Source: Mesoflavibacter profundi (GTDB lineage Bacteria; Bacteroidota; Bacteroidia; Flavobacteriales; Flavobacteriaceae). Taken from it: a stretch of 64,000 nt of DNA. The position numbers and the translations under genes were made by a program. The number at the start of each line of letters is the position of its first letter. The first letter of the stretch is position 1. Of the stretch, positions 1 through 64,000 are shown piece after piece. The notes under the pieces are model-generated. The model was given only the letters and a program-made list of their open reading frames with translations, had not been told where the DNA came from and did no database searches. The stretch spans positions 2,647,501-2,711,500 of the forward strand of contig NZ_CP061703.1 in NCBI RefSeq assembly GCF_014764305.1. The letters are read 5' to 3'.

Positions 1-382
1 ATTAAAACAAGGCTTTGATGTGCCTAATAGTAACGGGCAATTAATACAAAATACAACAGTTACATTACCGCCAGAATCACCAAAAAGCTATGCTTTTTGT
101 AGCGACACTGCATATACAGAAGCCATTTTACCAATAATAAATAATGCTACAACATTATATCACGAGTCTACTTTTTTAGAACAACACAGTAAATTAGCAA
201 ATCCAACAAAGCATAGTACTGCAAAACAAGCAGCAACCATAGCAAAGCTAGCCAATGTGCAACAACTTATTTTAGGGCATTACTCTACCAGATATCATGA
301 TTTAAATCAATTTAAAATAGAAGCAGAAACTATCTTTGAAAATGTACATTTAGCTAAAGATGGTAAAGTATTTCAATTTTAA
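1..382 (+). CDS. rnz: Ribonuclease Z, C-terminal part (5' end outside the window)
   Basis: This is the last ~126 residues of the metallo-beta-lactamase-fold tRNA 3'-processing endonuclease. The reading frame is open back to base 2, so the gene begins before the window. Visible family motifs are YAFCSDTAYTE, which includes a metal-ligand Asp, YHESTF (the HEST loop), HSTAKQAA and LGHYSTRY with the last metal-binding His. Bacterial RNase Z is about 300 residues, so more than half is missing here. It is followed after 61 bp by pdxH on the same strand. The identification rests on several family motifs in the correct order. Confidence 0.93.
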   Translation, partial: LKQGFDVPNSNGQLIQNTTVTLPPESPKSYAFCSDTAYTEAILPIINNATTLYHESTFLEQHSKLANPTKHSTAKQAATIAKLANVQQLILGHYSTRYHDLNQFKIEAETIFENVHLAKDGKVFQF

Positions 383-443
383 ATAAAATACATCCGCTTA
401 AAATTTCATATTTAAACCTTAAATTTACACTTAAATTAAATTT

Positions 444-1091
444 ATGGAAAAAGATTTAAGCAACTACCGTAAATCCTACGAAAAAGGAGAATTACTATTA
501 GAACAAACACCAGAAAATCCATTAGAATTATTTAGAAACTGGTTTAATGAAGTAGATCAACACTTTCCAGAGGATGAGACCAATGCAATGACAATTTCTA
601 CAATTGGAATAGATGGATTTCCTAAAAATAGAGTAGTACTACTTAAAAAATTCACTTTTGAAGGCTTTATTTTTTACACTAATTATTTAAGTGAAAAAGG
701 TAAAGCAATAGAACATAATCCTAACGTTTGTTTATCCTTCTTCTGGCATGGCGCAGAACGACAGATTATTATTAAAGGAAAAGCCGAAAAAATAGCTGCA
801 AATTTAAGTGATGGTTATTTTGAGTCTAGACCAAAAGGAAGCCAGTTAGGAGCAATTGCATCTAACCAAAGTGAAGTGATACCAAACAGGCAATTTCTAG
901 AAGATAAATTAAAAGCTTTAGAAAAAGAGTATACGTCTAAAGAAATTGTACGACCAGAATTTTGGGGCGGATATATGGTTAAACCAATTTCAATAGAATT
1001 TTGGCAAGGAAGACCTAATAGATTACATGATAGAATATTGTATACTTTAGAAGAAGATTTAAACTGGGATAAAAACCGTTTATCGCCATAA
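444..1091 (+). CDS. pdxH: Pyridoxamine 5'-phosphate oxidase
   Basis: FMN-dependent oxidase that converts pyridoxine/pyridoxamine 5'-phosphate to pyridoxal 5'-phosphate in the cytoplasm (B6 salvage and synthesis). The 215-residue length is standard. Visible motifs are NRVVLLK and an FYTNYLSEKG FMN-binding region near residues 65-90, ending in the C-terminal signature FWQGRPNRLHDR that contacts FMN and substrate. The ATG at 444 is the first in-frame start and lies 61 bp after the rnz stop, so co-transcription with rnz is possible. No strong ribosome-binding site is visible, which is usual in this phylum. Confidence 0.96.
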   Translation: MEKDLSNYRKSYEKGELLLEQTPENPLELFRNWFNEVDQHFPEDETNAMTISTIGIDGFPKNRVVLLKKFTFEGFIFYTNYLSEKGKAIEHNPNVCLSFFWHGAERQIIIKGKAEKIAANLSDGYFESRPKGSQLGAIASNQSEVIPNRQFLEDKLKALEKEYTSKEIVRPEFWGGYMVKPISIEFWQGRPNRLHDRILYTLEEDLNWDKNRLSP

Positions 1092-1247
1092 AAACATCGA
1101 CGAAATACAATATATTTTTGCATTTCATCGATAAAGTGTAAAATGAAACGTTAAAATGCGTGTTTTTAATCGATTTTAACATTTCTTTAACATATAAGCC
1201 GAATAACACTTTATATTTTAGTGACACCAAATCATAAGTCCTATAAT

Positions 1248-1742
1248 ATGAAGCTGACAATCAACCTACTAGCGATACTTTTTTTTACTGTATCATTTAC
1301 TTCTTGTAGTACAGATACTATAGATGAAGATGTTAATGTTTCTAACGAAAATGTTATAATTCCTGAAGCAAAAGCTATTGAAATTGAAATACTTGAGCTT
1401 ATTAATCAATATCGTATAAGCGAAGGTTTAAATGCGTTAGGAAGCATAGATGTAATTAAAGGACAAGCTTATTCTCATACTGGTTATATGATAGAAGTAA
1501 ACGATGTTAATCACGATTACTTTCATAGCAGAAAAGCGTATTTAGAAGCAAATGCAAATGCAATTAGTGTTTCAGAGAATGTTGCTTATGGTTTTACAAA
1601 CGCACAATCTGTAGTTAATGCTTGGCTTAATAGTAGTGGACATAAGCAAAACATAGAAGGAGATTTTACACATTTTGAAATTTCAGCAGAAAAAGACGAA
1701 AATAATAAATGGTATTTTACAAATATCTTTATAAAAAAATAA
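1248..1742 (+). CDS. CAP-domain (SCP/PR1-like) lipoprotein
   Basis: A 164-residue exported lipoprotein. The chosen start is the ATG at 1248; an in-frame GTG 27 bp upstream would put nine polar residues ahead of the signal peptide. Residues 1-21 form a lipoprotein signal with lipobox FTSC. From about residue 45 there is one CAP domain: LELINQYRISEGL, then SHTGYM, DYFHSR, SENVAYG and NAWLNSSGHKQNI, which are the family's conserved His/Glu motifs. CAP proteins are secreted and of varied function, so no substrate is assigned. It is convergent with the OmpA-like gene and shares the hairpin terminator at 1761-1794. Confidence 0.85.
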   Translation: MKLTINLLAILFFTVSFTSCSTDTIDEDVNVSNENVIIPEAKAIEIEILELINQYRISEGLNALGSIDVIKGQAYSHTGYMIEVNDVNHDYFHSRKAYLEANANAISVSENVAYGFTNAQSVVNAWLNSSGHKQNIEGDFTHFEISAEKDENNKWYFTNIFIKK

Positions 1743-1760
1743 CTTAACTAAACTCAACTA

Positions 1761-1794
1761 AAAAAGCCTTTCATATTTTTTGAAAGGCTTTTTT
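1761..1794. terminator. Bidirectional rho-independent terminator
   Basis: A perfect inverted repeat AAAAAGCCTTTCA / TGAAAGGCTTTTT with a 7-nt loop, flanked by A-tract and T-tract. It sits between the convergent CAP lipoprotein gene (stop at 1742) and the end of the adhesin operon (stop at 1798) and can serve both. Confidence 0.85.
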
Positions 1795-1797
1795 ATT

Positions 1798-3732
1798 TTA
1801 ATGATATGCGTTAGTTATTATAAATTTAGATCTCCTATTTTCTTCGTGTTCTTGGTCTGTACATTTAACACCGTTTGTACATTTATTTAGTATTTGAGTT
1901 TCACCATAACCAATTGCGCTTTGAACACGTTCTGTAGCTATTCCTCTAGAGAATAAATAATCTCTTGTAGATTTTGCTCTTCTATCCGATAGTTTTAGGT
2001 TATAAGCATCTCTACCACGACTATCTGTATGAGATTCTATTTTAATTATCATTCTTGGATGTTCTCTCATTACAGCTACTATATTTTCTAACTCGTAAGC
2101 AGCATCTGGTCTAATGTTAGATTTGTCGTAATCAAAATAAATTGGATTAATTACAATTTCGTTATCTATAATTAAAGGTTTTAAAAATAAATTAATTTCT
2201 GTGGTATCGTTATTATTTGGTGTTGTCTTAAATTCTTTTTTATCAGGTCTATAAACAACTCTTTCGGCTAAAACAGTATAGGTTTTATCACAGCCTATTT
2301 TAAATTCATAATATCCATCTGTATCTGTTAGGTAACGTTCTAAAACTTTACCATTCTCGTCAATAACTACCACATTAACTTTAGATAATGTTTCATTAGT
2401 TAATTCGTCTCTTACAATACCCTTTACGGTTTGCTCACAAATAAATTTTCCAAATGCATAAATATCGTCTCCGCCTTGTCCGCCTTCTCTGTTTGAAGAA
2501 AAATAGCCTGTATTTGTTTCAGTATCAATAAAAAAACAAAAATCATCAAACGGACTGTTGTAAGGCGCTCCTAAATTTTTGACTTCAATTTTATCTTGAT
2601 TTTTCTTTAAAATGTTACTTTCAAAAATGTCTAATAAACCTAAGTTTATATTGGCATCACTAGAAAAATATAAGGTTGAATCTTTAGCAATAAACGGGAA
2701 TTTTTCATTACCTTCTGTATTTATCTTTGGTCCTAAATTTTTTGGTTCACCAAAAGTTCCATCTTCATTTATAGAAACTTTATACAGGTCTGTTTGTCCA
2801 TAACCACCTTCCATATCAGATACAAAAAACAAAGTTTTATTATCTGGACTTAAAGCTGGTGCACCACAAGAATATCCATCGTTATTAAAAGGTAATTCAG
2901 TAATATTGGTCCACTTATTTTCCTTTTTTGTTGCTCGGTAAATTTTTAAGTTAGATGTACCTTCTTTATTATATCTACGCTTATCTTTTTTATTAACGTT
3001 ATTCCTTGTAAAATACATGGTTTGACCATCGTTAGTTATTGTTACTAAACCTTCGTGGTCGTTTGGTGTATTAATATCAGAATTTAATTTTTCGGCTTTA
3101 CTATATAATAAGCTATCGTTATCTCTAGTTGTTGTAGATTCAAAAATGTTTAAAAACGGTTCTTGGTTCCACTCGTAAAGTTCTTTTTTATCAGTAATCG
3201 AATCTTTTACCCAAGTAGAGTAGAAGTAAAGCTTATCTTTAAATGCATAACCACCAAAATCTGAATATTTAGTGTTTAATGGTATGTTTTTTACATTCAC
3301 ATAAACTTTTTCTGTATTTGTAAGGGAATTATAAGTATCTAAATTAAAGTTGTCTATATCTTTAATTCTCTTATCTTTTTTATTCTTAGCGTTAAATTGT
3401 TTTAGGTAAGCGTTAGCCTCTTCATATTTTTTTTGATTTCGTAACGTTTGAATGTACTTATAAATGTATTCTGAGTCTATTTCTGGATATTTATTTATCG
3501 CTTTATTATACCAAAGTGCTGCTTGATCTATTTTACTAACATTAAAGTAGCAGTCACCTAATCTTGATAAAATATGTAGTGTACTATCTTCTTTTTTAAG
3601 TGCTTCTTTATATAATTCGGCTGCTTTTTCGTAATTATAATCTCTAAAAAAATTATCGGCAACTTTAGTTTGTGCAGATATATTTTGAATTAAAAATAAT
3701 ATTAAAATATATGGTAAATAATTTAGTTTCAT
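1798..3732 (-). CDS. OmpA-family outer-membrane protein with TPR, PD40 propeller and CarboxypepD_reg regions (PorE-like)
   Basis: A 644-residue envelope protein with signal peptide (residues 1-20, ending SAQ). Domain order: TPR-like helices (~25-115), beta-propeller/PD40-type segments such as LSPDNKTLFFVSDMEGG (~220-425), a carboxypeptidase-regulatory-like domain (~430-510, VKGIVRDELTNETLSKV), then a C-terminal OmpA peptidoglycan-binding domain (~525-640) with FDYDKSNIRPDA, ESHTDSRG and LSDRRAKS. This TPR-propeller-CRD-OmpA architecture matches PorE-type proteins that couple type IX secretion components to peptidoglycan. It is the third gene of the adhesin operon, 2 bp after the SprF-like gene. 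I infer that it anchors or supports export of the adhesin; its specific role in this operon is not shown by the sequence. Confidence 0.9.
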   Translation of the reverse strand: MKLNYLPYILILFLIQNISAQTKVADNFFRDYNYEKAAELYKEALKKEDSTLHILSRLGDCYFNVSKIDQAALWYNKAINKYPEIDSEYIYKYIQTLRNQKKYEEANAYLKQFNAKNKKDKRIKDIDNFNLDTYNSLTNTEKVYVNVKNIPLNTKYSDFGGYAFKDKLYFYSTWVKDSITDKKELYEWNQEPFLNIFESTTTRDNDSLLYSKAEKLNSDINTPNDHEGLVTITNDGQTMYFTRNNVNKKDKRRYNKEGTSNLKIYRATKKENKWTNITELPFNNDGYSCGAPALSPDNKTLFFVSDMEGGYGQTDLYKVSINEDGTFGEPKNLGPKINTEGNEKFPFIAKDSTLYFSSDANINLGLLDIFESNILKKNQDKIEVKNLGAPYNSPFDDFCFFIDTETNTGYFSSNREGGQGGDDIYAFGKFICEQTVKGIVRDELTNETLSKVNVVVIDENGKVLERYLTDTDGYYEFKIGCDKTYTVLAERVVYRPDKKEFKTTPNNNDTTEINLFLKPLIIDNEIVINPIYFDYDKSNIRPDAAYELENIVAVMREHPRMIIKIESHTDSRGRDAYNLKLSDRRAKSTRDYLFSRGIATERVQSAIGYGETQILNKCTNGVKCTDQEHEENRRSKFIITNAYH

Positions 3733-3734
3733 GT

Positions 3735-4682
3735 TTAGAAATATCTAGGTGATTTAACACGTCTTGTAGGTTTAAAAACTTCAAACATTAACACTATTTC
3801 GTGCGTTCCTCCAGTGTAAGGTCTTAAATCTGTAATGTAATGCTCGTAGGCATAACCAATTCTCATTTGAGGTGAAATTTGAAAATCTGCCAATGCGCCT
3901 ATTGTAGAAGTATCTTCGTTGTATCTATAACTTCCACCAATCCAAAACTTTTCATAGAATAATAAATGAGCACTAAGGTCAAATGTTATTGGTGCACCAT
4001 TTGTAAATTTTACAACTGTGGAAGGTTTAAGCTTTGTGTTTTCTCCTAAGTCTACAACGTAACCAGCAGTAAAGTAATAGGCTACACGTTCTAACGCTTT
4101 ATATTCTATATTTGGATCTAAAGCAGATTCGTTATAATCTGTTTTTAAGATTCTTGGAGCAGATAAACCAACGTACCATTTGTTTTGATGTAAGTAAGCT
4201 CCAACACCAAAATTAGGATTCCATCTATTTGTGAAATTACTAAAAAACGGATCTTCAGCAACACTTTCATCATTTAAAAAGCCTTCTCTATCTAAATTAT
4301 AATGAATAAATCCAGCGCTTAAACCTAAACCAAGTTTAGTTTTTTCAGAAACTTGTATTGTGTAAGAAAAAGCACCATTTAAATAGACAAAGTTTTCATA
4401 ACCCAATTCATCATTAATCACAGTTGCTCCTAATCCAATTTTTTCATTTCTTAAAGGCGAATGTACAGATAGCGTAGAAGTTGTTGGCGCACCAGCTAAT
4501 CCAACCCATTGACTTCTATGTAAACCAACTACACTTAATGTTTCTCTACTTCCTGCATATGCTGGATTTATAGAAATTGTATTAAACATATACTGTGTAA
4601 ATTGTGGTAATTGTTGTGCTTCAACTTGTAAAAAATTAAGTAGTAGCAATAGAACAATACAATATTTTGATATTTTTTTCAT
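3735..4682 (-). CDS. PorP/SprF-family type IX secretion membrane protein
   Basis: A 315-residue outer-membrane beta-barrel protein with a signal peptide (residues 1-22, ending VEAQ). The opening QLPQFTQYMFNTISINPAYAGSRE is the hallmark of the PorP/SprF family, followed by alternating aromatic strands, RSQWVGLAGAPTT and a barrel-like C-terminus ending at an aromatic residue. In Flavobacterium johnsoniae SprF is needed for surface delivery of the adjacent giant adhesin SprB. Here it lies 11 bp after a giant adhesin gene and 2 bp before the OmpA-family gene, the same arrangement. I infer that it is the dedicated export or attachment partner of the 4360-residue adhesin. Confidence 0.93.
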   Translation of the reverse strand: MKKISKYCIVLLLLLNFLQVEAQQLPQFTQYMFNTISINPAYAGSRETLSVVGLHRSQWVGLAGAPTTSTLSVHSPLRNEKIGLGATVINDELGYENFVYLNGAFSYTIQVSEKTKLGLGLSAGFIHYNLDREGFLNDESVAEDPFFSNFTNRWNPNFGVGAYLHQNKWYVGLSAPRILKTDYNESALDPNIEYKALERVAYYFTAGYVVDLGENTKLKPSTVVKFTNGAPITFDLSAHLLFYEKFWIGGSYRYNEDTSTIGALADFQISPQMRIGYAYEHYITDLRPYTGGTHEIVLMFEVFKPTRRVKSPRYF

Positions 4683-4693
4683 TTAAAATCTAA

Positions 4694-7600
4694 TTATTTT
4701 GTACCTAAATAAATTGGACCAGCAATTGGTTTTAATCCACTGTTTTTAAGTACTACTACATAATAATAGGTTCCGTTAGGTAATCTACCAGCATTACCTA
4801 TAGATGAGTTTGGTGATATACCGCTCCAATCATTTTGATAATCGTTAGATTGGTAAACTATGTCTCCAAATCTATTAAATAATTTGAGTTCAACAATATA
4901 ACCGCAATCTACAGCTCCGGTTACTCTAAATGTCTCGTTAAATCCATCTCCATTTGGTGTTACCGCTTTAGATATTTTTATTCTATCTAATCCGCAAGGT
5001 AATACAACACATTCGTCATTAATGTTTAAAGTCAATTCTATCGTATTGTAACATCCATTTTCATTTACTGTTGTATAAGTAAATAAATAATCACCTAATT
5101 CTACTTCTAAAGGATCAAATATTCCATTTACTATTTCTATACCATCGGTTACAACATTCCATTCTAAAGTATCATCAATACCTGCTGGTAAAAATTGGTA
5201 TAAGTCAATTTCTCCATCTTCAAAACATCTAGTTTCATAAATTTCTTCAATGTAATTTTCTGTAGTTACATTTATAGTATGAGAAATTTGAGTTTCATTT
5301 CCACAGTCGTCTATCGCAACCCAATTCCAGGTAATTGTATAATTATCTTCATTTCCAGTAAAAGTTGAAATTTCTTCAAACGAAATAGAAATATCTTGAG
5401 CAGAACAGTTGTCAATAAAATCAAGTGTCGGAATTTCAGGAATTTCAGAACATGTTACTGAATTTGGTAAGTTTAATTGAGAACTTAATTCAGGACCAGT
5501 CGTATCCGAAAGTGTTAACGTCGCCGAAGTAGATGAACTATTACCACAATCATCACTAACGATATAGTTAACAGTAATGGTACCACCAAGACCACAAGTA
5601 CTTACAAAATTATTAAAGTCGAAATCAGAGGTTACAGTAAAGATATTATCAGCATCACACGCATCCGAAGCACAAGTCTCAAGCGCAGCAATATTAGCCG
5701 CATTCCAATCAGAAGCTAAGGTATTGTTATTAGCACCATCACATTCTAAAGTAGCATCCACAACAGATGTACACGCTGATACATCAGGACCAGTCGTATC
5801 CGAAAGCGTTAATGTCGCCGAAGTAGACGAACTATTACCACAATCATCACTAACCGTATAGTTAACAGTAATGGTACCACCAAGACCACAAGTACTTACA
5901 AAATTATTAAAGTCGAAATCAGAGGTTACAGAAATAGCAGATGAACAGTTATCCGAAGCACAAGTCTCAAGCGCAGCGATATTAGCCGCATTCCAATCAG
6001 AAGCTAAGGTACTGTTGTTAGTTCCATCACATTCTAAAGTAGCATCCACAACAGACGTACACGCCGATACATCAGGACCAGTTGTATCTGAAAGTGTTAA
6101 TGTTGCCGAAGTAGACGAGCTATTTCCACAATCATCACTTACGATATAGTTAACAGTAATGGTACCACCAAGACCACAAGTACTTACAAAATTATTAAAA
6201 TCGAAATCAGAGGTTACAGTAAAGATATTATCAGCATCACACGCATCCGAAGCACAAGTCTCAAGCGCAGCAATATTAGCCGCATTCCAATCAGAAGCTA
6301 AGGTATTGTTATTAGCACCATCACATTCTAAAGTAGCATCCACAACAGATGTACACGCTGATACATCAGGACCAGTCGTATCCGAAAGCGTTAATGTCGC
6401 CGAAGTAGACGAGCTATTTCCACAATCATCACTAACCGTATAGTTAACAGTAATGGTACCACCAAGACCACAAGTACTTACAAAATTATTAAAGTCGAAA
6501 TCAGAGGTTACAGTAAAGATATTATCAGCATCACACGCATCCGAAGCACAAGTCTCAAGCGCAGCAATATTAGCCGCATTCCAATCAGAAGCTAAGGTAT
6601 TGTTATTAGCACCATCACATTCTAAAGTAGCATCCACAACAGATGTACACGCTGATACATCAGGACCAGTCGTATCCGAAAGCGTTAATGTCGCCGAAGT
6701 AGACGAACTATTTCCACAATCATCACTAACCGTATAGTTAACAGTTATGGTACCACCAAGACCACAAGTACTTACAAAATTATTAAAGTCGAAATCAGAG
6801 GTTACAGAAATAGCAGATGAACAGTTATCCGAAGCACAAGTCTCAAGCGCAGCGATATTAGCCGCATTCCAATCAGAAGCTAAGGTACTGTTGTTAGTTC
6901 CATCACATTCTAAAGTCGCATCCACAACAGACGTACACGCCGATACATCAGGACCAGTTGTATCCGAAAGCGTTAATGTTGCCGAAGTAGACGAACTATT
7001 ACCACAATCATCACTAACCGTATAGTTAACAGTAATGGTACCACCAAGACCACAAGAACTCACAAAATTATTAAAATCGAAATCAGACGTCACAGAAATA
7101 GCAGACGAGCAGTTATCCGAAGCACAAGTCTCAAGCGCAGCGATATTAGCCGCATTCCAATCAGAAGCTAAGGTACTGTTGTTAGTTCCATCACATTCTA
7201 AAGTCGCATCCACAACAGACGTACACGCCGATACATCAGGACCAGTTGTATCCGAAAGCGTTAACGTAGCCGAAGTAGACGAGCTATTACCACAATCATC
7301 ACTAACCGTATAGTTAACAGTAATTGTACCACCAAGACCACAAGAACTCACAAAATTATTAAAGTCGAAATCAGAGGTTACAGTAAAGGTATTATCAGCA
7401 TCACACGCATCCGAAGCACAAGTCTCAAGCGCAGCGATATTAGTTGCATTCCAATCAGACGCTAAGGTACTATTATTAGCACCATCACATTCTAAAGTCG
7501 CATCCACAACAGACGTACACGCTGATAAATCAGGACCAGTCGTATCCGAAAGCGTTAATGTTGCAGTAAGCGAGGTTGTGTTACCACACGCATCGGTAGC

Positions 7601-10600
7601 CGTATAAGTTACAGGTAATATACCACCAAGTCCACAAACAGCAGTAGAATCAAAATTATTAAAGTCGTAATTAGAAGAAATAGTAACAGCAATATCATTA
7701 GCACAAGCTTGTAGCATAGCGATATTATCATTATTCCATTGATCAGCAATTAATTGATTATCGTTACCATTACATTCTAAAGTCGCATCATTAACATTAC
7801 ATGTCGATAAATCAGGACCAGATGCATCACCAAAAGTAAGCGTTACAGTAATAGAAGAAGCGTTGTTACAATCGTCAGTAACGGTATAAGTAACCGCAAT
7901 ATTACCACAAGGACCACAAACGGTATTTAAGTTATTAAAGTCATAATCAGAGGTCACAGAAATAGCAGACGAGCAGTTATCCGAAGCACAAGCTTGAAGC
8001 GCAGCAATATTATCACTATTCCATTGATCAGCGATAGTTTGATTATCATTCGCTGTACAGTCAACATTAGTATCCACAACAGACGTACACGCTGATAAGT
8101 CAGGACCAGTTGTATCCGAAAGGGTTAATGTTGCCGAAGTAGACGAACTATTACCACAATCATCACTAATCGTATAGTTAACAGTAATGGTACCACCTAA
8201 ACCACAAGAACTCACAAAATTATTTAAGTCAAAATCAGAGGTTACAGTAAAGGTATTATCAGCATCACACGCATCCGAAGCACAAGTCTCAAGCGCAGCG
8301 ATATTAGCTGCATTCCAATCAGAAGCTAAGGTATTGTTGTTAGCACCATCACATTCTAAAGTAGCATCTACCACAGACGTACACGCCGATACATCAGGAC
8401 CAGTTGTATCCGAAAGGGTTAATGTTGCCGAAGTAGACGAGCTATTACCACAATCATCACTAACCGTATAGTTAACAGTAATTGTACCACCAAGACCACA
8501 AGCACTTACAAAATTATTAAAATCGAAATCAGAGGTTACAGTAAAAGTATTATCAGCATCACACGCATCCGAAGCACAAGTCTCAAGCGCAGCGATATTA
8601 GCCGCATTCCAATCAGAAGCTAAGGTACTGTTATTAGCACCATCACATTCTAAAGTAGCATCTACCACAGACGTACACGCCGATACATCAGGACCAGTCG
8701 TATCCGAAAGTGTTAATGTAGCCGAAGTAGACGAACTATTACCACAATCATCACTAATCGTATAGTTAACAGTAATTGTACCACCAAGACCACAAGCACT
8801 CACAAAATTATTAAAGTCGAAATCAGAGGTTACAGTAAAGGTATTATCAGCATCACACGCATCCGAAGAACAAGTCTCAAGCGCAGCGATATTAGTTGCA
8901 TTCCAATCAGAAGCTAATGTACTGTTGTTAGTCCCATCACATTCTAAAGTAGCATCAACAACAGATGTACACGCCGATACATCAGGACCAGTTGTATCCG
9001 AAAGCGTTAATGTTGCCGAAGTAGACGAACTATTACCACAATCATCACTAACCGTATAGTTAACAGTAATGGTACCACCAAGACCACAAGAACTCACAAA
9101 ATTATTAAAATCGAAATCAGAGGTTACAGAAATAGCAGACGAGCAGTTATCCGAAGTACAAGTCTCAAGCGCAGCGATATTAGTTGCATTCCAATCAGAA
9201 GCTAATGTACTGTTGTTAGTCCCATCACATTCTAAAGTAGTATCTACCACAGACGTACACGCCGATACATCAGGACCAGTTGTATCCGAAAGCGTTAACG
9301 TAGCCGAAGTAGACGAGCTATTACCACAATCATCACTAACCGTATAGTTAACAGTAATCGTACCACCAAGACCACAAGAACTCACAAAATTATTAAAGTC
9401 GAAATCAGAGGTTACGGTAAAGGTATTATCAGCATCACATGCATCCGAAGCACAAGTCTCAAGCGCAGCGATATTAGCCGCATTCCAATCAGAAGCTAGC
9501 GTACTATTATTAGCACCATCACATTCTAAAGTCGCATCCACAACAGACGTACACGCCGATACATCAGGACCAGTTGTATCCGAAAGGGTTAATGTAGCAG
9601 TAAGCGAGGTTGTGTTACCACATGCATCGGTAGCCGTATAAGTTACAGGTAATATACCACCAAGTCCACAAACAGCAGTAGTATCAAAATTATTAAAGTC
9701 GTAATTAGAAGAAATAACCACAGCAATATCATTAGCACAAGCTTGTAGCATAGCGATATTATCATTATTCCATTGATCAGCAATTAATTGATTATCGTTA
9801 CCATTACATTCTAAAGTCGCATCATTAACATTACATGTCGATAAATCAGGACCAGATGCATCACCAAAAGTAAGCGTTACAGTAATAGAAGAAGCGTTGT
9901 TACAATCGTCAGTAACGGTATAAGTAACCGTAATATTACCACAAGGACCACAAACGGTATTTAAGTTATTAAAGTCATAATCAGAGGTCACAGAAATAGC
10001 AGACGAGCAGTTATCCGAAGCACAAGCTTGAAGCGCAGCAATATTATCACTATTCCATTGATCAGCGATAGTTTGATTATCATTAGCTGTACAGTCAACA
10101 TTAGCATCCACAACAGACGTACACGCTGATAAATCAGGACCAGTTGTATCCGAAAGGGTTAATGTTGCCGAAGTAGACGAACTATTACCACAATCATCAC
10201 TAACCATATAGTTAACAGTAATAGTACCACCAAGACCACAAGAACTCACAAAATTATTAAAATCAAAATCAGACGTCACAGAAATAGCAGACGAGCAGTT
10301 ATCCGAAGCACAAGTCTCAAGCGCAGCGATATTAGCCGCATTCCAATCAGAAGCTAAGGTACTGTTGTTAGTCCCATCACATTCTAAAGTAGCATCTACC
10401 ACAGACGTACACGCCGATACATCAGGACCAGTTGTATCCGAAAGTGTTAACGTCGCCGAAGTAGACGAGCTATTACCACAATCATCACTAACCGTATAGT
10501 TAACAGTAATTGTACCACCAAGACCACAAGCACTTACAAAATTATTAAAATCGAAATCAGACGTCACAGAAATAGTAGACGAGCAGTTATCCGAAGCACA

Positions 10601-13600
10601 AGTCTCAAGCGCAGCGATATTAGCCGCATTCCAATCAGAAGCTAAGGTACTGTTGTTAGTTCCATCACATTCTAAAGTCGTATCCACAACAGATGTACAC
10701 GCCGATAATTCAGGACCAGTTGTATCCGAAAGCGTTAACGTAGCCGAAGTAGACGAGCTATTACCACAATCATCACTAACCGTATAGTTAACAGTAATCG
10801 TACCACCAAGACCACAAGAACTCACAAAATTATTAAAGTCGAAATCAGAGGTTACGGTAAAGGTATTATCAGCATCACATGCATCGGAAGCACAAGTCTC
10901 AAGCGCAGCGATATTAGCCGCATTCCAATCAGAAGCTAAGGTACTGTTATTAGTCCCATCACATTCTAAAGTAGCATCCACAACAGACGTACACGCCGAT
11001 AATTCAGGACCAGTTGTATCCGAAAGTGTTAACGTCGCCGAAGTAGATGAACTATTCCCACAATCATCACTAATCGTATAGTTAACAGTAATCGTACCGC
11101 CTAAACCACAAGAACTCACAAAATTATTAAAGTCGAAATCAGAGGTTACGGTAAAGGTATTATCAGCATCACATGCATCGGAAGCACAAGTCTCAAGCGC
11201 AGCGATATTAGCCGCATTCCAATCAGAAGCTAAGGTACTGTTGTTAGTTCCATCACATTCTAAAGTCGCATCCACAACAGACGTACACGCCGATACATCA
11301 GGACCAGTTGTATCCGAAAGCGTTAACGTCGCCGAAGTAGACGAGCTATTACCACAATCATCACTAACCGTATAGTTAACAGTAATTGTACCACCAAGAC
11401 CACAAGAACTCACAAAATTATTAAAGTCGAAATCAGAGGTTACAGTAAAGGTATTATCAGCATCACACGCATCCGAAGCACAAGTCTCAAGCGCAGCGAT
11501 ATTAGTTGCATTCCAATCAGAAGCTAAGGTACTATTATTAGCACCATCACATTCTAAAGTCGCATCCACAACAGACGTACACGCCGATACATCAGGACCA
11601 GTTGTATCCGAAAGGGTTAATGTAGCAGTAAGCGAGGTTGTGTTACCACATGCATCGGTAGCCGTATAAGTTACAGGTAATATACCACCAAGTCCACAAA
11701 CAGCAGTAGTATCAAAATTATTAAAGTCGTAATTAGAAGAAATAGTAACAGCAATATCATTAGCACAAGCTTGTAGCATAGCGATATTATCATTATTCCA
11801 TTGATCAGCAATTAATTGATTATCGTTACCATTACATTCTAAAGTCGCATCATTAACATTACATGTCGATAAATCAGGACCAGATGCATCACCAAAAGTA
11901 AGCGTTACAGTAATAGAAGAAGCGTTGTTACAATCGTCAGTAACGGTATAAGTAACCGCAATATTACCACAAGGACCACAAACGGTATTTAAGTTATTAA
12001 AGTCATAATCAGAGGTCACAGAAATAGCAGACGAGCAGTTATCCGAAGCACAAGCTTGAAGCGCAGCAATATTATCACTATTCCATTGATCAGCGATAGT
12101 TTGATTATCATTCGCTGTACAGTCAACATTAGTATCCACAACAGACGTACACGCTGATAAGTCAGGACCAGTTGTATCCGAAAGGGTTAATGTTGCCGAA
12201 GTAGACGAACTATTACCACAATCATCACTAATCGTATAGTTAACAGTAATGGTACCACCTAAACCACAAGCACTCACAAAATTATTAAAGTCGAAATCAG
12301 AGGTTACGGTAAAGGTATTATCAGCATCACATGCATCCGAAGCACAAGTCTCAAGCGCAGCGATATTAGCCGCATTCCAATCAGAAGCTAGCGTACTATT
12401 ATTAGCACCATCACATTCTAAAGTCGCATCCACAACAGACGTACACGCCGATACATCAGGACCAGTTGTATCCGAAAGTGTTAACGTCGCCGAAGTAGAT
12501 GAACTATTCCCACAATCATCACTAACCATATAGTTAACAGTAATAGTACCACCAAGACCACAAGAACTCACAAAATTATTAAAATCGAAATCAGACGTCA
12601 CAGAAATAGTAGACGAGCAGTTATCCGAAGCACAAGTCTCAAGCGCAGCGATATTAGCTGCATTCCAATCAGAAGCTAAGGTACTGTTGTTAGTTCCATC
12701 ACATTCTAAAGTCGCATCCACAACAGATGTACACGCCGATAATTCAGGACCAGTTGTATCCGAAAGTGTTAACGTCGCCGAAGTAGACGAACTATTTCCA
12801 CAATCATCACTAACCGTATAGTTAACAGTAATGGTACCACCAAGTCCACAAGAACTTACAAAATTATTAAAGTCGAAATCAGAGGTTACTGTAAAGATAT
12901 TATCAGCATCACACGCATCCGAAGCACAAGTCTCAAGCGCAGCGATATTAGCCGCATTCCAATTAGAAGCTAAGGTATTGTTGTTAGTTCCATCACATTC
13001 TAAAGTAGCATCTACAACAGACGTACACGCTGATACATCAGGACCAGTCGTATCCGAAAGCGTTAATGTTGCAGTAAGCGAGGTTGTGTTACCACACGCA
13101 TCGGTAGCCGTATAAGTTACAGGTAATGTACCACCAAGTCCACAAACAGCAGTAGAATCAAAATTATTAAAGTCGTAATTAGAAGAAATAGTAACAGCAA
13201 TATCATTAGCACAAGCTTGTAACATAGCGATATTATCATTATTCCATTGATCAGCAATTAATTGATTATCGTTACCATTACATTCTAAAGTCGCATCATT
13301 AACATTACATGTCGATAAATCAGGACCAGATGCATCACCAAAAGCAAGCGTTACGGTAATAGAAGAAGCGTTGTTACAATCGTCAGTAACGGTATAAGTA
13401 ACCGTAATATTACCACAAGGACCACAAACGGTATTTAAGTTATTAAAGTCATAATCAGAGGTTACAGAAATAGTAGACGAGCAGTTATCTGAAGCACAAG
13501 CTTGAAGCGCAGCGATATTATCACTATTCCATTGATCAGCGATAGTTTGATTATCATTAGCTGTACAGTCAACATTAGTATCCACAACAGATGTACACGC

Positions 13601-16600
13601 TGATAAATCAGGACCAGTTGTATCCGAAAGTGTTAATGTTGCCGAAGTAGACGAGCTATTACCACAATCATCACTAACCGTATAGTTAACAGTAATGGTA
13701 CCACCAAGACCACAAGAACTTACAAAATTATTAAAGTCGAAATCAGAGGTTACTGTAAAGATATTATCAGCATCACACGCATCCGAAGCACAAGTCTCAA
13801 GTGCAGCGATATTAGCCGCATTCCAATCAGAAGCTAAGGTATTGTTGTTAGCACCATCACATTCTAAAGTAGCATCTACAACAGACGTACACGCTGATAC
13901 ATCAGGACCAGTCGTATCCGAAAGCGTTAATGTTGCAGTAAGCGAGGTTGTGTTACCACATGCATCGGTAGCCGTATAAGTTACAGGTAAGATACCACCA
14001 AGTCCACAAACAGCAGTAGAATCAAAATTATTAAAGTCGTAATTAGAAGAAATATTAACAGCAATATCATTAGCACAAGCTTGTAACATAGCGATATTAT
14101 CATTATTCCATTGATCAGCAATTAATTGATTATCGTTACCATTACATTCTAAAGTCGCATCATTAACATTACATGTCGATAAATCAGGACCAGACGCATC
14201 ACCAAAAGTAAGCGTTACAGTAATAGAAGAAGTGTTATTACAATCGTCAGTAACGGTATAAGTAACCGTAATATTACCACAAGGACCACAAACGGTATTT
14301 AAGTTATTAAAGTCATAATCAGAGGTTACAGAAATAGTAGACGAGCAGTTATCTGAAGCACAAGCTTGAAGCGCAGCGATATTATCACTATTCCATTGAT
14401 CAGCGATAGTTTGATTATCATTCGCTGTACAGTCAACATTAGTATCCACAACAGATGTACACGCTGATACATCAGGACCAGTCGTATCCGAAAGTGTTAA
14501 TGTCGCCGAAGTAGACGAACTATTACCACAATCATCACTAACCGTATAGTTAACAGTAATCGTACCACCAAGACCACAAGAACTTACAAAATTATTAAAG
14601 TCGAAATCAGAGGTTACTGTAAAGATATTATCAGCATCACACGCATCCGAAGCACAAGTCTCAAGCGCAGCGATATTAGCCGCATTCCAATCAGAAGCTA
14701 AGGTATTGTTATTAGCACCATCACATTCTAAAGTAGCATCCACAACAGATGTACACGCTGATACATCAGGACCAGTCGTATCCGAAAGGGTTAACGTAGC
14801 CGAAGTAGATGAACTATTACCACAATCATCACTAACCGTATAGTTAACAGTAATGGTACCACCTAAACCACAAGAACTTACAAAATTATTAAAGTCGAAA
14901 TCAGAGGTTACAGTAAAAGTATTATCAGCATCACAAGCATCCGAAGCACAAGTCTCAAGCGCAGCGATATTAGCCGCATTCCAATCAGAAGCTAAGGTAT
15001 TGTTGTTAGCACCATCACATTCTAAAGTAGCATCTACCACAGACGTACACGCCGATACATCAGGACCGGTTGTATCTGAAAGGGTTAATGTAGCAGTAAG
15101 CGAGGTTGTGTTACCACATGCATCGGTAGCCGTATAAGTTACAGGTAATGTACCACCAAGTCCACAAACAGCAGTAGTATCAAAATTATTAAAGTCGTAA
15201 TTAGAAGAAATAGTAACAGCAATATCATTAGCACAAGCTTGTAGCATAGCGATATTATCATTATTCCATTGATCAGCAATTAATTGATTATCGTTACCAT
15301 TACATTCTAAAGTCGCATCATTAACATTACATGTCGATAAATCAGGACCAGACGCATCACCAAAAGTAAGAGTTACGGTAATGGAAGAAGTGTTGTTACA
15401 ATCATCAGTAACGGTATAAGTAACCGCAATATTACCACAAGGACCACAAACGGTATTTAAGTTATTAAAGTCATAATCAGAGGTTACAGAAATAGTAGAC
15501 GAGCAGTTATCCGAAGCACAAGCTTGAAGCGCAGCAATATTATCACTATTCCATTGATCAGCGATAGTTTGATTATCATTAGCTGTACAGTCAACATTAG
15601 TATCTACCACAGATGTACACGCCGATAAGTCAGGCGATATGTTGTCAGAAACAGTTATAATTTGTGTTTGATCTGGAGCAGGATTTCCGCAGTTATCAAC
15701 TAAAGACCATGTTCTTGTAATAGTGTAAGTTCCTTCACAAGATCCATTTGTAATTGTATCTGAATATGTAGCTTCTAAATTATTTGAAGAACAATTATCA
15801 TTTTCATCGGTAACATCTCCAGTATTTGAAATAGAAGGATCATAATTACATGCATTATCAACAAAAATTTCAATATCTGAAGGTGCAGTAAAAGTTGGTG
15901 GAGTATTATCTACAACTGTTATAACTTGTGTGTAATCTGCAATAGTGTTTCCGCAGGAATCTGTAAAAGTCCATGTATTTGTATAAGTTCCTGTATAATT
16001 ACAGTTAGCATCTGTAGGAACAAAATTACCTGATGTTTTTACAGGTGTTAAATTGCTGCAACTAGCCATAGGACTTAATGCTTGGGCATTATTTAAAGCA
16101 GTTGTATCATCACAATCTACAACTCTGTCTAGAGCAAACGGAGCAGTTACCCATGTAGCAGGTAATGGCGGATTAACAACAACAGTTGTTAAAAGGTTAT
16201 TACCTTGATTACATGTATCCAGACTATTAGAACTTACTATATTAAATAAAGTTCCGTTTAATTCGCCATTATATGTAGCTTCTAATTGAGAATTTAAAAC
16301 AGTAGAACATCCATTTTCTAAATAATAACATTGATCATTGACAGTAGTTTGAAAGTTAAAATTTAAAGTATCGCCAACATCAAGTAATCCATTAGCAGCG
16401 TAAAAAGTAAGCTGTCTTGTTGTGTTGTTATAAGTGTATGTCATACCTGTTGGTAAGCCAACAATAGGTTGAACTAATTCTGATCCAACAGGAACAGTAG
16501 TTGTAAAAGTAATATTTGTAGCGTTATCGTTACCTGTATTACTTGTAGTTGCTGTATAAGTTATTGTTTCTGGAGTAGTTCCTGGTATTACACTATTTGG

Positions 16601-17776
16601 AGTAGCATTAAAAAATATTGGATCTAGTTTAGGCTCGTATACTTCTACAGCTAATCCTAATAAATATAAACCATAAGTCTCTTGATTAGAGGTTAGTCTT
16701 AATGTTGTAGATGTCTGGTTATTGTCTAAAAGAGAGTTGCCTTGATTTTTTAAAGGAAATATTGCTGAGTCAAATCCTAAAGTATTTAAACTTGCAGGAT
16801 TACGATCTGTAAAGTTATTACTACCGTTACTTGGTCCTAAAGTAATTCTACTATTAAAAAAATTATTTGCGTCTCTTAGAGGCGCATCTAAATCTACAAA
16901 GACATTAGATGTGTTTCTCATCTGTAGTCTATCACCAGCAAGATCACGGTCACCTTCTAAAGCACCGATAATTATATCTGATCGAACTGCACCATTAGGT
17001 ACAGTTAAAAATCCATTAAAATTAATATCAAAATTATTGTTTGTACTAGTTACGTTAGCATAACCATCAAATAAAGAAATATTCTTTCTTTTTAAATTAT
17101 CACTTTTATAAACTAAAACAATTTGCCAACCACCAGAAGTACCTGTATTATTACCATCATGACTAACTAAATAACCCTGTTTACCTTCTACATTAGCAAC
17201 TTGATATTTACCAAAAGAATTGTTGTTATTTAAAACACTAGAAGTAATGTCTTTAACGCAGATATATGCATCGTTTATAAAATGCGGATTTTCATTTCTT
17301 CCTCTAAAAATTACTTGATCTGCAGTTATTGTAGAATAAGTAGTTTGTCCTGGAAGCATTAATTTAACTTGGTTATAGTTCCAGTTTGGTTGGTTATCTG
17401 CTTCAACGTTATTATTAATATTTCCTTTATCTGCTGCAGCCCAATATAAAAGTACTTTGTCTACTGCTAAACAAGGATCGTCTGGTTTTGGATTAACAAT
17501 ATTTGCACTACTAGAGTTAAATGTTGTATTGTCGTTATCAATATCTACATAAACATTGTCTGCAAAGTCGTGGTTACCATCTTCACCATTGTAATTACCT
17601 GTAGCAGTTCTAGAAATAGTGTTGTTACCAACAACAATTACATCTCCGTTAATACTACTTTGGTATCTAAGTGAAAAACTTTTTTTTACCTGTGCAAAAC
17701 TAAAGGTTGCACTTAAAATTAAAGCTAAAAAGATTATAGCTTTTTTATAATTTATAGTTAGTTTCAAATTTTTCAA
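4694..17776 (-). CDS. Giant repetitive cell-surface adhesin with T9SS type-B (gliding-associated) C-terminal domain
   Basis: A 4360-residue secreted protein (~13 kb). Residues 1-29 are a signal peptide ending SFAQ. About 30-540 is a unique N-terminal region that includes a DUF11-like segment (~380-480). About 545-710 holds HYR-like modules. About 713-4092 is an array of ~35 modules of 94-98 residues, each beginning G-P-[DE]-[VL]-S and ending in LTLSDTT or LTFGDAS. After a further HYR-like segment, the last ~100 residues (TPNGDGFNETF, LFNRFGDIVYQS, LPNGTYYYVV) form the CHU_C / gliding-motility-associated C-terminal domain used for type IX secretion. The only start before the signal peptide is TTG at 17776; no in-frame ATG lies between it and the upstream stop. 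It is first in an operon with the SprF-like and OmpA-like genes. The role in adhesion or gliding is inferred from architecture and neighbours. Confidence 0.92.
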   Translation of the reverse strand: MKNLKLTINYKKAIIFLALILSATFSFAQVKKSFSLRYQSSINGDVIVVGNNTISRTATGNYNGEDGNHDFADNVYVDIDNDNTTFNSSSANIVNPKPDDPCLAVDKVLLYWAAADKGNINNNVEADNQPNWNYNQVKLMLPGQTTYSTITADQVIFRGRNENPHFINDAYICVKDITSSVLNNNNSFGKYQVANVEGKQGYLVSHDGNNTGTSGGWQIVLVYKSDNLKRKNISLFDGYANVTSTNNNFDINFNGFLTVPNGAVRSDIIIGALEGDRDLAGDRLQMRNTSNVFVDLDAPLRDANNFFNSRITLGPSNGSNNFTDRNPASLNTLGFDSAIFPLKNQGNSLLDNNQTSTTLRLTSNQETYGLYLLGLAVEVYEPKLDPIFFNATPNSVIPGTTPETITYTATTSNTGNDNATNITFTTTVPVGSELVQPIVGLPTGMTYTYNNTTRQLTFYAANGLLDVGDTLNFNFQTTVNDQCYYLENGCSTVLNSQLEATYNGELNGTLFNIVSSNSLDTCNQGNNLLTTVVVNPPLPATWVTAPFALDRVVDCDDTTALNNAQALSPMASCSNLTPVKTSGNFVPTDANCNYTGTYTNTWTFTDSCGNTIADYTQVITVVDNTPPTFTAPSDIEIFVDNACNYDPSISNTGDVTDENDNCSSNNLEATYSDTITNGSCEGTYTITRTWSLVDNCGNPAPDQTQIITVSDNISPDLSACTSVVDTNVDCTANDNQTIADQWNSDNIAALQACASDNCSSTISVTSDYDFNNLNTVCGPCGNIAVTYTVTDDCNNTSSITVTLTFGDASGPDLSTCNVNDATLECNGNDNQLIADQWNNDNIAMLQACANDIAVTISSNYDFNNFDTTAVCGLGGTLPVTYTATDACGNTTSLTATLTLSDTTGPDVSACTSVVDATLECDGANNNTLASDWNAANIAALETCASDACDADNTFTVTSDFDFNNFVSSCGLGGTITVNYTVSDDCGNSSSTSATLTLSDTTGPDVSACTSVVDATLECDGANNNTLASDWNAANIAALETCASDACDADNIFTVTSDFDFNNFVSSCGLGGTITVNYTVSDDCGNSSSTSATLTLSDTTGPDVSACTSVVDTNVDCTANDNQTIADQWNSDNIAALQACASDNCSSTISVTSDYDFNNLNTVCGPCGNITVTYTVTDDCNNTSSITVTLTFGDASGPDLSTCNVNDATLECNGNDNQLIADQWNNDNIAMLQACANDIAVNISSNYDFNNFDSTAVCGLGGILPVTYTATDACGNTTSLTATLTLSDTTGPDVSACTSVVDATLECDGANNNTLASDWNAANIAALETCASDACDADNIFTVTSDFDFNNFVSSCGLGGTITVNYTVSDDCGNSSSTSATLTLSDTTGPDLSACTSVVDTNVDCTANDNQTIADQWNSDNIAALQACASDNCSSTISVTSDYDFNNLNTVCGPCGNITVTYTVTDDCNNASSITVTLAFGDASGPDLSTCNVNDATLECNGNDNQLIADQWNNDNIAMLQACANDIAVTISSNYDFNNFDSTAVCGLGGTLPVTYTATDACGNTTSLTATLTLSDTTGPDVSACTSVVDATLECDGTNNNTLASNWNAANIAALETCASDACDADNIFTVTSDFDFNNFVSSCGLGGTITVNYTVSDDCGNSSSTSATLTLSDTTGPELSACTSVVDATLECDGTNNSTLASDWNAANIAALETCASDNCSSTISVTSDFDFNNFVSSCGLGGTITVNYMVSDDCGNSSSTSATLTLSDTTGPDVSACTSVVDATLECDGANNSTLASDWNAANIAALETCASDACDADNTFTVTSDFDFNNFVSACGLGGTITVNYTISDDCGNSSSTSATLTLSDTTGPDLSACTSVVDTNVDCTANDNQTIADQWNSDNIAALQACASDNCSSAISVTSDYDFNNLNTVCGPCGNIAVTYTVTDDCNNASSITVTLTFGDASGPDLSTCNVNDATLECNGNDNQLIADQWNNDNIAMLQACANDIAVTISSNYDFNNFDTTAVCGLGGILPVTYTATDACGNTTSLTATLTLSDTTGPDVSACTSVVDATLECDGANNSTLASDWNATNIAALETCASDACDADNTFTVTSDFDFNNFVSSCGLGGTITVNYTVSDDCGNSSSTSATLTLSDTTGPDVSACTSVVDATLECDGTNNSTLASDWNAANIAALETCASDACDADNTFTVTSDFDFNNFVSSCGLGGTITVNYTISDDCGNSSSTSATLTLSDTTGPELSACTSVVDATLECDGTNNSTLASDWNAANIAALETCASDACDADNTFTVTSDFDFNNFVSSCGLGGTITVNYTVSDDCGNSSSTSATLTLSDTTGPELSACTSVVDTTLECDGTNNSTLASDWNAANIAALETCASDNCSSTISVTSDFDFNNFVSACGLGGTITVNYTVSDDCGNSSSTSATLTLSDTTGPDVSACTSVVDATLECDGTNNSTLASDWNAANIAALETCASDNCSSAISVTSDFDFNNFVSSCGLGGTITVNYMVSDDCGNSSSTSATLTLSDTTGPDLSACTSVVDANVDCTANDNQTIADQWNSDNIAALQACASDNCSSAISVTSDYDFNNLNTVCGPCGNITVTYTVTDDCNNASSITVTLTFGDASGPDLSTCNVNDATLECNGNDNQLIADQWNNDNIAMLQACANDIAVVISSNYDFNNFDTTAVCGLGGILPVTYTATDACGNTTSLTATLTLSDTTGPDVSACTSVVDATLECDGANNSTLASDWNAANIAALETCASDACDADNTFTVTSDFDFNNFVSSCGLGGTITVNYTVSDDCGNSSSTSATLTLSDTTGPDVSACTSVVDTTLECDGTNNSTLASDWNATNIAALETCTSDNCSSAISVTSDFDFNNFVSSCGLGGTITVNYTVSDDCGNSSSTSATLTLSDTTGPDVSACTSVVDATLECDGTNNSTLASDWNATNIAALETCSSDACDADNTFTVTSDFDFNNFVSACGLGGTITVNYTISDDCGNSSSTSATLTLSDTTGPDVSACTSVVDATLECDGANNSTLASDWNAANIAALETCASDACDADNTFTVTSDFDFNNFVSACGLGGTITVNYTVSDDCGNSSSTSATLTLSDTTGPDVSACTSVVDATLECDGANNNTLASDWNAANIAALETCASDACDADNTFTVTSDFDLNNFVSSCGLGGTITVNYTISDDCGNSSSTSATLTLSDTTGPDLSACTSVVDTNVDCTANDNQTIADQWNSDNIAALQACASDNCSSAISVTSDYDFNNLNTVCGPCGNIAVTYTVTDDCNNASSITVTLTFGDASGPDLSTCNVNDATLECNGNDNQLIADQWNNDNIAMLQACANDIAVTISSNYDFNNFDSTAVCGLGGILPVTYTATDACGNTTSLTATLTLSDTTGPDLSACTSVVDATLECDGANNSTLASDWNATNIAALETCASDACDADNTFTVTSDFDFNNFVSSCGLGGTITVNYTVSDDCGNSSSTSATLTLSDTTGPDVSACTSVVDATLECDGTNNSTLASDWNAANIAALETCASDNCSSAISVTSDFDFNNFVSSCGLGGTITVNYTVSDDCGNSSSTSATLTLSDTTGPDVSACTSVVDATLECDGTNNSTLASDWNAANIAALETCASDNCSSAISVTSDFDFNNFVSTCGLGGTITVNYTVSDDCGNSSSTSATLTLSDTTGPDVSACTSVVDATLECDGANNNTLASDWNAANIAALETCASDACDADNIFTVTSDFDFNNFVSTCGLGGTITVNYTVSDDCGNSSSTSATLTLSDTTGPDVSACTSVVDATLECDGANNNTLASDWNAANIAALETCASDACDADNIFTVTSDFDFNNFVSTCGLGGTITVNYIVSDDCGNSSSTSATLTLSDTTGPDVSACTSVVDATLECDGTNNSTLASDWNAANIAALETCASDNCSSAISVTSDFDFNNFVSTCGLGGTITVNYTVSDDCGNSSSTSATLTLSDTTGPDVSACTSVVDATLECDGANNNTLASDWNAANIAALETCASDACDADNIFTVTSDFDFNNFVSTCGLGGTITVNYIVSDDCGNSSSTSATLTLSDTTGPELSSQLNLPNSVTCSEIPEIPTLDFIDNCSAQDISISFEEISTFTGNEDNYTITWNWVAIDDCGNETQISHTINVTTENYIEEIYETRCFEDGEIDLYQFLPAGIDDTLEWNVVTDGIEIVNGIFDPLEVELGDYLFTYTTVNENGCYNTIELTLNINDECVVLPCGLDRIKISKAVTPNGDGFNETFRVTGAVDCGYIVELKLFNRFGDIVYQSNDYQNDWSGISPNSSIGNAGRLPNGTYYYVVVLKNSGLKPIAGPIYLGTK
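5499..15637 (-). repeat. Coding tandem repeat array, ~35 modules of 282-294 bp (types A, B, C)
   Basis: By reading module boundaries I count six A modules (96 aa, ...SVVDTNVDCTANDNQ...), six B modules (94 aa, ...STCNVNDATLECNGNDNQ...) and 23 C modules (98 aa with ACDADN, or 96 aa with the NCSS variant). In protein order the pattern is AB then C runs of 2, 1, 3, 5, 5 and 7. A is always followed by B. C modules differ at only a few residues and are near-identical in DNA, which implies recent duplication and homogenisation. Assembly of such a region from short reads would be difficult, so the exact module number should be taken with caution. Confidence 0.9.
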
Positions 17777-18135
17777 AATATTGAAAATTAGTTTATAGCA
17801 AATTCATTTATATTTAAAACAGAAAATAAATCCATTAGAATTAATTTTAAAACGACCTGAGAAAGTATTACTTGGAATAAAGTTCTCATAACATGTTTAC
17901 TGTTTCATTTTTTAATTTTATATTAAAAATTACATTTTAATGTGCTACAGTCAAGCTTAAGGGAAAGGCTTAGTAGGTTCTTAGTTTAAATTGTTTTAGA
18001 TTCAGGATACATAATTAATAGCTATACAAATGAAATATGAAATTACTTTATAATCAAATAAATATGATATAGCACGATTAAAATCGATAAACGGAAACTG
18101 TATTTCTATTAATCTAAAAAATATACACTTTAACG
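17777..18135. other. Intergenic region between divergent adhesin operon and polyphosphate operon (359 bp)
   Basis: AT-rich and without a convincing open reading frame. It must contain the promoters of both divergent operons, but I find no clear TAnnTTTG element in either direction. A short inverted repeat CGATT-AA-AATCG lies near 18075. Nothing else is recognised. Confidence 0.5.
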
Positions 18136-18630
18136 ATGAAAACGAACAAAACCATTCAGTTTTTTAGGCACGCAAAGTCGTCTTGGAAACATAATTTACC
18201 TGATCATGATCGTCCATTAAAACAGCGCGGAATTAATGATGTAAAATTAATGTCTAATTATTTGAAAACTAATTTTTTAATTCCAGATTTAATTTTATCA
18301 AGTACAGCAAATAGAGCAAAGACAACAGCACAACTTTTTATCGAAAATTTACAGTTAACCGAAGTTTCATTCTGTTTAAAAAAAGAGCTCTATGATTTTT
18401 CTGGAGAATCTGTTTTAAATCAAATAAAAAATTGTAATAATTCTGTTAATGTATTAACGATTTTTGGACATAATTTTGCAATCACAGAATTATCTAACAT
18501 CTTAGGTGATAAGTATATAGAAAATGTAACTACTTCTGGATTTGTTCAAATAGAATTTGAGCAAAATTGTTGGCAAAAAGTTAAAAATGGTAAAACCCAA
18601 AAAATAGTATTCCCTAAACTGTTAAAATAG
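18136..18630 (+). CDS. SixA-like histidine phosphatase
   Basis: A 164-residue member of the histidine phosphatase (phosphoglycerate mutase-like) superfamily. The catalytic RHG-type motif is FFRHAKSSW at residues 9-17, and the second catalytic His lies in FGHNFAITE near residue 118. Characterised SixA removes phosphate from phosphohistidine in signalling proteins; the substrate here is unknown. It is the first gene of an apparent operon with ppk1 (38 bp gap to the ppk1 ATG) and the exopolyphosphatase, so a role linked to phosphate or polyphosphate metabolism is plausible but inferred from context alone. There is no signal peptide, so it should be cytoplasmic. Confidence 0.85.
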   Translation: MKTNKTIQFFRHAKSSWKHNLPDHDRPLKQRGINDVKLMSNYLKTNFLIPDLILSSTANRAKTTAQLFIENLQLTEVSFCLKKELYDFSGESVLNQIKNCNNSVNVLTIFGHNFAITELSNILGDKYIENVTTSGFVQIEFEQNCWQKVKNGKTQKIVFPKLLK

Positions 18631-18668
18631 ACAATCTATAAATATATTTGTGTAAAATAAAGCTAAAG

Positions 18669-20726
18669 ATGAATAATCATATTATTGATAATAAGTATAT
18701 TAATAGAGAGTTAAGCTGGTTACAATTTAATCATCGTGTATTACAAGAAGCAGCAGACGAGTCTGTTCCTTTAATCGAAAGATTAAGATTTCTTGGGATT
18801 TTTTCTAATAATTTAGACGAGTTTTTTAAAGTAAGATATGCTACTGTAAAGCGTATAGATTATGTAGGAAAAGCAGGTAAAAGTCAATTAGGCGGTATAA
18901 AAGCAGCAGATTTACTAGATATAATTACTAAAACAGTAATAGACCATCAAACCGAAAGTCTTAAGATTTTAAATAAAATTCAAAAGCAGTTAGAGGCAGA
19001 AAACATCTTTATTATAAAAGAAAATAAAGTAAACAAAGCCCAAAAGCAATTTTTAAAACAATATTTCTTAGAAAAGGTAAGTCCAGCACTTGTAACTATA
19101 GTCTTAGATCCAGATATAGAATTACCTAACTTAAAAGATAGTGCAGCATATTTAGCGATAAATATGCAAATGGAAGATGAAACTAACCAGTATGCATTGA
19201 TAGAAATTTCTAAAAATATGCAGCGTTTTATTGTGCTTCCTAAAGAAGATAACAAGCACTATATTATCATGTTAGACGATATGTTAAGGCTGTTTTTAGA
19301 TGATATATTTAATATCTTTAACTATAAGCATATTTCTGCACATATGATAAAAATTACAAGAGATGCAGAGCTTGATTTAGACAGCGATTTGTCAAAAAGT
19401 TTCATGGAAAAAATTAGTGATAGTGTTAAAGATAGACAAGTAGGAGAACCAGTTAGATTTGTCTACGACAAGACAATCGATAAGCAAACTTTAGAGTTTT
19501 TAATGTCTAAAATGGGTATTGATAATACAGATAGTAAAATTCCTGGTGGAAGATATCACAATAGAAGAGATTACATGGATTTTCCTAGTCTAGGAAGACA
19601 AGATTTGCTTTATGATAAAATCACACCTTTACAAGTAAAAGGATTAAGTCTTCAAGGAAGTATCTTTAAATCTATTGCAGAAAAAGATTATTTACAATAC
19701 GCACCATATCATACGTTTTCTTACGTAGTAAAGTTTTTACGTGAAGCTGCTTTAGATCCTAAAGTAAAAACCATAAAAATTACAATTTATAGATTAGCGC
19801 AAATTTCGCACGTGGCAAGTTCTTTAATAAATGCTGCAAAAAATGGTAAACGTGTTACTGTTTCTATGGAGATACAAGCACGTTTTGATGAAGAAGCTAA
19901 TATTGCTTATGCTGAACAAATGCAGCGCGAAGGTGTAAATTTAATTTTTGGAGTTCAAGGACTAAAAGTACACAGTAAAATGTGTGTGATAGAACGAGAA
20001 GAAGATAAAAAATTAAAACGTTATGGGTTTATTAGTACAGGTAATTTTAACGAATCTACAGCAAGAGTCTATACAGATTTCACCTTATTTACTGCTAATC
20101 AAAAAATATTAAAAGATATAAATAAGGTGTTTAACTTTTTTGAAGTTAACTATAAAATTTACAGACATAAACACATTATTACTTCACCGCATTACACAAA
20201 AAGCAAGCTATTTAAATTAATAGATACCGAAATTGAAAATGTAAAAAACGGTAAGCCAGCGTTTATAAAATTAAAGATGAATAGTATATCTAGCTATAAA
20301 ATGGTAGATAAACTTTATGAAGCAAGTCAAGCTGGTGTCAAAATACAAATGATTGTAAGAGGTATTTGTTGTCTAGTTCCAGGTGTAAAAGGCGTAAGCG
20401 AAAACATAGAAGTTATTAGTATTGTAGATAAGTTTTTAGAACATACAAGACTTTATGTGTTTTGTAATAATAACGACACAAAAGTTTACATCTCATCTGC
20501 AGATTGGATGACCAGAAATATAGAAAATAGAGTAGAAGTATCATGTCCAATTTACCAAGACGATATTAAAAAAGAATTGTTAGATTTTTTTGATATTTGT
20601 TGGAATGATAATGTAAAAGCAAGGCTATTAGATAAGTCACAAAAAAATCACTATCGTAAAAACAATCAACCTAAATTAAGGTCACAATTTGCAACTTACG
20701 ATTATCTTAAAGACAAACTAAATTAA
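18669..20726 (+). CDS. ppk1: Polyphosphate kinase 1
   Basis: Reversible synthesis of inorganic polyphosphate from the ATP gamma-phosphate. The start is the ATG at 18669 (685 aa); an in-frame TTG 21 bp upstream is less likely because the conserved N-terminus INRELSWLQFNHRVLQEA follows the ATG closely. The catalytic regions are visible: VQGLKVHSKMCVIERE carries the autophosphorylated His, and DKFLEHTRLYVF carries the second conserved His. Length and four-domain layout are standard for PPK1. It lies between a SixA-like phosphatase gene and a Ppx/GppA gene, whose ATG follows 3 bp after the ppk1 stop. Confidence 0.97.
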   Translation: MNNHIIDNKYINRELSWLQFNHRVLQEAADESVPLIERLRFLGIFSNNLDEFFKVRYATVKRIDYVGKAGKSQLGGIKAADLLDIITKTVIDHQTESLKILNKIQKQLEAENIFIIKENKVNKAQKQFLKQYFLEKVSPALVTIVLDPDIELPNLKDSAAYLAINMQMEDETNQYALIEISKNMQRFIVLPKEDNKHYIIMLDDMLRLFLDDIFNIFNYKHISAHMIKITRDAELDLDSDLSKSFMEKISDSVKDRQVGEPVRFVYDKTIDKQTLEFLMSKMGIDNTDSKIPGGRYHNRRDYMDFPSLGRQDLLYDKITPLQVKGLSLQGSIFKSIAEKDYLQYAPYHTFSYVVKFLREAALDPKVKTIKITIYRLAQISHVASSLINAAKNGKRVTVSMEIQARFDEEANIAYAEQMQREGVNLIFGVQGLKVHSKMCVIEREEDKKLKRYGFISTGNFNESTARVYTDFTLFTANQKILKDINKVFNFFEVNYKIYRHKHIITSPHYTKSKLFKLIDTEIENVKNGKPAFIKLKMNSISSYKMVDKLYEASQAGVKIQMIVRGICCLVPGVKGVSENIEVISIVDKFLEHTRLYVFCNNNDTKVYISSADWMTRNIENRVEVSCPIYQDDIKKELLDFFDICWNDNVKARLLDKSQKNHYRKNNQPKLRSQFATYDYLKDKLN

Positions 20727-20729
20727 ACT

Positions 20730-21641
20730 ATGCTAACCATACAAAAATACGCTGCAATAGACATAGGATCTAACGCTGTAAGACTTTTAATATCTAACAT
20801 AATAGAAGAAAAAGGTAAACCAGCAAGATTTAAAAAAAGTTCGTTGGTACGTGTACCAATACGTTTAGGTGCAGATGTTTTTATAAAAGAAAAAATTTCA
20901 AAAACTAATAAAGACCGTATGCTTAAAACCATGCAAGCGTTTAGTTTACTAATGCAAACGCATAATGTGGTTAGATATAAAGCCTGTGCAACATCTGCAA
21001 TGCGAGAAGCAAAAAATGGTCAACAAATTGCAGATTTAGTTTTAGAAGAAACCGGTATAAAAATAGATATAATTGGAGGAGAAGAAGAAGCTGCAATAAT
21101 AGCAGCAACAGACCTTCAAAGTTATATAGACGAAAATAAAACTTATCTATATGTAGATGTTGGTGGCGGAAGTACTGAGTTTTCTGTAATCGATAAAGGT
21201 ATAAAAATATCGTCAAAATCCTTTAAAATTGGTACTGTCCGATTACTAAACGATGTTGTTAAAAAAGAAGCTTGGCAAGAATTAGAGCAATGGATTAAAA
21301 CAGAAACAGCACAATTTGAAAAAATAGATGTGATTGGATCTGGAGGAAACATTAATAAAATTTTCAAAATTTCTGGTAAAGCTTTAGGTAAACCGTTATC
21401 GTATTTTTACTTAACGTCCTATTATAACATGCTACAAACCTATTCTTACGAAGAACGTATTTCTCAGTTAGATTTAAACCAAGATAGAGCAGATGTAATT
21501 ATTCCAGCAACACGTATTTATTTATCTGCAATGAAGTGGAGCGGCGCAAAAGATATCTTTGTGCCAAAAATAGGATTGGCAGACGGAATTATAAAAAGTA
21601 TATATAATGAGACTGTAAAAAGCCATACAAAGTTAAAATAA
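20730..21641 (+). CDS. ppx: Ppx/GppA-family exopolyphosphatase
   Basis: A 303-residue ASKHA-fold phosphatase. Visible motifs are AAIDIGSNAVRLLI (phosphate loop 1), YVDVGGGSTEFSVI and VIGSGGNINKI. It corresponds to the short Ppx form (two actin-like domains) without the C-terminal HD extension found in the E. coli enzyme. It could hydrolyse terminal phosphates of polyphosphate or the guanosine pentaphosphate tail; the 3-bp spacing from ppk1 favours polyphosphate. It closes a three-gene operon whose enzymes synthesise and degrade the same polymer. No clear terminator follows in the 97-bp gap. Confidence 0.92.
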   Translation: MLTIQKYAAIDIGSNAVRLLISNIIEEKGKPARFKKSSLVRVPIRLGADVFIKEKISKTNKDRMLKTMQAFSLLMQTHNVVRYKACATSAMREAKNGQQIADLVLEETGIKIDIIGGEEEAAIIAATDLQSYIDENKTYLYVDVGGGSTEFSVIDKGIKISSKSFKIGTVRLLNDVVKKEAWQELEQWIKTETAQFEKIDVIGSGGNINKIFKISGKALGKPLSYFYLTSYYNMLQTYSYEERISQLDLNQDRADVIIPATRIYLSAMKWSGAKDIFVPKIGLADGIIKSIYNETVKSHTKLK

Positions 21642-21738
21642 TACACTTCGTCTGTTTATTATACCATATTAAATTATAATATCTATATTTACTATTAGAA
21701 TTTAAAACTAAACCCAACCTATTAATTTTTTAAAACAT

Positions 21739-22269
21739 ATGAAAAAAACTATCCTTTTCTTTGCATTTATTTTAGCTTCATTTTATGGATTTTCTCAAAA
21801 CTCCGTTTATGGTGTAAGAGCTGGTTTTAATATTTCAGATTTAGATTTTGAAGATCAATATGATTATTTACCTCACACACATAGAAATGGTTTTATGATT
21901 GGTTTTTTTGGAGAATACAAGTTATCTAACGTAATTGATTTAGCTCCAGAAATTCAATTTTCTGCCGAAGGATCTAAACAAGAAGAATTACGTATTAACT
22001 ATATCCAACTTCCTGTATTATTTAAGTTTAATATTACTAATAATTTTGCTTTTGCTGTTGGTCCACAAGCTAGTTTAAAGGCGCACGAATATGAAGATGG
22101 TGTAAAAAACTTTACTTATTCTGGTGTAGCTGGTGTAGATTTTATGATTACAGACGAATTTTTCTTAGACTTTAGATACAAATATGGATTTGTAAATTTA
22201 TTTGATGATGAATTAGGTGTAGAAGCTAAAGGAAATACAATGCAAATAGGATTTGGAGTAAAATTCTAA
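21739..22269 (+). CDS. Small outer-membrane beta-barrel protein (porin-family, PorT-like fold)
   Basis: A 176-residue protein with an N-terminal signal peptide (residues 1-19, ending GFSQ) and alternating hydrophobic/aromatic strands consistent with an eight-stranded barrel: VYGVRAGFNISDLDF, MIGFFGEYKLS, FAFAVGPQASLKA, FFLDFRYKYGFVNLF and the terminal MQIGFGVKF. Such proteins are numerous in Flavobacteriaceae and functionally unassigned. It ends before a strong hairpin terminator shared with the convergent miaE gene and appears to be monocistronic. Confidence 0.8.
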   Translation: MKKTILFFAFILASFYGFSQNSVYGVRAGFNISDLDFEDQYDYLPHTHRNGFMIGFFGEYKLSNVIDLAPEIQFSAEGSKQEELRINYIQLPVLFKFNITNNFAFAVGPQASLKAHEYEDGVKNFTYSGVAGVDFMITDEFFLDFRYKYGFVNLFDDELGVEAKGNTMQIGFGVKF

Positions 22270-22296
22270 ATATATATTCAATAAATAGTAAGTGTT

Positions 22297-22333
22297 AAAA
22301 AGCCTTTTCTAAATTTTAGAAAAGGCTTTTTTT
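22297..22333. terminator. Bidirectional rho-independent terminator
   Basis: A long inverted repeat AAAAAGCCTTTTCTAAA / TTTAGAAAAGGCTTTTT with flanking A and T tracts, lying between the convergent barrel-protein gene (stop 22269) and miaE (stop 22336). Confidence 0.85.
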
Positions 22334-22335
22334 AT

Positions 22336-22917
22336 TTAACCGTGTACAGTTTCTTTTGTACCTAAGTTTTTCATAATTTCGGCTTCATAATCAAGTAGTT
22401 GTTTCCATTTTTTATCTACTTCTTCACGATTACCGTATTGTCTAGCAAAGCCCAAAAACATTGTGTAGTGATTGGCTTCACTTACCATTAATTTTCTGTA
22501 GAACTCTGCAAGTTCTTTGTCTTGTAATTCTTCAGATAATAATCTAAAACGCTCGCAACTTCTAGCTTCTATTAATGCAGCATATAGTAATCTATGTACT
22601 AATTGGTCTGTTCTACTTCCGCCTTTTGGAAAAAACTTTAAAAGTTGAATAACATAATCATCTTTTCTATCTCGTCCTAATGTCCAACCTCGTTCTAATA
22701 TTTTATCGTGTACCATCTTAAAATGACTAATTTCTTCTTTTACTAAAGCTGTCATTTCTTGAACAAGATCTGTGTATTCAGGAAAACTTACAATTAAAGA
22801 AATTGCAGTACTTGTTGCTTTTTGCTCGCAAAAGGCATGATCTGTAAGAATTTCTTCTATATTTTTTTCTACAATATTAACCCATCGTGGATCTGTTGGT
22901 AATTTTAATCCAAGCAT
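22336..22917 (-). CDS. miaE: tRNA-(ms2io6A)-hydroxylase
   Basis: A 193-residue non-heme diiron monooxygenase that hydroxylates the isopentenyl group of ms2i6A37 in tRNA. The ferritin-like four-helix diiron ligands are visible: CEQKATS near residue 30, VKEEISHFKMVHD near residue 67, EARSCERF near 117 and SEANHYTMF near 149. It depends on MiaA and MiaB, which are not in this window. It is downstream of a small lipoprotein gene (9 bp gap) and dnaX (11 bp further), so the three may be co-transcribed although functionally unrelated. Confidence 0.93.
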   Translation of the reverse strand: MLGLKLPTDPRWVNIVEKNIEEILTDHAFCEQKATSTAISLIVSFPEYTDLVQEMTALVKEEISHFKMVHDKILERGWTLGRDRKDDYVIQLLKFFPKGGSRTDQLVHRLLYAALIEARSCERFRLLSEELQDKELAEFYRKLMVSEANHYTMFLGFARQYGNREEVDKKWKQLLDYEAEIMKNLGTKETVHG

Positions 22918-22926
22918 GTTTTTTAA

Positions 22927-23514
22927 TTAAGCTGTTAAATAATTTTGATTTAAATCTGAGATATTTATCAATTTATATTGTCCGTTTGGTTCTATTACAA
23001 GTTCAAACATTTTATTGGTATTAGAATTAGGTTGTGTAAATAGAATATTTACGACTAATTTGTCTTGTTTTACGGTTTGTTCTTGATTTACCCAAACACT
23101 TTTTAAAATTGAAGATTTTAAAAAATACGCTACAGATTTATCGTGTTTTAAAATATAATCTTTATCTATTACGTCGTTAAAAATAATAGAGTTATGGCTT
23201 GCAACTATTTCTGCTTTAAAATCTCGATAATGATACTTATAGTTTATAGCATCGTGCTTAAATTGTTTTAAAAACGAAGATGTCATATCTGTAAAAGTGT
23301 TTACTTTTACGGTGTAACCATTACTTAAAATGGTATCTGTTTTAACTTCAGAGTAGGTTTTAGGATAGTAGCTTTCTCTGGTAGAAAACGACTCTATCAT
23401 GTTTTTTTCTTTTAAAGTTTCTATTGGTTTTCTTTTAACCTTCTCGCGTCCGTCGCAACTTAATAAACAAATAATAATACCTAAAATTAATGCTGTAAAC
23501 TTATTCATAATCAT
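22927..23514 (-). CDS. Lipoprotein of unknown function
   Basis: A 195-residue protein not recognised as a member of a named family. Residues 1-20 form a lipoprotein signal ending in the lipobox LLSC, so it should be lipidated and exported. The mature part is mixed alpha/beta without visible repeats: it begins with a basic segment (REKVKRKP) and contains TDMTSSFLKQFKHDAINYKYHYRDF-like charged helices and strands. The start could be Met1 at 23514 or Met3 at 23508; both give the same signal peptide. It lies between dnaX and miaE on the same strand with gaps of 11 and 9 bp. Confidence 0.7.
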   Translation of the reverse strand: MIMNKFTALILGIIICLLSCDGREKVKRKPIETLKEKNMIESFSTRESYYPKTYSEVKTDTILSNGYTVKVNTFTDMTSSFLKQFKHDAINYKYHYRDFKAEIVASHNSIIFNDVIDKDYILKHDKSVAYFLKSSILKSVWVNQEQTVKQDKLVVNILFTQPNSNTNKMFELVIEPNGQYKLINISDLNQNYLTA

Positions 23515-23525
23515 AAAGTTATAGA

Positions 23526-25247
23526 TTAAATATCTAAATCAAAAGTTTTACGAAGTAATTCTAGATTTGGGTTTTTTTCTTTCAACTTTTCATATTTTTC
23601 AATAGGCGTGTAGGCATATTTTTTTTCCATCTCTTCATTTACAGTAATGTCTAAATTTATATCGTAATTATTTAAATTTTTACGTAAGTAAGACATTAAA
23701 TCAAAAGATTGCCTTTCAACTTCTACCTTATTTGTAGAGTTAGGAAAAGTTAATTGTATAGTAACACCATCATTTGCTAAAGTTGGTTTATCTATAGATA
23801 AAATGGAAGCAAGATTAAATTTACCTTCTTTTTCAATAATATTTACAAAAGCATTCCAAGTTGCAGATAATTCTTCTTGAGAAAAAGGTTCTTTAGGAAG
23901 ATTTTCTTCATCAACAACAACATCCAGTTGTTTTATTTCGTGTTCTTTTTTTGCTCTAATACTTTTTAAAGACAGTCCAGAAGTTCTTTTTTTACCAGAA
24001 GCAATTCCGTTTTCTAAAATAATTTTAGGTTTTTCAGGCTCTTTTTTTTGCTGAAATTCTGGGTTAACTTTTAAAGCAGTTTCTGTAGATGTAGTTTTTG
24101 GATTTGGTTTTGTAACAGGTATTGGCGTAATTCCTTTTTTCTTAAAATAACTTGGCGGAATTATGTAACGTCTGCTATTTTTTTTTTCTCCATCAAAAGT
24201 GATAGAGGCAAGTTGCATTAAAGTAAGTTCGACCAGAAGTCGTTGGTTTTTACTGCTTTTATATTTTAAATCACAGTCGTTTGCCAGATTAATAGCTTGT
24301 ATTAAAAACTGCTGACTTGCTTTTGCAGATTGATTTTCGTACTTCTTTTTAGTGTCTTCTCCAACTTCTAACAGTTCTATAGTCGCAGGATTTTTACAAA
24401 CCAATAAATCTCTAAAATGCGACGCAAGACCAGCGATATAATGATGTCCGTCAAATCCTTTAGATAACGTTTTATTAAATTGAAGTAATAACTCTGGAAT
24501 TTTATTCTCCAAAATTAGGTCTGTACTTTCAAAGTAAGTTTCGTAATCTAATACGTTTAAATTTTCGGTAACGGCTTGTCTTGTTAAATCTTTACCAGAA
24601 AAACTAACTACACGATCAAAAATTGAAAGTGCATCACGCATAGCGCCATCTGCTTTTTGAGCGATGATATGTAGCGCATCATCTTCTGCATTTACACCTT
24701 GCTCTTCTGCAATGTATTTTAAATACTCTTTAGCATCTTTAACTGTAATACGTTTAAAATCAAAAATTTGACAACGCGATAAAATAGTAGGGATTATTTT
24801 ATGTTTTTCAGTAGTTGCTAAAATAAAAATACAATGTTTTGGTGGCTCTTCTAAAGTCTTTAAAAAGGCATTAAAAGCGGCTTGAGATAACATATGTACC
24901 TCATCAATAATATAGACTTTATACTTACCAACTTGAGGCGGAATACGAACTTGATCTGTTAAGTTTCTTATATCATCAACCGAGTTGTTGGAAGCTGCAT
25001 CTAGCTCAAAAATATTAAAGGCGTAATCTTCTTCAGAGTTTTCATTGCCTTCACTATTAATCATTTTTGCCAAAATACGCGCACAAGTTGTTTTACCAAC
25101 ACCACGTGGACCAGTAAATAATAAGGCTTGCGCTAAATGATTATGTTCTATGGCGTTAAGTAAAGTGTTTGTAATAGCAGACTGACCAACAACATCCTTA
25201 AAGGTTTGCGGTCTGTATTTTCTGGCTGATACTACAAAATGTTCCAT
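23526..25247 (-). CDS. dnaX: DNA polymerase III subunit gamma/tau
   Basis: Clamp-loader ATPase of the replicative polymerase. The ATG at 25247 is preferred over an in-frame TTG two codons upstream, because the family begins M-x-x-F-V-V-S-A-R-K-Y-R-P. Walker A is GPRGVGKTTCARI (~43-55), Walker B DEVHML (~117), SRC box SRCQIFDF (~158), followed by the lid and collar domains and a tau-like C-terminal extension (~370-573). The four-cysteine zinc module usually located after Walker A is absent: that stretch reads INSEGNENSEEDYAFNIFE, with no Cys. First gene of a likely operon with the lipoprotein and miaE. A TAAATTTG element at 25265-25272 (minus strand) is a candidate -7 box. Confidence 0.95.
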   Translation of the reverse strand: MEHFVVSARKYRPQTFKDVVGQSAITNTLLNAIEHNHLAQALLFTGPRGVGKTTCARILAKMINSEGNENSEEDYAFNIFELDAASNNSVDDIRNLTDQVRIPPQVGKYKVYIIDEVHMLSQAAFNAFLKTLEEPPKHCIFILATTEKHKIIPTILSRCQIFDFKRITVKDAKEYLKYIAEEQGVNAEDDALHIIAQKADGAMRDALSIFDRVVSFSGKDLTRQAVTENLNVLDYETYFESTDLILENKIPELLLQFNKTLSKGFDGHHYIAGLASHFRDLLVCKNPATIELLEVGEDTKKKYENQSAKASQQFLIQAINLANDCDLKYKSSKNQRLLVELTLMQLASITFDGEKKNSRRYIIPPSYFKKKGITPIPVTKPNPKTTSTETALKVNPEFQQKKEPEKPKIILENGIASGKKRTSGLSLKSIRAKKEHEIKQLDVVVDEENLPKEPFSQEELSATWNAFVNIIEKEGKFNLASILSIDKPTLANDGVTIQLTFPNSTNKVEVERQSFDLMSYLRKNLNNYDINLDITVNEEMEKKYAYTPIEKYEKLKEKNPNLELLRKTFDLDI

Positions 25248-25264
25248 AGACAATAAATTGTTTA

Positions 25265-25272
25265 CAAATTTA
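25265..25272 (-). promoter_or_regulatory. Candidate -7 element (TAnnTTTG) for dnaX
   Basis: TAAATTTG on the minus strand, 17 bp upstream of the dnaX ATG, matches the Bacteroidota -7 consensus. No good -33 TTG lies at the expected distance, so this is a weak call. Confidence 0.35.
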
Positions 25273-25336
25273 AAAAATAGCTTAATAAATAGGAATTTTA
25301 ATACTTCAATTTATTTTGAGTTATTAACAACATTGG

Positions 25337-25363
25337 TTCAAAGTTCAAAGTTCAAAGTTGAAA
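25337..25363. repeat. Short tandem repeat (TTCAAAG)n
   Basis: Three perfect tandem copies of the heptamer TTCAAAG followed by a fourth copy with one change (TTGAAAG), in the 226-bp gap between dnaX and the RNase P RNA gene. The rest of this gap is AT-rich with no ORF. Confidence 0.8.
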
Positions 25364-25462
25364 GTTTGTAAGTATGAATGATTTAGTTTAAGGAGTATTT
25401 AATTTTTCTAAAAACTAAAAACTAATTACCATGTGTTATAGTTATTTGTTCACTGATAATTG

Positions 25463-25470
25463 TATTTTTG
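25463..25470 (+). promoter_or_regulatory. Candidate -7 element for rnpB
   Basis: TATTTTTG matches TAnnTTTG and lies about 4 bp before the first base of the P1 helix, the spacing expected between a -7 box and the 5' end of the mature or primary RNA. The -33 region is poor (a TTTG at 25445-25448 is only 14 bp away). Confidence 0.5.
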
Positions 25471-25473
25471 CAA

Positions 25474-25771
25474 AAGTAAATCGCCTTATCGCTTTATTGT
25501 AATAAAGAGGAAAGTCCGGACACCATAGTGCAATTATAGTGGTTAACAGCCATCCGCCGAAAGGTGAGGAAAAGTGCAACAGAAAGAATGTACAGGTCAT
25601 GCTGTAGTGAAATCAGGTAAACTCTATAAGGTGCAATACCATGTATATTAACGTTTGAGTGCTGCACGTGCGATGTTAAAGGGTAGGTAGCTAAAGTGTG
25701 TTGGTAACAGCACATTCAGATAAATGATAAGGACGCTTTTGCGTACAGAATCCGGCTTATAGATTTACTAT
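25474..25771 (+). ncRNA. rnpB: RNase P RNA (bacterial class A)
   Basis: Catalytic RNA of tRNA 5' processing. The universally conserved core is visible: GAGGAAAGTCCGGAC at 25507-25521 (CR I region), the ACAGAAA-type segment near 25578, and the 3' core ACAGAATCCGGCTTATAGA at 25745-25763. The P1 helix closes the molecule: AGTAAAT at 25475-25481 pairs with ATTTACT at 25763-25769. The length of about 298 nt is slightly shorter than E. coli M1 RNA. It is followed directly by a rho-independent terminator. Confidence 0.95.
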
Positions 25772-25779
25772 TTTATAAA

Positions 25780-25809
25780 GAAACCACCTTTTTTAAGGTG
25801 GTTTTTTTA
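25780..25809. terminator. Rho-independent terminator after rnpB
   Basis: AAACCACCTT-TTTT-AAGGTGGTTTTTTT hairpin with T-run, nine bases after the end of the RNase P RNA. The A-rich left flank allows it to act also for rsmD, which ends at 25833 on the other strand. Confidence 0.85.
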
Positions 25810-25832
25810 TTTATAATGTAATTGATAATGAT

Positions 25833-26378
25833 TTATTCATCTGTTAGTTCAAAAAAACTAAACATATTTCCGCCATAACTTTTGGAATGAGAATACTGCG
25901 CTAAACCTGATAAATCGGTATGTTTAGAGTGTTCTATAATTAATAGTCCATCTTCTTCTAATAAGTTATTCTGAAAGACTAATTCTGGGATTTTTGCAAA
26001 TTCTTCTAAAGGAAAGTCGTAAGGTGGATCTGCAAAAATAATAGTATAAGGTTGTTTATGATTTTCTAAAAAGCTAAACACATCACTTTTTATAGTGCTA
26101 ATTGGCATCTCAAAACTTTCAGCAGTTTCATTTATGTATTTTATACAACCATAATTTTGATCAACACAGGTAATGTTGTTTGTGCCTCGTGATGCAAATT
26201 CGTAACTGATATTACCTGTACCAGCAAATAAATCTAATACTGAAATTTCATCAAAATAATATTGATTATTAAGGATGTTAAATAAAGCTTCTTTAGCCAT
26301 ATCTGTAGTTGGCCTTACAGGTAAATTTTTAGGTGCTGTTAGTCTTCTTCCTTTATATTGACCAGAAATTATTCGCAT
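25833..26378 (-). CDS. rsmD: 16S rRNA (guanine966-N2)-methyltransferase
   Basis: A 181-residue SAM-dependent methyltransferase acting on 16S rRNA in the assembling 30S subunit. It begins with the family signature MRIISGQYKGRRLTAPK and then RPTTDMAKEALFNIL. SAM motif I is VLDLFAGTGNISYE (~43-56), and the catalytic motif is FADPPYDF (~115-122). Its start codon overlaps the 3' end of the DUF3822 gene by 10 bp, suggesting translational coupling. Length and motifs are standard. Confidence 0.95.
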   Translation of the reverse strand: MRIISGQYKGRRLTAPKNLPVRPTTDMAKEALFNILNNQYYFDEISVLDLFAGTGNISYEFASRGTNNITCVDQNYGCIKYINETAESFEMPISTIKSDVFSFLENHKQPYTIIFADPPYDFPLEEFAKIPELVFQNNLLEEDGLLIIEHSKHTDLSGLAQYSHSKSYGGNMFSFFELTDE

Positions 26379-27196
26379 TGTAAACTTTTTAAAAGTGTAA
26401 AATTACTGTGTAAATTCTCTATAGGATTTTTAAATTGAAAGTTATCAAATCTCTTTCCAAAACCTACATGCCTGATGTAATTATAGGCTATGGTATATAA
26501 TGGACTTGTTTTATCTATTTCGCCTAAAAATACAATTTCTATAACATCAGGATTAAGTTGTAGTTGCTCGTATACAAACAAGGTATAGTAGATAAAATCT
26601 TCTTTAGATTGATAATTAAACGTATTATATAAAACTAGTTTTCCGTTAGTAACTACAACTATTTCAAAAGTATTTGCATTAATATTTGCATATACTTTTG
26701 GTGATTTATTGTGCTTTTCTTGGGTTAAGATATGTTCTATTAAAATAGTAGAGTAGTGCTTGTATGTAAAGCTTCCAAATTTGTCAAACAGGTAATTATT
26801 TATGTTTGTAAACGGAACATAAACATTTATACTTTCATTCTGCGAGATTTCATCAAAAGTGATAAAATCTGTTTTTAAAATTTTTGTATTAAACTTTAAA
26901 TAATCTGCAATATGTTCTTTATCAAATAATGGTTTTGGCACTAGCGTAGACCATTCGTTTTCATGGATTACTGTTATCTTATCAAAAGATTGTTGTAGTT
27001 CTTTTTGTGTGTTAAATACATCTACAACAGTATCTAATACAGTAGTTGGATTTTTTTTGTTGTAAGTAGTCGTGAATAATGTTTCTACTGTACTGTTATT
27101 TGTATTTAGGATACAAAAAGAAAGTCCACTCAAACTTAGTTGAATGGACAGTTCTTTATTATTAAAACTTGTATTTGTATTATTCGTTACTGCCAT
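26369..27196 (-). CDS. DUF3822-family protein
   Basis: A 275-residue protein recognised as the Bacteroidota-specific DUF3822 family. It opens with LSIQLSLSGLSFCILN, contains PLFDKEHIADYLKFN and VYVPFTNINNYLFDKFG in the middle and FEIVVVTNGKLVLYNTF further on, a pattern resembling a two-lobed actin-like (ASKHA/PilM-like) fold. No catalytic motif is evident and no function is known. The gene overlaps rsmD by 10 bp downstream and a membrane-protein gene by 17 bp upstream. The persistent pairing with rsmD in this phylum is my recollection of family context, not something the window proves. Confidence 0.8.
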   Translation of the reverse strand: MAVTNNTNTSFNNKELSIQLSLSGLSFCILNTNNSTVETLFTTTYNKKNPTTVLDTVVDVFNTQKELQQSFDKITVIHENEWSTLVPKPLFDKEHIADYLKFNTKILKTDFITFDEISQNESINVYVPFTNINNYLFDKFGSFTYKHYSTILIEHILTQEKHNKSPKVYANINANTFEIVVVTNGKLVLYNTFNYQSKEDFIYYTLFVYEQLQLNPDVIEIVFLGEIDKTSPLYTIAYNYIRHVGFGKRFDNFQFKNPIENLHSNFTLLKSLQCE

Positions 27197-27920
27197 ATGT
27201 TTTTGGCCAGTTTCCTACTGTTTTAACCTCATCCATAGATCCTACACGTAACGCATCACCGTTAACACCTTCTACAGATAATACTTGGTTTTCCTTTTTT
27301 ACTAAATCTTTAGGTTGATCAAATAATAAATCGTCTTTTTTAACAAAAGCTTCAAAAACAGGTATTTTACTATCTCCATCTTCTAATACACCAGCGTTTA
27401 AGGTAAATTTAGTACCTTCTTTAGCGTTTGGTACATTCATCATTGTTTTGTAACGCGAAGAGTTTTTAAATAAACTATCTTTAACAGGAACAAATCCAAT
27501 AGTATCTGTAATTACAATATCTTTAAACATTTCTACACCACCGTAAGCTTTTGTTCTTTCTTCATCCACAACACTAGAATCGCGTCTTTCTATAATTGTA
27601 AATTGACCATTTTCGATAAATTTAATTAAAGAATCATAGCTTTTAGTAAATTGTCCTTTTACTTCTCTGTGTGCTAACTGTGCATCTCTAATATCTTTTA
27701 ATTTTTCAATTGCAGCAGCGAAACGCTTTTCTTTAAGTTGATTAAATTTAATTTCTCCATAAACAGAATCAAAAGTTAAATAACCTAAAAAGATAATTAA
27801 TGCCCAAAGCGCAATTGTAATAATAGGTTTTGCTTTTGCTGGAACAAATTTGTCAATAAGCCAAACTATAGCAACAGTTAAAAGAATGGCACCAATAATA
27901 ATTAAAATTAAATTTAGCAT
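27180..27920 (-). CDS. Conserved membrane-anchored protein of unknown function
   Basis: A 246-residue protein with two predicted transmembrane helices at the N-terminus (about 2-23 and 32-50) and a long hydrophilic C-terminal region. The segment ~55-80 (EIKFNQLKEKRFAAAIEKLK) looks like a coiled coil and is followed by beta-rich sequence. I do not recognise a named domain. It is the first gene of a three-gene overlapping unit with DUF3822 and rsmD, and a TAGATTTG -7-like box lies 35 bp upstream. Confidence 0.7.
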   Translation of the reverse strand: MLNLILIIIGAILLTVAIVWLIDKFVPAKAKPIITIALWALIIFLGYLTFDSVYGEIKFNQLKEKRFAAAIEKLKDIRDAQLAHREVKGQFTKSYDSLIKFIENGQFTIIERRDSSVVDEERTKAYGGVEMFKDIVITDTIGFVPVKDSLFKNSSRYKTMMNVPNAKEGTKFTLNAGVLEDGDSKIPVFEAFVKKDDLLFDQPKDLVKKENQVLSVEGVNGDALRVGSMDEVKTVGNWPKTYGSNE

Positions 27921-27954
27921 AGTGTTTTTATTAAATATAAATTAAGGTCAGTGA

Positions 27955-27962
27955 CAAATCTA
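27955..27962 (-). promoter_or_regulatory. Candidate -7 element for the membrane protein-DUF3822-rsmD unit
   Basis: TAGATTTG on the minus strand fits TAnnTTTG and lies 35 bp before the ATG at 27920. The -33 element is not clear. It is back-to-back with the helicase promoter at 27989-28016. Confidence 0.4.
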
Positions 27963-27988
27963 CAATTTTTTTTTGTTCGTAAAAACCA

Positions 27989-28016
27989 TTGTAGCTAAAA
28001 ATGATTTATATATTTG
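27989..28016 (+). promoter_or_regulatory. Candidate promoter for the RecD-like helicase gene
   Basis: TTG (27989-27991), a 17-bp spacer, then TATATTTG (28009-28016), a full match to the Bacteroidota TTG-N17-23-TAnnTTTG pattern. The start codon follows 28 bp later. Confidence 0.55.
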
Positions 28017-28044
28017 AGAAAAAGTTTTTAAATCTTGTTTATTA

Positions 28045-29472
28045 ATGACTAGTTCAGAATTTTATTCCCTTATAAAACAGCAATTTCCGTTTAAACCAAC
28101 CACAAAACAAGATATTTTACTTTTACAACTTTCTGAATTTATTTTTAACGATCGCAATAATGGTGTCTTTTTGTTAAAAGGATATGCAGGTACAGGAAAA
28201 ACCACTATTATAGGGACAATTGTTACCAATTTATGGAAAGCCAAAAAAAGTGCTGTTTTAATGGCGCCAACTGGTAGAGCAGCAAAAGTAATCGCAAATT
28301 ATTCCAAAAAAGAAGCCTTTACAATACATAAAAAAATATATTTTCCAAAAAAGAGTAAAGGTGGCGGCGTTAGTTTTGTATTACAACCAAATAAGCATAA
28401 AAACACCATTTTTATTGTAGATGAAGCGTCTATGATACCAGATACGCCAAACGATTCTAAATTATATGAAAATGGATCTTTACTAGACGATTTGATGCAA
28501 TACGTGTATCAAGGACATAAATGTAAACTGTTGTTAATTGGTGATACAGCCCAATTACCGCCTGTAAAATTAGACATAAGTCCAGCTTTAAATGAAAACA
28601 CTTTAAACCTTAATTACAACAAAAGTGTTACAAAAATGGAGCTAGATGAAGTCACACGTCAAGGCGAAGATTCGGGTATATTAGAAAACGCAACCTTGTT
28701 AAGAGAAGCAATTGCTAGCGAGTTTTTTGATACGTTTCAGTTTAATTTAAAACCTTTTAAAGACATTGTAAGATTGGTTGATGGTTATGAAATTATGGAT
28801 GCTATTAACGATGCTTACAGTACATTAGGTTATGAAGATACGAGCATAATTGTGCGAAGTAACAAGCGTGCCAACCTATATAATCAGCAAATACGAAGTC
28901 GTATTTTATTTAGTGAAAACGAGCTTGCAACTGGCGATTATCTTATGGTAGTTAAAAACAACTACTTTTGGATTAAACCTACTACAGAAGCTGGTTTTAT
29001 TGCTAACGGAGATATTATAGAAGTCTTAGAGATTTTTAGCTTTCAAGAGTTATATGGTTTTAAATTTGCAGAAGTAAAAGTAAGAATGGTCGATTACCCT
29101 AAAATGAGACCATTTGAAACAGTACTACTTTTAGATACTATCACAGCAGAATCACCATCTTTATCTTACGAAGATTCCAATAAGTTATATCAAGAAGTCC
29201 AAAAAGATTTTGAAGACGAAACAAGTAACTATAAAAAATTTTTAAAAATAAAAGGGAATAAACACTTTAACGCACTTCAAGTAAAGTTTTCTTATGCCAT
29301 TACTTGTCATAAATCTCAAGGAGGACAATGGAACACAGTTTTTGTCGAACAACCGTATTTACCAAACGGGATAGATAAAGATTATCTACGTTGGTTATAC
29401 ACAGCAGTCACAAGAGCAAAAGAAAAATTATATTTGATAGGATTTAAAGACGATTTTTTTGAAGAAAATTAA
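28045..29472 (+). CDS. RecD/Dda-like superfamily 1B DNA helicase
   Basis: A 475-residue ATP-dependent helicase. Motif Q/I region: PTTKQDILLLQLSEF then Walker A GYAGTGKTTIIGT (~47-59), motif Ia MAPTGRAAKV, motif II FIVDEASMIP (~132), motif III LIGDTAQLPPVK, and at the C-terminus the UvrD_C_2 motif YAITCHKSQGGQWNTVFVE plus YTAVTRAKEKLYLIG (motif VI). It is shorter than RecD2, lacking the long N-terminal region, and resembles phage Dda-type enzymes. No RecB/RecC partners are nearby, so a RecBCD role is unlikely; DNA repair or fork processing is inferred. Confidence 0.9.
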   Translation: MTSSEFYSLIKQQFPFKPTTKQDILLLQLSEFIFNDRNNGVFLLKGYAGTGKTTIIGTIVTNLWKAKKSAVLMAPTGRAAKVIANYSKKEAFTIHKKIYFPKKSKGGGVSFVLQPNKHKNTIFIVDEASMIPDTPNDSKLYENGSLLDDLMQYVYQGHKCKLLLIGDTAQLPPVKLDISPALNENTLNLNYNKSVTKMELDEVTRQGEDSGILENATLLREAIASEFFDTFQFNLKPFKDIVRLVDGYEIMDAINDAYSTLGYEDTSIIVRSNKRANLYNQQIRSRILFSENELATGDYLMVVKNNYFWIKPTTEAGFIANGDIIEVLEIFSFQELYGFKFAEVKVRMVDYPKMRPFETVLLLDTITAESPSLSYEDSNKLYQEVQKDFEDETSNYKKFLKIKGNKHFNALQVKFSYAITCHKSQGGQWNTVFVEQPYLPNGIDKDYLRWLYTAVTRAKEKLYLIGFKDDFFEEN

Positions 29473-29507
29473 TCCTAAAATTCAATTATAAATTAACATA
29501 TTACCCG

Positions 29508-29515
29508 TATTTTTG
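29508..29515 (+). promoter_or_regulatory. Candidate -7 element for kdsB cluster
   Basis: TATTTTTG fits TAnnTTTG and is 23 bp before the kdsB ATG. No matching -33 TTG is seen at the proper distance. Confidence 0.4.
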
Positions 29516-29538
29516 AATAGTAATATTTCAGAACAACA

Positions 29539-30267
29539 ATGAAAATCATAGCCATGATACCTGCACGTTATAGTGCATCTAGATTTCCAGGTAAATTAAT
29601 GCAAGATTTAGGCGGAAAACCTGTAATAACAAGAACTTACCAAGCTACAGTAAATACATCGCTTTTTGACGATGTAATTGTAGTCACAGATAGCCAAATA
29701 ATTTTTGACGAAATACAAAATATTGGCGGACATGTTATGATGAGTAAAAAACCGCATGAATGCGGAAGTGATAGAATAGCAGAAGCTGTAGAAAATCTAG
29801 ATGTAGATGTTGTTATAAATGTACAAGGTGACGAGCCATTTACAGAAGTAGATTCTTTAAAAAAATTAATTCAAGTATTTAAAGAAGACACACAACACCA
29901 AATAGATTTAGCATCTTTAATGGTTCATATTACAGATCAAGACGAAATTAAAAATCCAAATACGGTAAAAGTTGTAATAGATAATAACAATGTGGCTTTA
30001 TACTTTTCTAGAAGTCCAATACCATATCCACGTGATGAAAGTGTAGACGTTAAATATTACAAACATAAAGGTGTTTACGCATTTAGAAAACAAGCGTTAA
30101 TGGATTTTTATCACTTACCAATGTTAACCTTAGAAGCAGCCGAAAAATTAGAACAACTTCGTTATTTAGAATACGGAAAACGTATTAAAATGGTCGAAAC
30201 TACAGTAGAAGGTGTAGAAATAGATACACCAGAAGATTTAGAGCGCGCAAATAAATTATGGAAATAA
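29539..30267 (+). CDS. kdsB: CMP-Kdo synthetase (3-deoxy-manno-octulosonate cytidylyltransferase)
   Basis: Activates Kdo, or an 8-amino Kdo analogue, with CTP for transfer to lipid A. The 242-residue protein opens with [18 protein letters not shown], the nucleotide-binding loop of this family, followed by [21 protein letters not shown] and INVQGDEPF, which carries metal-binding Asp. The C-terminus shows the typical [10 protein letters not shown] and [14 protein letters not shown]. The next gene overlaps its end by 10 bp. The presence of a kdnB homologue three genes downstream raises the possibility that the true substrate is Kdo8N, as reported for Shewanella oneidensis KdsB; the sequence alone cannot decide. 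Confidence 0.94.
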
Positions 30268-30965
30268 ACTACGATACTATCAAAGTCATTGGTTTTGATG
30301 CAGATGATACTCTTTGGGTTAACGAAACCTATTTTAGAGATGCCGAAGAAGAATTTGCAAAGCTATTAAGTCAATTTGAAACACCAAATAAAATAGACCA
30401 AGAGCTATTTAAAATGGAAATGAAAAATTTACCAACCTATGGTTATGGTGTAAAAGGATTTGTATTATCTATGGTTGAAATGGCTATAGAATTATCCAAC
30501 GGTACGGTTTCAAATTCTGTGATAACCAAAATATTAAATATTGGTAAAGGCATGATTAATAAAGATGTAGCGCTCTTAGATGGTGTAGAAGACGTTTTGC
30601 AAAAACTATCAAATAAATATAGGCTAATTGTTGCAACAAAAGGTGATTTACTGGACCAAGAACGTAAATTAGAAAAATCTGGATTATTAGATTATTTTCA
30701 TCATATAGAGGTATTAAGTGATAAAAAAGAAGCTAACTATTCCAAATTATTAAATCATTTAGATATAAAACCTACTGAATTTTTAATGATTGGAAATTCG
30801 TTAAAATCAGATATTTTACCATTATTAAATATCAAATCAAAAGCAATTCATGTCCCATTTCATACAACTTGGGCTCATGAAGAAGTTACATTAGAAGAGA
30901 GTAAAAACAAACAGTTTCATACCTTAAAAACATTAAAACAACTACCAGAATTATTACAATGTTAA
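30258..30965 (+). CDS. HAD-family hydrolase (YjjG-like)
   Basis: A 235-residue haloacid dehalogenase superfamily phosphatase. Motif I is [13 protein letters not shown] (~12-24, nucleophile Asp and acid/base Asp), motif II is VATKGD (~127), the motif III Lys is within [10 protein letters not shown], and motif IV is MIGNSLKSD (~177). A helical cap lies between motifs I and II, as in subfamily IA nucleotidase-like members. It does not resemble KdsC, so it is not assigned to Kdo 8-phosphate hydrolysis. It overlaps kdsB by 10 bp and the CAT-like gene by 7 bp, indicating one transcript. Confidence 0.85.
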
Positions 30966-31579
30966 AAACAATAGATATTAATACTTGGTCACGTAAACAA
31001 CTTTACGATCATTTTACAAAGTTTCAAGATCCGTATTTTGGTGTAACTATTCCGTTTGATGTGACTAAGGCTTACAAAAAATCTAAAACAAATAATTATA
31101 GTTTTTTTGGTGTGTATTTGCATGCATGTATGGTAGCTATTAATAATGTAGAGCAACTTAAGTATAGAATTCTAGAAGACCAAGTTGTATGTTATGATAC
31201 AATTAATGCTTCAGCTACTATATTAAAAGAGGATAAAACGTTAGGGTTTTCATTTATAGATTACAACGAAAATCTTGAATTTTTCTTAAATAATTTAGAA
31301 TTAGAAAAACAAAGAATACAAACAACTGGCGAATTATATCCACCAAAAAACGGATTGGATTGTATACATTGTTCTGCGTTACCTTGGGTAAATTTCACAG
31401 GACATAAAGAGCCTGTTTCTGGTAATAAAGAATCTGTACCAAAATTAGCATTTGGTAAAGCTGTTAAAGTAAACGATAGCCTACAAATAAATGTTGCTAT
31501 AAGTGCAAATCATGCATTAGTAGATGGCTATCATATAGGTTTATTTTCAGAATTATTTCAAAAACAACTAAATAAATAA
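30959..31579 (+). CDS. Chloramphenicol acetyltransferase-like (CAT-family) acyltransferase
   Basis: A 206-residue member of the CAT fold. The catalytic His motif is ISANHALVDGYHIGLF near residues 185-200, matching HxxxDG of CAT with the preceding His replaced by Asn. The family-typical N-terminus (W-x-R-K-Q-x-Y-x-H-F) and CSALPWVNFTGHK are also present. CAT enzymes are trimers that move acetyl from acetyl-CoA to a hydroxyl. The position inside a core kdsB-kdnB cluster, with 7-bp overlap upstream, and the absence of mobile elements argue for a metabolic acyltransferase and not an acquired resistance gene. Substrate unknown. Confidence 0.85.
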   Translation: MLKTIDINTWSRKQLYDHFTKFQDPYFGVTIPFDVTKAYKKSKTNNYSFFGVYLHACMVAINNVEQLKYRILEDQVVCYDTINASATILKEDKTLGFSFIDYNENLEFFLNNLELEKQRIQTTGELYPPKNGLDCIHCSALPWVNFTGHKEPVSGNKESVPKLAFGKAVKVNDSLQINVAISANHALVDGYHIGLFSELFQKQLNK

Positions 31580-31608
31580 TAAATTTACAAAATAAGACAA
31601 TTAAGTTA

Positions 31609-32691
31609 ATGCAATTTAAAAATTTTCCAATGGTGTCCAGAATAATTTTTGGACGTGGTAGTTTTAACCAATTAGCCGAAATTTTAGAACCTAAAAGGTT
31701 AAATACCAGAGCACCATTTATCTTTTTTGTAGACGATGTATTTAAAGGAAATGCATGGTTAACATCTCGTATACCACTTGCATACGACGATAAGGTGATT
31801 TATATATCTACCAAAGAAGAACCTAAAACATCACAAATAGATACTTTAGTAGAACAAATTATACTTAACTATAAAGAACGTCCTTCTGGTATAATAGGCA
31901 TTGGTGGAGGAAGCATAATGGATATAGCAAAAGCAGTAGCCATTATGTTAACTAACGATGGAGAATCTAAAGATTATCAAGGATGGGATTTAGTAAAACA
32001 TCCTGCTATATATCATGTTGGAATTCCAACAATATCTGGAACAGGAGCAGAAGTGTCAAGAACTACAATTTTAACTGGACCAGAACGTAAATTAGGTATA
32101 AATAGTGATTATACACCTTTTGATCAAGTAATTCTAGATCCAGAATTAACTAAAGAAGTACCAAAAGATCAATGGTTTTATACAGGTATGGATTGTTTTG
32201 TACATTGCATAGAATCTTTAAATGGTACGTATTTAAATGCGTTTAGTAAATCGTATGGAGAAAAGGCTTACGAGTTATGTAAAGAAATTTTCTTAGAAGA
32301 TCATTTAACCGAAATAGAAGCTCAAGACAAGTTAATGATGGCTAGTTGGCATGGTGGAATGAGCATTGCATATTCTCAAGTTGGAGTAGCACATGCGATG
32401 AGTTATGGTTTAGGCTATTTATTAGGAATTAAACACGGTATAGGAAACTGTATTGTATTTGATCATCTAGAAGACTATTATCCTGATGGTGTTAAGCTTT
32501 TTAAACAAATGAAAGCAAAACATAACATTAATTTACCTAAAGGAATTTGTGCAAATCTAACCGAAGACCAATTTGATATAATGATAAATGTAGCCTTAAG
32601 TTTAGAACCATTATGGGAAAATGCATTAGGAAAACATTGGAAAAAACAAATAACTCCAGAAGTACTAAAAGCGCTTTATAAAAAAATGTAA
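31609..32691 (+). CDS. kdnB: Kdo 8-oxidase (KdnB-like iron-containing alcohol dehydrogenase)
   Basis: A 360-residue type III metal-dependent alcohol dehydrogenase that strongly resembles KdnB of Shewanella, which oxidises C8 of Kdo to the aldehyde before KdnA transaminates it to 8-amino-3,8-dideoxy-Kdo (Kdo8N). Visible features are the N-terminus KNFPMVSRIIFGRGSFNQL, the NAD-binding GIGGGSIMDIAKA (~103), DYQGWDLVKHPA, PTISGTGAEVSRT, WFYTGMDCFVHC, and metal ligands in GVAHAMSYGLG and KHGIGNCIVFD. Family assignment is confident; the specific Kdo reaction is inferred from similarity and from kdsB upstream. No KdnA-type aminotransferase lies in the window. Confidence 0.87.
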   Translation: MQFKNFPMVSRIIFGRGSFNQLAEILEPKRLNTRAPFIFFVDDVFKGNAWLTSRIPLAYDDKVIYISTKEEPKTSQIDTLVEQIILNYKERPSGIIGIGGGSIMDIAKAVAIMLTNDGESKDYQGWDLVKHPAIYHVGIPTISGTGAEVSRTTILTGPERKLGINSDYTPFDQVILDPELTKEVPKDQWFYTGMDCFVHCIESLNGTYLNAFSKSYGEKAYELCKEIFLEDHLTEIEAQDKLMMASWHGGMSIAYSQVGVAHAMSYGLGYLLGIKHGIGNCIVFDHLEDYYPDGVKLFKQMKAKHNINLPKGICANLTEDQFDIMINVALSLEPLWENALGKHWKKQITPEVLKALYKKM

Positions 32692-32692
32692 T

Positions 32693-33241
32693 ATGCGCTG
32701 GCTAGCAAAATTTATATATTTTAAAATTTTAGGATGGAAAGTTGTAGGAAACACAAACTTTTCTAAAGATACAGTAAAAAAAGCTGTACTAATATCTGCG
32801 CCACATACTAGTAACTTCGATTTTATTATCGGCTTATTACTAAGAAAAGTAGTAGATTTAAAATCTAATTATTTAGGTAAAAAAGAACTTTTTGTTTGGC
32901 CTATTGGATATTATTTTAGAGCTGTTGGTGGCGTTCCTGTAGACCGAAAAAATAAAGAAAATAAAGTAGAAACCATCGCAAAACTATTTGAAGGTAAAGA
33001 TGAATTTAGATTAACTCTAGCTCCAGAAGGAACAAGAAGTAAAGTAGAAAAGTGGCGAACTGGATTTTATTACATAGCAAAGCAAGCAAACGTACCTATT
33101 ATTATGTTTACTTTAGACTTTGAAAATAAACAAAACAAAATATCAGAACCATTTTATCCAACAGATAATATTGAAGAAGATTTTAAGTATATGAAATCTT
33201 TTTTTAAAGGCGTTAAAGGTAAAATACATTCTAAGTCTTAA
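32693..33241 (+). CDS. PlsC-like 1-acyl-glycerol-3-phosphate acyltransferase family protein
   Basis: A 182-residue lysophospholipid acyltransferase-fold protein. The catalytic H-x4-D motif is APHTSNFDF (~34-42); the second block is FRAVGGVPVDRKNKEN (~82-97) and the glycerophosphate-binding block is LAPEGTRSKVEKWRTGFYYIA (~109-129), shown here as the family EGTR motif. It starts 1 bp after the kdnB stop, so it is co-transcribed with it. It may act in phospholipid or aminolipid acylation at the inner membrane; its substrate is not determined. Short relative to classical PlsC (~240 aa), but typical of a Bacteroidota subgroup. Confidence 0.87.
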   Translation: MRWLAKFIYFKILGWKVVGNTNFSKDTVKKAVLISAPHTSNFDFIIGLLLRKVVDLKSNYLGKKELFVWPIGYYFRAVGGVPVDRKNKENKVETIAKLFEGKDEFRLTLAPEGTRSKVEKWRTGFYYIAKQANVPIIMFTLDFENKQNKISEPFYPTDNIEEDFKYMKSFFKGVKGKIHSKS

Positions 33242-33362
33242 TATAATGTATTGAAAATGTAAAGTTTGGCATTTAATTTGTTATTAATTAAATGTAGTTA
33301 AATGAAACATAAAGTAAACTTTAATGTCCCTAAAAAGAAACATTACAACTACAACCTACATA

Positions 33363-33394
33363 AAAGCACTTTTAGACAACTAAAAGTGCTTTTT
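33363..33394 (+). terminator. Rho-independent terminator after the kdsB-kdnB cluster
   Basis: Inverted repeat AAAAGCACTTTTAG / CTAAAAGTGCTTTTT with T-run, 120 bp after the last gene of the cluster. The remaining bases up to 33489 have no recognised feature. Confidence 0.8.
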
Positions 33395-33489
33395 GTTTTT
33401 TGTTAAAAATAGTTAAAGTTCATGTTTTTTAAAACCTATGCTAAAACAACTACGTAAGTACAGGTGTATTAACATAAACAACAAAAAAC

Positions 33490-34521
33490 ATGAAAACTAA
33501 AAATGTATTCAAATTATTAAGCATTTGTGCTTTAACATTCACAACTTTATCTTGTAGTGATGATGACACTCAACCTATTATGGAAGAAGAAGATCAAACG
33601 TCTGTTAGATTATTCACTTCTAATAATAGTGATGGTAATATTTCCATATTAGATGTAACCAATATGTCTAATGTACAATCTAAAACCTTAATAACAACAA
33701 GTACTGCAGCAGATGGTGTATATTACGACGCGTCTACAGATGCTGTTTTTCAAGCATCAAGGTCCAATTTAAATTTAGAAGGTTTTTACAATGTAGACAT
33801 GCTACTAAATAATACTACAGCATCTATAGACATTTCTAGTACAACAGATATGGAAAGTCCAAGAGAAGTTGCAGTTAATGGAGATTATTACGTAGTAGCA
33901 GACAACAGTGATGTAGATGGAGATTCTAACACGCCAGATGGAAGGTTATTTGTTTACCAAAAAACTAGCAATAACTTTGTATTAAGAAACACAATTACAA
34001 CTAATTTTAAATTATGGGGAATTGTTTTTTCTGGAGCAGATTTATATGCTATTGTAGACACGACAGATCAATTAGCTGTTTTTAATAACTTTTTATCTAA
34101 CACGACAGACCAAACATTAATGGCTAGTAAAACAATCTCTATTGAAGGTATTGTAAGAACGCATGGTATAGCTTTAGATGGTAATACAATGGTATTAACA
34201 GATATTGGTGTAGCAAGTGGTACAGGAACTAGTGCTACAGATGGTGCATTTCATATAATTTCAGACTTTAGTAGTAAATTTAACAATACAGCAAACGGAG
34301 GTACTTTAGCTTTATCAGAACAAGTTAGAGTAGAAGGTTCTAGCACGTTATTAGGTAATCCTGTAGATGTTGCTTACGATGCTACTACTAATACAGTTTT
34401 TATTGCAGAAGCGGCAAACGGAAAAATATTAGCATTTAATAATATTGGTTCTGGTGGAAATTTAAGTCCAGTTATAGATTATAATTTAGCTTCGGCATCT
34501 GCAGTTTATCTTTCTAAATAA
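33490..34521 (+). CDS. Exported lipoprotein with beta-propeller-like sequence
   Basis: A 343-residue protein with a lipoprotein signal (residues 1-22, lipobox TLSC) followed by an acidic spacer (SDDDTQPIMEEED). The mature part has repeating four-stranded blade-like segments (FTSNNSDGNISILDV, ADGVYYDASTDAVFQAS, DVAYDATTNTVFIAEAANGKI) as in NHL/SMP-30/YVTN-like propellers. No catalytic residues stand out, so binding or scaffolding on the cell surface or in the periplasm is only a guess. It is monocistronic, ending at a strong bidirectional terminator. Confidence 0.75.
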   Translation: MKTKNVFKLLSICALTFTTLSCSDDDTQPIMEEEDQTSVRLFTSNNSDGNISILDVTNMSNVQSKTLITTSTAADGVYYDASTDAVFQASRSNLNLEGFYNVDMLLNNTTASIDISSTTDMESPREVAVNGDYYVVADNSDVDGDSNTPDGRLFVYQKTSNNFVLRNTITTNFKLWGIVFSGADLYAIVDTTDQLAVFNNFLSNTTDQTLMASKTISIEGIVRTHGIALDGNTMVLTDIGVASGTGTSATDGAFHIISDFSSKFNNTANGGTLALSEQVRVEGSSTLLGNPVDVAYDATTNTVFIAEAANGKILAFNNIGSGGNLSPVIDYNLASASAVYLSK

Positions 34522-34553
34522 TATTGATTAATAGCGTAAGTTTATAGAAAGAG

Positions 34554-34587
34554 AAAAGGCTATTCATTTTAAATGAATAGCCTTTTT
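34554..34587. terminator. Bidirectional rho-independent terminator
   Basis: AAAAGGCTATTCATTT / AAATGAATAGCCTTTTT inverted repeat between the propeller lipoprotein gene (stop 34521) and yebC on the other strand (stop 34609). Confidence 0.85.
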
Positions 34588-34608
34588 AATTGTATTAAAT
34601 GACTTAAT

Positions 34609-35328
34609 TTAGTCTGTAGTTTCTTCCATTGTATGATAAACGTTTTGTACATCATCATCTTCTTCAATTTTTTCTAAAAGTTTTTCTACATCTGCAACTT
34701 GTTCTTCATTTAGTTTTTTTGTGACTTGTGGTATACGCTCAAAACCAGAAGATAATATTTCAATTTCGCGACGCTCAAGTTCTGCTTGGATTGCACCAAA
34801 GCTTTCAAAAGGTGCGTAAATTAATATGCCATCATCATCTACAAAAACTTCTTCAGCACCAAAGTCTATTAATTCTAATTCTAATTCTTCAGGATCTAAC
34901 CCTTCTGCATTAATTCTAAAATTACAAGTATGATCAAACATAAATACAACAGATCCAGAAGTACCTAAACTTCCATCACATTTATTAAAATAACTTCTAA
35001 TATTTGCTACCGTTCTGGTGTTATTATCTGTTGCAGTTTCTACTAAAATAGCTATTCCATGTGGCGCATAACCTTCAAAAACAACTTCTTTATAATCGCC
35101 TTGACTTTTATCACTAGCACGTTTTATTGCACGTTCTATGTTATCTTTAGGCATATTTACAGACTTTGCATTTTGTATAACTGCTCTAAGTCTTGAATTA
35201 CTATCAGGATCTGGTCCACCTTCTTTTACAGCCATTACTATATCTTTACCAATACGTGTAAAGGCTTTACTCATAGCCGACCAACGTTTCATTTTACGTG
35301 CTTTTCTAAATTCAAAAGCTCTTCCCAT
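34609..35328 (-). CDS. yebC: YebC/PmpR-family protein
   Basis: A 239-residue TACO1-like protein. It opens MGRAFEFRKARKMKRW, then AFTRIGKDIVMAVKEGGPDPDSNSRL, GYAPHGIAILVE, SYFNKCDGSLGTSGSVVFMF, the full set of family blocks. YebC has long been described as a transcriptional regulator and more recently as a ribosome-associated factor relieving stalls at proline-rich motifs; which applies here is open. It is monocistronic; a TAAATTTG box at 35385-35392 (minus strand) is a candidate -7 element. Confidence 0.93.
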   Translation of the reverse strand: MGRAFEFRKARKMKRWSAMSKAFTRIGKDIVMAVKEGGPDPDSNSRLRAVIQNAKSVNMPKDNIERAIKRASDKSQGDYKEVVFEGYAPHGIAILVETATDNNTRTVANIRSYFNKCDGSLGTSGSVVFMFDHTCNFRINAEGLDPEELELELIDFGAEEVFVDDDGILIYAPFESFGAIQAELERREIEILSSGFERIPQVTKKLNEEQVADVEKLLEKIEEDDDVQNVYHTMEETTD

Positions 35329-35384
35329 AGTGTTTATATTGTTTAGTACTTCTTACGAAGTGATTAATATTTATTTAATGTTTG

Positions 35385-35392
35385 CAAATTTA
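35385..35392 (-). promoter_or_regulatory. Candidate -7 element for yebC
   Basis: TAAATTTG on the minus strand, 56 bp before the yebC ATG. No clear -33. A small hairpin ACTTC-TTAC-GAAGT at 35347-35360 would lie in the leader. Confidence 0.35.
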
Positions 35393-35410
35393 TAAAAAAG
35401 TAATAATTTT

Positions 35411-36445
35411 TTAGTCTTTAGGGATATGTCTCTCTAAAAACTTTTCTTTTGTAGCATCTAATTTGTTTAATACTGTTTGACGTTTTGTGTTTAAACTTTG
35501 ATTAGTTTTATTATAGTTTTTTGCAGCCTTATTTATTGCGTTTACTTTTTTGTTGTAATTATCTATTTGGTCTTTTGTGCGTTTTCTTTCTGGTGTTTTT
35601 TCTAATTGCTCTTGTATTTTTTTCATTTGGTCTTCTTGTACCAAAAAATCTACTATAACTGGTATATCATTTTCAGCTTCGTCTATAAAAAATTGAAATG
35701 TTTGTTTTGTCGCTAAAATTATTGCGTTATCATTTTTAAACCCTTTTTCTGTTTCTAATAGAGTAAGTCCTTCTTTAGATGCATCTAGTAATGCGCTAGA
35801 GTTTTGCTGTATGGCATTAATGTTATTGGTTTTTATTGCGTCCCATAGATAAATTTCGTTTATAAAGACTTTGAAAAAAACCAAATACATATCGTTATAG
35901 TGAGTAAATACCTGATTAGAAATTTCCATTTTTTTACCCAAATCGCTTTCACTTTCTTCTATTTTAATGTTGTGTTTATTTGCAAAAGCGTAAAAATTTG
36001 TTTCATATTCGGCTTGTGATTCTGCCATTTTTTCGTCTGCTAATCGTTGGGCTAGGATATAGGCTTCCATCATATCATAAGATTGCTCTGCGACAGCTTT
36101 CATATCTATAATTTCGGCGTAATCTTGTTTTAAAAGACTTAGGTTTAATTTTAAGTGTTTTAGTACTTTGTTTTTGTAGTCTTCACCATCAAAACCGTTT
36201 GCTTTTTCAATTTTTTTTATAGCATTTTCAACAGATTTAATTAGGTTTTCTCTTTTCGCATTTATGCTTCTATCACTTTTACTATGCGCTAATGCTTTAG
36301 TGTATTTCCACATGTTTTTAGTAACAAGGTTTTGTTCGTCACCTAAAAACTCTAAATAATCTATAGCTTTATCAAAGTTTTGCGCAAATTGAATTGTTGG
36401 CAGTATTAAAAAAATACAAAATAATAGTTTGGTTAGTTGTTTCAT
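35411..36445 (-). CDS. Secreted helical protein of unknown function (possible LIC11966-type surface protein)
   Basis: A 344-residue protein with a signal peptide (residues 1-21, ending QFAQ) and an almost wholly alpha-helical, Lys/Glu/Asn-rich mature region. Residues ~50-90 and ~265-330 look like coiled coil (EQLEKTPERKRTKDQIDNYN). There is no catalytic motif. The overall pattern recalls the LIC11966 surface-protein family described in Leptospira and Bacteroidota, but I assign this with low certainty. Its ATG follows immediately after the TAG of the S41 protease gene with no intervening base, so the two are almost certainly translated from the same message. Confidence 0.65.
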   Translation of the reverse strand: MKQLTKLLFCIFLILPTIQFAQNFDKAIDYLEFLGDEQNLVTKNMWKYTKALAHSKSDRSINAKRENLIKSVENAIKKIEKANGFDGEDYKNKVLKHLKLNLSLLKQDYAEIIDMKAVAEQSYDMMEAYILAQRLADEKMAESQAEYETNFYAFANKHNIKIEESESDLGKKMEISNQVFTHYNDMYLVFFKVFINEIYLWDAIKTNNINAIQQNSSALLDASKEGLTLLETEKGFKNDNAIILATKQTFQFFIDEAENDIPVIVDFLVQEDQMKKIQEQLEKTPERKRTKDQIDNYNKKVNAINKAAKNYNKTNQSLNTKRQTVLNKLDATKEKFLERHIPKD

Positions 36446-38497
36446 CTATGGTTTGTTTTTAATGATGTCTTGTAAAATGAAAAACGCTTCGTTTACATAT
36501 AAATCTTTAGATAGGTTAAGTATTAAATTTTTGTTGTCTTCTTGGTTGGATTTATTGTATAAAAGTAACTCGGTAGTAGCTTGCGTATTACTTACTTTTA
36601 TTGGGTTTTTTACCGTTGGAGTTGTAAAAATTGTATCGTAAAACTTTATTTTATTGTCTTGATTTTGTTTAAGTTGATCTAGACTTAATGTATAAGGTTC
36701 TCCTTTTTCAAAAATACTTGAATATAGTTTTTTATTGTTATCATCTACCTGTTTAAATAATGCCTGTAAAGATTGTCTTGCTTTACTTTTTTGGGCTAGT
36801 TGATCTACATCAAACTTTTTATACGGGAAATGTTTTAAAGTAACATAAGTGTTTTTGTTTTTTAAAGCAAAAGGAATATCTGCTTCGAAGTTTCCTAAAT
36901 TATCATATAACGATGGTAGTAAAATATCTGGAATTACACCTTTAGATTGTAAGCTTTTACCTGTAACTCTAAAAAAGGCTTCAACGGTTAATTTACAGTA
37001 ACCTAAATCTTCGGTTTCACTAAGTGGCATTATGGCTTGTGCTGAAGATTTTCCGTGTGTTTTAGAACCTACAATAACAGCTCTATTGTAATCTTGCATG
37101 GCGCTTGCAAAAAATTCAGATGCAGAAGCAGTATAATTGTTTACTAAAATAACTAATGGTTTTTTTAATAAAACGCCTCTATTAGTGTCTTTTAGCGTAT
37201 ATTTTTTATTGTTATTAGCTTCTACTATAGATACTGGTCCGCGATCTATAAACATACCGCAAAGGTCTATTGCTTCTTGCATAGATCCGCCACCATTAAA
37301 CCTAAGATCGATAACTAATCCTTCTATGTTTTCTTTTTTTAATTTATATAATTCTTTAGAAAAATCTAAGGTTAATCCTCTTCCGTTTGGCGAATCTTCA
37401 TTAGTATAAAAACTTGGTAATTCTATGTAACCAAATTTTAAACTGTCTTTGCTAATTATGTATCCGGTTAAAGCATTTTCTTCTACTTTTATTTTACTTT
37501 TTTTAAGCTTTACATTTAATGTTTTACCATTAGATTTTTTTACTTTAAAGGTAATTTCGTTATTGTTTTCGTTAGTTGTAAATGCTGCAATATCCTCATT
37601 AGAAACGCAAAAAGTTTCTAAAGTTTGTGTTTTAGAGGTTAATGAAATTATTATATCATCTACTTCGATATTTCCGTTTATAAATGCTGCGCTACCAGGA
37701 ATAATTTGGGCAACTACAATTTGTCCGTTGTCATTTTTATCTGTTAATATTCCAAAAGATAATTGGTTGCTTGATAAACCGTCTTCGTAAATTGTTTTTT
37801 CTGAATTACTAAAATAGGTCGAGTTTGGATCTTGATATTTTAAATATGCATTTAAAAATAAACTGTAAACATAATTGTCAAAACCTTTAGGTTTGTTTAA
37901 TAATTCTGATAATAAGCATATTTCATTATCAATTATTTTAGGTTTTAAAGCAGATTCTAATGTTTTAAAATTATCTTGGATATAGGCTATATCTTCATAT
38001 TCATCCAAAAGTCTAGACAACGTCTTGTAAGCTATACGTTTTTGTAAGCCTATTTCTTGCTGGTTTTTATCTTTGTAAAAACTATAAGCTTGATTTGGGA
38101 TAAACTGTAATTTGTACTTATTGTTATAATCTAAAGTAACGTTTTTAAGCGTTTTTAAATAGTTAATATTGGCAGTTATCCTATTTTGTAAACTATCACT
38201 ATATTTTGTGATAAAGCTACAATCTTGATTTAAAATGTAGTCGTCTAAGCTAAGTTTATCTGCTTCAAATAGGTTTATATCTTGCTGTAGATAAAAATCT
38301 TTATCTGTATCTAAAGCTTCTAAAAAAAGTCTATAAACACCAGAAGATAAAGAGTCGTTTATAGTTTTTGGTTGGTAATGTTGCTCAAAAACAACTTTTT
38401 GTAGATTAAAAAACGTATTGCAGAATTGCTCTGTGTTTTGCGATAAGCAAATGGATACACTTAAAGCAAATATTAAAGTTATTGATAGTTTTGTCAT
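36446..38497 (-). CDS. S41-family carboxy-terminal processing (tail-specific) protease
   Basis: A 683-residue exported protease with signal peptide (residues 1-19, ending CLSQ). It has the Prc/Tsp layout: helical N-terminal region (to ~240), PDZ domain (~250-330, GSAAFINGNIEVDDIIISL), S41 catalytic domain with YIELPSFY, LVIDLRFNGGGSMQEA, then NNYTASASEFFASAM (catalytic Ser) and VGSKTHGKSSAQ (catalytic Lys), and a C-terminal DUF3340-like region. It degrades periplasmic proteins by C-terminal recognition. It is preceded by the pterin dehydratase gene (22 bp) and directly abuts the following helical-protein gene. Confidence 0.92.
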   Translation of the reverse strand: MTKLSITLIFALSVSICLSQNTEQFCNTFFNLQKVVFEQHYQPKTINDSLSSGVYRLFLEALDTDKDFYLQQDINLFEADKLSLDDYILNQDCSFITKYSDSLQNRITANINYLKTLKNVTLDYNNKYKLQFIPNQAYSFYKDKNQQEIGLQKRIAYKTLSRLLDEYEDIAYIQDNFKTLESALKPKIIDNEICLLSELLNKPKGFDNYVYSLFLNAYLKYQDPNSTYFSNSEKTIYEDGLSSNQLSFGILTDKNDNGQIVVAQIIPGSAAFINGNIEVDDIIISLTSKTQTLETFCVSNEDIAAFTTNENNNEITFKVKKSNGKTLNVKLKKSKIKVEENALTGYIISKDSLKFGYIELPSFYTNEDSPNGRGLTLDFSKELYKLKKENIEGLVIDLRFNGGGSMQEAIDLCGMFIDRGPVSIVEANNNKKYTLKDTNRGVLLKKPLVILVNNYTASASEFFASAMQDYNRAVIVGSKTHGKSSAQAIMPLSETEDLGYCKLTVEAFFRVTGKSLQSKGVIPDILLPSLYDNLGNFEADIPFALKNKNTYVTLKHFPYKKFDVDQLAQKSKARQSLQALFKQVDDNNKKLYSSIFEKGEPYTLSLDQLKQNQDNKIKFYDTIFTTPTVKNPIKVSNTQATTELLLYNKSNQEDNKNLILNLSKDLYVNEAFFILQDIIKNKP

Positions 38498-38519
38498 TAA
38501 AAAAGATTGGTGGCAAATG

Positions 38520-38813
38520 TTATTCTTCGTCTTCTTCTACAATAGCTTCTATTGCATGCGCCAGTTTAAAATCTTTTTCTGTTACACCATTGGCGTCGTG
38601 TGTAGATATAGAAATTTTAAGAACATTATAAACATTTGTCCAATCTGGATGATGATTAAGTGCTTCGCATTCAAAAGCAATACGGCTCATAGCACTAAAG
38701 CAATCTTTAAAATTATCAAATTCAAATTCGGCATGAATGGCGTTATCAAAATAATCCCATTCTGGTAATCTTAATAATCGTTGTTCTATTTCGTTTTCTG
38801 TAAGTGTATTCAT
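38520..38813 (-). CDS. phhB: 4a-hydroxytetrahydrobiopterin (pterin-4a-carbinolamine) dehydratase
   Basis: A 97-residue single-domain enzyme that regenerates dihydrobiopterin after aromatic amino-acid hydroxylation. The signature ALNHHPDWTNVYN (catalytic His pair) followed by ISTHDANGVTEKDFKLA is complete. The phenylalanine hydroxylase partner is not in the window. It lies 31 bp downstream of an SDR gene and 22 bp upstream of the S41 protease gene on the same strand. Confidence 0.93.
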   Translation of the reverse strand: MNTLTENEIEQRLLRLPEWDYFDNAIHAEFEFDNFKDCFSAMSRIAFECEALNHHPDWTNVYNVLKISISTHDANGVTEKDFKLAHAIEAIVEEDEE

Positions 38814-38844
38814 TTCTTAATTTTAATTATTAAAAGTAAGAAAA

Positions 38845-39678
38845 TTATACTTCTAAATCCATTAAAATTTCATCACTTACAATTTGAAGATGTTTGGGTA
38901 ATTTATTGTCTTTTGGTAATACAGCTAAATACCTATCATTATTAGTAGTGTAAACTTGCTTAAATAAAGGTTTTGTGTAACCTAATTTGTTAATTATGTC
39001 TTTGAAAAAATCGTCATGATGTACTAAATCTGTACTACCTAAATGAAAAATTCCTGATTTATTTCTATTAATTATATAATGAATTTGTTGTGTAACTTTA
39101 CTATCTGTAGTCACATTCATTATTAAATTAGGAAACACTTCTATTGGCAGATTTTCTTTTAAATGAAGCTTGATTTCTTTAATTCTAGGCGATTGCGCAC
39201 CAAAAACCATTGGTAATCTTAGAATGGCAATTTTTTGTTTGGGTAATCTTAATAGCATGTTTTCAATTTTAATTTTAAAATGCCCATACATACTATGACT
39301 TAAGGTTTTATCAAACTCGTAACTAGGAAATTGACTATAAGCGTCAAATACATTTGCAGATGAAATAAATAACAGCTTACAGTTGTGATTGGCAACGTAT
39401 TCTACCAAATGTTTGTGAGCTAAGACTTGAGCAGAAAAATTACCGCGAATTGCCGAAATAATTATAGATGGTTTTACAATGTCTAAAATTTCAAAAACAT
39501 CGTCTTCTTCTATATTATACTGAAAATAATGATGATTTTTATCATACGCGTACTTGTCTGTACAATACGTCCCAAAGGTATTGTAATAGGCGTAAAGCTC
39601 TTTGTAAATGGCTTGTCCTAAAAAGCCACTTGCGCCAAGTATTAATACACGATGTTTATTATCTTTTTTTTGCTTCAT
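38845..39678 (-). CDS. RmlD-like / extended SDR sugar-nucleotide reductase family protein
   Basis: A 277-residue Rossmann protein. The NAD(P)-binding motif is VLILGASGFLGQAIYKEL (~11-28); SSANVFD and the YEFDKTLSHSMYGHFKIKIE region provide the SDR Tyr-x3-Lys-like position (YGHFK). It resembles dTDP-4-dehydrorhamnose reductase-type proteins, but no other sugar-nucleotide genes are nearby, so the substrate is unknown. The first ~8 residues are basic (MKQKKDNKHR). It is 109 bp after gcvT on the same strand. Confidence 0.78.
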   Translation of the reverse strand: MKQKKDNKHRVLILGASGFLGQAIYKELYAYYNTFGTYCTDKYAYDKNHHYFQYNIEEDDVFEILDIVKPSIIISAIRGNFSAQVLAHKHLVEYVANHNCKLLFISSANVFDAYSQFPSYEFDKTLSHSMYGHFKIKIENMLLRLPKQKIAILRLPMVFGAQSPRIKEIKLHLKENLPIEVFPNLIMNVTTDSKVTQQIHYIINRNKSGIFHLGSTDLVHHDDFFKDIINKLGYTKPLFKQVYTTNNDRYLAVLPKDNKLPKHLQIVSDEILMDLEV

Positions 39679-39787
39679 TAATCTACTACATGGTAAAGAA
39701 AATGCCAGTTATAATGCATTTAAATTATACCGAAGTAATTAAATACCTTACAACTGACATGATATGTTTTTTTTAAAATATAAAACG

Positions 39788-40861
39788 TTATTTAGCCTTA
39801 TAAAAAGGTAGTTTTACTACCGTTGCAGGAACTGCGTTTTTACGAATTTGTATGTTAATTTTACTTCCAAAATCACTAAAAACAGGAGCTACATAACCTA
39901 AACCAATTCCTTTTTTTAATGACGGAGACATTGTACCAGAAGTAACTTTACCAATTTGTTTACCTTGTCCATCTACAATATCATATCCGCTTCTTGGTAT
40001 ACCTTTTTCGTCTAATTCAAACGCAATAAGTTTACGTTTTAGTACTTTTTTCTTTTGTTCGGCTAGGTTTTCTGAGTTAGTAAATTGCTTTGTAAATTTT
40101 GTAATCCAACCTAAACCAGCTTCAAAAGGTGATGTTGTGTCATCAATATCATTACCGTAAAGGCAATAACCCATTTCTAAACGTAATGTGTCACGAGCAG
40201 CAAGACCAATTGGTTTTGCGCCAGCTTCTATCACTTTATCCCAAATTTGTTTTACCTCGTTGTTTTTGCAGTAAATCTCAAATCCGCCACTTCCTGTATA
40301 ACCTGTTGCAGAAATAATTACATGATCTATACCAGCAAAATCGCCAACTACAAAGTTGTAAAAATTAATATCTGCCAAATTATGACTTGATAAGGCTTGC
40401 ATTTTTTCGACAGCATTTGGACCTTGAATCGCTAGTAAAGAATAATCTTCTGATAAATCTCGCATTGTAGCTCCAAACGTGTTTTTAGAGCTTATCCAAT
40501 TCCAATCTTTTTCTATATTGCTAGCATTTACAACAAGTAAATAAGTTTCTTCTTTAATGCGGTAAACAATTAAGTCGTCTACAATTCCGCCTTCATCATT
40601 TGGTAAACATGAATATTGTGCCTTACCAATAGTTAATTTGGTTGCATCGTTACTAGTTACGCTTTGTATAAGGTCTAAAGCATTTGGTCCTTCAATTAAA
40701 AATTCACCCATATGACTTACATCAAATACGCCACAATCTGTTCTAACGGCTTCGTGTTCTATATTTACACCTTCGTATTGAACAGGCATATTATAGCCTG
40801 CAAAAGGTACCATTTTTGCACCAAGTGCGATGTGAGTTTCGGTTAAAACTGTGTTTTTCAT
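39788..40861 (-). CDS. gcvT: Glycine cleavage system T protein (aminomethyltransferase)
   Basis: Folate-dependent enzyme that transfers the methylene group of lipoyl-bound aminomethyl to tetrahydrofolate and releases ammonia. The 357-residue protein shows [18 protein letters not shown], the catalytic-Asp region [47 protein letters not shown] and the C-terminal [21 protein letters not shown]. GcvH and GcvP are not in the window. A TACTTTTG -7 box lies 50 bp upstream and a small hairpin lies in the predicted leader. Confidence 0.96.
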
Positions 40862-40876
40862 TTATTATATTTTTCG

Positions 40877-40919
40877 TTTCCGTCTAGCGGAAATTTTTAA
40901 TTTTTGCATAGCAAAAGTA
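40877..40919 (-). promoter_or_regulatory. Candidate gcvT -7 box and leader hairpin
   Basis: On the minus strand TACTTTTG (40912-40919) fits the -7 consensus. A transcript starting ~6 bp later would carry the inverted repeat TTTCCG-TCTAG-CGGAAA (40877-40893) before the ATG at 40861. It is too small to be a glycine riboswitch and nothing resembling that aptamer is present. Confidence 0.4.
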
Positions 40920-40985
40920 TTGAAAAATATTGAGTAAAGATTGAGGTTTTTTGAAGAATTATTAATTAAAACAACCCATTTTTAT

Positions 40986-41507
40986 TTACTCTAATGTTCT
41001 AACTTCTTCCCAATTAAAATAACTTTTACGGTCTTTTATTAACCACGTATTGTTAGTTTTTACATAAGTATCTTGGTAAGTCACACCAAATGTAGTTTTT
41101 ACGTTTTTACCAGCTTCATTTTTATTAATTAAAACAACAAGACAATACGATGTGCCTTTTGCTGTATTGTTATTAATCGTTACAGTTTGTTGTCCGTTTA
41201 TATGATAGACTGTCTCAAATAGCGATAAAAAAGCTGTAAATGCATTTCCAATTTCAGTTTTACCTTTTAAAGTAGAGCTTTTAGATCCGTTTCTGTAAGA
41301 TTCTACAACAGCATCATCTGTAAATAGTTGCATTTGGGATTTAACGTCTTTTTTATCTGCAAGAATTGAAAAAGTGTCTACTAATTCTTTAATGTGTTGT
41401 TTGTCTTTTAATAATTCTAAATCCTTTGTGTTATTTAAGGATTGTTGCGAATTGTCTTTACAACCTAACGTTATTAGTAAAATTAGAGAGAGAAGTTTAA
41501 TTTTCAT
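40986..41507 (-). CDS. SnoaL/NTF2-like fold lipoprotein
   Basis: A 173-residue protein with lipoprotein signal (residues 1-16, lipobox TLGC). The mature part is a single NTF2/SnoaL-like alpha+beta barrel: a long helix (ELVDTFSILADKKDVKSQMQLF), then TDDAVVES, strands TVTINNNTAKGTSYCLVVL and TFGVTYQDTYVKTNNTWLIKDRKSYF. This fold binds small ligands or acts as a hydrolase/isomerase; no specific activity can be assigned. Divergent from the SDR gene at 41695. Confidence 0.75.
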   Translation of the reverse strand: MKIKLLSLILLITLGCKDNSQQSLNNTKDLELLKDKQHIKELVDTFSILADKKDVKSQMQLFTDDAVVESYRNGSKSSTLKGKTEIGNAFTAFLSLFETVYHINGQQTVTINNNTAKGTSYCLVVLINKNEAGKNVKTTFGVTYQDTYVKTNNTWLIKDRKSYFNWEEVRTLE

Positions 41508-41694
41508 GCTTAAGCGTTTGTTAGTTATTAAAAATTACAAAGTAATATTTAAATATAAGTTTTTTATTCATTTTTAAAATGAAACAAATAGTGATGTTAA
41601 AAATTTAGCATTTCAATTCAAACTATATTAAACCTAAGTTAAACCAATTTTATAATTCTTACTATAATTTAACTCTTTTGTAAATTAGAGTATT

Positions 41695-42330
41695 ATGGAA
41701 AATATATTAGTAGCAGGTGCAAATGGTACCACAGGAAAAAAAATAGTAAACCTTTTAAAAGAATCTAAATATTTTAACCCAATTGCAATGGTTAGAAAAG
41801 AGGAGCAAATTCCTTATTTTAAAGCTAAAAATGTAGACACTGTTCTTACAGATTTAACCGAAAATGTAGATAATGCGTTTTCTAAACCTGTAGATAAAGT
41901 CATATTCGCAGCGGGATCTAAAGGAAAAAATTTGATAAAAGTAGATCAAGAAGGCGCAAAAAAGCTGGTTGATGCTTCTATAAATAATAAGGTAAAGAAG
42001 TTTGTAATGCTTAGTTCTATTGGCGCAGAAAATCCAGATACTGCTAATCAATTAAAAGATTATTTACAAGCTAAGCATAATGCAGACGAATATTTAAAAT
42101 CTACAGATTTAAATTATTCTATTGTAAGACCAGGAACATTAACTAACGAGCCTGCAGAAAATAAGATAGAATTAAAGCAACATCTTGAAAACCATGGTGA
42201 AATTAGCCGTAACGATGTTGCGCAAACCTTGGTTAGAGTATTAAACGATGATACAGCAAATAGATCAACTTTTGAAATTATTAAAGGTGAAACTTTAATT
42301 GGTGAAGCATTAGATAAGCTGTCTAATTAA
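41695..42330 (+). CDS. Atypical SDR family NAD(P)-binding protein (YwnB/SDR_a5-like)
   Basis: A 211-residue Rossmann-fold protein. It has the glycine-rich VAGANGTTGKKIVNLL (~5-20), SSIGAENPD (~103) where the classical catalytic Tyr is absent, and YSIVRPGTLTNEP (~141). Such proteins act as NADPH-dependent reductases or redox sensors; the substrate is unknown. It stands alone, ending 1 bp from the convergent serine hydrolase gene. Confidence 0.82.
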   Translation: MENILVAGANGTTGKKIVNLLKESKYFNPIAMVRKEEQIPYFKAKNVDTVLTDLTENVDNAFSKPVDKVIFAAGSKGKNLIKVDQEGAKKLVDASINNKVKKFVMLSSIGAENPDTANQLKDYLQAKHNADEYLKSTDLNYSIVRPGTLTNEPAENKIELKQHLENHGEISRNDVAQTLVRVLNDDTANRSTFEIIKGETLIGEALDKLSN

Positions 42331-42331
42331 G

Positions 42332-43357
42332 TTATGTTTTTAAGAGTTTAATTATACGACTGTACATCACTTCCGATAGGTTCCAATTATAACCTTCAAA
42401 GTTAACAGTATTAGTAAACTGTATTACTACAGCATCAATATCTTTATGATATTTTGCGATGCTTTGATAGCCAGGAACTAATCCAGTATGTTCATATTTA
42501 TATATAGAGGAATAAATATTTTGTTCCTCTTTATTTTTGAAAACACTTCCGTTATTTAAAGCTCTTAAAAATTTGCCTAAATCTTCTGCAGTCGCAAGCA
42601 TACCAACATCTTCGGTTTTTAAATCTTTATCATAACCAACATAATAACCACTCATAACACGATTAATATTTACATCGTTTATCGAATTATAAGTGTTTGT
42701 TAACTGTAGTGGTATTAAAATATGCTGTTTGATATACTCAAATTTAGGTTTTCCGGTAACTTTTTTAATAAGTTCTGTTAATAATAGATAATTGGTATTA
42801 CTGTATTCGTAATCTGTGTTTGGTTTAAAACTAGCTGGTAAATCTAAGACGATATTTAAATTTTCTTCATTCGAGTACTTCGGATTGGCCCAATAATTAT
42901 TAAAATTTGTGTAGTTAGGTATTCCGCTTCTATGCTGTACCATCATTTTTATAGTTATGGTATTAGCATATTCAATTCTACCAACTAACTCAGGAAAATA
43001 ATCGGCTAACGTTTTATTTAAATCAATTTTTTTGTCATAAACTAATTTAGCAATACAAACCGACGTGTATAATTTATCATTACTAGCAATTTTAAATAAA
43101 GCATCAGGTTTTGCAGGAATTTTATTTTCTGTATTATGATAACCAGAAGTGTAAAATTGAGGTGATTTTCCAGCTTGATCTACATAAACAATTATACCAT
43201 CAAAACCGTAATCTGAAGCTTGATTTACTTGTTCTTGTATAGTATTTGGTAAAGGTTTTATCCAAGCAGTTACAATTGGCCAAGGTACAAAATAGAGTGA
43301 AATTACAGTGCTAAAAAGCAGAACAATTCTTAGGATTAATTTTGGTTTATTTTTCAT
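42332..43357 (-). CDS. Class C beta-lactamase-fold serine hydrolase
   Basis: A 341-residue exported or membrane-anchored hydrolase. One N-terminal hydrophobic segment (residues ~7-25) acts as a signal or anchor. The catalytic SxxK is in FKIASNDKLYTS (~91), the second motif is YEYSNTNYLLL (Y-x-N), and the third is HTGLVPGYQS (the HTG equivalent of KTG). This family includes D-Ala-D-Ala peptidases and esterases; a true cephalosporinase is unlikely given the chromosomal core context. Nothing adjacent suggests a pathway. Confidence 0.85.
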   Translation of the reverse strand: MKNKPKLILRIVLLFSTVISLYFVPWPIVTAWIKPLPNTIQEQVNQASDYGFDGIIVYVDQAGKSPQFYTSGYHNTENKIPAKPDALFKIASNDKLYTSVCIAKLVYDKKIDLNKTLADYFPELVGRIEYANTITIKMMVQHRSGIPNYTNFNNYWANPKYSNEENLNIVLDLPASFKPNTDYEYSNTNYLLLTELIKKVTGKPKFEYIKQHILIPLQLTNTYNSINDVNINRVMSGYYVGYDKDLKTEDVGMLATAEDLGKFLRALNNGSVFKNKEEQNIYSSIYKYEHTGLVPGYQSIAKYHKDIDAVVIQFTNTVNFEGYNWNLSEVMYSRIIKLLKT

Positions 43358-43449
43358 TAGTTGAAATTAAAAGTTGAAGCAAACTTATCTCTAATTTGAA
43401 AAATACTAAATATTATATCACCGAATTGTAGAAGTTAGATGATGAATTG

Positions 43450-44742
43450 TTATTTCAATAAGAAACGTTTCAATTCTTCATAAGAACTAATTTTAGTCGC
43501 CTTTTTCTTTTTATCCATGACGCTTAAAATTTGTGGTGGTAATTCTATATTTTCTTTAATAACATCTTCCACAACATCTAAAAACTTGGTTGGATGCGCT
43601 GTTTCTAAAAAGACACAATGCGCGTTTGAATTAGTTTTTAAATAGTCTTTACAGCCTAAATAACCAACAGCGCCATGTGGATCTGCAACGTAGTTGTAAT
43701 CGTTATACATTTCTTTTAACGCTTCGCAAGTGTCTTCATCTGTATAGCTGTAAGACGTTATGTTGTTTTTTAATTCGTTAAAATCTTGATTATAAATTTC
43801 TTGTATACGAATAAAATTGCTTGGATTACCAACATCCATCGCATTACTAATGGTTTGTACAGACGGTTTAGGTTGATAATTTTTGGTTTTTAAAAATTCT
43901 GTAACCACATTATTAGCATTGTTAGAAGCTATAAAATGTTTGATTGGTAAGCCTAATTGTTGCGCCATCATACCTGCACAAATGTTACCAAAATTTCCGC
44001 TTGGAACAGAAAACACAATGTCTTTATGTGAGTTGTGTAACTGTTTATAAGCAAAAAAGAAATAAAACATTTGCGGTAACCAACGCGCCACATTTATCGA
44101 ATTTGCAGATGTTAATTGCATTTTAGACGTTAATTCTTCATCTAAAAAAGCACGTTTTACCATGTCTTGACAATCGTCAAAAACACCATCTACTTCTAAA
44201 GCTCTAATATTTTTACCAAGTGTAGTTAATTGTTTTTCTTGAATATCACTTACTTTTCCGCTAGGATAGAGGATCACTACATTTACACCTTTTACACCTA
44301 AAAATCCGTTAGCAACAGCGCCACCGGTATCGCCAGAAGTAGCTACTAAAACTGTAACTTCATTAGTGTTTTCTTTATTAAAATAACCTAAGCAACGCGC
44401 CATAAAACGAGCGCCAACATCTTTAAACGCCATCGTTGGACCATGAAATAATTCTAAAGTTGAAATTTGCTCTGTAAGTTTTTCAATAGGAAAATCGAAA
44501 GACAATGTGTCTTCCACAATTCGTTTAATTTCGGCTTCAGGAATTTCAGGACTTACAAACTGTTTGATGGCTTCAAAAGCAATTTCAGCGTGTGAAAGAT
44601 TGTCAATATTATCAAAAAAGGATTGTGGTAAAGGCGTTATTTTTTCAGGAAAATAAAGTCCTTTGTCTGGCGCTAATCCTTTTACTACTGCATTTTCGAA
44701 TGTAGTAATTGGTGCTTTTTTATTTAAAGAGTAGTATTTCAT
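43450..44742 (-). CDS. thrC: Threonine synthase
   Basis: PLP enzyme that converts O-phosphohomoserine to threonine. The 430-residue protein shows the long-form N-terminus (MKYYSLNKKAPITTFENAVVKGLAPDKGLYFP, motif GLAPDKGLYFPE), HGPTMAFKDVGARFMARC with the Schiff-base Lys, VLVATSGDTGGAVA and VPSGNFGNICAG. It is the last gene of the thr operon, but unlike thrA-thrB (3-bp gap) it is separated from thrB by 422 bp that hold the GIY-YIG gene and a pair of hairpins. Its expression could therefore be affected by those hairpins. Confidence 0.96.
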   Translation of the reverse strand: MKYYSLNKKAPITTFENAVVKGLAPDKGLYFPEKITPLPQSFFDNIDNLSHAEIAFEAIKQFVSPEIPEAEIKRIVEDTLSFDFPIEKLTEQISTLELFHGPTMAFKDVGARFMARCLGYFNKENTNEVTVLVATSGDTGGAVANGFLGVKGVNVVILYPSGKVSDIQEKQLTTLGKNIRALEVDGVFDDCQDMVKRAFLDEELTSKMQLTSANSINVARWLPQMFYFFFAYKQLHNSHKDIVFSVPSGNFGNICAGMMAQQLGLPIKHFIASNNANNVVTEFLKTKNYQPKPSVQTISNAMDVGNPSNFIRIQEIYNQDFNELKNNITSYSYTDEDTCEALKEMYNDYNYVADPHGAVGYLGCKDYLKTNSNAHCVFLETAHPTKFLDVVEDVIKENIELPPQILSVMDKKKKATKISSYEELKRFLLK

Positions 44743-44784
44743 ATTAGTGTCTTTCCTTAAAGGAATAATTTATTTAATAATTTT

Positions 44785-44856
44785 GGATTCCGCATCAAGT
44801 GCGGAATGACAAGGGTTTTTGTTTTGATTGTCATTCTGCGCTACGACGCAGAATCT
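44785..44856. repeat. Pair of facing REP-like palindromic units
   Basis: Unit 1 (44785-44811) has stem ATTCCGC / GCGGAAT with a 7-nt loop and ends GAATGACA. Unit 2 (44829-44856) begins TGTCATTC, has stem ATTCTGCG / CGCAGAAT with a 6-nt loop, and is the same element in inverse orientation. Both fit RGATTCYGC...GCRGAATGACA, and the C/T change in one arm is matched by G/A in the other, so base pairing is preserved. Unit 2 ends one base before the GIY-YIG stop codon. Confidence 0.8.
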
Positions 44857-44857
44857 A

Positions 44858-45160
44858 CTAATATTTCCAATCTATAGATAAATCCTTCCATTCTTTATTT
44901 TCTTTTTCGATTAAATCTATTTTCCATTGTCTATTCCAGTTTTTCAATTGTTTTTCTCTTTTTAATGCATCATTTACATACTGAAAATCTTCAAAATACA
45001 TTAATTTGTTTACGTTGTATTTTGCAGTAAATCCAGAAACTAATTTATTTTTATGTTCAAACATTCTTCTTTCTAAATCATTAGTAACACCAATATACAA
45101 TGTTCCATTTTTCTTACTTGAAAGTAAATAAACATAATAATTATAGTAGTTTCCTTTCAA
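44858..45160 (-). CDS. Single-domain GIY-YIG endonuclease
   Basis: A 100-residue stand-alone GIY-YIG nuclease (UvrC N-terminal-like fold). Key residues: YYVYLLSS...TLYIGVTNDLERRMFEH gives the GIY...YIG pair and the conserved Arg; the catalytic Glu is in REKQLKNW near residue 70. The protein ends EWKDLSIDWKY, a usual end for this group. No ATG exists in frame after the stop at 45176; the only conventional start is TTG at 45160, four bases after the thrB stop, which suggests coupling to thrB translation. It splits thrB from thrC and its 3' end touches a pair of REP-like hairpins. Biological role unknown. Confidence 0.88.
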   Translation of the reverse strand: MKGNYYNYYVYLLSSKKNGTLYIGVTNDLERRMFEHKNKLVSGFTAKYNVNKLMYFEDFQYVNDALKREKQLKNWNRQWKIDLIEKENKEWKDLSIDWKY

Positions 45161-45164
45161 TGAT

Positions 45165-46085
45165 CTATAAAATTTTTATGCCTTCAGTATTAATTTTACA
45201 TACGTAAGTATTAAATTCTATATCTGTTTTACTGTACACGTTTTGTATAGCTTTTTCAACGTCTTTTGCTGTTTTTTCGCCTTTACTTAAAGTGAAAATA
45301 GAAGGACCAGAACCAGAAATACCAGTTCCTAATCCACCAGCGTTTATTGCAGCATTTTTTACGTCATCAAAATAGGGAATAAGCTTACTTCTAAAAGGTT
45401 CTACAATGTTATCTTTTAAAGAATGGCTTAATAAATTATAATCGTTAGTGTGTAATGCATGTACCAAACTACCAACATTTGCCCATTGCGATATGGCATG
45501 TTGTAATTCTACTTTTTTAGGTAAAATGGCTCTAGCTTCAGCAGTTTTCACTTCGATTTGAGGATGAATTATTGTTGCAAATAAATCTGCTGGTGTTGGT
45601 AATGACAGTACTTCCAATGGTTGCGTACTTTTTACCAAAGTAAAGCCACCAAAAAGTGCAGGAGCAATGTTATCTGCATGCTCACAACCACTTGCAACAG
45701 CTTCACCTTTCATTGCAAATTCGGTTAATTGAGTAACATTGTAAGGATTGCCTAATAATTGGTTGATAGCAAAAACAACTCCAGATGCACTAGCAGAACT
45801 ACTACCAATACCACTTCCGGGTTTTATATTTTTATAAATTTCAATCTCAAAACCATAATCTGGTTTTGCATCTTGATATATTGCTAAAGCAGCAACGCCA
45901 GCCACATTTTTTTCGATATCAAAAGGAAGATTTGCACCTTCAATTTTTGTGATTTTCAATCCTTTTTCTTTAGTCTTTTTTATAATCATTTTGTCACCAA
46001 TATGATCTAAACAAAATCCAAGGACATCAAAACCACAAGACACATTTGCAACAGTTGCTGGAGAAAAAATAGAAATTTGTTCCAT
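45165..46085 (-). CDS. thrB: Homoserine kinase
   Basis: GHMP-family kinase that phosphorylates homoserine. The 306-residue protein has the N-terminal FSPATVANVSCGFDVLGFCLD, the ATP-binding loop PGSGIGSSSASASG (~90-103) and the C-terminal GTGISGSGPSIFTLS. It is 3 bp downstream of thrA and clearly co-transcribed. Length and motifs are normal, so the adjacent GIY-YIG insertion has not visibly damaged its 3' end. Confidence 0.97.
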   Translation of the reverse strand: MEQISIFSPATVANVSCGFDVLGFCLDHIGDKMIIKKTKEKGLKITKIEGANLPFDIEKNVAGVAALAIYQDAKPDYGFEIEIYKNIKPGSGIGSSSASASGVVFAINQLLGNPYNVTQLTEFAMKGEAVASGCEHADNIAPALFGGFTLVKSTQPLEVLSLPTPADLFATIIHPQIEVKTAEARAILPKKVELQHAISQWANVGSLVHALHTNDYNLLSHSLKDNIVEPFRSKLIPYFDDVKNAAINAGGLGTGISGSGPSIFTLSKGEKTAKDVEKAIQNVYSKTDIEFNTYVCKINTEGIKIL

Positions 46086-46088
46086 AGG

Positions 46089-48533
46089 TTATATGTTTCC
46101 TATTTTAATAATATCAGCAAATAATCCAGAAGCTGTTACATCTGCGCCAGCGCCAGCACCTTTTACAATTAAAGGTTGTTCTGGATAGCGTTGTGTGTGA
46201 AACATCACTATATTATCTTTTCCTTCTAGATTATAAAATGGATGTCCTTCAGGAATTTCTTGTAAGCCAACTTTTGCTTTTCCGTTTTTGTATTCGGCTA
46301 CATATTTTAGTTGGCAATTATTCGCTTTAGCAGACGCATATAACTTTTGAAAATGAGCTTCGTCTGCAATTAAAGTGTCATAAAAATCGTCTACCGAATT
46401 ACTCTCTAAGTTTTGTTTGGTTAAAAAGGATTTATTTTCGATATCCTCAATTTCCATTTTTATACCATTTTCTCTAGCTAAGATTAATATTTTTCTAGCG
46501 ACATCAATTCCGCTTAAATCAATACGCGGATCAGGTTCAGTATAACCTTCAAATTGCGCTTGTTTTACGGTGTCATGAAAATTTTTCTTATCGCTAAAAT
46601 TGTTAAACACAAAGTTTAAGCTACCAGACAAAACAGCTTGAATACTAATCACTTTGTCTCCAGACGCTACTAAGTTATTAAGTGTGTTAATTATTGGTAA
46701 TCCTGCACCAACGTTAGTTTCGTATAAAAAAGGCGCGTTATATTTTAAAGCTAAATCTTGTAGCTTTTTATAATTTGAAAATGTGCTAGAACAAGCAATT
46801 TTGCTACAAGCAACAACTGCAACGCTATGTCTTAGGTATTTTTCGTAGATGTTAGCCACGTCTTCATTTGCAGTAACGTCTACAAAAATGCTGTTTCTTA
46901 AATTAAGCTGTACTACTTTGTTGTAAAATCCTTCTATGCTTGATTTTTCTGCATGATGAAAAGTTGCAGCCCAATTTTTTAAATCAATACCATTTGGTTT
47001 AAACACCATTTTTCTAGAATTAGATAATCCTACAATTCTAACATCTAATTTTAGGTTTTTCTTTAAAAAACTGTGTTGCTGTTTAATCTGTTCGATTAGT
47101 TTTTCACCAACATTTCCAACACCAGTTATAAACACATTAAGTTGTTTGGTGTTGCTTTCAAAAAAGCGTTCGTGTAAAGCGTTTAATGCTTTTTTCACAT
47201 CCTTTTCTGATACAACTGCAGAAATATTTTTTTCTGAAGCACCTTGTGCAATAGCGCGAATATTTATATTGTTTTTACCTAGTGTACTAAACATTTTTCC
47301 GCTAATGCCTTGATGACTTTTCATGTTATCGCCAACTAAAGCAATAATCGATAAGTCTTTTTCTACAGCGATTGGATTAATTTTATGTAGTGAAATTTCA
47401 TAATCAAAAGTTGTATCAATAGCTTTTTTAGCGCGCTCGGCATCTGCGTTGTCAATTCCGAAGCAAATAGAATGCTCTGAAGAGGCTTGTGTGATAAAAA
47501 TTACATTTATTTTTTCGGTAGCTAAAACTTCAAATAAACGCTTGGAAAAACCAGGAATACCAATCATACCGCTACCTTCTAAAGTTAATAACGCAATATT
47601 GTTAATATTACTAATTCCTTTAACCGTATGTTTAGATTGCTGTTCTTGTTTAGTGATAATTGTGCCTTTTGCTTCGGGATCAAAAGTGTTTTTTATGTGA
47701 ATTGGTATGTCTAAATCTAAAACAGGTTGCACTGTTGGCGGATATAATACTTTGGCGCCAAAATGCGATAATTCCATAGCTTCTTGATACGATAAATTAT
47801 CAATAGGAAAGGCTTGTTTTACTAATTTTGGATTGGTTGTATACATACCACTTACATCTGTCCAAATTTCTAATTGGCTTACTTGTAAGGCTGCTGCAAT
47901 AATTGAAGCAGTAAAATCTGATCCGCCACGACCAAGCGTAGTTTGTTCTCCAGAACTAGATTTAGATACAAAACCAGGTAGAATAGTTATGGTTTGATCT
48001 GCGTTTACAAAATAGCTTTTTATGGCTTTATTGGTGACTTCAAAATTTACTTGTGCTCTTGTAAAATTATCATCTGTTGTAATTAGTTCTTGACTATTTT
48101 TTAAAGCTACATTGTAGCCTTTATTTTTCATAGTTTCGGCTATGATAGTAGAGGATAAGCATTCTCCAAAACTTACTAATTTATCTGAAGTTTTAGGCGA
48201 TAATTCGTTAATTAAAAAAATTCCGTTTAATAATTCTTTTAATTGCTGAAGACTATTTTCTAAAGTGGTAATAATCGCTTTTGAAGGTTGTGGTAATAGA
48301 GCACTTAAAGTATCAAAATGAATGGTTTTGATGGTATTAAATGCAGTCTCGTAACCTTTATCCTTATTTTTTGCTAATTGTCCAGCATTAAGCAATTTAT
48401 CTGTAATACCGCCAATTGCAGATACGACACAAATTACATTATCGTCTATAGATTTTTCGTCTAATATGGCAATTACTTTTTGTATGTTTTGACTAGAACC
48501 AACAGAAGTTCCTCCAAATTTTAAAACTTTCAT
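46089..48533 (-). CDS. thrA: Bifunctional aspartate kinase / homoserine dehydrogenase I
   Basis: An 814-residue fusion carrying the first and third steps of the aspartate-to-threonine route. Residues 1-~290 are the kinase (MKVLKFGGTSVGSSQNI, TLGRGGSDFTASI), ~310-455 two ACT regulatory domains (GISNINNIALLTLEG; ISIIALVGDNMK-like), and ~465-814 homoserine dehydrogenase (VFITGVGNVGEKLI, GLSNSRKMVF, EPDPRIDLSGIDVARK). ACT domains suggest feedback by threonine. A Thr/Ile-rich leader peptide and a near-consensus promoter lie upstream (48609-48706), pointing to attenuation as a second control level. Confidence 0.97.
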   Translation of the reverse strand: MKVLKFGGTSVGSSQNIQKVIAILDEKSIDDNVICVVSAIGGITDKLLNAGQLAKNKDKGYETAFNTIKTIHFDTLSALLPQPSKAIITTLENSLQQLKELLNGIFLINELSPKTSDKLVSFGECLSSTIIAETMKNKGYNVALKNSQELITTDDNFTRAQVNFEVTNKAIKSYFVNADQTITILPGFVSKSSSGEQTTLGRGGSDFTASIIAAALQVSQLEIWTDVSGMYTTNPKLVKQAFPIDNLSYQEAMELSHFGAKVLYPPTVQPVLDLDIPIHIKNTFDPEAKGTIITKQEQQSKHTVKGISNINNIALLTLEGSGMIGIPGFSKRLFEVLATEKINVIFITQASSEHSICFGIDNADAERAKKAIDTTFDYEISLHKINPIAVEKDLSIIALVGDNMKSHQGISGKMFSTLGKNNINIRAIAQGASEKNISAVVSEKDVKKALNALHERFFESNTKQLNVFITGVGNVGEKLIEQIKQQHSFLKKNLKLDVRIVGLSNSRKMVFKPNGIDLKNWAATFHHAEKSSIEGFYNKVVQLNLRNSIFVDVTANEDVANIYEKYLRHSVAVVACSKIACSSTFSNYKKLQDLALKYNAPFLYETNVGAGLPIINTLNNLVASGDKVISIQAVLSGSLNFVFNNFSDKKNFHDTVKQAQFEGYTEPDPRIDLSGIDVARKILILARENGIKMEIEDIENKSFLTKQNLESNSVDDFYDTLIADEAHFQKLYASAKANNCQLKYVAEYKNGKAKVGLQEIPEGHPFYNLEGKDNIVMFHTQRYPEQPLIVKGAGAGADVTASGLFADIIKIGNI

Positions 48534-48561
48534 TTATAATTTTTTATGTGAAATAGAAATT

Positions 48562-48592
48562 GTAGTTTTTAAAACTACCTTAAACGGAAGGT
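48562..48592 (-). promoter_or_regulatory. Candidate thr attenuator: alternative hairpins in the thrL-thrA leader
   Basis: In RNA sense the leader after thrL can form GTAGTTTT-A-AAAACTAC (48578-48562), followed by a moderately U-rich stretch, or ACCTT-N6-AAGGT (48592-48588 with 48581-48577). The two share bases 48577-48578 and so cannot both form fully. A further ACCC-GTTA-GGGT hairpin (48617-48606) spans the leader stop codon. The U-run is weak, so true termination is not certain. Confidence 0.45.
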
Positions 48593-48608
48593 GTAAAGAA
48601 GCATAACC

Positions 48609-48656
48609 CTAACGGGTAATAAAAATAGTAGTAATAATTGTGTTTGTTTTTATCAT
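48609..48656 (-). CDS. thrL: Threonine operon leader peptide
   Basis: A 15-codon ORF encoding MIKTNTIITTIFITR, with five Thr and five Ile residues, 75 bp upstream of thrA on the same strand. Thr and Ile are the regulatory amino acids of the E. coli thr attenuator, whose leader peptide is also Thr/Ile-rich. The ATG lies 19 bp after the -7 box of a near-consensus promoter, so it would be the first start codon on the transcript. It is followed by alternative hairpins. The composition, position and promoter spacing together make chance unlikely; translation is not directly shown. Confidence 0.82.
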   Translation of the reverse strand: MIKTNTIITTIFITR

Positions 48657-48675
48657 TTTTTGCATCTATACTTTT

Positions 48676-48706
48676 CAAAAGTATTACTTTTACCCTAATA
48701 ATCAAA
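48676..48706 (-). promoter_or_regulatory. thr operon promoter (Bacteroidota type) with overlapping palindrome
   Basis: TTTG (48706-48703), 19-bp spacer, TACTTTTG (48683-48676): a full match to the Bacteroidota TTTG-N19-TAnnTTTG pattern. The -7 box lies inside a 17-bp perfect palindrome with central G, ATACTTTTGAAAAGTAT (48684-48668), which could be an operator. Confidence 0.7.
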
Positions 48707-48822
48707 CCCATGCTTAATTTTTAGCAAATTGATAATATTAAGCTTAAATTTTATTAATTATTAAAGAATTTTGATTGCAATGATTTATTTGTAATTAAAA
48801 TGAAATAGAAACAAATCTTTAA

Positions 48823-50373
48823 ATGAAAATATTTTCTAAAGAACAGATCTATCAAGGTGATGCCTTAACCGCAAAAAAGCAAAATATTACGTCTACCGAA
48901 TTAATGGAACGTGCAGGAACACAAATATTTAATTGGATACATATGCGAATGCAAGGCGCACAAGTACCAATTCATGTGTTTTGTGGTATTGGTAATAATG
49001 GTGGCGATGGGTTAGTGGTAGCACGTCATTTAATCACACATGGTTACAATGTTAAAACCTATATAGTTAATTATAGTACAACACGATCTAAAGATTTTTT
49101 AAATAATTACGATCGCATAAAAAATACAACAAAAGATTGGCCAATTTTACTAAATGAAGACAGTGAATTACCTGCAATAGATGCTAGAGATATTATTGTA
49201 GACGCCGTTTTTGGAATAGGATTAAACAGACCAGTTGCTAGTTGGGTTGTTAATTTATTTAATCATTTTAGAGTCACAAAAGCATTTGTTCTATCAATAG
49301 ATATTCCATCGGGTTTAATGACAGATGCTGTTCCAACTAATGAAGAAGCAGTTGTCAATGCAGGATATACCTTAAGTTTTCAATCACCAAAACTTGTATT
49401 TTTCTTACCACAAACAGCAAAATTTACGGTGCAATGGGAAGTTTTAGACATTGGTATAGATCCAGAATTTTTATATACAACACCAACCGAAGTAGATTTA
49501 ATTGGTAAAAATGAAGTTTTGCCAATCTACAAACCGCGAGAAAAATTTAGCCATAAAGGTACATTTGGTCACGGATTAATTATTGGCGGAAGTTATGGTA
49601 AAATAGGAGCTGTAAATTTAGCTGGTCGTGGTGCTTTAGGTGTTGGCGCAGGAAAAGTAACCGCTTTTACACCAAAATGTGGATATATTCCTTTGCAATC
49701 TGCGTTTCCGGAATTGATGTTGATTACCGATAAAGACGAAGAAAAATTAACTAAAATAGAATTTGATGTAGATGTAAATGCTATAGCATTTGGTGTTGGA
49801 GCAGGAACAGATCAAAAAACAGTAAGCGCTTTTGAAGCGTTTTTAAAATCTAATACAAAACCTTTAGTTATAGATGCAGATGGATTAAATATTCTAGCAG
49901 AGCATAATAACTTATTAGAGTTTTTGCCTAAACGCCAAACCGTTTTAACGCCACATCCAAAAGAGTTAGAACGATTAATTGGAACTTGGAAAGACGATTT
50001 TGACAAGTTAGACAAAGCCAAAGCTTTTAGTAAAAAACACCAATGTATTATTGTAATTAAAGGTGCAAATACAATTACTGTTGCAGAGGATAAACTTTAT
50101 GTAAACGTAACAGGAAATCCAGGTTTAGCTACAGCAGGAACTGGAGATGTATTAACAGGAATGATTTTAGGATTACTAACTCAAGGTTATGATTTGTTAT
50201 CTGCTACTATTTTTGCAGTGTATTTACATGGTAAAGCAGCAGATTTGTTAGTTGAAGAATTAGGCTACCAAAGTTTTATTGCAACTCATGTAGTAGAAGG
50301 AATACCATTAGCGTATTTAGATTTATTCAAGCAACCAGAACAACCTCAAGTAGAGGAAGAAGAAGAAAATTAA
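48823..50373 (+). CDS. nnr: Bifunctional NAD(P)H-hydrate epimerase / ADP-dependent NAD(P)H-hydrate dehydratase
   Basis: A 516-residue repair enzyme that restores hydrated NADH/NADPH. The N-terminal epimerase (YjeF_N, ~1-220) shows ELMERAGTQIFNW, CGIGNNGGDGLVVARHL and VDAVFGIGLNRP. The C-terminal ribokinase-like dehydratase (~235-505) shows HKGTFGHGLIIGGSYGKIGA, VIDADGLNIL, LTPHPKELERL and TAGTGDVLTGMILGL. It is a fused form common in bacteria. Its TAA overlaps the stop codon of the convergent heme oxygenase gene by a shared TTAA. Confidence 0.95.
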   Translation: MKIFSKEQIYQGDALTAKKQNITSTELMERAGTQIFNWIHMRMQGAQVPIHVFCGIGNNGGDGLVVARHLITHGYNVKTYIVNYSTTRSKDFLNNYDRIKNTTKDWPILLNEDSELPAIDARDIIVDAVFGIGLNRPVASWVVNLFNHFRVTKAFVLSIDIPSGLMTDAVPTNEEAVVNAGYTLSFQSPKLVFFLPQTAKFTVQWEVLDIGIDPEFLYTTPTEVDLIGKNEVLPIYKPREKFSHKGTFGHGLIIGGSYGKIGAVNLAGRGALGVGAGKVTAFTPKCGYIPLQSAFPELMLITDKDEEKLTKIEFDVDVNAIAFGVGAGTDQKTVSAFEAFLKSNTKPLVIDADGLNILAEHNNLLEFLPKRQTVLTPHPKELERLIGTWKDDFDKLDKAKAFSKKHQCIIVIKGANTITVAEDKLYVNVTGNPGLATAGTGDVLTGMILGLLTQGYDLLSATIFAVYLHGKAADLLVEELGYQSFIATHVVEGIPLAYLDLFKQPEQPQVEEEEEN

Positions 50374-50906
50374 TCAACTACTTTATTTGTAAATACAGTA
50401 TTAAATAAATCGAAGGTTTTATTAGCGCCAGCAATAATATCTTCGGTTTGTTGTTTTGTAAACGATTGGTCTTGCATTTGCTTTTTAAAAGTAGACCAAC
50501 GATTAATTCTTGCTTTATCAGGTCTTGTGTAAAACGATTGAGGTTTTAAAGAATTTAGATTATGGCAATTACTTATTTCTTTGGCGATATAAGCGCTTCC
50601 TAATAAAGAACCTTCAATAACGTATTGCGCTCCTAAAGCTTGATGATTGTTATCTAATCGAAACTCTAAATTAGATGAAGTTGGCTTTTCTAAATCATTA
50701 AAAATCCAAGTTGCAATAGATTCTATTGGAAAGTAAGATGAAATTGCACTTTCTGTAGTATAGTATGCATTATAGTTATTTTGAAGTATGTCTTGATATT
50801 CTTTAACTGTAATGGAATGATCAAAAATCTTGCTAATTCCGCTATTAGCTTCTACTTCAAGATGTTTTTGCTTGGTTTGTTCTTTTAATTGTGTTAAAAT
50901 ATCCAT
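50370..50906 (-). CDS. bphO: Biliverdin-producing heme oxygenase
   Basis: A 178-residue HO-fold protein that opens heme to biliverdin, CO and iron. The proximal His is in QTKQKHLEVE (~residue 15), and the distal-helix signature is LGAQYVIEGSLLGSAYI (~92-108), corresponding to GAxYVxEGSxxG in phytochrome-linked heme oxygenases. It is the fourth gene of the phytochrome operon, 1 bp after the second response regulator, which supports a role in supplying chromophore to the bacteriophytochrome. Electron donor unknown. Confidence 0.9.
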   Translation of the reverse strand: MDILTQLKEQTKQKHLEVEANSGISKIFDHSITVKEYQDILQNNYNAYYTTESAISSYFPIESIATWIFNDLEKPTSSNLEFRLDNNHQALGAQYVIEGSLLGSAYIAKEISNCHNLNSLKPQSFYTRPDKARINRWSTFKKQMQDQSFTKQQTEDIIAGANKTFDLFNTVFTNKVVD

Positions 50907-50907
50907 A

Positions 50908-51471
50908 TTAACTTAGTAGAGATTTAATATTTTCAGAAATATTACCAATTAACTTTTCGTAATATGTGCTAACATTTTCGTCTGTTAAATCTAACTTAGC
51001 AGCATTTTTTAATGTAGCATGAATTTCTTCTAGCTTTTTTCTTTCAATACGTTTTTTCTCTAATCGTTTAAGTTCTTTGTCGTTTTTGTCTATTAAATGA
51101 TCAAAAATTGGTTCTAGCTTTTTGTATAGATTGTTAATGTCGTTTTTTAATAAAAAAGCAGCTGCACCATTTAGAATAGAATCGGCAGCAAGTTCTTCAT
51201 TATTTAAAGTTCCAGTAATGATTATAACTGGTGTTTTTGGATAAATTATATTTAAATCATTTATAACATCTAACGCATTAAACCCAACCAGTTGGTAATC
51301 TGAAATTACAAAATCCGGCACAAAGGTTTTTAATGCGTGTCTAAATTTAAGTAAATCGTCTACAAGTCTAATTTCTGTATCTTCTACACACTTATTAATT
51401 TGTCGTTGAATTAAAGACGCATCTGTGATAGAATCTTCTACCATTAAGATATTTATTTTTTTTGTAATCAT
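50908..51471 (-). CDS. Response regulator with C-terminal coiled coil, no DNA-binding domain
   Basis: A 187-residue protein. Residues ~5-125 are a receiver domain: acidic pocket MVEDS, phospho-acceptor Asp in FVISDYQLVG (~57), Thr in IIITGT and Lys in AAFLLKND. After it comes a charged helix (DKNDKELKRLEKKRIERKKLEE, Lys/Glu-rich, ~132-152) and a short helical tail instead of an output domain. It therefore acts by protein contact. It overlaps the first receiver gene by 4 bp and precedes the heme oxygenase gene by 1 bp. Confidence 0.88.
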   Translation of the reverse strand: MITKKINILMVEDSITDASLIQRQINKCVEDTEIRLVDDLLKFRHALKTFVPDFVISDYQLVGFNALDVINDLNIIYPKTPVIIITGTLNNEELAADSILNGAAAFLLKNDINNLYKKLEPIFDHLIDKNDKELKRLEKKRIERKKLEEIHATLKNAAKLDLTDENVSTYYEKLIGNISENIKSLLS

Positions 51472-51890
51472 GATAAGTTTATGTTAGTCCAATAGTCTAT
51501 TGTTGCTGTAAGTACCTTTTTTAAATCTTTATAATTCATAGGTTTTTGTACATAACTATTGATGTTATTGGAATAAGCGTTATTAATGTCGTTTTGATGC
51601 GTACTAGAGCTAAATATTATACTTGGTATTTTATTGTAATCGTTATTAATTTTAATTTCTAATAATAATTCTAAGCCATTTATTTTTGGCATATTGATAT
51701 CTAAGATAATTAGTTTTGGTCTATGTTTTAATATTTTTTTGTTTTTTATATGTTCTAGAGCAACTTCAGAGTCGTTTATTACAATTAAATTTAGGTTAGG
51801 ATAGGTTTGCGTAATTATACGTTTTATAAGTTGAATATCTTCGTCTCTATCTTCAATTAATATAATGTTATCCTTTAATTCTTTTTTCAT
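51468..51890 (-). CDS. Rcp1-like single-domain response regulator
   Basis: A 140-residue stand-alone receiver of the phytochrome-associated Rcp1 type. The ATG at 51890 is preferred to an in-frame TTG three codons earlier. It shows IILIEDRDEDIQLI (acidic pocket), IILDINMPKINGLELL (phospho-acceptor Asp), FSSSTHQNDINNAY (Thr/Ser switch) and NSYVQKPMNYKDL (Lys-Pro). It overlaps the phytochrome gene by 23 bp, so it is almost certainly the direct phosphotransfer partner of that kinase. No output domain. Confidence 0.9.
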   Translation of the reverse strand: MKKELKDNIILIEDRDEDIQLIKRIITQTYPNLNLIVINDSEVALEHIKNKKILKHRPKLIILDINMPKINGLELLLEIKINNDYNKIPSIIFSSSTHQNDINNAYSNNINSYVQKPMNYKDLKKVLTATIDYWTNINLS

Positions 51891-54075
51891 TTTGTCCAAA
51901 GTAAAAATTAAATTTCGCGCCTTTATTTAATTGTGATTCTGCCCAAATATCACCACTATGTCTGTACACTATACGTTGTGCAATTGCTAATCCAACTCCT
52001 GTTCCAGAATAGTCTTTATTGGTTAATCGCATAAATACACCAAATATTTTTTTGCTGTATTCTGGTTTAAAACCTATACCATTATCTTTTACGAAATAAA
52101 TATTTTTTTCTCCGTCGTTGTAGTAATCTATTTCAATTTTAGGATTATCTACTTTACTAGAATATTTAAACGCATTGGTTATTAGATTGGAGATAAGCTG
52201 ATAAATCATCATTTTGTCACCAAAAATTTCTGGTAAATTAGGGTTTATTATAATATTTGTTTTTGGGTTGTTTTTTAATAAATCGTTATCTTTTAAAACG
52301 TCAGATATGATATTGTTTAAGTTGTGATAATCGTCTATTTTATCTACTTTACTTAATCCACTGTAGCTTAATATATCGTCCATTAAGCTGTTCATTTTTT
52401 CGGCAGAATTAATAATAGTTTCTACAGATTCTTTCCCAAAGTCATCCAAAACATCAAAATAATCTTCTTTTAAAATGTTTGCAAAACCATCGATACCACG
52501 TAATGGACCTCTTAAATCGTGACTTACACTGTAGCTAAAACTTTCTAATTCTTGATTAAGGTTTCTTAATTGTTTGTTTAATTTATTGACCTCACTAAAC
52601 TTGGTGACAATAATGTTTTTTATATCATTAACTAATGCTTTTGCTGCAGACACTTCGTGAGCTTCCCATTTTATTGCGGTATGCTTTACATATTGTGACC
52701 ATTTTTCGAAAGATTTTCTTGGTGATAATCTGCTATTAGTCTCTTTTTCTATATTAATTTTATCAAGATTTCCGCCCCAAATTTTAGTGTCTATTTTTTC
52801 TTTTCTAATCCAAAGAACAGATTCGTTACTTTTTTTAGAAATTCTAAAATACATAACACCAGATATATCTTTACTATACGTTTTTAACCAATTTATATCT
52901 TCACTAATGTTATTTGAAATAAAATAATCACTTTGTTTAGTTAATTGCTCTAATTCTTTTATTAATTTTTTTAAAATAGTTTGCTCTAACGTGTTTCCTA
53001 GATTATAAATTGTATCGTTATATGCTATAATAAAACTATCTGATTCTAAAAGGTTTAATCCTGTAACATTATGTTGCGTTAGCCCTTTGATTAAATCCCA
53101 TTTCTCACTCATATTTTCTACAAGTTTTAATCTAACTGTAGAATGGTTATTAATTTTTTGTAAGTAAAAATTAGATTGTTTTATGCTTATTTGATTAGAA
53201 ATCATCTTCGAGTATAACAAACAAGCTTGACGTTTTTGAAAACTTAAGGATTTAGCCGAATAGTTATGACATGCAATTAATCCCCAAAGTTTATCATCAT
53301 TAACAATCGCACAAGTTAGTGTAGCGCTAACTTTCATATTTTTTAAGTATTCTATATGAAATGGTGAAGCGGCTCTAAAATGTGATTTAGAAATATCTGT
53401 TAGACTGTTAGTCACACAATTTACCGTTGGTGTTAAAGCGGCATTAGTTTCTTCAACATTAGAAATAACTCTTACACCTTGTTTTAAAAACAATTGTCTG
53501 GCATTTGCGGGAATATCTGTTGCAGGATAATTAATTCCTAACCATGATGTTAAATGTTCTTCTTTAGTTTCAGCAATGATTTGACCGTTCCAATGCTCGT
53601 CAAACTTGTACAGCATTACACGATCATAATCAAATAAATCTTTTGTAGTTTGTGTGATGTTGTTGGATAAATCGGTTAAATTATTGCAATTAGATAAATT
53701 ATTTAAACTATTTATCATGTATTGTTGAAACTGAAATTGATCCCAATCTGTATCACTTAACTGCTCTATATCTAAAATAACATAACTTTCATATTCATGA
53801 ACATTTATTAAAATAGGTATTGTATTGCAAGTCGTTATTATTGGATTGTTACCAGAAGTATTTTTTAAATCCAAAGATATATGCTTATCAATTTTAGTAC
53901 CTAGTAACTCTTGAGAAGCAATATTTAAAATATCTATTGTATTGTTGCTACATTGGATTATAGTGTCTTTATAATCTAATACTAATAAACAACCAAATTG
54001 TTGAACATTTGGTATTAAGTGAATAGGCTCGTCTTCACATTTATTAATGTCAGTTATTTTGGGATAAGATTTCAA
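51868..54075 (-). CDS. bphP: Bacteriophytochrome histidine kinase
   Basis: A 735-residue red/far-red photoreceptor with PAS-GAF-PHY-HisKA-HATPase layout. The biliverdin-attaching Cys is Cys13 in NKCEDEPIHLIPNVQ, as in other BphPs. GAF (~120-300) has DFDRVMLYKF-type sequence, YPATDIPANARQLF and SPFHIEYLKNM. The PHY tongue motif PRxSF is SPRKSFEKW (~440). HisKA H-box is FSYSVSHDLRGPLR (~515), and the ATPase has DNGIGF and GTGVGLAIAQRIV. The only possible start that keeps Cys13 is TTG at 54075; an in-frame stop lies at 54088-54090 and no ATG intervenes. First gene of a four-gene operon. Confidence 0.95.
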   Translation of the reverse strand: MKSYPKITDINKCEDEPIHLIPNVQQFGCLLVLDYKDTIIQCSNNTIDILNIASQELLGTKIDKHISLDLKNTSGNNPIITTCNTIPILINVHEYESYVILDIEQLSDTDWDQFQFQQYMINSLNNLSNCNNLTDLSNNITQTTKDLFDYDRVMLYKFDEHWNGQIIAETKEEHLTSWLGINYPATDIPANARQLFLKQGVRVISNVEETNAALTPTVNCVTNSLTDISKSHFRAASPFHIEYLKNMKVSATLTCAIVNDDKLWGLIACHNYSAKSLSFQKRQACLLYSKMISNQISIKQSNFYLQKINNHSTVRLKLVENMSEKWDLIKGLTQHNVTGLNLLESDSFIIAYNDTIYNLGNTLEQTILKKLIKELEQLTKQSDYFISNNISEDINWLKTYSKDISGVMYFRISKKSNESVLWIRKEKIDTKIWGGNLDKINIEKETNSRLSPRKSFEKWSQYVKHTAIKWEAHEVSAAKALVNDIKNIIVTKFSEVNKLNKQLRNLNQELESFSYSVSHDLRGPLRGIDGFANILKEDYFDVLDDFGKESVETIINSAEKMNSLMDDILSYSGLSKVDKIDDYHNLNNIISDVLKDNDLLKNNPKTNIIINPNLPEIFGDKMMIYQLISNLITNAFKYSSKVDNPKIEIDYYNDGEKNIYFVKDNGIGFKPEYSKKIFGVFMRLTNKDYSGTGVGLAIAQRIVYRHSGDIWAESQLNKGAKFNFYFGQNEKRIKG

Positions 54076-54146
54076 TAGTTTGGTTGGTTAGAATGTTAAA
54101 ATTATAAATTTTATTAAACATTTTATTAAAAAAGTTAAACAAAATA

Positions 54147-54178
54147 AAAAAAGCGAGCTATATAAGCTCGCTTTTTTG
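54147..54178 (-). terminator. Rho-independent terminator after the TlpA-like gene
   Basis: AAAAAAGCGAGCT / AGCTCGCTTTTTT-type hairpin 23 bp after the stop of the minus-strand TlpA-like gene (54201) and upstream of bphP. It separates the two transcription units. Confidence 0.82.
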
Positions 54179-54200
54179 TGCTTTGAAATATAGTGTAATA

Positions 54201-55253
54201 CTACATGTTTTCTAATCCATTAAGATATTCTTTTAGCTTTGGGCTAGAAGGTCTTTTAGCATCTGCATCTACAACATTACCTTTTGGATCTAATAATAAA
54301 AATCTAGGTATAGAATTAATTTTAAAACCTTGAATAAAATCTGCTTTCCAACCAGCATCAGATAATAATTGAATACCACCTAAATCTTTATCTGCCACCA
54401 TTTTAATCCAACCTTCTCTTGCAGCAGCAGCATCGTTTTTATAGCCTCTACCATCATCAACAGATATACTTACAAACTGAATGTTTTTATCGTGCATATC
54501 TTTTTCTAATTCTTTTAAATAAGGAATTTCTCTAATACAAGGTCCACACCAAGTTGCCCAAACATCTATGTAAGTATATTTACCTTTTAAATCAGCTAGA
54601 GTAGTTTTACCACCTTTTACATTTTCAAAATTAAAGTTTGGTGCAGGTTTACCAATTAGATCTGCAAATTGTTTTGCACGCATTTCTGCTTGCATTTTTT
54701 GCTGTTCGTAAGCACCAGTAATACCAGGAGTAAATTGGCTAATAGTAGATTTTTCGTTAGCAAGTAATAAAGAGTCTAAACCAGCTTCTCTTTCTGCTAA
54801 AAACGAATTCATTTTAGATTGAATCTTTTCTACTTCTTTAGTAAATTCTTCTTTTTCATAATCAAAAAGTCCAGGATTTATTAAATCTTCTTGGAACAAT
54901 GCTTTTTCGGCTAAATAATTAGAACTTTCAGAGCCTTTACCAGTAAATTTAACAGACTCGTCAAATTGTTTTGTGTCAATTGTCATGTTAATTTCGGCAC
55001 CATTTTTTAAGTAAACAGCAGTTTGCTCGTTACCGTCATAGATCATGTATATTCCTGTGTTAACTTTTAAAGTATCGTTAAAAGTACCATCTTCGTTAAC
55101 TTTTAAAGTTTTATTATAGTTTCTTCCTTGAAAAACGTATAAAGAATCACTGTTAGGGTTAGTGATTTTACCAGAAAAAGTAACATAATCTTTAGGTTCT
55201 TCTTTGCAGGCTATAATTGCTAATCCTGCTAAGCACATTAATATTTTTTTCAT
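54201..55253 (-). CDS. TlpA-like thiol-disulfide oxidoreductase lipoprotein (DUF4369 + thioredoxin)
   Basis: A 350-residue lipoprotein, lipobox IIAC at residues 13-16. Residues ~22-120 resemble DUF4369 (FSGKITNPNSDSLYVFQGR); a helical linker follows; ~205-345 is a TlpA/AhpC-type thioredoxin domain (GKPAPNFNFENVKGG) with active site WATWCGPCIREIPYL and the cis-Pro loop INSIPRFLLLD. It probably keeps exported proteins or cytochrome c apoproteins reduced in the periplasm. A TATTTTTG -7-like box lies at 55276-55283 on the minus strand. Single gene with its own terminator. Confidence 0.9.
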   Translation of the reverse strand: MKKILMCLAGLAIIACKEEPKDYVTFSGKITNPNSDSLYVFQGRNYNKTLKVNEDGTFNDTLKVNTGIYMIYDGNEQTAVYLKNGAEINMTIDTKQFDESVKFTGKGSESSNYLAEKALFQEDLINPGLFDYEKEEFTKEVEKIQSKMNSFLAEREAGLDSLLLANEKSTISQFTPGITGAYEQQKMQAEMRAKQFADLIGKPAPNFNFENVKGGKTTLADLKGKYTYIDVWATWCGPCIREIPYLKELEKDMHDKNIQFVSISVDDGRGYKNDAAAAREGWIKMVADKDLGGIQLLSDAGWKADFIQGFKINSIPRFLLLDPKGNVVDADAKRPSSPKLKEYLNGLENM

Positions 55254-55275
55254 TATGAATAATTTAAATTTTAAT

Positions 55276-55283
55276 CAAAAATA
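55276..55283 (-). promoter_or_regulatory. Candidate -7 element for the TlpA-like gene
   Basis: TATTTTTG on the minus strand, 22 bp before the ATG at 55253. No convincing -33 element. Confidence 0.4.
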
Positions 55284-55331
55284 AGAGAATATTTTAAGGA
55301 ATTAATATTTTGAGGAATTATTAACAAAAAC

Positions 55332-55362
55332 TTGCACAATTTATATCAAATTCTCACTTTTG
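55332..55362 (+). promoter_or_regulatory. Candidate promoter for hutH
   Basis: TTG (55332-55334), 20-bp spacer, CACTTTTG (55355-55362), a 7-of-8 match to TAnnTTTG when the first T is relaxed. The start codon follows 20 bp later. Confidence 0.35.
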
Positions 55363-55382
55363 AAGCACAATTTTTATAATCC

Positions 55383-56894
55383 ATGAATAACATACATTAT
55401 ATATCTTCTAATCCATTAGATTTAGCAACAATACAATCGATAATTTTAGAAGAAAAGCAATTAGAATTATCTAACGAGGCTATTGATAAAATTGAAAATT
55501 GTAGAGCTTATTTAGATGATAAATTAAAGGCAGAAACACAACCAATTTATGGGATAAATACTGGTTTTGGTTCTTTATATAATGTAAAGATTAGTAAAGA
55601 CAACTTAACTAAACTGCAAGAAAACCTAATGATGTCGCATGCATGTGGTACAGGTGATGTAGTACCAAATCAGGTTGTCAAGCTTATGTTACTTCTTAAA
55701 ATACAATCTTTAAGTTATGGTCATTCTGGTGTGCAATTACAAACAGTACAACGCTTAATTGCATTTTTTAATCATAATATTTTACCAATTGTTTATACGC
55801 AAGGTTCTTTAGGTGCTTCTGGTGATTTGGCGCCTTTAGCACATTTATCTTTACCACTAATTGGAAAAGGTAAAGTTTGGTATAAAGATGCAATTTTAGA
55901 TGCAGAAGATTTAAACACGTTTTTTAAATGGGATGTAATAAAACTGCAATCTAAAGAAGGATTAGCACTACTTAATGGTACACAATTTATGAGTGCTTAT
56001 GGTATTTATTTACTATTAAAGTCTTATAAATTATCTTATTTAGCAGATTTAATTGGAAGTATTTCTCTTGAAGCTTTTGATGGTAGAATAGAGCCTTTTG
56101 ACGAGTTAATTCACTTGGTTAGACCACATAATGGACAGTTAAAAACTGCTGAAAGAATAAGAGCTTTTGTAGAAGGAAGTGAAATTATACAGCAAGAAAA
56201 ACAACATGTGCAAGATCCTTATAGCTTTAGGTGTATACCACAAGTACATGGAGCAACAAAAGATACACTAGCTTTTGTAGAAAAAACATTTATTACCGAA
56301 ATTAACTCGGTTACGGATAATCCAAACATTTTTGCAAAAGAAGACAAAATAATTTCTGGAGGTAATTTTCATGGGCAACCATTAGCATTGGCATTAGATT
56401 ATCTTAAAATTGCTATGTCGGAATTAGGAAATATTTCCGAAAGACGTGTCTTTCAATTGGTTTCTGGATTAAGAGGTTTACCAGCATTTTTAGTAGACAA
56501 TCCAGGTTTAAACAGTGGTTTTATGATACCGCAATACACAGCAGCAAGTATTGTTAGTGCTAATAAGCAATTAGCAAGTCCTGCAAGTATAGATAGTATT
56601 GTGTCTAGTAATGGTCAAGAAGATCATGTAAGTATGGGCGCAAATGCAGCAACACAAGCATATAGTTTAATACATAATGTAGAACGTGTATTAGCTATAG
56701 AATTATTTAATGCTTCTCAAGCTTTATGTTTTAGATTGCCATTACAATCGTCTAGTTTTATAGAGTCTTTTTTACAAAGCTATAGGGTAGAAGTCCCTTT
56801 TGTTAAAGAAGATGAAGTGTTACACGACGATATTGAAGCGTCTATTTTATTTATCAAACATCTAGAAATAGATTCTGAAGTGTTATTTGACTAA
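55383..56894 (+). CDS. hutH: Histidine ammonia-lyase
   Basis: A 503-residue MIO-dependent lyase that converts histidine to urocanate. The self-cyclising Ala-Ser-Gly is in GSLGASGDLAPLAHL (~144-146). Other blocks are IYGINTGFGSLYN, QENLMMSHACGTGD, KEGLALLNGTQFM, DNPNIF and YSFRCIPQVHGA. The Ser-His pair preceding the ACGTG segment fits histidine rather than tyrosine or phenylalanine lyases, so HAL is preferred to TAL. hutU, hutI and hutG are not adjacent. It overlaps the 3' end of the convergent gene at 56883 by 12 bp. Confidence 0.92.
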   Translation: MNNIHYISSNPLDLATIQSIILEEKQLELSNEAIDKIENCRAYLDDKLKAETQPIYGINTGFGSLYNVKISKDNLTKLQENLMMSHACGTGDVVPNQVVKLMLLLKIQSLSYGHSGVQLQTVQRLIAFFNHNILPIVYTQGSLGASGDLAPLAHLSLPLIGKGKVWYKDAILDAEDLNTFFKWDVIKLQSKEGLALLNGTQFMSAYGIYLLLKSYKLSYLADLIGSISLEAFDGRIEPFDELIHLVRPHNGQLKTAERIRAFVEGSEIIQQEKQHVQDPYSFRCIPQVHGATKDTLAFVEKTFITEINSVTDNPNIFAKEDKIISGGNFHGQPLALALDYLKIAMSELGNISERRVFQLVSGLRGLPAFLVDNPGLNSGFMIPQYTAASIVSANKQLASPASIDSIVSSNGQEDHVSMGANAATQAYSLIHNVERVLAIELFNASQALCFRLPLQSSSFIESFLQSYRVEVPFVKEDEVLHDDIEASILFIKHLEIDSEVLFD

Positions 56895-57266
56895 ATCCTT
56901 TCTGTGATTTTCTACAACTATTTTGGCCCAATTTGTAGCTAATTCTAGAGTATCAAATACTTCAAATTCTTTAGTGTAGAATAGTTTTTCTAATTCTGTG
57001 TTTCTTTTTACAATGGTTTGATCTGTTACCACACCAAAACCTAAAAGCGTGTCGAACTGAGAGCAAATCACATAAATGCTTGGATCTACAGAGTAGGAAT
57101 GTGATCTGTTGGAAATGTAGATGTAAGCTTTGTCTTTATAATATTCTAAAATAATATCTAAAAGCATATTATTTTTTTCTTGATCTACTGTGACACCTTC
57201 ATAAATAGTATTTATTACGTAAGTGTCAAAAAATTCCAACTTGCAAAAGTCAAGTTCGATTATCAT
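56883..57266 (-). CDS. Small STAS/SpoIIAA-like protein, paralog 1
   Basis: A 127-residue cytoplasmic protein of unknown function. It begins IIELDFCKLEFFDTYVINTIYEGVTVD, then YYKDKAYIYISNRSHSYSVDP, GFGVVTDQ and a C-terminal EVFDTLELATNWAK. The alternating strands and terminal helix resemble STAS/SpoIIAA-like folds (uncertain). It is clearly paralogous with the next gene: both share LDFC, YEGV/NEGI, SYSVD, GFGV and F-DT-E-A--WAK. The 91-bp gap to its paralog contains a TATATTTG box (57301-57308). Confidence 0.72.
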   Translation of the reverse strand: MIIELDFCKLEFFDTYVINTIYEGVTVDQEKNNMLLDIILEYYKDKAYIYISNRSHSYSVDPSIYVICSQFDTLLGFGVVTDQTIVKRNTELEKLFYTKEFEVFDTLELATNWAKIVVENHRKDLVK

Positions 57267-57357
57267 TATTTAGCTATTAATCAGTTGTATTCTAATTTAG
57301 CAAATATAAGCTGTTTTTCAAAGTGAAAAATGTTAATATTGAAACATAAAAATTGAA

Positions 57358-57738
57358 CTAACTTTCAATTTCATCATTTTCTAAAACCTGCTTTGCCCAT
57401 ATTAAAGCGTCTTCAATAGTATCAAAAATTTCGAAGGGTTTAGAAATAAATAAGTTTTCTATTTCGGCATTTCTAGCAGAAAGTGAAGTTGAAATCACAC
57501 CAAAACCTTTTAACGTTTTTAAATCGTTTACAAAAGTGTATTTGGTAACATCTACAGAATACGATTTTTTACGGTGTGTTAAATACACAAAAGGTTGGTC
57601 TTTAAAATAATCTAAACAAGTATTTGCTATTTGCTTACTGTAATAGTAATCAATATGAATGCCTTCGTTAATTATGGCAATAACAACGCGATCTTTAAAT
57701 TCTAAGCTACAAAAATCTAATTTTACTATTTTAGACAT
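57358..57738 (-). CDS. Small STAS/SpoIIAA-like protein, paralog 2
   Basis: A 126-residue protein paralogous to the preceding one and on the same strand. Shared landmarks are VKLDFCSLEFKDRVVIAIINEGIHID, YFKDQPFVYLTHRKKSYSVDV, KGFGVIST and FEIFDTIEDALIWAKQVL. The family seems confined to Flavobacteriia in my memory, usually as one or more copies, but I cannot verify this here. No enzyme motif is present. It lies downstream of the clpC terminator and must have its own promoter, which I do not see clearly. Confidence 0.72.
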   Translation of the reverse strand: MSKIVKLDFCSLEFKDRVVIAIINEGIHIDYYYSKQIANTCLDYFKDQPFVYLTHRKKSYSVDVTKYTFVNDLKTLKGFGVISTSLSARNAEIENLFISKPFEIFDTIEDALIWAKQVLENDEIES

Positions 57739-57783
57739 TACTTGTTAAGTAGTTGGTTAATAGGTGTTTACTAAAAATACAAA

Positions 57784-57813
57784 AAACCTGATAATTTTGC
57801 AATTATCAGGTTT
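57784..57813 (-). terminator. Rho-independent terminator after clpC
   Basis: AAACCTGATAATT-N4-AATTATCAGGTTT inverted repeat followed in the minus sense by a T-run, 28 bp after the clpC stop at 57842. Confidence 0.8.
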
Positions 57814-57841
57814 AATTTTTAAAGGTTTTGTAATCCTATTC

Positions 57842-60394
57842 TTAAGATTCCTTTGTTTTTTCTGAAGTTTCTATAGAAATTGTAATTTCATTTGAACTTT
57901 TATCTAAATCCATTACAATCTTATCGCCTTCGTGTAATTTTGAAGTAATTATTTCTTCAGCTAAGGCATCTTCAATATATTTTTGTATTGCACGTTTTAA
58001 AGGTCTTGCGCCATATTGTTTGTCAAAACCTTTTTCAGCAATAAACATTTTAGCCTCTTTAGTTAATTGTAATTTGTAGCCTAAACCATCTATGCGTTTT
58101 AGTAGCTTATCAAGTTCTATATCAATAATCTTGTTAATATCTTCTTGTTCTAAAGCATTAAATACAATGACATCGTCTATTCTGTTTAAAAATTCTGGTG
58201 CAAAAGATTTTTTTAATGCATTTTCTATGACACTTCTTGCATTTGCATCTTCTTGCGCCTTTTGCGAAGAAGTACCAAATCCTATACCTGTACCAAAATC
58301 TTTTAATTTTCTGGCACCAATATTAGAAGTCATAATAATGATAGTGTTTCTAAAATCTATTTTTCTTCCTAAACTATCAGTTAAATATCCATCATCTAAT
58401 ACTTGTAATAACATATTAAAGACATCTGGATGCGCTTTTTCAATTTCGTCTAGAAGAACTACAGAATAAGGTTTACGTCTTACTTTTTCTGTAAGTTGTC
58501 CACCTTCCTCATAACCAACATATCCTGGAGGAGCACCAATTAATCTAGAAATTGCGAATTTTTCCATGTATTCACTCATGTCTATTCTAATTAAAGACTC
58601 TTCGCTATCAAATAATTGTTTAGAAAGTACTTTTGCTAACTGTGTTTTACCAACACCAGTTTGTCCTAAAAAGATAAACGAACCAATTGGTTTATTTGGA
58701 TCTTTTAATCCAGCACGATTACGTTGAATTGCTTTAACTACTTTAGTTACTGCATCGTCTTGACCAATTACTTTTCCTGTAATAAGTTCTGGTAATTGTG
58801 CTAATTTATTACTCTCGGTTTGAGCAATTCTATTTACAGGAACACCAGTCATCATAGAAATAACATCTGCAACGTTATCTTCTGTTACAGTTTCGCGGTG
58901 TAATTTGGTTTCTTCTTCCCATTTTTCTTGAGCAACAGCTAGTTCTTTTTCTAGACGTTTTTCGTCATCACGTAATCTAGCAGCTTCTTCGTATTTTTGC
59001 TTTTTTACTACCGAATTTTTAGTTTCTCTAACTTCTTCAAGCTTTTTTTCTAGCTCGATAATCTGCTTAGGAACATCAATATTAGTAATATGCACTCTAG
59101 ATCCAGCTTCATCTAAAGCATCTATAGCTTTATCTGGAAGAAAACGATCTGTCATGTATCTATTAGTAAGTTTTACACAAGCTTCTATAGCTTCTGGTGT
59201 ATACTCTACATTATGATGATCTTCATACTTAGGCTTAATATTATTAAGTATTTCTATAGTTTCTTCAACACTAGTTGGTTCGACTATTACTTTTTGAAAA
59301 CGACGCTCTAATGCACCATCTTTTTCTATGTATTGTCTATATTCGTCTAGTGTTGTAGCGCCTATACATTGTATTTCGCCTCTTGCTAATGCAGGTTTAA
59401 ACATATTAGAAGCATCTAAACTTCCTGTTGCGCCGCCAGCACCAACTATTGTGTGAATTTCATCTATAAATAGAATAACGTCATCATTTTTTTCTAGCTC
59501 GTTCATTACAGCTTTCATTCGTTCTTCAAACTGACCTCTGTATTTTGTACCTGCAACTAAACTGGCTAAGTCTAATGTAACAACGCGTTTGTTAAATAAA
59601 ATTCTTGATACTTTTCTTTTAACAATTCTATTAGCTAATCCTTCAGCAATTGCAGATTTACCAACACCAGGTTCGCCAATAAGTAATGGGTTGTTCTTTT
59701 TACGTCTAGAAAGAATTTGAGATACGCGTTCTATTTCTTTTTCTCTTCCAACAACAGGATCTAATTTACCTTCTTCTGCCATAGCAGTAAGATCACGTCC
59801 AAAATTATCTAAAACAGGAGTTTTAGATTTTTTATTGGTTTTAGATGTTGGTGAGTTAAATATGTCTTTTGATGCATCATCTTGTTGTGCATCATCATCA
59901 GGAAACTCTGCTTTTGGGCTTCCTGTGATATCATCGTAGTTGTCGTCGTTTGTAATCATAGACTTAAATTGATCTTTTACATTATCATAATCCACTTTAA
60001 GTTTATTTAATAACTTGGTCGTAGGATCATTTTCGTTTCTTAAAATGCACAATAGTAAATGTGCTGTATTTATCGATGTACTTTGAAATAATTTAGCTTC
60101 TAAAAAAGTAGTTTTTAATGCACGTTCTGCTTGTCGCGTTAAATGCAAGTTTTTCTTTTCGTTAGAAGTTATTGTTGTATTTGGGTTTGCAGGACTTAAT
60201 ATTTCAACTTTACGCCTTAAATGATTTAAATCAATATCTAGCGCATTTAAAATATTTATTGCCTTGCCATTACCATCTCTTAAAAGTCCAAGCATAAGAT
60301 GTTCTGTACCTATAAAGTCGTGCCCTAATCTTAAGGCTTCTTCTTTACTGTAAGCTATTACATCTTTTACTCTTGGTGAAAAATTATCATCCAT
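57842..60394 (-). CDS. clpC: ATP-dependent Clp protease ATP-binding subunit ClpC
   Basis: An 850-residue Hsp100 unfoldase that feeds substrates to ClpP. The N-terminal Clp_N domain is double (residues ~5-145, with [12 protein letters not shown] and [10 protein letters not shown]). The first AAA+ module has [14 protein letters not shown] (~238) and [18 protein letters not shown]/coiled-coil region follows ([19 protein letters not shown]), then the second AAA+ module [14 protein letters not shown] and [14 protein letters not shown]. It is monocistronic, with its own terminator. A candidate promoter at 60414-60445 contains a perfect inverted repeat, which would suit a heat-shock or stress repressor. 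Confidence 0.96.
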
Positions 60395-60413
60395 ATTATA
60401 TTCCTTTCTGCTT

Positions 60414-60445
60414 TAAAAATAGTAAACATTATTAGTAATGTCAAA
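60414..60445 (-). promoter_or_regulatory. Candidate clpC promoter with inverted repeat in the spacer
   Basis: Minus-strand TTTG (60445-60442), 20-bp spacer, TATTTTTA (60421-60414; one mismatch to TAnnTTTG). Within the spacer is ACATTA-N4-TAATGT (60426-60441), a perfect 6-bp inverted repeat. The clpC ATG is 19 bp downstream. Confidence 0.42.
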
Positions 60446-60651
60446 AACTATACCTTAAATAATATGTTAATTATTAAAACGATGAAAGTAAGAATAATTA
60501 ACAAATAATTGTTAATAGAGTTATTAACTAAAAACTAGTGTAAAATTGTTAATAAAAATCGTGAAAAAACATCGTAAATGTCCTGTGAATACTCACGAAA
60601 GTTTTATATTAGCGTGTTTTGAAATAATGAATATAACTAATTAATATATAT

Positions 60652-63207
60652 ATGGCAGAAGGAGAAAAACTCATTCCGATTAACATTGAAGATGAAATGA
60701 AATCAGCCTACATTGATTATTCAATGTCGGTCATTGTGTCACGTGCACTTCCAGATGTAAGAGATGGTTTAAAGCCAGTACATAGACGTGTACTTTATGG
60801 TATGCACGAATTAGGTGTAAGATCTAATACAGCACATAAAAAATCTGCAAGAATAGTTGGAGAAGTTTTAGGTAAGTATCATCCACACGGAGATACTTCG
60901 GTATATGACACCATGGTGCGTATGGCACAAGAATGGAGTTTACGTTATATGCTTATAGATGGTCAAGGTAACTTTGGATCTGTAGATGGCGATAGTCCTG
61001 CAGCAATGCGTTATACGGAAGCACGTATGCGTAAAATATCTGAAGACATGTTGGCAGATATTGATAAAGAAACTGTAGATCATAAGTTAAATTTTGACGA
61101 CACGTTAGAAGAACCAACTGTTTTACCAACACGTATTCCAGGTCTTTTAATTAATGGTGCATCTGGTATTGCAGTAGGTATGGCTACTAATATGCCACCT
61201 CATAATTTATCTGAAGTTGTTGATGGTACAATAGCATATATAGATAATAACGATATCGAGATTGATGAGTTAATGACTCATATAAAAGCTCCAGATTTTC
61301 CAACAGGAGGAACTATTTATGGATACGATGGTGTAAAAGAAGCTTTTCATACAGGTCGCGGACGTATAGTCATGCGAGGAAAAGCAAACATTGAAGAAGT
61401 AAATGGTCGTGAGTGTATTATCGTAAATGAAATACCTTATCAAGTTAATAAAGCAGATATGATTAAGAAAACTGCAGACTTGATAAATGATAAAAAATTA
61501 GAAGGAATATCTTCAATACGTGATGAATCTGACCGTAACGGTATGCGAATTGTTTACGTATTAAAAAGAGATGCTATTCCTAATATTGTACTTAACAAAC
61601 TATATAAATATACCGCTTTACAATCTTCATTTAGTGTAAATAATATTGCATTAGTTAACGGAAAACCAGAATTATTAAACCTAAAAGATTTAATACATCA
61701 TTTTGTAGAGCATAGACATGATGTAGTAGTAAGACGTACAAAATACGAACTACGTAAAGCAGAAGAACGCGCTCACATTTTAGAAGGATTAATAATTGCT
61801 TCAGATAATATAGACGAAGTTATAGCTATTATTAGAGCTTCTTCTAATGCAGATGAAGCTAGAGAAAAGTTAATAGAACGTTTCAAACTTTCTGAAATAC
61901 AAGCAAAAGCTATTGTAGATATGCGTCTACGTCAATTAACAGGACTAGAGCAAGATAAATTACGTAGTGAGTATGAAGAAATAGTAAAAACTATAGAAGA
62001 CTTAAAAGATATCTTAGATAAAAAAGATCGTAGAATGGATATCATTAAGGACGAGTTATTAGTAGTTAAAGAAAAATATGGTGACGAGCGTAGATCTGTT
62101 ATAGAATATGCTGGAGGAGATTTAAGTATTGAAGATATGATCCCAGACGAGCAAGTAGTAATTACTATTTCGCATGCTGGATATATTAAACGTACATCTT
62201 TAACTGAATATAAAACACAAAATAGAGGCGGCGTTGGCCAAAAAGCTTCTACTACAAGAAACGAAGACTTTTTAGAGCATTTATTTGTTGGAACAAACCA
62301 CCAATATATGTTGTTCTTCACACAAAAAGGGAAGTGTTTCTGGATGCGTGTTTACGAAATACCTGAAGGTTCAAGAACATCAAAAGGTAGAGCAATACAA
62401 AACCTTATTAATATTGAACAAGATGATAAGGTTATGGCATTTATCTGTACTCAAGACCTAAAAGATGAGGATTACATAAATTCTCATTATGTCATAATGG
62501 CAACTAAACAAGGTCAGGTTAAGAAAACAGCTTTAGAGCAATACTCTAGACCTCGTACTAACGGAATTAACGCAATTACCATTAAAGATAATGACGAGTT
62601 ACTAGAAGCAAAACTTACAACAGGAAACAGTCAAGTAATGCTAGCTTTAAAATCTGGTAAAGCTATTAGATTTGAAGAAGCTAAGACACGTCCAATGGGT
62701 AGAAATGCTTCAGGAGTTAGAGGTATTACTTTAGGTAGTGATACAGATGAAGTAATAGGAATGGTAACGATAGAAAATCCGCAAGAAGAAACAGTTCTTG
62801 TAGTATCAGAAAACGGTTATGGTAAAAGAACTTATATAGACGATCCAGAAACTGGAGACGAAATTTACCGTATAACAAATAGAGGCGGTAAAGGTGTAAA
62901 AACAATATCTATTACAGAAAAAACAGGTAATCTAGTAGCTATAAAAAGTGTAACAGATTCTGATGATTTAATGATTATAAACAAATCGGGAATTGCAATA
63001 AGATTAGCACTAGAAAACTTACGTATTATGGGTAGAGCTACTCAAGGTGTTAGACTAATTAATCTAAAAGGAAAAGATTCTATCGCAGCAGTCGCAAAAG
63101 TGATGAAAGACGAAGATGAAGAAACTGAAGATATAGAACTAACAGATCTTGAAAATACAGAAAATTTAGATAGTGGCACAACTATTGATACTAACGAAGA
63201 AGAATAA
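60652..63207 (+). CDS. gyrA: DNA gyrase subunit A
   Basis: An 851-residue type II topoisomerase subunit. The breakage-reunion domain opens with [21 protein letters not shown]-type sequence, and the active-site Tyr is in [10 protein letters not shown] (~122). The quinolone-determining region reads HGDTSVYDT, so Thr occupies the position of E. coli Ser83 and Asp87 is retained. Six C-terminal beta-pinwheel blades include the GyrA box [10 protein letters not shown] (~520-530), and an acidic tail (~825-851) follows. The ATG at 60652 is preceded by a 257-bp region without a recognisable TAnnTTTG element. The TPR protein gene begins 33 bp downstream. Confidence 0.97.
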
Positions 63208-63239
63208 CATTTAAATTAAAAATCAAACTAAGTAAAAAA

Positions 63240-64000
63240 ATGAAAAAACAATTGATTATAGCTTTAGCTTTATTTGTATCTGTATTTTCTTTTGCGCAAA
63301 AAAAAGAAATTAAAGCATTAGAAAAAGCAGTAAAAAGCAGCAATTTTGCTGAGGCAAAAACTATTGCATCACAATTAAACTCCCAATTGTCTGCAATGGA
63401 TGATAAGCTAAAAACTAAATTCTATTTAGCTTCTGCTCAAGCATTTTATGCTAATGGTACAGCAAGCGGAAACGATTTGGATAAAGCAATAGAAAATGTA
63501 GTAAATGCAGGAGCAGAAGGAGCAGAGTTTAAAAGAACAATGGAAAATGATCTTTTAACAAAAGCAAATAACTTTTATACAAACAAAAAATTTAACAAAG
63601 CTGCACAAATTTTTAAAAGTATGTATAAAGTAAATCCAGAAGCTCAAGATTATTTATACTATGCAGCAGTAAGTTACATAGGTGCTAATGATTTTGATAA
63701 TGCATTAGATGTATATTTAGAATTAGATAAATTAGGATATACAGGAGAACAAACTGTTTATGTTGCAACAAACAAAGAAACAGGAAATGTAGATTCTTTC
63801 AACAGTAAATCTGAAAGAGATTTATATGTAAAAGGAGGAACACATACTAATCCTGCTGACGAAACTTCTGAGTCTAAAGCTGCAGAAATCACTAAAAATA
63901 TTGCATTAATTTATGTGAATAAAGGTGAAAATGATAAAGCATTAGCAGCAATAGAAAAAGCTAAGCAAGCAAACCCAGAAGATGTTAACTTATTAATTAA
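63240..64000 (+). CDS. Exported TPR protein (3' end outside the window)
   Basis: The reading frame runs from the ATG at 63240 to the window edge without a stop (253 codons visible). Residues 1-20 are a signal peptide (MKKQLIIALALFVSVFSFAQ). The mature part contains TPR-like helices: EAKTIASQLN (~40), FYTNKKFNKAAQIFKSMYKVNPEAQDYLYYAA (~115-145, TPR consensus), SYIGANDFDNALDVYLEL and ALIYVNKGENDKALAAIEKAKQANPED (~220-250). It probably mediates protein contacts in the periplasm or at the outer membrane. It follows gyrA by 32 bp and may be co-transcribed. Confidence 0.85.
   Translation, partial: MKKQLIIALALFVSVFSFAQKKEIKALEKAVKSSNFAEAKTIASQLNSQLSAMDDKLKTKFYLASAQAFYANGTASGNDLDKAIENVVNAGAEGAEFKRTMENDLLTKANNFYTNKKFNKAAQIFKSMYKVNPEAQDYLYYAAVSYIGANDFDNALDVYLELDKLGYTGEQTVYVATNKETGNVDSFNSKSERDLYVKGGTHTNPADETSESKAAEITKNIALIYVNKGENDKALAAIEKAKQANPEDVNLLI

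Follow-up and report, generated by a model that had tools for sequence, protein, structure and literature searches.

Gene neighbourhood and module array

The window, a stretch of 64,000 nucleotides from Mesoflavibacter profundi, contains a giant predicted T9SS type-B adhesin gene. The adhesin is laid out as an N-terminal domain, a DUF11-like domain, two four-cysteine HYR modules, a 35-module array, one terminal HYR module and a CHU_C signal; its shaft has approximately 38 similar modules in total. The features are as follows.

1798..3732, minus strand: PorE/CHU_0125-like OmpA-family protein
3735..4682, minus strand: PorP/SprF-family membrane protein, likely surface anchor
4694..17776, minus strand: giant T9SS type-B adhesin gene (predicted), 4360 aa
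4709..4981, minus strand: CHU_C / T9SS type-B sorting domain
5260..5497 (end approximate), minus strand: last HYR-type module, behind the array
5498..7537, minus strand: C modules 29-35
7538..7819, minus strand: B module 6
7820..8107, minus strand: A module 6
8108..9571, minus strand: C modules 22-26
9572..9853, minus strand: B module 5
9854..10141, minus strand: A module 5
10142..11599, minus strand: C modules 15-19
11600..11881, minus strand: B module 4
11882..12169, minus strand: A module 4
12170..13045, minus strand: C modules 10-12
13046..13327, minus strand: B module 3
13328..13615, minus strand: A module 3
13616..13909, minus strand: C module 7
13910..14191, minus strand: B module 2
14192..14479, minus strand: A module 2
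14480..15067, minus strand: C modules 3-4 (6 Cys each)
15068..15349, minus strand: B module 1 (5 Cys)
15350..15637, minus strand: A module 1 (7 Cys)
15647..16171 (ends approximate), minus strand: two four-Cys HYR-type modules ahead of the array

The T9SS type-B substrate signal was matched by CHU_C / TIGR04131 (71.2 and 40.4 bits, above cut-off) and the adjacent PorP/SprF-family carrier by TIGR03519 (271.8 bits). The C-terminal tail of the carrier ends in ...FEVFKPTRRVKSPRYF and contains zero cysteines. The mature adhesin has 231 cysteines, an odd number, so that at least one is unpaired. DsbA above the curated cut-off, VKOR and Thioredoxin_4 were not found in this genome (positive controls matched in other genomes).

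The array extends from 5498 to 15637 and comprises six A, six B and 23 C modules in the order ABCCABCABCCCABCCCCCABCCCCCABCCCCCCC; the start at 5499 given in a preliminary description was off by one base. A modules are 96 aa long with seven cysteines (7, 17, 40, 45, 64, 67, 80), B modules 94 aa with five (7, 16, 39, 62, 78), and C modules 96 or 98 aa with six. A recount agreed with the cysteine and module numbers of the preliminary description, and its placement of the additional cysteine of A in VCGPCG and of the cysteine missing from B in ASDxC corresponds to positions 67 and 45; the loop around the latter is a few residues shorter in B. The obligate adjacency that it reported is also present, A being followed by B in six of six cases with neither type solitary. 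C runs range from one to seven modules with AB always intact, and A-B pairs recur every 3-7 modules.

Comparison of the array modules with HYR_4C (PF23237) by hhalign gave a probability of 99% (E 4.5e-18, 76 columns); single modules did not reach the Pfam cut-off of 27 bits (A 12.7, no match for B or C). The four conserved cysteines of HYR_4C are 17, 45, 64 and 80, all present in A and C, with 45 lacking in B. Cadherin_5 and Bact_surface_Ig-like Pfam matches of the whole array were rejected as weak scores summed over repeats, single modules being below the cut-off. A sequence search of solved structures yielded no relative (best E 0.66). AlphaFold2 models had pLDDT values of 90 and 91, and the A-B model was aligned across both modules with two tandem SraP domains (Z 7.0, rmsd 3.9, 145 residues). 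The best Foldseek matches were cadherin ectodomains of five domains; RTX adhesin repeats were also among the matches listed. The predicted order of elements is strand, Cys17, long helix, Cys40, Cys45, strand, Cys64, long strand, Cys80 in a hairpin, long strand, which would place 64 and 80, and probably also 17 and 45, at opposite module ends; the top and bottom placement of the cysteines was deduced from the order and length of these predicted elements.

Cysteine covariation and losses at run edges

Covariation was determined in a sample of 1,502 HYR-type modules. Loss of Cys64 in one module coincides with loss of Cys80 in the next (phi 0.94; 1290 both present, 24 both lost, 3 discordant), compared with phi values of 0.34 inside one module and 0.28 at the reverse neighbour. 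With module order shuffled within runs, the observed co-loss and low discordance were never matched in 5,000 trials, for which an earlier quality filter was used than for the phi of 0.94. For Cys17(n) and Cys45(n+1) phi is 0.30, versus -0.01 within the module. Clean co-losses of this pair across neighbours, with 64 and 80 intact, number three (one in L184, two in L187), and one further case was found in the held-out L226. Some apparent 17/45 exceptions trace to misaligned or masked sequence, or to HYR subtypes whose cysteines lie elsewhere.

Where a run begins, the module tends to lack top cysteines (45, 80); where it ends, bottom ones (17, 64). Only Cys45 is missing in 22 and only Cys80 in 12 of 91 first modules, and only Cys64 in 43 and only Cys17 in 14 of 96 last modules; many edge modules have lost just one of two partnerless cysteines. 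The last HYR-type module behind the array retains Cys17, 45 and 80 and lacks Cys64, a frequent state of run-terminal modules. Cys17 probably pairs with Cys45 of the next module, as judged from the few co-losses and the edge losses, a thinner basis than that of 64-80. An unlikely alternative keeps 17-45 internal, with 64(n)-80(n+1) at every junction and an extra A67-B17 bond that would make A-B doubly stapled. The much stronger covariation of 64-80 than of 17-45 speaks for it, but 17 and 45 do not covary within modules and are co-lost across neighbours in L184, L187 and L226, first modules drop 45 and retain 17 while last modules drop 17 and retain 45, and B17 would lose the cysteine that it pairs with in the following C module. 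This mixed arrangement retains the conclusion of the preliminary description in altered form.

The number of cysteines at the bottom of one module equals that at the top of the next in 1,241 of 1,255 non-A junctions; by lag, agreement is 98.9% at +1, 86% at 0 and 85% at -1. Among 408 non-redundant junctions (<60% identity) there were 10 count mismatches, against a shuffled mean of 58 and minimum of 47. The rule also holds between the two four-Cys HYR modules and from these towards A module 1. Four cysteines are present at 1,211 of 1,255 ordinary and 62 of 62 A-B junctions, the latter invariably with three on A and one on B. These counts of four would suit a metal (zinc) site at each junction in place of two disulfides, with CGPC of A as a zinc-knuckle-like half site; this is hardly likely at all, since the 30 two-Cys junctions arose by pairwise losses (64 with 80 or 17 with 45), which is disulfide-like and unlike a four-ligand site, and since disulfides are more usual at the surface, to which the adhesin is exported.

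In a held-out set of bacterial families outside Flavobacteriaceae, Cys64(n) and Cys80(n+1) gave a phi of 0.92 (182 both present, 33 both lost, 5 discordant), with 14 parity mismatches in 220 versus 75 after shuffling. The count rule reached 93.6%, short of the 97% target set beforehand.

Proposed bond scheme and the A-B joint

Cross-module bonding through 17, 45, 64 and 80 at every ordinary junction is indicated by three observations together: co-loss between neighbours, the cysteines missing at run edges and the predicted succession of secondary-structure elements. Neighbouring C modules are probably joined by two disulfides (17-45 and 64-80), with one disulfide internal to each. Every module would carry Cys17 and Cys64(66) at its bottom (C-terminal) end and Cys45 and Cys80(82) at its top end, so that an ordinary junction would be closed by Cys17(n)-Cys45(n+1) and Cys64(n)-Cys80(n+1); Cys7-Cys40 would be the sole internal bond of the long modules.

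The preliminary description had assigned three internal disulfides to each C module and a bond between the extra cysteine of A and an unpaired cysteine of B as the only cross-module lock. The cysteine counts and the A-B pairing fit that arrangement, which is nevertheless very unlikely: a single long strand is predicted to have Cys64 at one end and Cys80 at the other, the two are lost jointly between neighbouring modules rather than inside one, the loss of single cysteines from edge modules is left without a reason, and the junction rule already partners every cysteine of B. The interpretation is partly supported and largely reversed: the cysteine arithmetic, the obligate pairing in homologues and disulfides crossing module boundaries are retained, and three internal disulfides in C and A-B as the one locked joint are not supported. 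Counting cysteines per module misassigns bonds wherever bonds span module boundaries.

At the A-B joint B has lost its top Cys45 together with the loop, and A carries an additional bottom Cys67 (CGPC), which would substitute for the missing Cys45 from the opposite side of the same junction. The split of three cysteines on A and one on B suggests one bond within A (17-67 or 64-67) and a single cross staple from the remaining bottom cysteine of A. The other cysteines of B would be bonded 7-40 inside the module and, for 17 and 64, to the next module. An A67-B78 bond and then an A67-B17 bond were dropped after the edge-loss and co-loss data. With one predicted staple, against two elsewhere, A-B is expected to be locked less firmly than the other joints and is probably a looser hinge or strain-relief point in a stiff, doubly stapled rod. 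The best explanation of the locus, which is considered likely as a whole, is a T9SS type-B surface adhesin with a rod-like shaft, in which Ig/cadherin-like HYR-type modules are joined by two staples at each ordinary junction and by a single-staple hinge at A-B. For HYR_4C-type rods across Bacteroidota, the chances are about even that two disulfides close the junctions throughout, which the sequence would reveal by matching cysteine numbers on the module ends that face each other, and that A-B pairs are inherited single-staple hinges in which one cysteine has moved across the joint.

Origin of the A-B pairs and comparison with known systems

DNA identity of the window copies is 96% within A, 98% within B and 93% within C, and approximately 70% between types; such near-identity indicates that a single AB pair was copied to give all six. 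The sampled A modules all fall into one clade (support 99/95 in their tree), so that the pairing has one inherited origin and does not represent six independent observations. Independent sequence support for it comes from relatives and not from the six pairs of the window. In a survey of homologues (~50–71% identical), as proposed in the preliminary description, the A-B rule was kept wherever the neighbouring module was legible: every module with Cys67 and a readable successor is followed by one lacking Cys45 (Bizionia, Lacinutrix, Psychroserpens, Arcticiflavibacter and other Flavobacteriaceae). The rule breaks only at contig ends and in one frameshifted draft contig (L040), where B sequence is still present after A. 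C-only arrays (L013, L044) and AB pairs without adjoining C (L052, L054) occur.

Given the single origin of A, persistence of the pair may reflect inheritance rather than selection. The pair could have arisen once and been copied as a unit by unequal crossing-over, which would act between near-identical same-type copies (93-98% DNA identity) and rarely between types (~70%), with no need of functional constraint. The single A clade, the type identities and the varying C runs with unbroken AB favour such neutral inheritance, which is a serious though tentative possibility; it accounts for the adjacency but not for four-Cys junctions conserved across unrelated modules. It is compatible with the stapled rod and not exclusive of it.

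If the stapled-rod explanation is true, a large class of Bacteroidota surface adhesins would be covalently stapled rods and not beads on a string, which bears on force-bearing by long shafts and on their T9SS export; the sequence rule would then predict which cysteines bond to each other, where runs end and which joints differ in stiffness. In the open-access literature searched for HYR disulfides, inter-repeat disulfides and disulfides between adjacent Ig-like domains, the rule was undescribed.

The array modules are homologous to HYR_4C (PF23237) by profile comparison, and two HYR_4C-type modules precede them; A, B and C differ by a helix insertion and the extra Cys7-Cys40 pair. Like SprB with its carrier SprF (PMC9143113, PMC12635249), the adhesin has a CHU_C type-B signal and an adjoining PorP/SprF-family carrier gene. 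In F. johnsoniae a Cys-Xaa-Cys tail motif links SprF to GldK (PMC12635249), whereas the carrier tail in the window lacks this twin-cysteine motif, which makes attachment of the adhesin to the gliding track doubtful. Cadherins and RTX adhesin extenders are likewise tandem end-to-end beta-sandwich rods, but their linkers are stiffened by calcium (PMC7493085), while the stiffener proposed here from sequence is two disulfides per joint. Bacterial Ig-like adhesin rods such as the Mobiluncus giant adhesin (PMC10619420) also have repeated Ig-like domains reinforced by covalent bonds; its cross-links reportedly lie within each domain, whereas those of the present adhesin would lie between neighbours.

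Composition of the repeat array

Splitting the adhesin at the repeat boundary gave 35 HYR-type modules (window 5498-15637), consisting of six A modules with seven cysteines, six B modules with five and 23 C modules with six, in exact agreement with the preliminary description. The modules are arranged in the order ABCCABCABCCCABCCCCCABCCCCCABCCCCCCC, with A-B pairs starting at modules 1, 5, 8, 13, 20 and 27. Two four-cysteine HYR modules lie ahead of the array and one three-cysteine module follows it. DNA identity is 96% among the A copies, 98% among B and 93% among C, and about 70% between types. As near-copies of each other, the six A-B pairs of the window count as one observation. The extra cysteine of A creates CGPC, the letters of the thioredoxin active site. 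In both AlphaFold2 models, which were confident (C-C-A-B-C, pLDDT 90, pTM 0.59; A-B, pLDDT 91, pTM 0.74), this motif forms a two-residue turn flanked by short strands, and the likeness to thioredoxin is probably a coincidence.

The cysteine columns Cys7, 17, 40, 45, 64, 67 and 80 recur in homologous arrays, approximately 50-71% identical over A-B, of Bizionia, Lacinutrix, Psychroserpens, Arcticiflavibacter and further members of the Flavobacteriaceae. The obligate succession of A by B holds in the window and, wherever the successor is readable, in these arrays, a module with Cys67 being followed by one lacking Cys45. The only exceptions are contig ends and one frameshift, at 9277 after an A module of a Lacinutrix draft contig (L040), where B sequence resumes in another frame. 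A single origin of the A-B pair, with retention thereafter, is indicated by the tree, since all 41 sampled A modules form one clade (support 99/95); B and C were resolved less well. Arrays of C alone, without A or B, were seen in a homologue (L013, L044).

Proposed cysteine pairing across module junctions

In the models, Cys17 closes a short strand and Cys40 the 19-residue helix after it. Cys45 and another strand precede Cys64; a long strand of roughly 10 residues then runs to Cys80, which sits in a hairpin turn, and the last strand, also long, continues into the following module. Because of this order, the models require that Cys64 and Cys80 lie at opposite ends of the module, the C-terminal (bottom) and the top, respectively; the same logic probably places Cys17 at the bottom, with Cys7, Cys40 and Cys45 at the other end. 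Covariation of Cys7 with Cys40 inside modules (phi 0.81) fits an internal bond.

Apart from A and B, modules with an odd number of cysteines were found at run ends. Cys80 is often absent from modules coming after an unrelated domain and Cys64 from modules preceding one, which suggests that Cys64 of module n and Cys80 of module n+1 are partners. Among 1,502 modules from relatives of the four-cysteine HYR type, in about 105 open frames, chiefly from Flavobacteriaceae with some from other Bacteroidota families, the presence of the two was correlated with a phi of 0.94 (both in 1290 cases, neither in 24, discordant in 3). The phi was 0.34 when both positions were read in the same module and 0.28 when the reverse neighbour was used. 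The observed co-loss and low discordance were never equalled in 5,000 trials in which module order was shuffled inside runs, under a slightly earlier quality filter. In one locus (L191), three separate junctions each lack exactly this pair, with the flanking cysteines intact.

Cys17 and Cys45 do not covary inside a module (phi -0.01). At three junctions (two in L187, one in L184), Cys17 of n and Cys45 of n+1 are lost together with 64 and 80 kept; in L226, a junction without the 17/45 pair is followed directly by one without the 64/80 pair. Several further apparent exceptions for 17/45 are HYR subtypes with cysteines elsewhere.

Junctions with loss of the 17/45 pair (amino acids in the open reading frame)
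L187, 666-985
L184, 1162-1320
L226, 3093-3261

Among first modules of runs, Cys45 alone is absent in 22/91 and Cys80 alone in 12/91; among last modules, Cys64 alone is absent in 43/96 and Cys17 alone in 14/96. Edge modules that drop the half whose neighbour is missing fit pairing across modules, as losing half of an internal pair would make no sense. Many edge modules retain one unpaired cysteine, its partner perhaps lying in the flanking domain. First HYR modules lacking Cys45 alone are often preceded by a one-cysteine TVTDxNxC repeat (L186, L190, L155, L189, L043, L054), which looks like the SprB type; the pairing of its cysteine falls outside what the junction rule explains.

When the cysteines at the bottom of n were compared with those at the top of n+1, the counts agreed at 1,241 of 1,255 non-A junctions; agreement was 86% within the same module and 85% for the reverse neighbour. 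Junctions less than 60% identical gave 10 mismatches in 408, versus 58 expected from shuffling. The unchanged pipeline was applied to 24 further loci of non-Flavobacteriaceae genomes, with a 64/80 phi above 0.8 and a parity of at least 97% predicted before they were fetched. The phi reached 0.92 (both cysteines present in 182 cases, both lost in 33, discordant in 5), and in this set was also fairly high inside the module (0.74) because of long runs of two-cysteine HYR modules without both. Parity, at 93.6%, fell short of the predicted value but still exceeded that of the other offsets (87% and 86%), and shuffling raised the number of mismatches from 14 to 75. This set contributed the 17/45 co-loss in L226.

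No published description of the junction rule was found in the open-access literature. Disulfides of the cell envelope have been documented for Flavobacterium johnsoniae (PMC12635249). The genome of the window gave no match above cut-off for DsbA, VKOR or Thioredoxin_4. The mature adhesin has 231 cysteines, an odd total.

The A-B joint

The facing ends of an ordinary junction carry 2+2 cysteines, and those of A-B carry 3+1 (62/62), again four in total. One cysteine has shifted across the joint: B lacks Cys45 at its top, where the loop is shortened, and A has Cys67 added at its bottom. In the simplest bonding, one bond would form in the bottom of A (17-67, or possibly 64-67 within CGPC) and one would cross to B, making A-B the sole regular joint with a single cross-module disulfide and reversing the lock that had been proposed for it. 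We infer the disulfides of the junction rule from cysteine patterns. Bonds across module boundaries are likely a general rule of HYR-type rods, with fewer at A-B, and not confined to that pair as first suggested. The original observation is correct and kept in relatives, and its explanation only partly right. A-B may act as a hinge or strain-relief point.

Probable surface anchoring and comparison with known systems

Window 4694-17776, minus strand: adhesin gene, 4360 aa
Window 3735-4682, same strand, adjoining the adhesin: PorP/SprF-family carrier gene

The adhesin ends in a CHU_C / TIGR04131 type-B T9SS signal, and downstream on the same strand come the PorP/SprF-family gene and, after it, a PorE/CHU_0125-like gene of the OmpA family. 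The adhesin is very likely exported and surface-anchored, since PorP-like partners are believed to serve as the anchors of type-B substrates (PMC9143113). The top Foldseek ranks were five-domain cadherin rods. In the alignment of the A-B model, both modules were covered by a tandem pair of domains from the SraP adhesin (Z 7.0, rmsd 3.9); a middling Z of this kind reflects a common arrangement and not kinship. The C-terminal tail of the carrier has no cysteine, whereas SprF has a Cys-Xaa-Cys motif that links it to GldK (PMC12635249), and the adhesin may be off the gliding track.

Follow-up and report, generated by a model that had tools for sequence, protein, structure and literature searches.

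A Conserved Threonine/Isoleucine Leader Peptide without an Intrinsic Terminator Precedes the thr Operon in Flavobacteriaceae and Is Probably a Threonine Sensor

Results

The window, i.e., the whole 64,000-nucleotide stretch of Mesoflavibacter profundi DNA analyzed here, carries a thr operon on its minus strand. NCBIfam models identified, in the order thrA-thrB-thrC 3' of the leader described below, thrA (bifunctional aspartate kinase/homoserine dehydrogenase I; 46089..48533; NF006959, 1045.6 bits), thrB (homoserine kinase; 45165..46085; NF002288 and TIGR00191), and thrC (threonine synthase; 43450..44742; TIGR00260). The closest named relative of this thrA is 89% identical. Besides, a 100-aa ORF (MKGNYYNYYVYLLSSKKNGTLYIGVT...) lies between thrB and thrC on the same strand (44858-45160) and shows a weak likeness to group I intron endonucleases, under the curated cut-off. 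A second aspartate kinase/homoserine dehydrogenase homologue is present elsewhere in the genome (G000:C1:655382-657790; 36% identity across the full length; 1163-aa open frame), and the plus strand of the window contains the bacterial class A RNase P RNA (25473-25775; Rfam RF00010, 196.7 bits).

The region upstream of thrA, likewise read on the minus strand, begins with a -33 element, TTTG (48703..48706), standing 19 nt upstream of a -7 box, TACTTTTG (48676..48683; consensus TAnnTTTG), and the two together form a full Bacteroidota promoter (48706..48676); the same box precedes the leader ATG in most relatives. A further 19 nt separates the box from an ORF for a Thr/Ile leader peptide, MIKTNTIITTIFITR-stop (48609..48656), which has 15 codons, 5 of them for Thr and 5 for Ile, and lies 75 nt from the thrA ATG at 48533. 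The original prediction had placed a 15-codon Thr/Ile ORF 75 bp 5' of thrA and 19 bp past the -7 box, with a small hairpin over its stop codon, and we confirmed both the coordinates of the ORF and the hairpin (ACCC-GUUA-GGGU; 48617..48606), which is called H2 below. An alternative in-frame ATG at 48665 would add three residues and give a leader of 18 codons, MQKMIKTNTIITTIFITR. The consensus -33 and -7 elements place the leader downstream of the operon promoter, the start position being predicted from sequence. In a random open 14-codon frame of equal base composition, at least 5 Thr codons would occur with p of about 6e-4 and at least 10 Thr and Ile codons with p of about 8e-5; conservation among homologous sequences provides by far stronger evidence for the leader than these chance values.

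The thrA upstream regions that we compared came from 110 genomes of the family, nearly all of them single representatives of a genus, and from 80 loci named in GTDB. A leader was scored by the fixed rule that the hairpin is in place and at least 2 Thr occur among the last ten in-frame codons. A Thr-rich frame followed by a GC hairpin was found by this rule in 82 of the 110 family genomes and in 59 of the 80 named loci, compared with 59 of 6962 control windows (<1%), the controls including some windows that overlap the leader. In the ten codons (30 nt) before the hairpin, Thr made up 35% of the in-frame residues; the two other frames had 2% and 0%, and shuffled sequences had 6%. All four Thr codons (ACA, ACT, ACC, and ACG) were in use. 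Since Thr is high in frame only while its four codons vary freely, selection acts on the amino acid, as a threonine sensor needs. The Thr cluster sits immediately 5' of H2. The most frequent version of the leader has about 35 codons and an end like TTTITTLWGC-stop; the leaders of the window and its genus mate, and likewise of Olleya, are short. By the fixed rule, roughly one genome in four lacks the leader or the hairpin. Some relatives, several Lacinutrix and Psychroserpens among them, have no leader and carry the promoter directly 5' of thrA. A short ORF rich in codons for the regulated amino acid was thus found 5' of the biosynthetic operon, and the conservation of its frame suggests that it is translated. 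The promoter-proximal Thr/Ile leader that had been predicted 5' of thrABC is conserved in relatives, and a lack of codon conservation, which would have spoken against it, was not encountered. On these comparisons, the leader in front of the thr operon is real and family-wide, and it probably senses threonine.

H2 covers the leader's final Thr codon and its stop codon in the window, and ACCC-N4-GGGU recurs at the same place in homologues: it either spans the final Thr codon together with the stop or sits just 5' of the stop, and most genera have it where the leader ends. Its stem is invariant in 106 aligned unique homologues, although this invariance is partly by construction because the 106 sequences were themselves selected with the ACCC-N4-GGGU pattern. 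As a genome-wide element H2 was rejected, with 10 sites in the 3.09-Mb genome versus 6 for a reversed control pattern. In another Bacteroidia family (L307, L308, and L313), the stop codon of the thr leader is also accompanied by a hairpin, of the opposite polarity, ACGGG...CCCGU (e.g., ACGGGGTAACCCGT), with the stop within the loop or adjoining it. The occurrence of a hairpin of opposite polarity at the same place suggests that the fold counts more than the sequence. Longer leaders have an extra hairpin within the ORF, 5' of the Thr cluster (z of -5 for its own arms compared with swapped ones).

Between H2 and thrA are a pyrimidine motif, CUUCCG (48585..48590), kept as YCUUC/CUCCG in relatives, and an AU-rich hairpin, GUAGUUU-UAA-AAACUAC (H3; 48562..48578), which has no U-run. 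H3 begins about 28 nt past H2, an interval in which the best hairpin starts in 84% of the sequences versus 21% of shuffles, and it lies mostly 25 to 47 nt upstream of the thrA ATG. Its position is conserved, and its arms vary among genera yet remain complementary. Cells changed on both sides of the stem numbered 58 versus a shuffled mean of 21 and a maximum of 34, with related sequences counted more than once; canonical pairs made up 81% versus 32 to 42% with a slid partner, a fraction biased upward because the H3 positions were derived from the same sequences. Of the two measures, the count of both-sided changes is the safer one. These compensatory changes, together with the strong in-frame conservation of Thr, imply selection and make it very improbable that the leader is a relic whose Thr-rich ORF is still translated while regulation has been lost, even though about a quarter of the genomes are without leader or hairpin and the version in the window is shortened.

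H3 was originally regarded as a putative terminator, opposed by a mutually exclusive antiterminator hairpin (ACCUU-CCGUUU-AAGGU; 48577..48592). Under such attenuation of the E. coli type, the position of the ribosome would select between the two. Both hairpins do exist in the window, where the antiterminator stem (48592..48577) and H3 (48578..48562) share 2 nt, and the stretch 3' of H3 is weakly U-rich there; true terminators, GC-rich with U-runs, are found in the Thr/Ile leaders 5' of thrA in other Bacteroidia families (L309, L315, and L318). However, the antiterminator stem (CCTT/AAGG) is not conserved and is absent even from the neighboring genus Olleya. Furthermore, no intrinsic terminator (GC-rich hairpin and U-run) was found between leader and thrA in any of the 106 thr leaders, by a filter that recovered terminators in 27 of 29 his leaders and 28 of 29 trp leaders of the same family, the window's own genome included in both sets. 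The T fraction 3' of H3 was below that of its surroundings (0.38 versus 0.43 in the next stretch). The median predicted probability of H3 was 0.98 when H2 could form and 0.97 when the 5' arm of H2 was masked, with a minority of sequences shifting; H3 is thus predicted to form in all ribosome states, and H2 and H3 are, in the folding model, compatible and not mutually exclusive. When segments were exchanged between species, no strand in the leader or H2 was found to co-vary with H3. Folding, swap tests, and relatives therefore gave no mutually exclusive antiterminator/terminator structures at the thr leader. Reading the element as a classical attenuator is not supported, and we regard it as quite unlikely; the original prediction was right to allow for a readout other than termination, and in the homologues H3 has no U-run after it and no terminator was found.

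Several other candidates were rejected. With partners swapped between species, neither the pairing of leader Thr codons with H3 nor leader-spacer pairing as a switch showed a clear excess over controls, and the match of the H2 GGGG with the pyrimidine motif was no better than chance. A second promoter, TATCTTTG, at the start of H3 in some relatives was neither conserved nor present in the window.

The leader peptides that served as positive controls have distinct features of their own. The his leaders (L206-L235; e.g., MTFIQLHHHHFHTCTQAS) have a GC-rich terminator with a U-run, and their last codons (CTCAAGCG) can pair with the 5' arm of the terminator, forming a compact two-strand attenuator; that of the window's own genome (L212) lies 5' of hisG near G000:C1:2829500. 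Rfam gave no match at the gathering threshold in L212 or L213. The trp leaders (L266-L295; HTWWWN...) have a terminator of the form GGCTTGTC..GACAAGCC-U-run, and the own-genome copy (L283) lies 5' of trpE near G000:C1:368977. Besides, some relatives (L242, L246, and L248) have possible Ile/Val-rich leader ORFs, e.g., MNRQIINIISIIIVVIISHR, at a distance of 220 to 300 nt 5' of ilvD.

Between H2 and thrA, the sequence is strikingly rich in C and poor in G. Its C/G ratio is 2.47 versus 0.98 in generic upstream regions, and for its two parts taken separately the values are 2.0 and 4.9, versus 0.98 and 1.55 in the matching parts of the his and trp leaders; generic 5' UTRs in the group have a ratio of 1.63, i.e., they are generally G-poor. 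The bias resembles a Rho loading region, although as a sign of Rho it is weak and indirect, and composition alone is no proof.

Discussion

We consider it fairly probable, from comparative sequence analysis, that a ribosome-mediated, threonine-sensing leader peptide controls thrABC with a readout that involves neither an intrinsic terminator nor an antiterminator. RNA polymerase would start just upstream, and a ribosome would then translate the leader. When charged tRNA-Thr (perhaps tRNA-Ile, too) is scarce, the ribosome would stall in the Thr cluster 5' of H2 and keep H2 open; when charged tRNA is plentiful, it would reach the stop codon in or just past H2 and depart, and H2 would close. Under plenty, the leader ribosome would be gone and the untranslated 75 to 90 nt would lie open to Rho, with transcription ending before thrA. 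Rho-dependent termination in this C-rich, G-poor stretch is our leading guess for the readout, and a tentative one. It is not obvious that a ribosome stalled farther upstream would protect the stretch from Rho, and the Rho step therefore lacks a clear logic. The stalling, the response to threonine, and the Rho step are all three what we infer.

The leader ribosome might instead act through H2 and H3 on the translation of thrA or on mRNA stability, and not on transcription. This would suit a conserved H3 that has no terminator features and lies mostly 25 to 47 nt before the thrA ATG. Nevertheless, the predicted unpaired fraction of the thrA start was equal in three ribosome states (0.526, 0.524, and 0.531), and pairing between the pyrimidine motif and the thrA start was not above that of shuffled spacers (z of 1.2), so we think control at this level unlikely. 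A model in which the pyrimidine motif sequesters the thrA start (CUUCC paired with GGAGG at codons 7 and 8) was also rejected, as the Gly codon does not track the motif in its third position.

To our knowledge, leader-peptide control has been little studied in the phylum Bacteroidota; older predictions were reportedly made by Lopatovskaya in 2010 (cited in PMC4833913). A literature search, with most subscription journals outside its scope, returned no description of a thr leader in Bacteroidetes. In F. psychrophilum, strong clues for leader-peptide attenuation upstream of amino acid biosynthesis operons have been presented (PMC9723704), in passages that do not specify the operons and do not mention an architecture lacking a terminator. 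The type of sensor is thus known, and what is new is the conserved architecture without a terminator. If our reading is true, one family has two designs of one switch, terminator based for his and trp and terminator-less for thr, and an attenuator that changes its readout but keeps its sensor could be traced in sequence and tested. It would also add a family-wide regulatory RNA missing from Rfam.

Leader-peptide control of thr operons is classical, and the enterobacterial thr operon leader (thrL; RF00506) is a short Thr/Ile-rich ORF directly 5' of thrABC. The element in the window resembles thrL in this arrangement, whereas it has a Bacteroidota promoter and is without a GC-rich terminator and U-run and without an antiterminator. 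The RF00506 covariance model gave no match at the thr leader up to an E value of 10, and no Rfam model had a credible match there.

In the Rho-dependent leader-peptide systems, E. coli tnaC and Salmonella mgtL, the leader ribosome decides on the access of Rho to an untranslated stretch, as it would here. The stall at the thr leader, however, would lie upstream of the candidate Rho site and not on it, and the site in the thr leader is predicted from composition.

Closer to the thr element in lineage, Bacteroid-trp (RF01692) is also an amino acid leader peptide of Bacteroidota, with the same promoter type and in the same genome (L283), and the RF01692 model matches this genome's own trp leader but not its thr leader. 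Unlike the thr element, Bacteroid-trp is a sensor of Trp, and its terminator is strong and carries a U-run (28 of 29). The his leaders of Flavobacteriaceae likewise share with the thr element, in the same genomes, a leader peptide followed by a hairpin past the ORF, whereas the thr element has neither their textbook terminator nor the pairing that its 5' arm can form with the codons at the end of the his leader (CTCAAGCG).

The thr leaders of the other Bacteroidia families (L309, L315, and L318) have in common with those of Flavobacteriaceae a Thr/Ile leader upstream of thrA, and differ in the terminator, which Flavobacteriaceae are without. The terminators in these related families suggest that their absence in Flavobacteriaceae probably reflects a change of readout, in an order of events that we infer. 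The present readout may be Rho or some as yet undescribed way in which the leader ribosome is coupled to the RNA downstream of it, the stop-codon hairpin and the co-varying AU-rich hairpin having replaced, in Flavobacteriaceae, the intrinsic terminator of the related families, a proposal that we hold somewhat short of probable.
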